Shown in pieces: positions 1 to 29,132 of a stretch of DNA of 29,132 nucleotides (its first letter is position 1; each line of letters opens with the position of its first letter). The notes beneath the pieces were generated by a model. The model worked only from the letters and a program-made list of their open reading frames with translations, had not been told where the DNA came from and did no database searches. A program made the position numbers and the translations under genes. This DNA is from a virus. The stretch is from positions 1-29,132 of the IMG/VR virus record IMGVR_UViG_3300030109_001976; one strand, 5' to 3'.

Positions 1-1430
1 GCCAGAGTAGTTCCCACAGGAGCGTTTGCTGACATGTCCGAAATGTTCATGTCGCTGATAGCACCCAGCCTACGGCCTTCTGTAGTGATCTGGTTGAGTA
101 AAGCTAGTAGGGTCTGGCTTGGTTCCTTATAAGGAAGCGGCATAATGTTGTCGCGGATGCTGCCTGATGGCACATCTACATCCTTGAACTCTCCCGGTTC
201 TATGGGAGTATCATCACCCTTAATACGTAACCCACGAGACTTGAGACCTCCGGGCAAGTTAGACAACGTACCGGCATCTACAAGCTGCCGTATAATAGAA
301 GTACCTGCTTTAGCGTACCCACCGATTATATGGATCAGCCCTAACCCGTAAAACCCAAATCCGGGCACATATACATAGTGTACGAAGTGCTGCCGCTTCA
401 GCATCAACTCATCTTCTTCACTCCAGTTACGGCGAATACCCAAAACTTTGTTGTTGCCACGCTCTAATGTCACGACGTAGGGCTTCGCTATCTGATCTTC
501 TTCATCACCGTCTTCTTCGTCCACACCATCTATAACTAGGTCAGCGTGTATCTCATATAGTGTAAAGCGGTCATCGTCAGTAAGTGAGTAGCCACCCTCT
601 TCAGCCTTACGCTCTTCTATATCTGTGTGGTACGGCTGTGGCTCACCAAGATCTACCTCTTTGTAGAATCCTGATGCTTGTAATTTTTTAAGCTCGTTCT
701 TTGTCTTACGCATTACGTGAGTCACACGCTCTGCGCTCTCTACATTAGACGCTCCGTAAGGGACGATGACATCTTCGGCTGGTATGTACATAGCCATCTG
801 CCGACCGATATTCGGATCATAGTAGACTTTCTTAAACGCTGACCCAGCCAGACCAAGACTATAGAGTAGTCGTTCATGCTCCGGTCTGTATTCGACCATG
901 CGCTCTGTAAGCTCGTAGTTCATGTCAGCTTTGACACGTTGCGCGGCTTCGTCCTTCTCCTTAGTCTCTTCTCCTAAAATCTTTACTCGGACGGGGCCAG
1001 CGGCGGGGAAGGTTTCACTCATTGCCTCTGCTTGGAAACGTATAGCCGCTTCTGCTAAGACAGTAGAATAAACACCGCAGGCTCCTTCCCAAGGATCATT
1101 ACGTTCTTCGTATTGGAACCCAAGAACATCTAAACCTTTTACAAACGTATCAGCCCAATCTTTTCTGCTGGCTGTGTCTGCGTCTACAGAACCTATCAAA
1201 TCGTCGGATAAACCATTAAGCGTGGAGTCATCTAATACTTCAGCCAGATTGTCATCAAAGGCAACCATGTCACCTACATCAGCGTCAGGGACGATGGTTA
1301 TCTCAACGCTGCCGTCATCAAGAGTAACCATCTCAGGGTTAACGATCTCTATTTCAAGACCCTCTTCCTGTTCTAACGCTGCCTCATCAATCCCTGTTGG
1401 GGCCGAATATAGTCCTTTCTCTACTGCCAT
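1..1430 (-). CDS. Portal protein, P22-like (partial, C-terminus beyond window)
   Basis: I translated this leftward frame by hand. It starts at the ATG at 1430-1428 and stays open to the window edge, giving 476 residues. The start overlaps the stop of the large terminase gene by one base (TAATG), so the two are translationally coupled. The portal forms the dodecameric ring at the capsid vertex through which DNA is packaged and ejected. Visible parts are an acidic N-terminal stretch, a helical segment containing AIRFQAEAMSETFPAAGPVR, and a segment containing VYVPGFGFYGLGLIHIIGG followed by LSNLPGGLKSRGLRI, which resembles the wing and stem region of P22-like portals. The order TerS-TerL-portal is the strongest support. 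Assignment to the P22-type family is from memory of related marine phages and was not searched. The C-terminal part is missing. Confidence 0.8.
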   Translation of the reverse strand, partial: MAVEKGLYSAPTGIDEAALEQEEGLEIEIVNPEMVTLDDGSVEITIVPDADVGDMVAFDDNLAEVLDDSTLNGLSDDLIGSVDADTASRKDWADTFVKGLDVLGFQYEERNDPWEGACGVYSTVLAEAAIRFQAEAMSETFPAAGPVRVKILGEETKEKDEAAQRVKADMNYELTERMVEYRPEHERLLYSLGLAGSAFKKVYYDPNIGRQMAMYIPAEDVIVPYGASNVESAERVTHVMRKTKNELKKLQASGFYKEVDLGEPQPYHTDIEERKAEEGGYSLTDDDRFTLYEIHADLVIDGVDEEDGDEEDQIAKPYVVTLERGNNKVLGIRRNWSEEDELMLKRQHFVHYVYVPGFGFYGLGLIHIIGGYAKAGTSIIRQLVDAGTLSNLPGGLKSRGLRIKGDDTPIEPGEFKDVDVPSGSIRDNIMPLPYKEPSQTLLALLNQITTEGRRLGAISDMNISDMSANAPVGTTL

Positions 1431-3010
1431 TAGTAATACCCACCCCTGCGTTGTTTGAAGTACCGTATATCCTCTGGCTCATCAGTGGGCAATCGTATAA
1501 ACCCGCCCTGTCTAAATCTCATAAGCGCCATCACTGTTGAGTCAACTAAGTCATCATGGCTCATAAACGGAAAACCTGCAATTTCTTCGATTACCTCTTC
1601 TGCCCACCGTGTAGGAGGAACCCACACCAAACCAGACGCTACAATATCAGATACTGAATTTAATCGTGCAAGTTTATCACCTGATCCTCTATGGGGGGTA
1701 TACTCAGATACAGGCAATCCCATACGCCTCATCTCCTGATACAAGGCCGTACCCGAACTCTTCTTCTCCACAATGAATGCGTCTGGCTCCCACTCGGCAT
1801 ACTCCTCCATAGCCAAGTCTTTTAGCTCTGGGAACTCCATCCGCTTCTTGATGCTGTTAAGGAGGATGATGTTATACGCTTCATTCTCTTCATTGAGGAA
1901 CACACCCCACGTAGTTAACGCTGTGTAGTCAGCCCTGTTGTGAGTTTCTGCTGCTGCGTCCAATGACATGATAACGTACTCACAAGACGGTGGATCACCC
2001 TGCTCCCACATCTGCCACCACTCACGTTTGACCAGTGCGGCTTCTTCTGCTGTCGGTTCCTGCTGATACTGAGCATTCCACTGGAATGTAGGCATAGATG
2101 CCTTGGTTCTGAGTAGTGCTTCAAGGTCAAAGAACTCAGGCCATAACGGTTTCTGTATTGGTTCTCCTGTTTCTTCGTCATCAATATCAAGAATCGCTGG
2201 GAACTCTACCACTTCGTACTGGTCAGCCCGCTCATTCTGCATCATATCCTTAGTTACACGCCCTGTTAGGTCATCCATGTGCCATCTGGTCTGTATTATG
2301 GCTACTCTACCCCCCGGCATAAGACGAGTTCGAGCACCAAAGGTAAACCAATCGTATGCTTTGGAGAAAACCTCGAAGTTGCCGTTGATTACGTCCTGTT
2401 CTGAGTGCGGATCGTCCACTAATAGTAAATCTGCGCCCCTACCAGCGATAGATGAGCCAATACCACAGGCATAATACTCACCACCTGCGTTAGTATTCCA
2501 CCTTCCTGCTGATTTTGAGTCGATTGCCAGCTTTACTGTAGGGAATATCGAGGAATATTCATCTGTAGAGATCAAATTTCGCACTTTTCGACCAAAATCC
2601 ACCGCCAAATCGGTAGTGTGGGACACCATCATCACTTTTTTGTTCGGATTACGCCCCAAAAACCACGCCGGGTACATAATAGATACTAAATTCGACTTAC
2701 CATGCCGTGGTGGTATGTTCACACAGATCCGATCTTTGTTACCCTGCTCAATAGACATGAGCATATCGGCTAACAAGCGGTGATGTTTACCCACAATGAA
2801 GTCCGACTGCATTCTTTTACAAAATTCTATGAGATCATCGTAAGCTGCTTGGTTCGCTCGGCGCTCTGCAAGCTCATCCACGATCTTATCAATCTCTAAA
2901 ATCTCTTCTGCGGTGTAGTTATCAAGATTATCCAGCATCTGCTGGACCTCTTCTTCCGTAAAACTAAAAGCTGGCTCAGTCATCGTACTCGTCTGGGCCA
3001 AATTCTGCAT
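1430..3010 (-). CDS. terL: Terminase large subunit (TerL)
   Basis: This is the packaging motor ATPase and headful or site-specific nuclease that pumps DNA through the portal. The 526 residues match the usual TerL length. The N-terminal ATPase has a Walker A-like PPRHGKS at residues 100-106, Walker B LLLVDD at 195-200, and a TRW coupling motif at 241-243. The C-terminal RNase H-fold nuclease has Asp351 in MSLDAAAE, Glu415 in FIVEKK, and an acidic cluster HDDLVD at 485-490. This arrangement fits the TerL group with a TIGR01630-type C-terminal domain. The gene overlaps the TerS gene by 35 bases from the first ATG. A second ATG (residue 10, at 2983) lies in GATGACTGA, overlaps the TerS stop by only 8 bases, and may be the real start, because neither has a strong ribosome-binding site. 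Confidence 0.95.
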   Translation of the reverse strand: MQNLAQTSTMTEPAFSFTEEEVQQMLDNLDNYTAEEILEIDKIVDELAERRANQAAYDDLIEFCKRMQSDFIVGKHHRLLADMLMSIEQGNKDRICVNIPPRHGKSNLVSIMYPAWFLGRNPNKKVMMVSHTTDLAVDFGRKVRNLISTDEYSSIFPTVKLAIDSKSAGRWNTNAGGEYYACGIGSSIAGRGADLLLVDDPHSEQDVINGNFEVFSKAYDWFTFGARTRLMPGGRVAIIQTRWHMDDLTGRVTKDMMQNERADQYEVVEFPAILDIDDEETGEPIQKPLWPEFFDLEALLRTKASMPTFQWNAQYQQEPTAEEAALVKREWWQMWEQGDPPSCEYVIMSLDAAAETHNRADYTALTTWGVFLNEENEAYNIILLNSIKKRMEFPELKDLAMEEYAEWEPDAFIVEKKSSGTALYQEMRRMGLPVSEYTPHRGSGDKLARLNSVSDIVASGLVWVPPTRWAEEVIEEIAGFPFMSHDDLVDSTVMALMRFRQGGFIRLPTDEPEDIRYFKQRRGGYY

Positions 3011-3587
3011 CTACATCCAAAACTTCACCGTCAAGCTCCACACTTTGTGTGTACTCAGCATCCACTACGTCTTCTACTTCGATAATCTTTTCGAGTTTAC
3101 TACGTAACTTATCACGTAGATCCTCTGTAGATTGGTGGGTAACGGTGACTTCTGACTTCTCTGCGAATAGCCCTACGTCTGAGATCTTACCTAGAAGCTC
3201 CAAAGCTCTCATTCGGATGCGTGGGTCTTGGTTTTCAGACTCTATAAGTAGTTTGTTTGTTACTAGGTGGCGTATCTGGACTGCGCTTTCTGCAACTGAG
3301 TGACCGAACTGCTTTAAGATTGTGTCGGTAAGCACTAATGCAGGTGGTGTTATCTTAGCTGCCTTAGCATTCGATACAGACTTAGATGTTTTTTCAGGGT
3401 CGTCGGCGTAAGACACCGCTAATTTTGCAGCTACTTCTTCGTCTTCGCTGGTAGGCTCTATATTCAATCCGTGTTCTGACAATTCCAACGCAGTATTACA
3501 AGCGGCTTCAGCCCGCTCTTTCAAATCCATGTTCGTTATTCCGTCTTCCAACGGAACGCCGATTTCCGGTTTCAGAAGCATCGTCAT
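2976..3587 (-). CDS. terS: Probable terminase small subunit (TerS)
   Basis: This 203-residue protein lies directly upstream of TerL in the leftward packaging operon. TerS proteins recognise the packaging site and load TerL. The middle third is helical (QIRHLVTNKLLIES, RIRMRALELLGKISDVGLF) and is followed by VTVTHQSTEDLRDKLRSKLEKI. This resembles the oligomerisation and C-terminal helices of small terminases in marine phages. The C-terminus is very acidic (ends GPDEYDD). I do not see a convincing N-terminal helix-turn-helix. Alternative starts are Met3 and Met20 (MDLKERAEA); the first ATG has only a weak purine-rich site before it. The call rests mainly on position and general character, so a different head-packaging accessory protein is possible. 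Confidence 0.7.
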   Translation of the reverse strand: MTMLLKPEIGVPLEDGITNMDLKERAEAACNTALELSEHGLNIEPTSEDEEVAAKLAVSYADDPEKTSKSVSNAKAAKITPPALVLTDTILKQFGHSVAESAVQIRHLVTNKLLIESENQDPRIRMRALELLGKISDVGLFAEKSEVTVTHQSTEDLRDKLRSKLEKIIEVEDVVDAEYTQSVELDGEVLDVDAEFGPDEYDD

Positions 3588-3909
3588 ATTTTCGCTGACC
3601 TGTGGTCGTTTTGCGAAATATACAGGAGGGGGACACAGAGGAAAAGTGAGAATTATTTGAAATGTTACTTTTTTTATTTTAGTGGCGCATAAGTTTTTAA
3701 TTGTAACTTGTTATATGTGAATAGTTAGAAGTGAAAGAAATTAAGCCCGCCTAGTTTAATTTTACAAAAAAATTTTTTTCAAGGAGGTTTGGGACTCCAA
3801 AGGGGGGTGTTTCCATATATGAGGGGGGTGGGGGTCGAACTCAGAGAAAAACGGATTTGTTTGAGGAAATTAGTAATATACAGACACGCATACAGCTGCG
3901 ACGTACAGC

Positions 3910-3930
3910 GGGCCATAGGGGTGGGGTGGG
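3910..3930 (+). other. G-quadruplex-type motif
   Basis: Four G runs with short loops are present: GGG (3910-3912), loop CCATA, GGGG (3918-3921), loop T, GGGG (3923-3926), loop T, GGG (3928-3930). This satisfies the G3+N1-7 rule on the + strand. It ends four bases before the 18-bp operator-like element and upstream of the rightward promoter. The function is unknown. Confidence 0.55.
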
Positions 3931-3934
3931 TAAT

Positions 3935-3952
3935 GTTATAACCAGTTATAAC
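3935..3952 (+). promoter_or_regulatory. Operator-like 18-bp element, copy 1
   Basis: The sequence is GTTATAACCAGTTATAAC: two copies of the self-complementary octamer GTTATAAC whose starts are 10 bp apart, so both sit on the same DNA face. This copy lies five bases upstream of the -35 of the promoter for the 158-aa gene. A degenerate copy with the same 10-bp spacing (3961-3978) sits inside that promoter. Confidence 0.7.
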
Positions 3953-3957
3953 AAAAG

Positions 3958-3985
3958 TTGCGTGTAACTTCTTATATGTTACAAT
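3958..3985 (+). promoter_or_regulatory. Sigma70-like early promoter P1
   Basis: The -35 is TTGCGT (3958-3963), the spacer is 16 bases, and the -10 is TACAAT (3980-3985). Transcription would start near 3992. The leader then carries a small hairpin, CCCGCTC / GAG(A)CGGG (3995-4014), before the AGGAAAAG ribosome-binding site (4022-4029). An inverted repeat GTAAC...GTTAC spans 3964-3982 across the spacer and -10. Confidence 0.55.
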
Positions 3986-4033
3986 GTACGGAATCCCGCT
4001 CATGTCGAGACGGGTATAAACAGGAAAAGTACT

Positions 4034-4510
4034 ATGGCTACAACATACAACAAAGCACAACTAGCAGAATTGACAGCGTTTGCAAAGGGTGAGGAAAAGC
4101 AGAGCAACCAAATTGCAAAGCTCAATAAGCTCGGTTTTGAATTTGCGGATTTCAGAAAATCGCACGAAGATTGCAACGTTGATAATTTCGCCGTGTGTCG
4201 CGAGGCGATCATTGCTGGGCTACCAGCAAAATCCCGGTCTCTCATATGCATGGCATCGCGTGAAGTACCAGCGCACCAACGCGAGGCGCGACGTACAGCG
4301 CAACAATCTATAGGTGCTTACATGGGGCGTGCTTATAAGAGCTTGAAAAAGCTCCAGTCTGACAGCGAGGGCGAGGCCGTGGAAGTAACAGAGCTTTACA
4401 AAATCCAGCAAGTACTGATCGGCCTAGTAAAACGCGCCGGGAAAGATAATTCTGGAGTAAGTAAAAAGGCGATTGCTGGCATGAACGCGGCTCTAGAAAT
4501 GCTCGGTTAA
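4034..4510 (+). CDS. Uncharacterised single-gene early protein, 158 aa
   Basis: I do not recognise this protein. It has 158 residues, is rich in Lys, Ala and Glu, appears fully helical with no membrane segment, and contains the basic stretches REVPAHQREARRTAQQ and YMGRAYKSLKKLQ. Three Cys (48, 55 and 72) are too scattered to suggest a metal site. It starts at the ATG at 4034 after AGGAAAAG. It is the first gene of the rightward block, has its own promoter with operator-like elements, and is closed by a strong terminator, so it forms a one-gene transcript. That position is typical of immediate-early regulators or host-takeover proteins. A DNA-binding or regulatory role is inference only. Confidence 0.75.
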   Translation: MATTYNKAQLAELTAFAKGEEKQSNQIAKLNKLGFEFADFRKSHEDCNVDNFAVCREAIIAGLPAKSRSLICMASREVPAHQREARRTAQQSIGAYMGRAYKSLKKLQSDSEGEAVEVTELYKIQQVLIGLVKRAGKDNSGVSKKAIAGMNAALEMLG

Positions 4511-4532
4511 TCTCAAACTACATAGGACAATC

Positions 4533-4556
4533 AAGGGGGCTTCGGCTCCCTTTTTT
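4533..4556 (+). terminator. Rho-independent terminator after the 158-aa gene
   Basis: An eight-pair stem (AAGGGGGC with GCTCCCTT, one G-T pair) closes a TTCG tetraloop at 4541-4544, and the run of six T begins at 4551. It is a textbook intrinsic terminator 22 bases past the stop codon and isolates the 158-aa gene from the downstream region. Confidence 0.9.
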
Positions 4557-4612
4557 GTGTCCAAATTTTCTATCCATGTAACATCTCACCAGATCTAATT
4601 TACCCAACCCAG

Positions 4613-4621
4613 TTATCCACA
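4613..4621 (+). promoter_or_regulatory. Perfect DnaA box
   Basis: TTATCCACA matches the strong R1-type DnaA box exactly. It lies in the repeat-rich non-coding region rather than inside a gene, which raises the chance that it is functional. Confidence 0.5.
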
Positions 4622-4643
4622 GGCAGCAGATATTTTTTATCTT

Positions 4644-4721
4644 TGATAACAGTTCCCTTGTTGCGCTGCGCCTCTGGTTTGCGTGGCCCCTGATAACAGT
4701 TCCCCCGTTGCGTTGCGCCTC
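4644..4721 (+). repeat. 31-bp imperfect direct repeat
   Basis: The two copies, 4644-4674 and 4691-4721, are 47 bp apart, start to start. Both begin TGATAACAGTTCCC and end TGCGCCTC, with 28 of 31 positions identical. The second copy ends three bases before the 18-bp operator-like element. The first 13 bases after the initial T (GATAACAGTTCCC) recur at 10454 and 20333. Confidence 0.85.
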
Positions 4722-4724
4722 ATT

Positions 4725-4742
4725 GTTATAACCAGTTATAAC
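4725..4742 (+). promoter_or_regulatory. Operator-like 18-bp element, copy 2
   Basis: A perfect copy of GTTATAACCAGTTATAAC inside the origin-like region. It is the only perfect copy that is not close to a gene start. It lies between the 31-bp repeats and the first iteron-like AATGTTCC. Confidence 0.7.
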
Positions 4743-4760
4743 AAATTGCTTTGTAACCAA

Positions 4761-4790
4761 TGTTCCCTTTTTTAATTGCAAAAAGGAACA
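4761..4790. repeat. Inverted repeat TGTTCCCTTTTT / AAAAAGGAACA
   Basis: TGTTCCCTTTTTT is followed after a short AATTGC loop by AAAAAGGAACA, forming a hairpin of about ten pairs. It contains two oppositely oriented copies of the TGTTCC / GGAACA core that recurs across 4759-5059, so it may be an iteron pair rather than a terminator. Confidence 0.55.
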
Positions 4791-4989
4791 AATGAAGCGT
4801 GGTTTCTGATGGTATCTGATGGTATGTAATATATGTTTGGTAGTAGGATAGAAGCATATTTTTATAATGTTCCCTTTTTCAAAAAAATTATGAAGCAAGA
4901 TAAATTTAAGGGGGCTTCTTTGCGTATTGTTCCCTTTACACACCCTTTACGTCCCAACCCAAGCGGTCCTTCATAATTTTCAAAAAACC

Positions 4990-5059
4990 GGAACATTAGA
5001 ACATTACTTTATTTTCAAGCACTTGCCAGCCTACCTAACGGAACATTACGGAACATTTC
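4990..5059 (+). repeat. Iteron-like GGAACATT repeats
   Basis: GGAACATTA (4990), GAACATTAC (4999), GGAACATTAC (5040) and GGAACATTTC (5050) form two tandem pairs. They are the reverse complement of the AATGTTCC copies at 4759 and 4866. Short tandem repeats of this kind commonly bind phage or plasmid replication initiators. Confidence 0.6.
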
Positions 5060-5104
5060 ATTAGAAGTCATTACATGGGACTATTAACTATTTTATGGTA
5101 ACAC

Positions 5105-5134
5105 TTGACATTACCTACTAGATGTGAGAAGATA
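5105..5134 (+). promoter_or_regulatory. Possible sigma70-like promoter with consensus -35
   Basis: A perfect -35 TTGACA (5105-5110) is followed 18 bases later by a weak -10, AAGATA (5129-5134). It points toward the membrane-protein and AAA/VWA genes. The poor -10 keeps confidence low; an activator site or a shifted -10 is possible. Confidence 0.35.
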
Positions 5135-5206
5135 CATGATGGCTAGCGTACCTCACGGTTTACGCTTGTCTGTAACAGGTTATATCCTTTTATAGCATAT
5201 GCGTAT

Positions 5207-5236
5207 TTGTTATAACTGGTTATAACATTTTATAAA
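5207..5236 (+). promoter_or_regulatory. Promoter P2 overlapped by operator-like element, copy 3
   Basis: The 18-bp element is present in reverse orientation (GTTATAACTGGTTATAAC, 5209-5226). It fills the space between a candidate -35 TTGTTA (5207-5212) and -10 TATAAA (5231-5236), with an 18-base spacer. A protein bound here would block the promoter directly. The next gene starts at 5256. A weaker copy with 10-bp spacing (TCTGTAAC AG GTTATATC) lies at 5169-5186. Confidence 0.55.
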
Positions 5237-5255
5237 CTAAGAAGTAGGAGATCGT

Positions 5256-5426
5256 ATGCAGATTATTGCACTGTTTGTAGGTGGCATATTGTTCGGAGCT
5301 TCGACGATTGGCATATGTGTTATTGGTCCCACGGCTACGGCTTGGACCTTACCGCTTGTATCAACGCTCGGATGTTTCGCGGTATCGCTTGGGCTTATCT
5401 TGATGGGTTCCATCAAATCACTGTAG
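5256..5426 (+). CDS. Small two-helix membrane protein, 56 aa
   Basis: This short gene starts at the ATG at 5256, five bases after AGGAG (5246-5250), and ends with TAG at 5424-5426. The product begins MQIIALFVGGILFGASTIG and ends LGLILMGSIKSL. It has two strongly hydrophobic segments, about residues 3-24 and 31-52, joined by a short Pro/Thr loop (GPTATAWTLP), with a Lys near the C-terminus. It is therefore a predicted inner-membrane hairpin. It is not followed by an endolysin and lies in the early region, so a holin role is unlikely; early membrane proteins of this kind may act in superinfection exclusion or host takeover. The next gene follows after 9 bases. I do not recognise the family. Confidence 0.7.
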   Translation: MQIIALFVGGILFGASTIGICVIGPTATAWTLPLVSTLGCFAVSLGLILMGSIKSL

Positions 5427-5435
5427 GAGAAGTTA

Positions 5436-5708
5436 ATGGAAAGAAGAGAATACGAAGGTTGGTATAACTACGAAACTTGGCAGTGTGCGCTCTGGTTAGA
5501 CAATGACAGAGATCTCTATCATGCAGTTAAGTTCTGCTCTGATGAAGAGGAGTTACGAGAGCTTGTTCACGACCATCTATATGAAGATATGAAGAGTGCC
5601 GCGAGTCTAGCTACTGACATCGTGAACGCTTGGATGACCGAAGTTAATTACAACGAGATCTGGAACAGATACGAAGAGGCGAATGCCAAGGAGAAAGATG
5701 ATGAATGA
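5436..5708 (+). CDS. NYETW-motif phage protein, 90 aa
   Basis: A 90-residue acidic protein that starts MERREYEGWYNYETWQCALW and continues LDNDRDLYHAV. The WYNYETW...ALWLDND signature is shared by a family of small phage and mobile-element proteins of unknown function (DUF7249-like, from memory). The rest is helical and charged (DEEELRELVHDHLYEDMKSAASL) and the tail is AKEKDDE. It starts at ATG 5436, after a GGAGA site that begins within the previous stop codon region. Its end overlaps the start of the DUF3150-like gene (ATGAATGA), so it is co-translated with the AAA/VWA trio and may belong to that unit. Confidence 0.75.
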   Translation: MERREYEGWYNYETWQCALWLDNDRDLYHAVKFCSDEEELRELVHDHLYEDMKSAASLATDIVNAWMTEVNYNEIWNRYEEANAKEKDDE

Positions 5709-6660
5709 TGTTATAACCAGTTATAACAATGAGAAGCCCGACCTCAGTGATATGCCATCACTGTCGAAGTCGGCTAGGTTGGTGTTGCTCAACATTAGTT
5801 GTTGGACCGCACGTAAGAAGAACAAAAAAGAGTCTGAGAAAGTGGCGATTGCTAACGGTGCTGACCCCAAAGCGGTGTCAGTCAACAACGGCCTGATGGC
5901 TACATCGGTCGAGTTGGATCAGTTGCAAAAGCACGTTGGGTTATGGCGTAAAGCACACACACGTTTGACCGCTCCGTGGATGGGTACGGGTTATGCTTTC
6001 CTACCCAATGCCGCTTGGATGATGAAGTACCAGAAAGAGATGAGTGTGTTCTCTAATAAGTATGACTCGTTACTAGCATCGTTCCTGAGTAAGTACGAGC
6101 AGGATCGCATTACTTCGATGGCTGCGTTGGGTAACATGGCTGATATGTCGAACTACCCTGACCTTCTGACCGTAAGAAGAAAGTTCAAGTGGTCACTGAC
6201 ATACCATCCTATATCTGAGGTAGATACAGGTGACTCGTTCCTAGATGATCTCGAAGACGATCAACGTGCATACATGGAAGAACAGCTGGGCGATACCATG
6301 CGAGGGCAACACGAGAAGTTCTTACATGAAGCAATGGACGGTATGGTCAACAGTATCTGGGCTAGGTTGTACGACAATCTTACAAGACTGAGTTCTAATC
6401 TTAGGATTCAAGAGGACGGTACACCCGGTAGGATACACGAGTCGGTGTTCAATACGACTGTCGAGTTGGTGAATATGATGCGTGAGTTCAATGTATCAGG
6501 TAATCCTCAGTTGGATGCCATGCGTCAAGAGTTGGAGTCAGCATTAGCTGGCGTAAGTGTGGAAGGTATCAAGCACAGCAGTACGCTGCGTGAAGTTACC
6601 AAGGGCAAGGTTGATTCTGTCAAAAGCAGGATCGAAGCATTGCCGAGTTTGGATCTGTAG
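5701..6660 (+). CDS. DUF3150-like protein, partner of AAA/VWA pair
   Basis: The product has 319 residues when started at the ATG at 5701, which follows AAGGAG (5688-5693) by seven bases and overlaps the previous stop. An in-frame ATG at 5698 is also possible. The N-terminal part has SARLVLLNISCWTARKKNKK, followed by a region rich in Trp and Lys (LWRKAHTRLTAPWMGTGYAFLP), as in DUF3150 proteins. The rest is helical and probably coiled-coil (YDSLLASFLSKYEQDR, MREFNVSGNPQLDAMRQELE). DUF3150 genes are typically found beside a CobS/MoxR-like ATPase and a VWA protein in phages and integrative elements, exactly the order seen here. Their function is not known. The start region contains an operator-like element that encodes VITSYN. 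Confidence 0.7.
   Translation: MNDVITSYNNEKPDLSDMPSLSKSARLVLLNISCWTARKKNKKESEKVAIANGADPKAVSVNNGLMATSVELDQLQKHVGLWRKAHTRLTAPWMGTGYAFLPNAAWMMKYQKEMSVFSNKYDSLLASFLSKYEQDRITSMAALGNMADMSNYPDLLTVRRKFKWSLTYHPISEVDTGDSFLDDLEDDQRAYMEEQLGDTMRGQHEKFLHEAMDGMVNSIWARLYDNLTRLSSNLRIQEDGTPGRIHESVFNTTVELVNMMREFNVSGNPQLDAMRQELESALAGVSVEGIKHSSTLREVTKGKVDSVKSRIEALPSLDL
5710..5727 (+). promoter_or_regulatory. Operator-like 18-bp element, copy 4 (inside a gene start)
   Basis: A perfect GTTATAACCAGTTATAAC begins at codon 4 of the DUF3150-like gene and is read as VITSYN. It is the only perfect copy within coding sequence. Binding here could stop transcription entering the trio, or the true start could be a later ATG such as 5752. 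Confidence 0.65.
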
Positions 6661-6697
6661 TAACAATTAACATAAACAACAAAGTAAGGAGATTGCC

Positions 6698-7792
6698 ATG
6701 CTAGGGAATATGCATAGCTTAGGTTTGGATCAGTGTTCGGAGTTAATCAAAGCGATAGGCAGTGAGGTCACTGTTCTACTGCGCGGTGACATGGGTAACG
6801 GTAAGACATCTGTAGCGAAGACGTTACAGGAAGACTTGCCAGAACATATTCTGTGTATGCTCGACTGTAGTAGTTTGGATCTGGGTGATCTGGCGATACC
6901 CAACCTCTCGCAAGCAGAGACAGAGAAGTATGTGTCGTTTGCTGTCAACGAGGCGTTGGGCCTACATCTGGGTAAGCCGGTGATCGTGTGTCTCGATGAG
7001 TTCGGTAAAGCGAATCCAGCAGTGAAGACTGCGTTATGTCGGTTCATGTTAGAACGGCAGTTCGGTACGTTGTCTCTACATCCTGACTCGATTGTGTTTG
7101 CTACCACGAACAAGGGTGCTGAAGGTGTGGGTGACTTGTTACTACCACACCAGCGTAACAGGATTGCGATTGTGGATGTACGCAAGTCTACGGCTGAAGA
7201 GTGGGTGATATGGGGTATCAACAACGGTATCGATCACTCGCTACTAGGTTGGGTCAAACAGAATCCGCAAGTGTTACAGTCATTCGAGGATGTCGAGAAT
7301 CCTGATGACAACATACATATCTTCCATCCCAAGGCACAACGTGAGTCGTTTGTCACACCAAGAGCGTTGGAGTTAGCGAGTAAGATATTACACCGACGAG
7401 CTTTGTTCGATGGCGATACGTTGAAAGCAGCATTGGCTGGTGTGATCGGTGCTCCATCGGCCCAAGACTTCTACTCGTTTCTTACACTGGCTAATAAGTT
7501 GCCGTCCTTGGAGTCGATCAAAGCCGATCCCAATACAGCGACATTGCCTGATACTCCAGCGACCAAGTGTATGACTATCTATCGTGGGCTGGCTGCTATC
7601 GAGCGAGATTGGGTGGATGCATGGATGACGTATCTATTGCGATTCGATCCAGAAGCACAGGCATTGTTTGTGAAAGGTGCGCTGAACGAGAAGTATCCAA
7701 AGCGTAAGATGATGATGCACAACAGCAAGTTCTGTGATTGGGCTGTAGACAACGGTTGGATCAACGCACAAGCAGTAAAGAAGGGGGTATAA
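6698..7792 (+). CDS. AAA+ ATPase, MoxR/CobS-like
   Basis: A 364-residue AAA+ ATPase of the MoxR/CobS kind, a family that remodels partner complexes together with VWA-domain proteins. Walker A is GDMGNGKTS (residues 30-38), Walker B is VIVCLDE (95-101), sensor 1 is ATTN with Asn138, candidate arginine fingers are Arg153/Arg155 in HQRNR, and sensor 2 is TPRAL with Arg222. The roughly 140 C-terminal residues are helical and not recognised. The start at ATG 6698 follows AAGGAG (6686-6691) with six bases between. The next gene begins one base after the stop. No CobN subunit or cobalamin gene is near, so a cobaltochelatase role is unlikely. Confidence 0.9.
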   Translation: MLGNMHSLGLDQCSELIKAIGSEVTVLLRGDMGNGKTSVAKTLQEDLPEHILCMLDCSSLDLGDLAIPNLSQAETEKYVSFAVNEALGLHLGKPVIVCLDEFGKANPAVKTALCRFMLERQFGTLSLHPDSIVFATTNKGAEGVGDLLLPHQRNRIAIVDVRKSTAEEWVIWGINNGIDHSLLGWVKQNPQVLQSFEDVENPDDNIHIFHPKAQRESFVTPRALELASKILHRRALFDGDTLKAALAGVIGAPSAQDFYSFLTLANKLPSLESIKADPNTATLPDTPATKCMTIYRGLAAIERDWVDAWMTYLLRFDPEAQALFVKGALNEKYPKRKMMMHNSKFCDWAVDNGWINAQAVKKGV

Positions 7793-7793
7793 C

Positions 7794-9029
7794 GTGTTAG
7801 CTATACATCAAGAGTTGACCATCGATCAACGGCTGACCAAAGCATACATCGATGTTATGAATCACCCACGCTACATGGCGTTGGGTCCGTTGTTGTTGCA
7901 TGGCAAGCGCACGATTGTTGACGATCCTAGTGTCACTGCACGTACCAATGGCAGAGACATCGAGTATGGTAAACAGTTTATCGAGTCGCTAGATGACTAC
8001 GAGCTACGGTTTCTCATACTACATGAGGTCTATCACAAGTTGTTCCGACACCTTACTACGTGGAAGAACTTACACGATAAGAACTTCCGTCTGGCAAACC
8101 AAGCGTGTGACTACAACATCAACGGCAAGCTGGTAACAGAGAACAAGGATGACGGCTTCGCTACGATGCCACGCACTCCAGACGGTAAGATGATCGGCTT
8201 GTATGATGAGCGGTTCAGAGCAGGTTCCGATTGGATGCCTTCTGACATTATCTTCGAGATGCTAGAAGAAGATGAAGAGAATGGCGATCAGCAGGGTAAT
8301 CCATCTGGTGGTGGTGGTGGTCAACCACTGGACGAACACGATTGGGAAGGTGCGGTTGACATCTCAGAAGAGGAGGCCAAAGAGATCGAAGCCGAAATCG
8401 AAGAGGCGATACGGCAGGGTGCGATGATGGCTAAGACTTGTGGTGGGGGCGAGAATGCCAACATCGATGGGCTACTCAAACCCCAAGTTAACTGGCGTGA
8501 TGTGTTACGTGAGTTTGTAGAGACAACGTGTTCTGGTAACGACTACTCGACATGGAAGCGACCTAACCGACGATATATCGGGGCTAACGTGTACTTGCCT
8601 AGTGGTATCAGCGAGACAGCCGAAGAGCTACTCATTGCTTGTGATATGTCGGGTTCGATAGGTCCGAAAGAACGTCGAGTGTTTCTATCTGAAGTAGTCA
8701 GTGTATGCGAGGTGATGAAACCGCAACGAGTTCGGATTGTCTATTGGGGTTCTATTGTACCGAAAGAAGAAGTGTACGAGGCCCACGAGATATCCGAGAT
8801 CATGCAACGTACCCAGCCGGTTGAGGGCTACGGTACAAACATCGACACTGTGACAGCTTATATGCAAGCTAACAATGTCCGACCCACGGCAGCTATCATA
8901 CTTACTGATGGTTGCTTTACTGGTTGGGGGCAATGGCACTGTCCAGTTCTATGGGCGTTGGTTGACAACGAGGACGATATGCCTGACTGCGGTAAGGTTG
9001 TGCGTATCAAAGCGAGGTATCTGACATGA
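7794..9029 (+). CDS. Metallopeptidase-like / VWA protein (DUF2201-type)
   Basis: A 411-residue protein with two modules. The N-terminal half carries the zincin motif HEVYH (residues 77-81), followed by the conserved-looking ANQACDYNIN (101-110), like the putative metallopeptidase domain DUF2201_N. A flexible Gly-rich, acidic linker covers about residues 156-210. The C-terminal VWA domain has a complete metal-ion-dependent adhesion site: DMSGS (284-288), Thr348 in GYGTN and Asp372 in LTDG. VWA proteins of this type act as adaptors for MoxR-like ATPases, and the ATPase gene ends one base upstream. The start is GTG at 7794, preceded by AAGGGGG. The intact HExxH suggests real protease activity, though inactive relatives exist. 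Confidence 0.88.
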   Translation: MLAIHQELTIDQRLTKAYIDVMNHPRYMALGPLLLHGKRTIVDDPSVTARTNGRDIEYGKQFIESLDDYELRFLILHEVYHKLFRHLTTWKNLHDKNFRLANQACDYNINGKLVTENKDDGFATMPRTPDGKMIGLYDERFRAGSDWMPSDIIFEMLEEDEENGDQQGNPSGGGGGQPLDEHDWEGAVDISEEEAKEIEAEIEEAIRQGAMMAKTCGGGENANIDGLLKPQVNWRDVLREFVETTCSGNDYSTWKRPNRRYIGANVYLPSGISETAEELLIACDMSGSIGPKERRVFLSEVVSVCEVMKPQRVRIVYWGSIVPKEEVYEAHEISEIMQRTQPVEGYGTNIDTVTAYMQANNVRPTAAIILTDGCFTGWGQWHCPVLWALVDNEDDMPDCGKVVRIKARYLT

Positions 9030-9232
9030 GAATTGACAGATTCAACATAGAGAAGCATAAGCATTTGCTTGTGCGTAGCGTGATGCGAAGAGAGGGTGGA
9101 GACCCAGTGCAGGAAGCTGTACTCGACGCAGCGTGTAAGGGGCAAACCCTATTTGATTTGAAAGAATGGAATAGGTTATTGCGTGGGTTAGATACGTCCG
9201 ACCTGACGGTTGGCGATCTAGTTGGTATATAA
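9026..9232 (+). CDS. Small hypothetical protein, 68 aa, coupled to the VWA gene
   Basis: The start overlaps the VWA gene stop as ATGA, so the gene is translationally coupled to the trio. The 68 residues begin MRIDRFNIEKHKHLLVRSVM and end DLTVGDLVGI. The protein is mixed charge, probably helical, with no membrane segment or motif I recognise. An operator-like element and a new promoter follow immediately, so this is the last gene of the trio transcript. It could be a small regulatory partner of the AAA/VWA complex, but that is only position-based. Confidence 0.65.
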   Translation: MRIDRFNIEKHKHLLVRSVMRREGGDPVQEAVLDAACKGQTLFDLKEWNRLLRGLDTSDLTVGDLVGI

Positions 9233-9235
9233 CAA

Positions 9236-9253
9236 GTTATAACCAGTTATAAC
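9236..9253 (+). promoter_or_regulatory. Operator-like 18-bp element, copy 5 (with a third half-site)
   Basis: A perfect GTTATAACCAGTTATAAC. A third, weaker unit TATATAAC (9226-9233) lies exactly 10 bp upstream, giving three units in helical phase. The element ends one base before the -35 of the next promoter. Confidence 0.7.
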
Positions 9254-9254
9254 A

Positions 9255-9282
9255 TTGAAGACAATCTATACGATTGTATAAA
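9255..9282 (+). promoter_or_regulatory. Sigma70-like promoter P3
   Basis: The -35 is TTGAAG (9255-9260), the spacer is 16 bases, and the -10 is TATAAA (9277-9282). It reads into the 301-aa gene at 9299. The placement of the operator just upstream of the -35 repeats the arrangement at P1. Confidence 0.6.
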
Positions 9283-9298
9283 TAAAGAGGTAAGAAAC

Positions 9299-10204
9299 AT
9301 GAACAGTAGTGATTTTAGAAAAGAAGTAAAAGATCTAACACCGATAGAAGTGTGCGACGAGAGGTTCCCATCCACTATGGATGATTTCATCGCAGCACTG
9401 AAACCGAAGCTTGATGGGCCTTTCGGTAACAGGGATGTGCAGTTCGGTGTAAGTGGAGACGGCTATCGCCCTCACAAAGTGTGGGTGTATGACAAAGTAG
9501 AGCACTACGCCATGGGTTACATTCGAGTGAGCGAAGAGCAAGGCTATAATGAGTATGACCGCTCGAAGAGTAGGCCGTTATACATTGTGGGGTCTAGGCT
9601 TATCACGAATGGTAAGGGGTACGACCATAGGCATGAGAACAAGAGTAGTAATCTTAAAGCGGCTGTGGGTAAGGCGTTACGTGGTTTACATAACTATAGT
9701 TTGTCGGACATGGCTCAAGTCTGGCTTATTGATTTTAAAGGCAGGGTGTCTGAAGAGGCTCATGGCCTTAGATCAAAACAAAAAGAAGTGATTAGTGAGA
9801 TCCTTGGAACGCCGATGAGTTCTGTTAACAGTTCGATGTTCTATCAACGTCCGTTAGCTAAACTGGCTTACCTGATGATCGACCAAATAAAAGAGATGGA
9901 CTCAGAGCTTGCAAATAAGCTGTTACGTGTTCAGCAGTATGATGCCGAAGTAGAAGAGGCGAATATGTACAAACAAAAGAGTGCGTTTGTCTTTGTTACG
10001 CCGACTGAGTATCGATGTTTGTTCAACGTAACTGAAAGCCCTTGGGGTTCTGCTAGTACGCTGGCAGAAAACACACGCATCTTTTCAGCAACGGATAAGC
10101 CCGCGTTTCTTAGTAAGCTAGCAGTGCTTGCAATGTTGAATCCATTTGACTACGAAGATGGCATTGGTATGAAGGTGGACGATAACATCTTTTTCATTCA
10201 CTAA
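9299..10204 (+). CDS. Uncharacterised protein, 301 aa
   Basis: I do not recognise this protein. It begins MNSSDFRKEVKDLTPIEVCD and looks like a soluble alpha/beta protein. Residues from about 52 (SGDGYRPHKVWVYD) to 100 (LYIVGSRLITNGKG) look beta-rich; the centre is helical (IDQIKEMDSELANKLLRVQQ). The C-terminal segment FLSKLAVLAMLNPFDYEDGI...FFIH resembles the C-terminus of the 83-aa protein encoded directly downstream, which suggests duplication of a small domain. It has its own promoter P3 and an operator-like site. The stop overlaps the next start as TAATG. The function is unknown. Confidence 0.75.
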   Translation: MNSSDFRKEVKDLTPIEVCDERFPSTMDDFIAALKPKLDGPFGNRDVQFGVSGDGYRPHKVWVYDKVEHYAMGYIRVSEEQGYNEYDRSKSRPLYIVGSRLITNGKGYDHRHENKSSNLKAAVGKALRGLHNYSLSDMAQVWLIDFKGRVSEEAHGLRSKQKEVISEILGTPMSSVNSSMFYQRPLAKLAYLMIDQIKEMDSELANKLLRVQQYDAEVEEANMYKQKSAFVFVTPTEYRCLFNVTESPWGSASTLAENTRIFSATDKPAFLSKLAVLAMLNPFDYEDGIGMKVDDNIFFIH

Positions 10205-10455
10205 TGAGCCAAGGAACACAATACAGTACGACTTACTTTGTTCTAGTAGACAAAACTACAGGCGTATGTATGATAGATTGTATTGGTCTAGGATGTGTTG
10301 ATGCACCGCATACAGGTACGTATGCATCTGTGGACGAACTACCCGACATCTTTAGGAAGAGGATTGCGGTCCTCTCCATGTTGGAACATTCCAACGATGA
10401 GGTGTCGGGGGTTGGTCAGCGGTTTGATGAAAGCACATATTGGGTTCACATTTGA
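10204..10455 (+). CDS. Uncharacterised protein, 83 aa, related to the C-terminus of its neighbour
   Basis: The start overlaps the preceding stop (TAATG). The 83 residues include YSTTYFVLVDKTTGVCMID, then IFRKRIAVLSMLEHSNDEVS, and end STYWVHI. The second half aligns by eye with the C-terminus of the upstream 301-aa protein (FLSKLAVLAML...DNIFFIH). It may be a stand-alone copy of that domain. There is no catalytic motif and no membrane segment. The function is unknown. Confidence 0.7.
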   Translation: MSQGTQYSTTYFVLVDKTTGVCMIDCIGLGCVDAPHTGTYASVDELPDIFRKRIAVLSMLEHSNDEVSGVGQRFDESTYWVHI

Positions 10456-10477
10456 TAACAGTTCCCACGGAGAAAGT

Positions 10478-10642
10478 ATGGGCAAAGTAATCATCGAGTT
10501 TGATGAGGATGATTTGGAGAAACTATTCGAGACGCAACATAGCATATTGGAGACGATGCTACGTATCGAGACATTGTTAAAGGAGAAAACGAAAAATGAC
10601 ACCGGAAGCAAAAGTAAAACGAGTCGTAACAAAGCATCTTAA
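10478..10642 (+). CDS. Short coiled-coil protein, 54 aa
   Basis: I chose the ATG at 10478 because a GGAG site (10469-10472) lies six bases upstream; an in-frame extension back to 10295 would overlap the previous gene by 160 bases and is unlikely. The product MGKVIIEFDEDDLEKLFETQ continues HSILETMLRIETLLKEK with regular hydrophobic spacing, typical of a short coiled coil, and has a Lys/Ser/Thr-rich tail. It overlaps the VRR-NUC gene by 47 bases. The repeat GATAACAGTTCCCAC lies between the previous stop and this start. It may be an oligomerising partner of the nuclease; this is unproven. Confidence 0.6.
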   Translation: MGKVIIEFDEDDLEKLFETQHSILETMLRIETLLKEKTKNDTGSKSKTSRNKAS

Positions 10643-10916
10643 ATCAGTAGGTGCGTATTACTTCTTTCCTGCAACAGGTGGTTACGGTAAGAGCGGTGTA
10701 CCCGATATTGTCGGGTGCTTTAGGGGGAAGTTCTTTGGGATAGAGTGCAAGGCAGGTGGTAACAAGCCTACCGCACTGCAAGAAAAGAATCTTCGGGAGA
10801 TTGCTGATTGCGAGGGGATTGCATTGGTGGTCAACGAAGAAAACATGAATGACGTATTAGATCTAATCGATGCAAACCCAGCGCAGTTGGAGTTTGACTT
10901 TGAAGATACGCTATAA
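10596..10916 (+). CDS. VRR-NUC domain nuclease
   Basis: A 106-residue stand-alone VRR-NUC protein, a PD-(D/E)XK nuclease family found in many phages and in FAN1, thought to act on branched DNA such as Holliday junctions. Motifs in order are Glu4, then PATGGYGKSGVPDIVG with Asp37, then FFGIECKAGG with Glu50 and Lys52, and Gln62 in LQEKNL. Length and spacing match single-domain phage members. The ATG at 10596 follows AAAGGAGA. It overlaps the upstream coiled-coil gene. It probably resolves recombination or replication intermediates before packaging. Confidence 0.9.
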   Translation: MTPEAKVKRVVTKHLKSVGAYYFFPATGGYGKSGVPDIVGCFRGKFFGIECKAGGNKPTALQEKNLREIADCEGIALVVNEENMNDVLDLIDANPAQLEFDFEDTL

Positions 10917-10978
10917 ACTAAAGGTACGTTTCCCGCCCAAAAGATAGGTAGTACGTAGTAATACGTTATATGGAGAAT

Positions 10979-11027
10979 CCTACCGCTGTGTTTTGTACAC
11001 TACTGGTACTTAAAATACAGCAGTAGG
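10979..11027 (+). other. Long imperfect hairpin in the leader of a small-gene cluster
   Basis: The left arm CCTACCGCTGTGTTTTGTAC pairs with the right arm GTAC, a TT bulge, then AAAATACAGCAGTAGG, with one C-A mismatch and one G-T pair, around the loop ACTACTG. That makes about 20 pairs in the 131-base gap after the VRR-NUC gene. It lies 20 bases before the next start codon and has no T run after it, so it looks more like an mRNA stabiliser, processing site or regulatory structure than a terminator. An 18-codon frame (10970-11026) overlaps it but has no ribosome-binding site. Confidence 0.65.
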
Positions 11028-11047
11028 GGAAACAAACGGAGAAAGTA

Positions 11048-11275
11048 ATGAAGAATAAACACGGACAAACGCCACAAGAAGTTACACGGGCCAATGTCTT
11101 ACAGCAGCTACGCTTCATGGCAACGGACGATGAGTACACGGAACTAAGGGATCAGAACGAGAACACTTCATTATTCCTACGAGAGGTGCGAAAGCATTAC
11201 GCCAAAATAAACAATAGCCTAGCTTATAGGTGGGGAATGGATGAGAACACTATTGATATGAAGGAGGTCAAATGA
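11048..11275 (+). CDS. Hypothetical protein, 75 aa
   Basis: It starts at ATG 11048, six bases after GGAG (11038-11041). It is a charged, probably helical protein (NVLQQLRFMATDDEYTELRD, FLREVRKHYAKINNSLAYRW). No motif is recognised. It is the first gene of a chain of overlapping small genes (11048-12198) leading to DNA polymerase. The stop overlaps the next start as ATGA. Confidence 0.65.
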   Translation: MKNKHGQTPQEVTRANVLQQLRFMATDDEYTELRDQNENTSLFLREVRKHYAKINNSLAYRWGMDENTIDMKEVK

Positions 11276-11499
11276 AGCTCTATAGAATCGATACTGGAGA
11301 AGGTTGGCACTACGCTAAAACCAAAGGAGCTTTAAAACGTGCTCTGGTAGAGCTAGAGGCAGAATATGCAGATGTGAGTATTTTAGAGTTTCACGTTAAT
11401 AGTAGGGGGATCTTTGATGCTTTACGCGAGGGTGCTAATGCCGCTGGTGGGCATCTAGACGGGTACCCAAGTGTTTATGGAGAGCCTGACTATGAATGA
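11272..11499 (+). CDS. Hypothetical protein, 75 aa
   Basis: It has a very strong ribosome-binding site (AAGGAGGT, 11261-11268) and an ATGA overlap with the gene before it. The 75 residues begin MKLYRIDTGEGWHYAKTKGA and include LVELEAEYADVSILEFHV, suggesting a small alpha/beta fold like many phage accessory proteins. I do not recognise the family. It overlaps the next gene by 8 bases from the start I chose. Confidence 0.65.
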   Translation: MKLYRIDTGEGWHYAKTKGALKRALVELEAEYADVSILEFHVNSRGIFDALREGANAAGGHLDGYPSVYGEPDYE

Positions 11500-11725
11500 T
11501 GAAGAAGAACTAGAATACGTTGTGTGGTGTACGCACTCCGGTGATAAGTCACGTACTACGTTTGGGCCGTTCCCAAGTAAGTATTTTGCAGAGCATTTTA
11601 TTTTGAACTACGGCTTTACCGAAGGGGTGTACAACCTCAAAGCCGTTCCACTTAACCGCATAGAAATAAAGGTGAAAGATGACGGAGAAGAAGAAACGAG
11701 GTCGGCCTCGCAAACAACCCACTAA
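11492..11725 (+). CDS. Hypothetical protein, 77 aa
   Basis: Three in-frame starts exist (GTG 11471, ATG 11477, ATG 11492). I prefer 11492, because GGAG (11479-11482) lies nine bases before it and it makes a short ATGAATGA overlap with the previous gene. The product begins MNDEEELEYVVWCTHSGDKS and includes FGPFPSKYFAEHFILNYGF, a small aromatic-rich fold. The function is unknown. It overlaps the next gene by 47 bases in another frame. Confidence 0.6.
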   Translation: MNDEEELEYVVWCTHSGDKSRTTFGPFPSKYFAEHFILNYGFTEGVYNLKAVPLNRIEIKVKDDGEEETRSASQTTH

Positions 11726-12035
11726 TGCAGTGGTGGGTGATAAAGCTGGTAACAACGTTACAACTGGAAACGATAATGTAGCGGTTGGTGTAACGTCGGA
11801 CGGTAGTAGTGCTGACTATTACGTGTTACCTGCAAAGGCAAAAGAGTTACAGGATCTCATCTCGTTTAAAAACATGAACGCACAGATCGGTGAGATATTT
11901 AGGTCATGCTATCGTTACGGTCAGTCTTCGCACAGCAACGAGCTACGCGATGCGAAGAAAATTAAATTCTATATCGACGCTGAAATAAAGCGTCTGGAGA
12001 GGATAGATGAAACAACAGGGCGAAAAAGAGTTTGA
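11679..12035 (+). CDS. AT-hook-containing small protein, 118 aa
   Basis: The N-terminus MTEKKKRGRPRKQPTN contains a canonical AT-hook core, RGRP flanked by Lys/Arg, which binds the minor groove of AT-rich DNA. A Gly/Asn/Val-rich linker (about residues 18-45) joins it to a helical C-terminal domain, FKNMNAQIGEIFRSCYRYGQ then KKIKFYIDAEIKRLER. That domain recalls the small helical phage proteins grouped as DUF3310, though the match is by eye only. It starts at ATG 11679 after AAAGGTGA. A DNA-organising or replication accessory role is plausible. It overlaps the next gene by 29 bases. Confidence 0.6.
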   Translation: MTEKKKRGRPRKQPTNAVVGDKAGNNVTTGNDNVAVGVTSDGSSADYYVLPAKAKELQDLISFKNMNAQIGEIFRSCYRYGQSSHSNELRDAKKIKFYIDAEIKRLERIDETTGRKRV

Positions 12036-12198
12036 GGTTATTTATAACAAGATAACTTCTCACAGGGTTGTCGTGTATGCAACTAACGAAGAGGTGGCGC
12101 GATATAAGGCGATTGATGGTGAGTGTTTGCCGTTGCGTAAAGCACAAGTGACAGAAAAGAACGTAGTCAAAGTAGTCGAGAGACAGGAGAAGGAGTAA
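12007..12198 (+). CDS. Hypothetical protein, 63 aa
   Basis: A 63-residue protein, MKQQGEKEFEVIYNKITSHR continuing VVVYATNEEVARYKAIDGE and ending VVERQEKE. It has alternating beta-like and charged stretches and no known motif. It overlaps the preceding gene by 29 bases and ends two bases before the DNA polymerase start, so it is probably co-translated with it. Confidence 0.6.
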   Translation: MKQQGEKEFEVIYNKITSHRVVVYATNEEVARYKAIDGECLPLRKAQVTEKNVVKVVERQEKE

Positions 12199-12200
12199 CC

Positions 12201-14039
12201 GTGGATCTAATCACACTGGATTTTGAAACCTTTTACGACAAGGATTTCTCACTTTCTAAACTAACAACCGAAGAATATGTACGTGATCTACAGTTTGAAG
12301 TCATCGGTGTAGGCGTGAAAGTCAACAACGGTGCTACCGAATGGGCAAGCGGAACCCATGAAGAGATTGCGGAATATTTTGAAGGGTTTAATTGGGCTTC
12401 CAGTATGGTTCTGGCACACAATACTATGTTCGATGGTGCTATTTTATCTTGGCTATTCGGCATTAAACCTAAAGTATGGGCTGATACTTTATGTATGGGC
12501 AGAGCCGTTCATGGCATTGAAGTTAGTGGTAGTCTGAAAGCACTGGCTGAACGCTATGGTATTGGAGAGAAAGGGACTGAGGTTTTAAACGCTAAAGGTA
12601 AAAAGCGTGGAGACTTTACCGAAGAAGAGCTAAGTCGTTATGGCGATTACTGCATTAACGATGTTGAGCTTACCTATCAACTATTCACGCAGATGATAAA
12701 CGGTTTCCCAAAACAAGAACTCAAGATCATTGACGCTACACTGCGTATGTTCATACACCCTATTCTGGATTTAGATTTAGGTCTCTTAGAATCACACCTA
12801 GAGGATATTGTAGATAAGAAAGACGATCTGTTGATGGAAGCTAATGTCTGTAAGAAAGATCTTATGTCAAACGAAAAGTTTGCGAATCTTCTGATAGCGC
12901 ATGGTGTGGAGCCGCCAATGAAGATTAGTCCGACTACTGGTAAGGAAACATACGCATTTGCTAAGACTGACGAAGGATTCAAAGCGTTACAAGAGCATGA
13001 GAACGGTGACGTTCAAAATCTTGTGGCTGCTAGACTTGGTAACAAAAGCACGCTAGAGCAGACACGGACGCAAAGGTTTATTGACATAGCCAAGCGTGGG
13101 TTACTACCTGTACCTGTAAGATATTATGCTGCACACACTGGTAGGTGGGGCGGAGACGACAAGATAAATCTTCAGAACTTACCCAGCCGTGGACCCAACG
13201 GCAAGATGTTGAAACGTGCGATCATCGCGCCGGAGGGACATACGTTAATTGACTGTGACTCGTCACAGATAGAAGCACGAGTGCTAGCTTGGTTGGCAGG
13301 ACAGTCGGATCTCGTTGATGACTTTGCTAATAAGAAAGATGTCTACGTTAAGATGGCTTCTATTATATACAACACACCCGAAGAAAAGGTTACGAAAGAC
13401 CAGCGGTTTGTAGGTAAGACTACAATCTTAGGGGCTGGGTATGGTATGGGTGCAATGAAGTTTCAATCACAACTCAAAGCTTTTGGTTTTGATATGGAGC
13501 TTGAAGAGGCCCGAAGAGTCATACAGGTTTATCGAGATACCAACTGGAAGATCAGTGCATTTTGGCGTGAAACACAAGAACTAATACACCAACTTGCGAA
13601 TTGGAAATCTACGGTACTAAAAGAAACAAACCTCATTCGCTCCGTTGGTGAAAAACAATCTATACTACTACCGTCAGGATTGCTCATGCGTTACGAAGAC
13701 CTAGAAGGTGAGATGTCCGACGAAGGTAGGATGGAATACTCGTATAAGACAAGGCGAGGCCGAACCCGAATCTACGGTGGGAAGTGTGTGGAGAATATCT
13801 GCCAAGCGGTTGCACGTTGCATCATCGCTGAACAGATGTTGTTACTTCATAAGAGTAATCTTCAACTGTCTCCTGTGTTAACGGTGCATGACTCAATCGT
13901 CGTGTGTGTACCGAGCGATAGTTTAGAGGATGGAAGATGGTATGTGGAAGAATGTATGAGGACTGTTCCGGGTTGGGCCAAGGGACTACCGCTAGACTGC
14001 GAAAGCGGTATCGGTCAGGCATATGGAGACTGTGAATAA
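12201..14039 (+). CDS. Family A DNA polymerase with 3'-5' exonuclease
   Basis: This is the replicative DNA polymerase of the phage, 612 residues. The N-terminal DEDD exonuclease has TLDFETF (Asp7, Glu9), AHNTMFDG with Asp78, and YCINDVEL with Tyr150 and Asp154. The polymerase domain has motif A DCDSSQIEAR (Asp351), motif B RFVGKTTILGAGYG (Arg403, Lys406, Tyr414) and motif C VHDSIVV (His563, Asp564). A 5'-3' exonuclease domain is absent, as usual for phage enzymes. Its size and compact exonuclease resemble the short PolA of marine and other podoviruses. The start is GTG at 12201 after GAAGGAG with six to seven bases between. The stop overlaps the next start by one base. Confidence 0.95.
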   Translation: MDLITLDFETFYDKDFSLSKLTTEEYVRDLQFEVIGVGVKVNNGATEWASGTHEEIAEYFEGFNWASSMVLAHNTMFDGAILSWLFGIKPKVWADTLCMGRAVHGIEVSGSLKALAERYGIGEKGTEVLNAKGKKRGDFTEEELSRYGDYCINDVELTYQLFTQMINGFPKQELKIIDATLRMFIHPILDLDLGLLESHLEDIVDKKDDLLMEANVCKKDLMSNEKFANLLIAHGVEPPMKISPTTGKETYAFAKTDEGFKALQEHENGDVQNLVAARLGNKSTLEQTRTQRFIDIAKRGLLPVPVRYYAAHTGRWGGDDKINLQNLPSRGPNGKMLKRAIIAPEGHTLIDCDSSQIEARVLAWLAGQSDLVDDFANKKDVYVKMASIIYNTPEEKVTKDQRFVGKTTILGAGYGMGAMKFQSQLKAFGFDMELEEARRVIQVYRDTNWKISAFWRETQELIHQLANWKSTVLKETNLIRSVGEKQSILLPSGLLMRYEDLEGEMSDEGRMEYSYKTRRGRTRIYGGKCVENICQAVARCIIAEQMLLLHKSNLQLSPVLTVHDSIVVCVPSDSLEDGRWYVEECMRTVPGWAKGLPLDCESGIGQAYGDCE

Positions 14040-14578
14040 TGAGTGTAGTAGGTAGGCATGAGCGCCTCTACAAGGTTATAGATGGCGAAGAATACAAGTT
14101 ATGTGCACTTTGTAAGCAGTTCGTAGTGTTGGCTAACTGCACTTTAGGGAAAGTGAGGTTTGATGGACGTAGAAACTATGAAAATTGCAAACCGTGTGTA
14201 AACAAGAAAAGAAAAATATATAGGCAAGCACCAAGACATAAAGAAGTAAAACGTGCTTGGGAAGCAGCCAACCGTGACAAAGTACGAGCGGGAAACAAGA
14301 TCGCGTCTACTAAATACATTCGCTCAGAAAAAGGGAAAGCCACTCGCGCTAAGTATAACGCTGCTCATGCAAAAAAACTAAGGGAAGATAACAGGCAATA
14401 TAGTAAAGAGAAAGTAAAAAATATTTCAGACGCTTACGCTCGTCAAATGTTAGCTGTTTATAGCCCCTTAAAAGGTTCGCAGTTTTCCCAAGAAATTGTT
14501 GACGCTAAAAGAGAACTAATAAAATTAAGAAGAGAACTTAAAGGAGACCAATATGAAAGACGTCGTAGAACTACGTAA
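14039..14578 (+). CDS. Zinc-ribbon basic protein, possible endonuclease VII-like
   Basis: A 179-residue, very basic protein. Cys22/Cys25 (CALC) and Cys50/Cys53 (CKPC) form a likely four-Cys zinc site in the first 60 residues. They are followed by a long Lys/Arg-rich helical region (KKRKIYRQAPRHKEVKRAWE and onward) and KRELIKLRRELK near the C-terminus. Phage HNH and endonuclease VII proteins often have this kind of Cys pair plus basic helical layout, but I see no clear HNH catalytic triad, so it may be a DNA-binding relative. It is coupled to the polymerase gene by a one-base TAATG overlap, suggesting a role in replication or recombination. Confidence 0.6.
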   Translation: MSVVGRHERLYKVIDGEEYKLCALCKQFVVLANCTLGKVRFDGRRNYENCKPCVNKKRKIYRQAPRHKEVKRAWEAANRDKVRAGNKIASTKYIRSEKGKATRAKYNAAHAKKLREDNRQYSKEKVKNISDAYARQMLAVYSPLKGSQFSQEIVDAKRELIKLRRELKGDQYERRRRTT

Positions 14579-14756
14579 GCACTTATCAGAAGTATTTGAT
14601 GAGCTTCGTTCGGGTAGCATATCAGCTAACGAAGCCTCTGAACTAGCCAACATTGCTGGCAAGATGATTAACTCAGCTAAGGTACAGATGGAGTATCACG
14701 CACTACGCAAGGATGAGCCAAAAATAAAGTTCTTACACGTACAAGAAAAAGTTTGA
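14553..14756 (+). CDS. Conserved small phage protein, 67 aa
   Basis: A 67-residue helical protein with AAGGAG six bases upstream. The pattern LRKHLSEVFDELRSGSISAN followed by EASELANIAGKMINSAKVQM recalls a small phage protein family often seen beside replication genes; its function is unknown. It overlaps the upstream gene by 26 bases and is followed six bases later by the RecB-like nuclease gene. Confidence 0.7.
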   Translation: MKDVVELRKHLSEVFDELRSGSISANEASELANIAGKMINSAKVQMEYHALRKDEPKIKFLHVQEKV

Positions 14757-14762
14757 CGAGTA

Positions 14763-15431
14763 ATGAATGCTGCACCGTGGTCATTCAGTAAAATAAAATC
14801 GTTTCAACAATGCCCGAAGCAGTTTTATCACGAGAAGGTTATCAAGCAGTATCCGTTCAAGATGACAGCTGCTGTTCGATACGGCGACCAGTTTCATAGG
14901 GCTGCGGAGAAGTATGTACAGGGAGAAGAATTAGATAAACGGTTCGAGTTTGCAAAGCCCGCGTTGGACGCACTTAATGCCAAAGAGGGTAAGAAGTTAT
15001 GTGAACATAGGATGGGATTAACCAAGCGTTTGGAAGCTTGTAGTTTTTACGATCAGAATGTTTGGTTTCGTGGTATCGCAGACTTGCTGATTGTAAATGA
15101 AGAAGATAGAATGGCTTGGGTGGTAGATTACAAAACAGGTAAATCTGCCCGATATGCAGATAGAGGTCAGTTAGAACTGATGGCCCTGTCGGTGTTTAGG
15201 CACTTCCCTCAAGTGGAAAGTGTCAAAGCAGGTTTATTATTTGTAGTATGTAACGAGCTAATACGTGAAGAGTATGCTGTTACAGAACAAAAAAGGTTGT
15301 GGTCTAAGTGGCTAGAGGATTTTAGTTACATGAAAACAGCTTACAGTGACGAGATTTGGAACCCGAAACCAAGCGGATTGTGTCGGATGCACTGTCCGGT
15401 GATTGAGTGTTCTCATAATGGGAGAAACTAA
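14763..15431 (+). CDS. RecB/Cas4-like PD-(D/E)XK nuclease with four-Cys cluster
   Basis: A 222-residue nuclease of the RecB/Cas4/AddB-like group. Motifs are SFSKIKSFQQCP with Cys17, Gly41 and His45 in GDQFH, Asp107 in RGIADLLI, Asp122 and Lys124 in VVDYKTGK, and Gln136 in QLELMAL. Cys17 and the C-terminal Cys207, Cys211 and Cys216 (GLCRMHCPVIEC) have the one-plus-three layout that binds an iron-sulfur cluster in Cas4 and AddB. Such phage enzymes usually process double-strand ends during recombination. It starts at ATG 14763 with a weak site and ends in TAATG overlap with the next gene. No cas genes or CRISPR array are present, so a Cas4 role in spacer capture is unlikely. Confidence 0.88.
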   Translation: MNAAPWSFSKIKSFQQCPKQFYHEKVIKQYPFKMTAAVRYGDQFHRAAEKYVQGEELDKRFEFAKPALDALNAKEGKKLCEHRMGLTKRLEACSFYDQNVWFRGIADLLIVNEEDRMAWVVDYKTGKSARYADRGQLELMALSVFRHFPQVESVKAGLLFVVCNELIREEYAVTEQKRLWSKWLEDFSYMKTAYSDEIWNPKPSGLCRMHCPVIECSHNGRN

Positions 15432-15712
15432 TGCCATATAAGAATCCAAAAGATCGTAAGAAACAAGAGCCTGACAAGAAAGGTACGAAAGCTTTTAAAG
15501 ATCGCATGGAGCGTCAGAAAGCCAGACGTAAAATGGATAAGGTTAGCAAGGATGCTAATAAGAATGGGGTGGCTGACAAACGTGAGGGGAAAGATGTCAG
15601 TCATAAGAAACCGTTAAGTAAGGGCGGCTCTAATAAAGATGGAGTAAAGGTAGAGAGTAGTAGTAAGAATCGCAGCCGTAATTATAAGAAACCAACACGG
15701 CGCACCAAATAG
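15431..15712 (+). CDS. Highly basic, degenerate HNH-like protein, 93 aa
   Basis: A 93-residue protein in which about a third of residues are Lys or Arg. The centre DVSHKKPLSKGGSNKDGVKV (Asp55, His58, then Gly-Gly) followed by SSSKNRSRN has the outline of an HNH motif (D-x-x-H...N), and small phage proteins of this kind are common. The first half is Lys-rich and likely disordered. It is coupled to the RecB-like nuclease gene by a TAATG overlap and is followed by a terminator-like hairpin. It may be a nicking enzyme or simply a DNA-binding protein; catalytic competence is uncertain. Confidence 0.6.
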   Translation: MPYKNPKDRKKQEPDKKGTKAFKDRMERQKARRKMDKVSKDANKNGVADKREGKDVSHKKPLSKGGSNKDGVKVESSSKNRSRNYKKPTRRTK

Positions 15713-15745
15713 ACCAAGGGTACTTACTTGCCCTGTTTAGCACGC

Positions 15746-15779
15746 GCCGTCCGTGTGGTCGAAGACGGCATAATTTTTT
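15746..15779 (+). terminator. Intrinsic terminator or attenuator inside the replication block
   Basis: A six-pair stem GCCGTC (15746-15751) and GACGGC (15764-15769) with a 12-base loop is followed by ATAATTTTTT. It lies between the basic HNH-like gene and a short gene at 15789 whose ribosome-binding site begins at 15780. The stem is short, so partial read-through into the helicase unit is likely. Confidence 0.6.
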
Positions 15780-15788
15780 GGAGATCAA

Positions 15789-15965
15789 ATGGAATTAAAG
15801 AAAGCAGATGACTTTGATAGTGAAGATCAGTTTGCGGCTTATACGCTAGAGATGTTTGTCGTATCTGAGATATGCAAAAAATCAGTAGCCGATCTGAATG
15901 ACTTAGATGTAGCCAAAGCTAAACGTGTAGTCAAAACGAAAGGCGGTAGGCTTAGTTGGGTATGA
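15789..15965 (+). CDS. Short acidic protein, 58 aa, coupled to helicase
   Basis: This small gene starts at ATG 15789, five bases after GGAG (15780-15783), and its stop overlaps the helicase start as ATGA. The product begins MELKKADDFDSEDQFAAYTL and ends VVKTKGGRLSWV. It has an acidic, helical first half and a basic second half (DVAKAKRVVKTKGG). I do not recognise the family. Tight coupling suggests it works with, or controls translation of, the helicase. Confidence 0.7.
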   Translation: MELKKADDFDSEDQFAAYTLEMFVVSEICKKSVADLNDLDVAKAKRVVKTKGGRLSWV

Positions 15966-17497
15966 AAGTTATAGATAACAAAGCTCTTTTGCTACGACTA
16001 CGCCAGCCTGAAAAAGTAACTGATGTAATACCTAAGAGTAAGTTGTTACCTGATAACCAAGTCTTAGTTAATTGGGGCGTCGAAGAAACACACGTTTTAC
16101 GAAATCTAAACATCAAAGCCCCATCACCGATTGAACGAGACTACCAGTGGACAGGTAAATACAAACCGTTTGAACACCAAAAAACCACTTCTTCTTTCTT
16201 TACATTGAACAGGAGAGCGTTCTGCTTTAATGAACAAGGTACTGGTAAGACCGCCAGTGCAATCTGGGCTGCTGATTATCTGATGAACAAAGGCAGGATC
16301 AATCGCGCATTAGTTATATGTCCATTATCGATTATGGTGAGTGCGTGGAGAAACGATCTGTTTAATTTTGCTATGCATCGCACAGTGAGCGTGGCTTACG
16401 GCGCTGCTAGACAACGTGAAAAGGTCATACGTGACGGCGCTGAGTTTGTAATTATTAATTATGACGGTGTGGAGATCGTGCAAGATGTTATAGCTGAGGG
16501 TGGCTTTGATCTGATTATTATTGACGAAGCAACGCATTATAAGAATGTACAGACGAACCGTTGGAAGACACTTAACAAACTCATAACAGGTTCTACGTGG
16601 GTATGGTTGATGACCGGAACGCCTGCTGCACAAAGTCCTCTTGATGCTTACGGTCTAGCCAAACTAGCAGACGCTAAATCAGTACCACGTTTTTTCGGAT
16701 CGTTTCGTGATCAGGTCATGGTAAAAGTTAGTAAATTCAAATGGGTTCCTAAGCCAGAAGCGACTGAGATTGTGTTTGATGCTATGCAACCTGCCATACG
16801 GTTCACTAAGAAAGAGTGTTTGGATCTACCAGATATTGTTTATACCAAGCGTGAAGTTGAATTGACTCGACAGCAAAACAAATATTACAAAGAACTGAAA
16901 GATAGAATGATTACTCAGGCTGCTGGAGAACAAGTCTCGGCTGCTAACGCTGCGGTAAATATGAACAAGCTTCTTCAAATATCGGCAGGTGTTGTCTATA
17001 CAGATAACGGTCAGTCGTTGGAGTTTGATATTAAGTATCGCTATAAGGTGTTACGTGAAGTAATCAACGAAGCCAGCAAAAAAGTGTTGGTATTTGCACC
17101 GTTTAAAAACGTGATTGATGTGTTGGTAGATAAGCTACGCAACGATGGCATAACGACTGAGATGATTCGTGGTGATGTCACAGCATCACAGAGGACTCTT
17201 ATATTTAAACAGTTTCAAGAAAACCCAGACCCTAAGATTCTGGTGATTCAACCTCAAGCCGCTGCACATGGTGTTACGTTGACCGCTGCTGACACGATTG
17301 TTTGGTGGGGGCCAACAAGCTCTGTCGAAACTTATGCACAAGCTAATGCTCGTATCCATAGAGCAGGGCAAGACCATAAATGTACGGTGATTCAGTTACA
17401 AGGATCTCACGTAGAAAAACGTGTTTACGAACTATTAGATAATAAACTAGATACTCATACAAAAATTATCGATTTATACAAAGAAATACTTGCATAA
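15962..17497 (+). CDS. SNF2-type superfamily 2 helicase
   Basis: A 511-residue DNA translocase/helicase with both RecA-like domains. Motif I is QGTGKTA (residues 92-98), motif II is IIIDEATHYKN with DEAT at 188-191, motif III is MTGTPAAQ (217-224), and motif VI is ARIHRAGQ (463-470), the SNF2 hallmark. ICPLSIMVSAW (119-129) is motif Ia. SNF2-like helicases of this compact form accompany PolA in many phages and probably act in replication or recombination. The start is the ATG at 15962 inside an ATGA overlap with the short gene upstream; an earlier TTG in frame is unlikely. No nuclease domain is fused. Confidence 0.93.
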   Translation: MKVIDNKALLLRLRQPEKVTDVIPKSKLLPDNQVLVNWGVEETHVLRNLNIKAPSPIERDYQWTGKYKPFEHQKTTSSFFTLNRRAFCFNEQGTGKTASAIWAADYLMNKGRINRALVICPLSIMVSAWRNDLFNFAMHRTVSVAYGAARQREKVIRDGAEFVIINYDGVEIVQDVIAEGGFDLIIIDEATHYKNVQTNRWKTLNKLITGSTWVWLMTGTPAAQSPLDAYGLAKLADAKSVPRFFGSFRDQVMVKVSKFKWVPKPEATEIVFDAMQPAIRFTKKECLDLPDIVYTKREVELTRQQNKYYKELKDRMITQAAGEQVSAANAAVNMNKLLQISAGVVYTDNGQSLEFDIKYRYKVLREVINEASKKVLVFAPFKNVIDVLVDKLRNDGITTEMIRGDVTASQRTLIFKQFQENPDPKILVIQPQAAAHGVTLTAADTIVWWGPTSSVETYAQANARIHRAGQDHKCTVIQLQGSHVEKRVYELLDNKLDTHTKIIDLYKEILA

Positions 17498-17518
17498 GTT
17501 ATAAAAAAACACGATACT

Positions 17519-17543
17519 GCACTCCTCAGTCAAAGGAGAGTGC
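17519..17543 (+). promoter_or_regulatory. Hairpin sequestering a ribosome-binding site
   Basis: GCACTCCT (17519-17526) can pair with AGGAGAGTGC (17534-17543) with a two-base GA bulge, closing on a seven-base loop CAGTCAA. The 3' arm contains AAGGAG-type sequence, the ribosome-binding site of the gene at 17545. Folding would hide that site. Confidence 0.5.
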
Positions 17544-17544
17544 T

Positions 17545-17946
17545 ATGACTGATGCATTAGATGTATCAAAACTCACAAAAGTCTTTATTAAAATTAGAGA
17601 CGAAAGAAAACGAATCGCGGATGACTTTAACAAACGCGATGGAGAGCTTGCTGGAAAGCAAGACACAATTAAGAGTGCGCTGCTGAATCATCTGCAAGAG
17701 CAGAACATCGACAGCATAAAAACTGGCGAAGGCACGTTCTTTAGATCTACAAAGCAAAAGTATTGGACGAGTGATTGGTCCTCGATGTACGAATTCGTTA
17801 TAGAGAACCAAGTGCCTGATCTTTTGGAGAAACGACTGCATCAAACAAATATGAAGCAGTATCTGGAAGATAACCCTGACCTTCTGCCGAAAGGATTGAA
17901 TGTGGATTCTGAGTACACTTTGTCTATAAGGAAGCCAAAAAAATGA
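17545..17946 (+). CDS. Conserved phage replication-block protein, 133 aa
   Basis: The 133 residues start with a helical coiled-coil-like part (LTKVFIKIRDERKRIADDFN) and continue with SALLNHLQEQNIDSIKTGEG, KYWTSDWSSMYEFV and LLEKRLHQTNMKQYLE, ending with a short beta-like tail. I recognise the general pattern (helix pair, a DW-aromatic segment, LLEKRLHQTNMK) as a conserved protein found near SSB and nuclease genes in many phages; its biochemical role is unknown. A hairpin covers its ribosome-binding site, hinting at translational control. The stop overlaps the next start. Confidence 0.75.
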   Translation: MTDALDVSKLTKVFIKIRDERKRIADDFNKRDGELAGKQDTIKSALLNHLQEQNIDSIKTGEGTFFRSTKQKYWTSDWSSMYEFVIENQVPDLLEKRLHQTNMKQYLEDNPDLLPKGLNVDSEYTLSIRKPKK

Positions 17947-18218
17947 TGAAGGACGTAATCGAAGGACAACTGGTTCCAATAGAAGATGTCGCAAAACACT
18001 TCAAGGTGTCGCTATCTACGACTAGAAAGTGGGTTAGAGATGGTGACATACCAGAAAACCTGTACGTGAAGATCGGTAAGACCTATCGGTTTGATCTAGC
18101 AGGTATATCTAAGGCACTGCTCGCTAGATCAAGTGTGGATTCAACCACAGAAGAAGATACAGGGGTAACAGACTTGCTAGATAGTTGGGCCGAAGAAGAT
18201 TTAGATGGCGATGTATGA
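17943..18218 (+). CDS. MerR/excisionase-type helix-turn-helix protein, 91 aa
   Basis: A 91-residue protein. Residues 11-32 (VPIEDVAKHFKVSLSTTRKW) form a winged helix-turn-helix of the MerR/excisionase type, followed by a wing KIGKTYRFDLAGI. The C-terminal 30 residues are acidic and end GVTDLLDSWAEEDLDGDV, somewhat like the tail of the SSB two genes downstream. It could be a transcription regulator or a directionality-type DNA-binding protein. With no integrase in view, a regulator is more likely. It is the only clear HTH protein in the window and so a candidate to bind the 18-bp elements, which is inference. The start overlaps the previous stop and the stop overlaps the next start. Confidence 0.8.
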   Translation: MMKDVIEGQLVPIEDVAKHFKVSLSTTRKWVRDGDIPENLYVKIGKTYRFDLAGISKALLARSSVDSTTEEDTGVTDLLDSWAEEDLDGDV

Positions 18219-18877
18219 ATCGAATCAGCATACGAGGTGGGGTGTTCAACGGCATACCCACGGACACGGACACGCAGATAAAAGTAGTTATTTTAAATGC
18301 TGCAAATGTCGCAAGATCGTACTATTCTGATGAGTTCAGTGTTGACAGTTTTCAGCATCCTACCTGTTGGAGTGTTGACACGCAGAGACCTGCTATCGAG
18401 GTATTGGAGTCGCGCATACAAAGCGCGAGGTGCATTGACTGCACTCAAAATATCAGGGGATCTGCGAAGGGTGGAATTGGTAGAGCTTGTAGGTATTTTC
18501 AGCTTCTCGCAGTAGCTGAAGAACATGACCTCAGAACAGTTTACAGACTGCAAGTTCCATCCGCTTCGGTTTTTGGTAAGGGTAATAGGGACAATAAAAT
18601 GTCCTTAGAGGGGTACGCTAGGTTTTTACAAAAGCATGGCACGCCCCCGGCAGCGGTTGTCACTCGGATATTTTTCGATGACATAAGCACGATGCCCAAG
18701 ATCTGTTTTGATGCAGATAGGGCTTTGGCAGAAAAGGAGCTTGATGAGGTTAGGGGGATGATTAACCATCCAGATGCGTTGGAAGCGATAACTTTCAGTG
18801 TGACCTCCCATAACTTATCACCCTTTTCTATAGTAGACGGTGGTTTTGTTTTTAATGATGGAGATCATAATGGCTGA
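18215..18877 (+). CDS. Conserved phage protein with four-Cys zinc site, neighbour of SSB
   Basis: The product has 220 residues from the ATG at 18215, in an ATGA overlap with the HTH gene. Features are KVVILNAANVARSYYSDEF (residues 23-41), then HPTCWSVD (Cys51), CIDC (Cys73, Cys76) and GRACRYFQLLAV (Cys92), a likely zinc site. Next comes YRLQVPSASVFGKG (110-123) and GYARFLQKHGTPPAAVVTRI. I recognise this as a conserved phage protein regularly found beside an SSB; its role is unknown but replication-linked. The C-terminus SPFSIVDGGFVFNDGD resembles a repeat in the SSB downstream. It overlaps the SSB gene by 8 bases. Confidence 0.8.
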   Translation: MNRISIRGGVFNGIPTDTDTQIKVVILNAANVARSYYSDEFSVDSFQHPTCWSVDTQRPAIEVLESRIQSARCIDCTQNIRGSAKGGIGRACRYFQLLAVAEEHDLRTVYRLQVPSASVFGKGNRDNKMSLEGYARFLQKHGTPPAAVVTRIFFDDISTMPKICFDADRALAEKELDEVRGMINHPDALEAITFSVTSHNLSPFSIVDGGFVFNDGDHNG

Positions 18878-19598
18878 AGATATAAACAAATACGTGATAC
18901 CTAGCGCAGAAGTGCTATACCCACGTATCGATCAGACGTATCGGTTCGATACAACTGCAAACCAATCAGTACCATGCGGCGTTTTGGAGGATGGTGCGGA
19001 GTACAGCTTGAGTTTTAAGTTACCCAAAGCGGAAGCAGTAAAACTCTTCAAAGCTATGAAAGCGTATTACGATGTGAAGAAAGAGAAAAGCTGGCCTGAC
19101 AAATTTCCTAATCCGTTTAAGGAGCAGGAAGATGGTTTGTGGTTGGGTAAAGCTAAACTCAAAGGGGCGTTTGGCAAGGATGCAAGTCGCAAACCTTTGC
19201 AATTCGACTCTAATAACACTCCGCTTGGTGAGAACTTCAAACTCACGAGTGGTAGTGTAGCTAACATTCAAATCTCTTTTGTTCCTTATAACATAAGTGG
19301 TAATGGTGTTAGCTTGAGATTGGGCGCGGTACAAGTGCTCAAGTACACTCCTCTACAAACTAGATCCCCATTTGAAGCCGTTGATGGTGGCTTCGTAGTG
19401 GATGATGCTAGTCCTTTTGAGGCCGTTGATTCTGGATCACCTGACACCCTAGATCCTTTTGAAGAAGCGGAACAGGCTGAAGAGCCTGCTGAAGAACTTG
19501 TAGAGGAGCCAAAAAAGAAGGCCGTTAAGAAGTCTGCTCCTGCACCGAAAAAAGACTCTGACGATCTTAGCTCGTTAATCGACGAATGGGACGATTAA
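18870..19598 (+). CDS. Single-stranded DNA-binding protein, gp2.5/DUF2815-like
   Basis: The product has 242 residues from the ATG at 18870 (GGAG at 18860-18863, 6 bases between), chosen over an earlier ATG that would overlap the previous gene more. Residues 1-165 look like an OB-fold SSB (NKYVIPSAEVLYPRIDQTYR, EYSLSFKLPKAEAVKLFKAM, KLKGAFGKDASRKPLQFDS). The tail from about 166 is low-complexity, with two copies of SPFEAVD (166-172 and 181-187), a long Glu-rich and Lys/Pro stretch, and an acidic end DDLSSLIDEWDD. Acidic C-termini of phage SSBs contact polymerase and helicase-primase. It lies just before the primase-helicase gene. Confidence 0.8.
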   Translation: MAEDINKYVIPSAEVLYPRIDQTYRFDTTANQSVPCGVLEDGAEYSLSFKLPKAEAVKLFKAMKAYYDVKKEKSWPDKFPNPFKEQEDGLWLGKAKLKGAFGKDASRKPLQFDSNNTPLGENFKLTSGSVANIQISFVPYNISGNGVSLRLGAVQVLKYTPLQTRSPFEAVDGGFVVDDASPFEAVDSGSPDTLDPFEEAEQAEEPAEELVEEPKKKAVKKSAPAPKKDSDDLSSLIDEWDD

Positions 19599-19620
19599 GT
19601 TTATCGAGGTATAACGAGTT

Positions 19621-19700
19621 ACATCACGGCTAGGTTCGTGTGGTTTCGACCGAAAAGGGTGGGGTTTTGATGTCCTCTTAACCTACCCCTGCCGTGATGT
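19621..19700 (+). ncRNA. Structured leader before the primase-helicase gene
   Basis: A perfect 10-bp inverted repeat, ACATCACGGC (19621-19630) and GCCGTGATGT (19691-19700), encloses a second helix TAGGTT (19631-19636) / AACCTA (19680-19685) with a five-base bulge. Inside are a small GGT-TTCG-ACC hairpin and a possible AAAA/TTTT stem around GGGTGGGG. The whole fold ends eight bases before the AGG ribosome-binding site of the next gene. This layout looks like a cis-acting RNA or protein-binding leader. I cannot match it to a known family. There is no T run after it, so it is not a plain terminator. Confidence 0.6.
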
Positions 19701-19718
19701 CTTTATTAGGTGCAACAC

Positions 19719-22604
19719 ATGGATACAAGAGTTTTCTTGAGGAGACTGCTACCGCAAGAGGGATACTACGTCCTTTGGTGTAATAGCAAAAAGCTAAAAC
19801 GGCATAAGCAATACTCGTTTGAGACAGTAGATGAGTTAGCAGATGCAGCCGAACAAGCCGATGCAGATGGGTGGGATGCCTATTTTGCAATGAGTAATTT
19901 TGACAGTGTGAACACTCGTAAGGCAGTTAACTCTAAACAAATACGTTCTTTCTTTTTAGATTTGGATTGTGGACCGAGTAAGCCCCACGCCACACAAGCA
20001 GACGCTATAAAAGATCTTATACAGTTCTGCACTGTTACCGAAATACCCAAACCCCTTGCCGTAAATTCTGGCAGGGGAGTACACGTTTACTGGCCTCTTA
20101 CTGAATCGGTAAGCATAAGAGAATGGAAACCTGTCGCAGAGGCATTTAAGAAGCTCTGCAAAGAAAAGAAGTTTGAGATAGATACCGCCGTACCTGCTGA
20201 TGCAGCGCGAGTATTACGTGTTCTACACACACGCAACCATAAACCAGACCCCCCTGCACCAGTAGAGCTTATCGGCAAAGATATAGAGCCGATTAGTTTT
20301 GATTTTTTCGCGTCGAAAGTTGGTGTGGATACGATAACAGTTCCCACAAAAACAGCTCCCCCTACGAAAAACGAACCTGAGCAGGGTAGCGCAGAAGCGT
20401 TTGCGGAGTTTATGCAGAACAGCCGTGAGTATGTATTTAAAAACATATTGTCGAAAACAAAGGCTGGTAAAGGCTGTCAGCAACTGCAATTAATAATGAC
20501 AGACCAAGAGAATACGACCGAACCGATGTGGCGTGCAGGGTTGTCGATTGCAAAGTTTTGTGAAGATGGTGAAAAAGCAGCGCACATACTATCTAAAAAG
20601 CACCCTGAGTATGTGCCACAACTAACCGAAGAAAAGATGGAGTTAGTAAAAGGCCCATATCGGTGTGCTACGTTTGATGAGAACAACCCTCATGTATGTA
20701 TAGAGTGTCCGAATTGGGGAAAGATAAAGTCACCAATCTCGCTGGGTGGTCAATACAAAGAGTTTGATAAAGATAACCCTACTCATACTCACGATGACGA
20801 AGACGCTACCGTAGAAAGTATGAGCGCGTTGATAGACGAGACACCAGAACAAGTTATACCTAACTATCCAAGACCGTATTTTCGCGGGGCGAATGGAGGT
20901 GTGTTTTACAGGGAGACAAAATCGGATGGCGATGTAGATGAAGCAATGGTGTACCACAACGACATTTACGTAACCCGAAGAATGCACGATGTAGAAGCTG
21001 GAGAGGCAGTTGTAGTAAAGTTACACTTGCCTGTAGATGGTATAAGAGAGTTTACAATACCTCTTACGGCACTGACTTCGAGAGAAGAGTTCCGCAAACA
21101 AATGGCAATGGTCGGCGTTGCTCAATTAGATCTTACTGGATTAATGAAATATATGACTGCATGGGTAAATGAATTACAAGCTAAGGTTGTGGCTGATATA
21201 GCGCACAGACAATACGGTTGGACAGATGACGAATGCACAGCTTTTGTCGTAGGTGAAAAAGAAATTAGGGGGAACGAAATATCGTATAACCCCCCTACAG
21301 TAGCCACTGCACAGACCTTTCCATACTTTGAACCAAAAGGCACGTTAGATGGGTGGCGTAATATGGCTAACTTCTATACGTCCAGAGAAGGTATGGAGAT
21401 GCATCAATACATTGTTTGCACTGCTTTCGGGTCTCCACTTATGCAGTTCCTACCTCAGAACTGCTGCACTCTGCATATGTTTGACAAGGATGGCGGTGCA
21501 GGTAAGACCGCTGCAATGAAAGTAGCAGCATCCGTCTGGGGTCACTTCAAGGCTTGTATGACAGCGGAGAAAGATACAACCGCGTTCAAGATGAATAGAG
21601 GTGAGACGTTACATAATCTACCTTTATACATTGACGAACTTACAAACACAGAAAAGAAGTATATGAGTGACCTTGCCTACCAACTAACAAGTGGAGAGCA
21701 GCGAGGGCGTATGAGTCCTAACTCTAATGTGGAGCGTACAACTGGCAAACCGTGGAAGCTGCTCTGCTGTAGTACAGGTAACATGAGCGCCATAGAAAAA
21801 ATATCACTATTCAAAGCAGCGCCTAAAGCGGAAGCGCAGCGTATATTAGAATGTAGAGCACAACAGGTGTTTACTTCTTCTGGTGAAAAGTCATTAACAG
21901 ATGAGTTTGAAGGGCATATCGAGGCACACTACGGTCATGCTGGCCCTATATTTATACAGTATGTGATCAACAATCTGGAGACCGTTAAAACTTTCTTACG
22001 TGAAGTGCAGCAAAAAGTGGATCGCGCTGCTGATCTAAAAGCAGAGAATAGGTATTGGTCGGCAGGTGTGGCGTGTTCTCTTACAGGTGGACTCATAGCC
22101 AGTAAGTTAGGTTTAGTTAATTATGATAACCAAGCTCTATTTAGGTGGAGTATTGACCTGCTGAAGAAGAGTAAAGTACACATAAAAGAATTGGGTGGCT
22201 CGGCACAACAGACGCTAATCGATTATATAATGGAGCACTACGGTGCGTTTTTAATAATTAAAAGCACTGAAGACCTACGAAAAACCCCAGAAGGTAACGC
22301 TATGCCTGTGCCTGATGCGCTATCACACCTAGTTCGTCCCGATTGGACACCTAGAGTGGCTATGGTGGGTAGGTATGAAACCGATACTAAGAAGGTATAC
22401 CTGACACCAGCACCGCTAAAACAGTGGTGTGGGGAGAGGCAAATTAACTACACAGCATTCGTGCAAGAGCTAAAAGAAAAGATGAATGCTAAACGCACTA
22501 AAGTACGGTTGGGTACAGGTACGCCAATAGATTTGATTCCTTCGCACGTTATTGTTGTTGATTGTGACATTGAAGCAAAAGATGAAATCCCCATAGATGA
22601 GTGA
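19719..22604 (+). CDS. Primase-helicase: AEP-like primase fused to SF3-type ATPase (DUF927-like)
   Basis: The product has 961 residues, starting at ATG 19719 with AGG eight bases upstream (a GTG at 19710 is an alternative). The N-terminal part has the primase-polymerase signature FLDLD (Asp81, Asp83) and SGRGVHVYW with His122, typical of archaeo-eukaryotic primases in mobile elements. The C-terminal half is a helicase-like ATPase with Walker A DGGAGKT near residues 590-597 and Walker B LYIDELTN near 635-643, like DUF927 proteins. It would prime synthesis and unwind DNA at the fork. It follows the SSB gene and a structured leader. A Cys-containing segment HVCIECPNW near residue 325 may bind zinc. 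Confidence 0.88.
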   Translation: MDTRVFLRRLLPQEGYYVLWCNSKKLKRHKQYSFETVDELADAAEQADADGWDAYFAMSNFDSVNTRKAVNSKQIRSFFLDLDCGPSKPHATQADAIKDLIQFCTVTEIPKPLAVNSGRGVHVYWPLTESVSIREWKPVAEAFKKLCKEKKFEIDTAVPADAARVLRVLHTRNHKPDPPAPVELIGKDIEPISFDFFASKVGVDTITVPTKTAPPTKNEPEQGSAEAFAEFMQNSREYVFKNILSKTKAGKGCQQLQLIMTDQENTTEPMWRAGLSIAKFCEDGEKAAHILSKKHPEYVPQLTEEKMELVKGPYRCATFDENNPHVCIECPNWGKIKSPISLGGQYKEFDKDNPTHTHDDEDATVESMSALIDETPEQVIPNYPRPYFRGANGGVFYRETKSDGDVDEAMVYHNDIYVTRRMHDVEAGEAVVVKLHLPVDGIREFTIPLTALTSREEFRKQMAMVGVAQLDLTGLMKYMTAWVNELQAKVVADIAHRQYGWTDDECTAFVVGEKEIRGNEISYNPPTVATAQTFPYFEPKGTLDGWRNMANFYTSREGMEMHQYIVCTAFGSPLMQFLPQNCCTLHMFDKDGGAGKTAAMKVAASVWGHFKACMTAEKDTTAFKMNRGETLHNLPLYIDELTNTEKKYMSDLAYQLTSGEQRGRMSPNSNVERTTGKPWKLLCCSTGNMSAIEKISLFKAAPKAEAQRILECRAQQVFTSSGEKSLTDEFEGHIEAHYGHAGPIFIQYVINNLETVKTFLREVQQKVDRAADLKAENRYWSAGVACSLTGGLIASKLGLVNYDNQALFRWSIDLLKKSKVHIKELGGSAQQTLIDYIMEHYGAFLIIKSTEDLRKTPEGNAMPVPDALSHLVRPDWTPRVAMVGRYETDTKKVYLTPAPLKQWCGERQINYTAFVQELKEKMNAKRTKVRLGTGTPIDLIPSHVIVVDCDIEAKDEIPIDE

Positions 22605-22825
22605 TGGGGGTAATTAAAACGGATGACTTACACCCTGATGGAATCCGCATCGTAGTCGATTGGCCTAGTATGGTTGTAGGGAGTTCTATTTTCCTGCCAT
22701 GTATCGATACCTACAAAGCAAAGGCGCAAATTACGCAGGTCGTTGCCGGATTTGGATGGGAATGTATGTTAAAAGTTGTTATATATAACGGCAAATTAGG
22801 TGTTCGTGTTTGGAGAACCCTATGA
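22604..22825 (+). CDS. Conserved small phage protein, 73 aa
   Basis: The ATG at 22604 shares one base with the preceding TGA. The 73 residues include LHPDGIRIVVDWPSMVVGSS and GFGWECMLKVVIYNGKLGVR, ending VWRTL. The pattern RIVVDW...FIPC...GW...GKLGVR is familiar from small phage proteins found after replication genes; the function is unknown. It is the last gene of the rightward block and is followed by hairpins. Confidence 0.7.
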   Translation: MGVIKTDDLHPDGIRIVVDWPSMVVGSSIFLPCIDTYKAKAQITQVVAGFGWECMLKVVIYNGKLGVRVWRTL

Positions 22826-22868
22826 TACTATCCAGCCGTAGGGTCGATGATCTCCAACTTCACTCTAT

Positions 22869-22887
22869 AAGGTCTAACAAGACTTTT
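22869..22887 (+). terminator. Weak intrinsic terminator of the rightward block
   Basis: The stem AAGGTCT / AGACTTT (one G-T pair) with loop AACA is followed by TTTCTCC-type sequence. It is the first hairpin after the last rightward gene. Confidence is modest because the T run is short. Confidence 0.45.
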
Positions 22888-22894
22888 CTCCTAT

Positions 22895-22932
22895 GGTTCC
22901 CTCACTATGCCCCGTAATATAGTGGGGGAACC
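22895..22932. terminator. Strong hairpin between convergent gene blocks
   Basis: A 14-bp stem, GGTTCCCTCACTAT (22895-22908) with ATAGTGGGGGAACC (22919-22932), one G-T pair, and a ten-base loop. It ends two bases before the leftward gene's stop codon region and could block transcription from both sides. There is no clear T run on either strand, so it may depend on other factors or act as a 3'-end stabiliser. Confidence 0.6.
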
Positions 22933-22934
22933 TT

Positions 22935-25900
22935 CTAAAAGAATCCCTCTTCTTTCACTGCACGTTGGAAGTACGGTGACAGGGTTACGCCGTTGTGCAT
23001 ACGCACATTAGTTGTTCTCTCGTGAGCTTTCATAGAACGTTCTATAGTTTCGGGGGTAATCAGTAACTTAGGATCTATTTGCGCTGCTCTTGTTTCATTA
23101 AATTCAATCATTTGCCTAGCCGCTTTCTGTGCGCCTTCACGATCCCCGAACCGTTTTGCAAGGTAGTATTTTTTCAATAAGTCAGCACGACGATTTCTTG
23201 CCGCACTCTCCATACCTTTGGCTGCGGATACTTCTGCTTGTTCATTTGTGTATTCATTAGGGGGGAACCCTAATAGTTTAGCGAATATGTCACCACCTGT
23301 TATATCATCGTATATAACATCGCCACGCCGGGTGAGTATACCTTCATCACGAGGGTAACGTATTACAGCCTGATACGCATTACGCACGGCTCCCGGCATC
23401 ATATCTTCTAGCCCACGTTCTAACTCACCGTCACTTATTTTCTTCGCCCCGTCAACCATCCTGCTAAATATGCTCCATGCAGGACCGCCAAATAAATGGA
23501 AGAAAGTTTCTTCTGTGGAGGGGTTAGAATTAAAACGATCTGCTTCAACTAACAGGTCGGTTAGTTTAACTCTTTCAGATACATCAAGCCCCGTGATTTC
23601 AGATAACGCTCCTTTAAATAATGCGTCATTGTCCAGATACCTACGTACAAGAGTATCTGTATCCTCTTCATACTCTTCTGCAAACAGAGCATCGTACAGC
23701 ATGGACACTACGCCGTATAACGGTAGCCCTTGAACACCCGCGAAAAATAGAGCAGATAAGTGTGTGGCTGCAAGTTGTTTTGCTGCTTCACTTGTTACTG
23801 CCTTCGATACTCCCTGTTTACGTAATACATCAAGGAACTGCATTGCAGTTTTTCCCATTGTGTAGTACATCTGAATACCATAGTTCTTATACATCAAAGC
23901 CACACGGAGTGCGCCAGCACGAGCGAATCTAGGTCCAGTTTCTAAAGTAGCACCGCCGTTTATTTGTTGCGTCTCATACACAGCTTCTTCTGCTGCCTGC
24001 TGTCGTTGTTCGGCTGTAGCATTTTGCGATTTGTTGTTTGTAATCTTATCGAGGGCTAAATTATACGAAGCCACCAGAGCTACTTGCCTATTCATCATTT
24101 CTGCTTGGTGAAACATCAACGCTGATGCGCCTGTAGCCATGTCTCCTTTACTTAGTTCCCTTCCCGAAGAGTCCACACTAAGTGTGTCAGCTATAAACGA
24201 AGAGTTAAGATGTCCTCTCCTCGATGCTAGTTGCATGAGTGGGCGGAGCCTGTTTAGTTCTGCTTTTGTTTCAGCGGGTAAATCTAAATCCTTCCTGACA
24301 GAATATACCAAGTCACCAGTGTTGGAATCTCTAGTAAACGTGTAATAGTTATCAAGGCTCATTAGTGACGCACCAGAGTCTTGTATCGCCTCAAATTTAT
24401 TTTTAAGGCCACTCTTAGCAAACGCTTCTTTCATTGATGTCGGGCTAGCGTCGTCTCCAAACAGTGTTTTTGAAGCACGATTCGTCGGTGTCCCGGCGAA
24501 CAATTTAGTAGCATCTTTAATGGCAGTACCTGCTTTGCCGAATCCAAACTTACCCGCAAGCATGGGGTATGCGAATAGTGGTATCTGCGACAGGTTTACT
24601 AGTGCAGAAGATGTGTTAAATCCTATCGTCCAAAAGAAAGCCATACGGTTGGCTCGTTTAGCCCACTCATCTTTAGCTGGTTGTATTGCAAATCCTGCTC
24701 TATTACGAAGTTCGTCAGCAACAGCACTGGTAGCGGCTGGTGTACCTGCCAACTTCTCGTCTATTTCTCGCATTGTTTTAGATATTTCAGCACTGTTTTT
24801 TATGCGTTCTGTTTGCCGCGTTAGATCATAGGCTTTGGTTCTAGCAGCTTGTAGTGCTCCTACATCGTAACCCTCGGTTTTCTTTCTTCGTACTAGTGCT
24901 TTTGCAAAAGAAGACTCGGGTAATTCTTCTATAAACAACCTAGCCACTTGTTCTCTGGTCTTACTGTCTACGCCTTGTATGTTGAGCGTATTAAATAGTT
25001 GCGCTATGAATGAGCCTGATGGCGCGTTTTCATAAGATTTGGAATCACTATTGTCCCAAGGTTCTACTTTTAGTCCTTGATTAGCATAGTCCTCCATAGC
25101 CTGCACTCGATCCCCTGCGGTTTGATAAGCAAACACAGCGGGCTTATCCTTATCTCCTTTTGGATCTCGCACCGCTAACCAATAACTGCCAGATCGTGTC
25201 AGAGGAAAGTACGGCTCTATACTGGTGTTCTCTAGCATACGTGCTAGTAATTCGTTCTTTAGATTATTCTTAGCGCCATCTTCTATGTCCAACCCGTCGA
25301 TACGCCCACGCAACGCACCTAATAAGTCGTTATATCGATCTTTATAAAATTTACGTAAATTATCGTAAGTTTTTCTACCACCTTCTCCAAACTCTTGGCT
25401 TGTATATATTTTACGTAACTTCTTATACACCTCTATCTTGAGTGTTTTTTCTTTACCCTCTATAGTTTGATTCTTATATTTATTCTGCGCTTGTTGAGGA
25501 TTAAGCGCAGGGTCTACTTCATTGATTGTGCTTTCATAAACAAGTGTGTCTAATGCTTCGTTGGCTTTTTGCGATGCTTTATCAGCCCACCTAAACATAG
25601 GATCTAATATTTGGCGTGTTTCTTTTTCTGCTTCAGTCAAACGACCACGCTGCTTTTCTATTGCAGCCATTAGTTTCTTCGCGTCTGCTATACCTGTTGA
25701 TTCTGCTATATCTTGTATTGCTTGGTTAGGCAAAAGCCCTAATCCTACACTTTCTACTTTCTTACCCGCAGGTGTTTGCCTACCTAAAAACCCAGCTTTA
25801 AAGTCGCGTACTATTTTTTCTCTGCCCGCTTTTTCTGACAGCTTTGGTTTTTCTCGTTTTAGGTCTCTTCCTATAGCTGCTACGTCATCTTTTGTAGTCA

Positions 25901-28667
25901 TAGAAAGTAGTTTGGGGCCACCAGCAAAAGAAGGTGCAGGGGCTAATATGTCTTCTACCAAACGCTCTACTTCAGATTGTGCCGTCTTATCAAAGCGGAA
26001 TGGAGATATACCAATAAAGTCAGACAGCCATCTAAGAAACCGTTGCAGTGCGCTGTTTGGTTGACCTTTCGTATTGATCTTAGCAAGTTCTTTTTGAAAT
26101 TCAGGGTTACTGAACGTCTCTGCTACAAACTCTCGTATGTTTTTAAGACCGTATGGACTCTTACCAAGTTCCGCTTTTACATCTGTAAATATCTTATCTA
26201 GGTCTTTGACCGCTTTACTATTGGGCTGGTTTATTATCTTATCTACGGTCGCAGCGTGCGCTGTTTCATGTAACAAAGTATATGTAGTCAAACCGCCATC
26301 TTCGTTTAATATGACTCTGTTAACGCTAGGAGAAAACAAACCGATAGGTGTCTCTCCTTTCTTTCTCTTAGCTAACAACCGTTGCACGTTTTCTGCTTGT
26401 CGAGTATCAAGATCTGCTATTCGTTGTTGCGGATCTATACGTGCTACATCTACCTCTGTGTTACCAACAAACTCAGATAGTTTCTTTGCTATACGCTTAG
26501 TCTTTCGATCAACAGATCCGTCAGCTACATCCAGAAGTGCCTGTTTTAAGTTACCTGTACGTATTGTATCCACTATGTTTTGTGGTAACGGTGCATCAAT
26601 ATCTGTATTTGCCGTGACAGAAACAAAAGTAGGTTCTGATTTATCTAACTCTTGAAGCAGTTCCGTAGGAGTGATGTTAGGATTTTCTTCTAGCAGTTGT
26701 TGTTTTAGTGCGAGTCTCCTACTCCTCTTATCGGCTACGTCTTCTTTTGTTCTAGCCTGTTCTTCTACCGCTTTAACTTTAACCACAGCATCAGTTGGGC
26801 CTGTATCTGCTTCTAAAAACTTAGCTGCAAACCGCGTTATGCCTGCTGGACCTTTCTGTGTCGCTTTTTCAAATTCCTCTGCTAGCTTTGGATCTTCGCT
26901 TATTTTTTGAGCCACCTCTTTGGCTACTTTTGCACGAGGGGGTCTTCCTGTAGGTGTAACAAGTTCTAGCTGTTCTTCTGGAACCCTTTGTAGAAATCTA
27001 TTGATACTTGCTTTTGCTTTACCCGAAGTGTTTTTTCTAGCTGCATATTGTTCTAACTGCTGCACCTGATCGTCTTCTCGTAAGTTCTTATCCGCTAGTC
27101 TCTTACGGATCGGCGCACTAAGTGGTATGTCTAAACTATCTAACACTTCTTCCGTGGCTATTACAGAATCTACGTCTTCTTGAGACTCGGTAGCGATGCG
27201 CCTCTCGGCTGCTTCGGCCTCCTCTAAGTTTGCGCCTTCGGGTTGTTCTGCTCTTGCTAGTTCAGTTGGAAAAAGATCAGCTTGTTCTCTAGTAGCAATC
27301 TCTGCACGCTGCTGACCTAGCTGTGCTTCATCTGATACAGGTTGCTCTGTAATCTTCCGTTCTCTATCACGTTGGTTGATTCGAGCTAAAGCTTCTTCTC
27401 TTGTTAACGCCTGACCTTCAAAAGGTTTGGGGTCTAATGCATCCTCTAGTGGAGTTACAGCTAGTGTCTCTCCCGGTATGGTCTCGCCCTCTGGTGCAGG
27501 TAGTCCTTGTAGCTGCGGTCCTATTTTTTCTGGTTCTAGTCCCGGTAGAGGTAGTTGATCTGGTGATACAGCCGCTTCTTTTGAAGCGATATACTCCCCT
27601 ACTGTTAAATCCTCTGGTCTTTCTCTTGGGCCACTTACCTCTTCAAATAAATCCCCTTGTCTACCGGGTAATGCATCTGCTGGTAATGTAGGTTCAACAT
27701 CTTCAGCTACTTCTGGTGGTGGTCTATCGCCAATACGCCGACCTTTGGTAAACAAGTCAACTACACCCTGCACAATAGCACCTGCTCCTGCACCGTACCC
27801 TGCTGCGGGTGCTAAACCTTCTGCTAGATCTTGATCTATATTGTAACCACGCTCGATAGCGTTTTGAAAAAACTCAGCCGCTACTTCTTGACCGCCCTCT
27901 ACACCTGCCGTACCAACGGCTCTTCTTACTCGATCACCTAATCCCTCTATTGTCTCAGGACCAAACTTATCTACTAATTTATTAAGTGCAGGCAAGTCAG
28001 CCATTTTAACAAAACGTGCAATTGGCACGAGTTCAGTAAATCCAACTAGTGTACCTAGCAATGTAGCTTCGTTTCTTTCTTCTTCTGTAGCACCTTCTTC
28101 TCTTGCTCTTTCACTCGCTTCACCAGCACCTGCTGCACCTGCTAATGTTAAGCCTGTACCTACTGCGGCAATTCCTGCTCCTGCTATAGGGGCTGCACCT
28201 ACAGCGGCTACTGGTGCAGCAATTCCTGCTATTGATCCAAGTGCCTGACCTAGACCATAAGATATACTATCTTGATCGCCACCTTCGGGTGTAAGGTCTC
28301 CAAAGAAAGATTTAATCTTATCTCTAGCAGCTAGTTCTTCCTCTTCTTCTAATAAAGAAGCTAGTCCCAAACTAGCAATTTCACCTGTACCAACAACCCC
28401 TGCGCCGAATCCGCTAGTTAGGTTGCTGAGTATGCCAGACTCTTCTTTTGGAGCAGTATATAGTTGCGCTATGTTTTGTTGGGCTTGCAGATAATCTTGT
28501 TCTGCTTTACGTCTACGATCTGCAAAACTAGTAGGCGCACTACTAACACTACGGCTTGTTGCCCGTCGAGCATTTAGTATGTCAACAATATCTTGTTTTG
28601 TTGCGCCGGGAGGTACGTCTACTGTTTCAGAAGTACCATCTCTTAGAAATACAGTTCTAAGAGCCAT
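22935..28667 (-). CDS. Giant polyvalent / ejection-type virion protein with zincin motif, 1910 aa
   Basis: The start is ATG 28667 after AAGGTG, one base past the upstream stop. Parts in order: a short N-terminal beta-like domain (about 1-35); a Gly/Ala-rich hydrophobic stretch (about 144-182) that could insert in membranes; a Pro/Glu-rich linker (about 310-430); long helical regions; a zincin motif HETAH at 800-804 with a likely third ligand in REFVAETFSNPEF (Glu846 or Glu850); then helical domains with hydrophobic segments near 1340-1370 and 1639-1662. The C-terminal half resembles the large polyvalent protein (LPD38-like) family of phages. Such proteins are packed in the capsid and injected with DNA, and the metallopeptidase may process proteins or help cell-wall passage. 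The domain calls are by eye. Confidence 0.78.
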   Translation of the reverse strand: MALRTVFLRDGTSETVDVPPGATKQDIVDILNARRATSRSVSSAPTSFADRRRKAEQDYLQAQQNIAQLYTAPKEESGILSNLTSGFGAGVVGTGEIASLGLASLLEEEEELAARDKIKSFFGDLTPEGGDQDSISYGLGQALGSIAGIAAPVAAVGAAPIAGAGIAAVGTGLTLAGAAGAGEASERAREEGATEEERNEATLLGTLVGFTELVPIARFVKMADLPALNKLVDKFGPETIEGLGDRVRRAVGTAGVEGGQEVAAEFFQNAIERGYNIDQDLAEGLAPAAGYGAGAGAIVQGVVDLFTKGRRIGDRPPPEVAEDVEPTLPADALPGRQGDLFEEVSGPRERPEDLTVGEYIASKEAAVSPDQLPLPGLEPEKIGPQLQGLPAPEGETIPGETLAVTPLEDALDPKPFEGQALTREEALARINQRDRERKITEQPVSDEAQLGQQRAEIATREQADLFPTELARAEQPEGANLEEAEAAERRIATESQEDVDSVIATEEVLDSLDIPLSAPIRKRLADKNLREDDQVQQLEQYAARKNTSGKAKASINRFLQRVPEEQLELVTPTGRPPRAKVAKEVAQKISEDPKLAEEFEKATQKGPAGITRFAAKFLEADTGPTDAVVKVKAVEEQARTKEDVADKRSRRLALKQQLLEENPNITPTELLQELDKSEPTFVSVTANTDIDAPLPQNIVDTIRTGNLKQALLDVADGSVDRKTKRIAKKLSEFVGNTEVDVARIDPQQRIADLDTRQAENVQRLLAKRKKGETPIGLFSPSVNRVILNEDGGLTTYTLLHETAHAATVDKIINQPNSKAVKDLDKIFTDVKAELGKSPYGLKNIREFVAETFSNPEFQKELAKINTKGQPNSALQRFLRWLSDFIGISPFRFDKTAQSEVERLVEDILAPAPSFAGGPKLLSMTTKDDVAAIGRDLKREKPKLSEKAGREKIVRDFKAGFLGRQTPAGKKVESVGLGLLPNQAIQDIAESTGIADAKKLMAAIEKQRGRLTEAEKETRQILDPMFRWADKASQKANEALDTLVYESTINEVDPALNPQQAQNKYKNQTIEGKEKTLKIEVYKKLRKIYTSQEFGEGGRKTYDNLRKFYKDRYNDLLGALRGRIDGLDIEDGAKNNLKNELLARMLENTSIEPYFPLTRSGSYWLAVRDPKGDKDKPAVFAYQTAGDRVQAMEDYANQGLKVEPWDNSDSKSYENAPSGSFIAQLFNTLNIQGVDSKTREQVARLFIEELPESSFAKALVRRKKTEGYDVGALQAARTKAYDLTRQTERIKNSAEISKTMREIDEKLAGTPAATSAVADELRNRAGFAIQPAKDEWAKRANRMAFFWTIGFNTSSALVNLSQIPLFAYPMLAGKFGFGKAGTAIKDATKLFAGTPTNRASKTLFGDDASPTSMKEAFAKSGLKNKFEAIQDSGASLMSLDNYYTFTRDSNTGDLVYSVRKDLDLPAETKAELNRLRPLMQLASRRGHLNSSFIADTLSVDSSGRELSKGDMATGASALMFHQAEMMNRQVALVASYNLALDKITNNKSQNATAEQRQQAAEEAVYETQQINGGATLETGPRFARAGALRVALMYKNYGIQMYYTMGKTAMQFLDVLRKQGVSKAVTSEAAKQLAATHLSALFFAGVQGLPLYGVVSMLYDALFAEEYEEDTDTLVRRYLDNDALFKGALSEITGLDVSERVKLTDLLVEADRFNSNPSTEETFFHLFGGPAWSIFSRMVDGAKKISDGELERGLEDMMPGAVRNAYQAVIRYPRDEGILTRRGDVIYDDITGGDIFAKLLGFPPNEYTNEQAEVSAAKGMESAARNRRADLLKKYYLAKRFGDREGAQKAARQMIEFNETRAAQIDPKLLITPETIERSMKAHERTTNVRMHNGVTLSPYFQRAVKEEGFF

Positions 28668-28668
28668 A

Positions 28669-29132
28669 TCACCTTAGACCCAATATATCTTCTTGTTCTA
28701 ATCGATTAGCCCTGCGTTCTTTGATATCGGCTAGTGTTTGACCATAACTATCGCGTATAGCTTGCAGTCCTTCTTTTTCTAATAATGCTTCAACTGCATT
28801 TGATACTTCTGCTCTCAATTTAGCTAATTTTTGTGCGTCTTCTGCGGAAATAGTTCCTAGCTCTTCTTTAAGTACAAGAGCTGCTATAGCTGGTTTACTT
28901 TCTTCTATTTGTTTAAGCCTCATAGAGATTTCTTTTATTTGTACTAGCCCCTCTGCCGCAATAGATTTATCTGCTCTATCATCGGCTCGTAACTGATTAA
29001 AATTATCGACAAGTAATCGCAATTTAGTTAATTCATTTCTAACTTTAGCATCTTCAGATCGCTGTATTCTGTCTGCATAAGCATTAATAGATCTTATATC
29101 GGCTTCTGTTGCACCAGCTAGGTTCTGTCTAG
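28669..29132 (-). CDS. Coiled-coil virion protein, partial (C-terminal 154 aa)
   Basis: The frame is open to the right window edge, so this is the C-terminal end of a longer leftward gene; the TTG at 29022 is probably not a real start. Visible residues are almost entirely charged helix with heptad-like spacing (RSINAYADRIQRSEDAKVRN, IKEISMRLKQIEESKPAIAA, ISAEDAQKLAKLRAEVSNAV), typical of internal virion or tail-associated proteins. It ends EQEDILGLR with TGA one base before the giant protein start, so the two late genes are translationally coupled. No catalytic motif is visible in this part. Confidence 0.65.
   Translation of the reverse strand, partial: RQNLAGATEADIRSINAYADRIQRSEDAKVRNELTKLRLLVDNFNQLRADDRADKSIAAEGLVQIKEISMRLKQIEESKPAIAALVLKEELGTISAEDAQKLAKLRAEVSNAVEALLEKEGLQAIRDSYGQTLADIKERRANRLEQEDILGLR

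Follow-up and report, generated by a model that had tools for sequence, protein, structure and literature searches.

Five perfect copies of an 18-bp site, GTTATAAC-NN-GTTATAAC, are present in the early control region of a marine phage represented by the window, i.e., the whole stretch of 29,132 nucleotides that was analysed (IMG/VR record IMGVR_UViG_3300030109_001976). These putative operators and a matching, uncharacterised small protein point to a previously undescribed phage repressor family. Judged from sequence comparison, it is likely, if well short of certain, that all five serve as operators for an autoregulated repressor which the phage itself encodes, namely the 158-aa protein made from the first early gene (here called geneA), and which would shut down the early genes in a manner resembling stoperators.

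A motif scan of the 29-kb window locates the perfect copies at 3935, 4725, 5209 (with the spacer reversed), 5710, and 9236, exactly where the sequence-only reading had placed them, and confirms its view that such a repetition is not random: nine matches with at most three mismatches to the 18-mer occur versus 0.17 expected, and no shuffled sequence reached nine. The octamer GTTATAAC occurs 10 times in the window (0.56 expected), always within the five sites. Weaker copies had been proposed as well. The in-phase unit at 9226 (two mismatches) is real and extends site E, and units at 5179 (three mismatches) and 5219 (two) extend site C in the same 10-bp phase. The units at 5169 and 3700 each carry four mismatches; with that many, about three matches per 58.6 kb arise by chance, so that the site at 3700, taken alone, is not significant. 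Position 3961 has more than five mismatches and is absent from the match list. It is nearly right that no copies lie beyond 9.3 kb, a single three-mismatch match being found at 19608, and "phage-wide" is too broad a term for sites restricted to the early control region. IMGVR_UViG_3300030202_000422 (58,619 bp), 99.4% identical to the window across its full length, contains the same five copies and no further site with up to two mismatches outside the 5.3 kb that hold them.

Table 1. Operators, promoter, and genes of the early region, in window coordinates.
Feature	Position	Strand	Basis and remarks
Operator A, GTTATAAC-CA-GTTATAAC	3935..3952	none	exact match; upstream of 158-aa early gene
geneA, first early protein, 158 aa, proposed operator-binding repressor	4034..4510	+	same-slot homologues, covariation with operators
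Operator B, noncoding region past geneA	4725..4742	none	exact match; unchanged in L023
Putative operon C promoter, TTGACA + 17-bp spacer + GAAGAT	5105..5133	+	sequence; conserved in L023
Operator C, perfect copy 5209-5226	5169..5236	none	flanking weaker units 5169, 5179, 5189, 5229 in 10-bp register; operon C leader
Predicted membrane protein, 56 aa, first gene of operon C in the window strain	5256..5426	+	sequence reading
DUF7249 protein, 90 aa	5436..5708	+	Pfam PF23907
325-aa protein, DUF3150 homologue, proposed controlled gene	5683..6660	+	homologues of relatives 25-43% identical; PF11348 in L246 homologue
Operator D	5710..5727	none	exact match; within first codons of 325-aa gene if ATG directly before site is the start
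MoxR-type AAA ATPase	6698..7792	+	phrog_1297
phrog_1314 protein, here named VWA	7794..9029	+	PHROG match; presumed VWA, with a VWA-like gene in the matching neighbourhood of Pag-Yong1
Operator E, perfect copy 9236-9253 + in-phase unit 9226	9226..9253	none	exact match; conserved in L023, L024
301-aa protein downstream of operator E	9299..10204	+	no Pfam or PHROG match

Between close strains the sites are strongly constrained. In comparison with locus L023, whose flanking sequences diverge from those of the window by 16%, none of the 80 octamer bases is changed (p = 2e-6) and 4 of the 10 spacer bases are changed (p = 8e-5), the L023 spacers including CG for CA in operator A and AG for CA in operator D. 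G015 and G016 possess four and seven perfect copies, respectively, clustered as in the window. Random placement and absence from close relatives, which according to the sequence-only reading would speak against a family of operators, were checked for, and the sites are clustered and kept in relatives, leaving that reading unrefuted.

Relatives with TerL proteins 49-92% identical carry multi-copy palindromes at matching places, i.e., before the first early gene, in a noncoding region of about 0.7 kb, and before the DUF3150, MoxR, and VWA genes. The words themselves are lineage-specific, such as GTTAGGGA-N-TCCCTAAC (eight copies), TTCGGGCA-NN-TGCCCGAA (10 copies), or TACTGTC-N-GACAGTA (eight copies). 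Among 130 loci with a length of 5 kb or more, a de novo test detects 18 with repeated gapped palindromes (3-11 copies), which are placed like those of the window; in shuffled controls the palindrome multiplicity is 1 in 129 of the 130 loci. In the Planktothrix phage Pag-Yong1 the operators extend over late genes too; HTVC027P, HTVC023P, 023Pt_psg01, and DSL-LC04 show no multi-copy palindromes within the stretches examined. Single 18-mer matches in L029-L032, long contigs without similarity to the family, are likely chance or coding matches and were discarded. The spacing of the octamers by 10 bp, stressed by the sequence-only reading, holds for the window, L258, and L026 and is no family rule. 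What is recognised is probably a dyad, ATAAC-NN-GTTAT, with the spacer at its centre; operators of relatives are single dyads with half-sites mostly devoid of self-complementarity. A Zur-like box was considered, since Zur sites also have GTTATA/TATAAC arms, and was rejected because its arrangement differs from that of the window sites. A tentative parallel is the operator of the N15 repressor, TTATA-N6-TATAA. In a literature search that left out most subscription papers and all preprints, the motif system was not found described.

A start codon preceded by a ribosome-binding site follows 15-29 bp downstream for 36% of 129 operators versus 3% of random points. Strong forward promoters are concentrated at a distance of 40-80 bp ahead of the operator centre, where 23 are located versus 0-3 per 20-bp bin elsewhere. 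A frequent placement is in the leader, 40-80 bp past a sigma70-type promoter and 15-30 bp ahead of a start codon. In the window this promoter-site-gene arrangement is clear for site C only, and relatives possess TTGACA-N17-GATAAT where the window has the putative operon C promoter.

The best candidate for the binder is the geneA product, for which the sequence-only reading had considered the same role, and its covariation with the operators in the compared lineages supports this candidacy. Homologues of geneA are the first gene past the TerS divergence in relatives. L239 employs the operator TACCGGT-N5-ACCGGTA versus GTTATAAC in L253 and L260, with MoxR 88-89% and DUF3150 73% identical. TerS of L239 is 85% identical to that of L261, another phage with a GTTATAAC operator, and in geneA of the same pair the C-terminal 59 aa are 75% identical and the N-terminal ~150 aa give no BLAST alignment. 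L203 and L128 share the operator TGTGTAT-N5-ATACACA and their geneA proteins are 93% identical. A repressor would be expected to swap domains in just this way, exchanging the N-terminal part and keeping the C-terminal one. The AlphaFold model of geneA (mean pLDDT 82.9) is all helical, and in models a helical N-terminal part (residues ~1-112, the proposed specificity part) is followed by a linker of low confidence and by helices at the C-terminus (120-157). Domain swap and models agree with a proposed layout of N-terminal reader, linker, and C-terminal oligomeriser. One phage-encoded regulator for the early units, as suggested earlier, appears to be supported by operators at the same gene starts in relatives together with the covariation of geneA.

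It has to be considered whether geneA is a bystander and another phage gene exchanged alongside it recognises the sites. For geneA there is no significant Pfam or PHROG match, no Foldseek match with E below 0.001, and no recognisable helix-turn-helix or other DNA-binding fold; tblastn searches with geneA and Megablast searches with the early region against phages gave no matches. Also, the contigs are fragments, which makes the comparison of more distant genes partial. Nevertheless, another gene as binder is unlikely, as geneA differs in the compared region and TerS, the 143-aa gene, DUF3150, and MoxR remain similar. The helix-turn-helix (HTH_17) protein encoded at 17943-18218, the other binder proposed from the sequence alone, does not follow the operators and was rejected: it is 43-49% identical in L044 and L026, which share the operator of the window, versus 75% in L043, which has a different one. 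Several observations count against geneA. Proteins from GTTATAAC-operator phages are merely 12-28% identical between subgroups and not clearly nearer to each other than to their counterparts in L125 and L131, whose operators differ; in deeper lineages, whatever protein occupies the slot shows no detectable homology to geneA; L025 and L205, outside the family, show the same operator but encode another small protein. L239, L203, and L128 contain a second, interleaved ATAAC-NN-GTTAT set, and two regulators may therefore exist.

With geneA as the repressor, a dimer or higher oligomer would bind the 18-bp dyad directly, the N-terminal part reading the DNA, a flexible linker following, and the C-terminal helices oligomerising. 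Since many operators of the family lie between promoter and ribosome-binding site, protein bound in the leader would be expected to act as a roadblock that stops transcription from a host sigma70-type promoter, i.e., to repress and not to activate. Accumulating geneA product would then shut off geneA itself, operon C, DUF3150-MoxR-VWA, and the 301-aa gene. In the window, it counts against this mechanism that operator A may be upstream of its promoter and that operator D lies within a coding start. As geneA and operators change together across the family, each lineage would acquire a private specificity, and its benefit might consist in exclusion of, or avoidance of cross-talk with, co-infecting relatives.

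The occurrence of many operators in 5' leaders, downstream of promoters and 15-30 bp ahead of start codons, would also suit RNA hairpins before the ribosome-binding site, in which case an RNA-binding geneA product or the hairpin itself would control translation or mRNA stability. Although operators fold as hairpins, some of them stable (-14.7 and -10.6 kcal/mol), such a function seems rather improbable: the window hairpin is weak (-4.6 kcal/mol), all copies of a phage keep one primary sequence while the loops vary freely, the arrays of three units in 10-bp register (L258 and, in the window, C and E) do not form hairpins, no gene closely follows operator B, and operator D is situated within a coding start. 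It is very unlikely that the sites belong to a host transcription factor exploited by phages, even if ATAAC-NN-GTTAT is multi-copy in phages of other families (L025 and L205), because operators are wholly different between phages with 73-89% identical neighbour genes and covary with geneA; the form with an RY spacer occurs once per stretch, mostly in unrelated bacteria or archaea, among the at least 90 genome-contig stretches listed, and with only single sites per stretch among these matches a host regulator is unsupported. Finally, the operators flank and overlap a putative origin that contains GGAAC repeats as well as a DnaA box, and their 10-bp phased arrays look iteron-like, but a role as iterons or centromere in replication or partition instead of transcription is scarcely credible, as about one third of them are fixed 15-30 bp ahead of gene starts and they spread across 5-10 kb, one at most transcription units, the late genes of Pag-Yong1 included.

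Private repressor-operator specificities classically mark temperate phages, in which they define immunity groups. Here they seem to occur in a widespread phage family, Pag-Yong1 included, in which no integrase has been found so far; a comparison of 20 window proteins with PHROGs reveals no integrase or plasmid maintenance genes, save for the excisionase-like helix-turn-helix protein at 17943-18218. More tentatively, and with doubts outweighing our confidence, geneA might represent a DNA-binding repressor family of undescribed helical fold that governs early genes throughout a large, apparently non-integrating family of aquatic phages, repeated swaps of the N-terminal reader creating private operator languages and an immunity-like specificity in lytic phages. 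If geneA repression is confirmed, the sites read out a new family of DNA-binding proteins, provide many natural protein-operator pairs for solving its recognition code, and make it possible to test directly if lytic phages use repression to exclude relatives that co-infect the cell. The operators also allow promoters and leaders to be mapped in uncultured phages.

Several known systems share parts of this design. Lambdoid CI and Cro use dyad operators, a linker-joined N-terminal reader and oligomerising C-terminal part, and modular exchange that changes specificity, all of which resemble the dyads, proposed layout, and modular exchange described here; unlike in lambdoid phages, the operators are not gathered at a single switch but distributed among successive transcription units across 5-10 kb, and geneA matches no helix-turn-helix family. 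The C1 protein of the temperate phage P1 is a single repressor with many dispersed operators, as is proposed for geneA, but the P1 sites are asymmetric 17-mers and those reported here are dyads. Anti-CRISPR-associated (Aca) autoregulators are small phage proteins that bind palindromes close to a promoter and so repress the early operon encoding them, as the geneA product might do, although they are helix-turn-helix proteins acting on one operon and here several operons share one word. In mycobacteriophage L5 and other cluster A phages, the stoperator consensus varies among related phages (PMC5712189). Stoperators are asymmetric and oriented with transcription, whereas the present sites are 13-19-bp near-perfect dyads, often directly before start codons and with a reversed spacer at 5209, and no DNA-binding fold can be recognised in the proposed regulator, with no integrase among the scanned proteins. 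As with stoperators, one site is present in multiple dispersed intergenic copies per phage genome (five in the window, 3-11 in relatives), and in the family, though in the window clearly for site C only, these copies lie between promoter and gene.

A sequence search of the window, a virus record of 29,132 bp, located all five perfect 18-mers where the sequence-only reading had placed them (sites A to E, see table), and GTTATAAC is confined to these sites, with zero further occurrences. With up to three mismatches, the 18-mer has 9 matches in 29 kb versus 0.17 expected. Of the weaker copies, the in-phase units at 5179, 5219, and 9226 hold as extensions of perfect sites; the copies at 3700 and 3961 do not exceed what chance would give. 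Record IMGVR_UViG_3300030202_000422 (58,619 bp), which covers the entire window at 99.4%, has the same five sites and, with up to two mismatches, none further outside the window's 5.3-kb stretch. Compared with strain IMGVR_UViG_3300030098_003655 (L023), 16% of positions are changed in flanking noncoding DNA, 4/10 in the spacers, and 0/80 in the octamers, a pattern indicating that the octamers are under constraint and the two central bases free.

A scan for the 18-mer with the spacer left free identifies more than 12 viral contigs with 2–6 exact copies each. The carriers examined are members of the same phage family as the window (TerL 77–87% identical where covered), and their sites occupy places matching those in the window, i.e., 5' of the first early gene (geneA), in the noncoding stretch behind it, and 5' of operon C, of the DUF3150 gene, and of MoxR. 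Among relatives without the 18-mer, a de novo search for any repeated gapped palindrome reveals that several lineages each possess their own operator word; the table lists examples, and further words exist. These divergent operators are situated at gene starts that correspond between phages. In the Planktothrix phage Pag-Yong1, copies extend over early and late genes, including some between late genes, and this cyanophage might serve as a laboratory model. In a shuffled control of the same 130 loci the top multiplicity is 1 in 129 and 2 in one, and real bacterial 8-kb stretches mostly give 1 or 2, with few repeat-rich exceptions. The 18 positive loci among 130 are not a prevalence estimate, because short or partial loci often stop short of the early region. 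In L125, an operator follows each of two tandem geneA paralogues.

Putative operators and other features in the window and in related viral loci (L-numbers)
Locus	Feature	Position	Copies
Window	Perfect operators A, B, C, D, E	3935, 4725, 5209, 5710, 9236	5
Window	In-phase weaker copies	5179, 5219, 9226	
Window	geneA	4034-4510	
Window	Noncoding region	4511-5255	
Window	DnaA box TTATCCACA	4613	
Window	Site C: TTGACA; operator array; ATG	5105; 5169-5236; 5256	
Window	HTH protein	17943-18218	
Window	Weak 3-mismatch site	19608	
Window	int-alpA RNA (RF02996)	19623-19712	
Window	1910-aa protein	22935-28667	
L125	Tandem geneA paralogues	8608-9129, 9465-9989 (reverse complement)	
L125	GTTAGTG-N3-CACTAAC		8
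L126	TTCGGGCA-NN-TGCCCGAA		10
L131	GTTAGGGA-N-TCCCTAAC		8
L148	GTATTA-NN-TAATAC		11
L150	GTTACA-N3-TGTAAC		7
L161	TCTGACA-N-TGTCAGA		8
L169	GTACAA-NN-TTGTAC		7
L188	TACTGTC-N-GACAGTA		8
L194	CTAACA-N-TGTTAG		10
L364 (Pag-Yong1)	GGTTCAG-N-CTGAACC	within 20000-65014 (span of L364)	at least 18

For 129 operators from 24 loci, an RBS-preceded open start lies 15–29 bp downstream of 36%, versus 3% of random points. At 40–80 bp upstream of the operator centre, the coding strand has 23 strong sigma70-type promoters, versus 0–3 per 20-bp bin elsewhere, and this concentration is absent on the opposite strand. An example order in relatives is perfect TTGACA-N17-TATAAT, a 45–75-nt leader, operator, RBS, and ATG; in the window, site C shows this arrangement, with TTGACA, operator array, and ATG in turn. 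Sites A and D depart from it: site A may lie upstream of its own promoter, and site D coincides with the opening codons of a gene. By eye, many leaders (in L131, L246, L161, and others) seem to contain an extra stem-loop between promoter and operator, with a GGAATTCG- or GGACTTC-like loop, near the likely transcription start.

The best candidate binder seems to be geneA, which sits immediately past the TerS divergence and forms one homologous family among closer relatives; the HTH protein, also suggested from the sequence, fails to track the operators. L239 resembles L253/L260 (MoxR 88–89%, DUF3150 73% identical) and L261 (TerS 85%), and it carries TACCGGT-N5-ACCGGTA at places where those phages have GTTATAAC. 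Its geneA is 75% identical to that of L261 over the C-terminal 59 residues, and its N-terminal part is not alignable by BLAST. Since profile comparison still links residues 96–234 to the family profile, the replaced part is mainly the first ~100–150 residues. L203 and L128 provide a third pair of matching geneA protein and operator. Within the GTTATAAC group, geneA identity between subgroups is 12–28%; in deeper lineages proteins in the geneA slot show no detectable homology to it, and the protein-operator link there is thus proposed from position. Most relatives are fragments, and promoters and remote genes were compared in part of the set. Two geneA proteins modelled with AlphaFold are helical: the N-terminal part is compact, a linker modelled at low confidence follows, and further helices form the C-terminal part. 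No significant match was found in Pfam, PHROG, PDB sequences, or Foldseek.

In L239, L203, and L128, the canonical set (TACCGGT or TGTGTAT type) is interleaved with ATAAC-NN-GTTAT sites, one of which falls between the -35 and -10 elements of the promoter of operon C; such double sets may reflect an additional regulator or be left over from an earlier specificity. ATAAC-NN-GTTAT is also multi-copy in L025 and L205 (4–8 sites per phage, many at gene starts), for which no relation to the window's family was detected. Their early proteins (140 and 146 aa) are mutual homologues (39% over 57 aa), with no homology to geneA detected.

The noncoding region behind geneA is likely a replication origin, judging from its richness in GGAAC/GTTCC (9 versus 45 in the remaining 28.4 kb), GAACATT repeats concentrated at the same region in many relatives, the DnaA box, and a nearby turn in GC skew. 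Elsewhere in the window, the Rfam int-alpA match (37.1 bits; gathering score 35.8) adjoins the weak site and lies directly upstream of a primase-like gene, and the C-terminal half of the 1910-aa protein matches DarB-like antirestriction proteins and related large proteins of phages.

Because the operators are located in leaders and able to fold, they may act at the RNA level; however, the weak, AU-rich stem in the window, phased multi-unit arrays, loops free to vary, and copies that do not sit at gene starts favour action at the DNA level. The simplest reading of the sites is a geneA-type autoregulated repressor, and bound sites would halt transcription between promoter and gene, repression and roadblock both being suggested by position. 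In stopping transcription, as we infer here, such sites would resemble the stoperators of mycobacteriophage L5 (PMC5712189).
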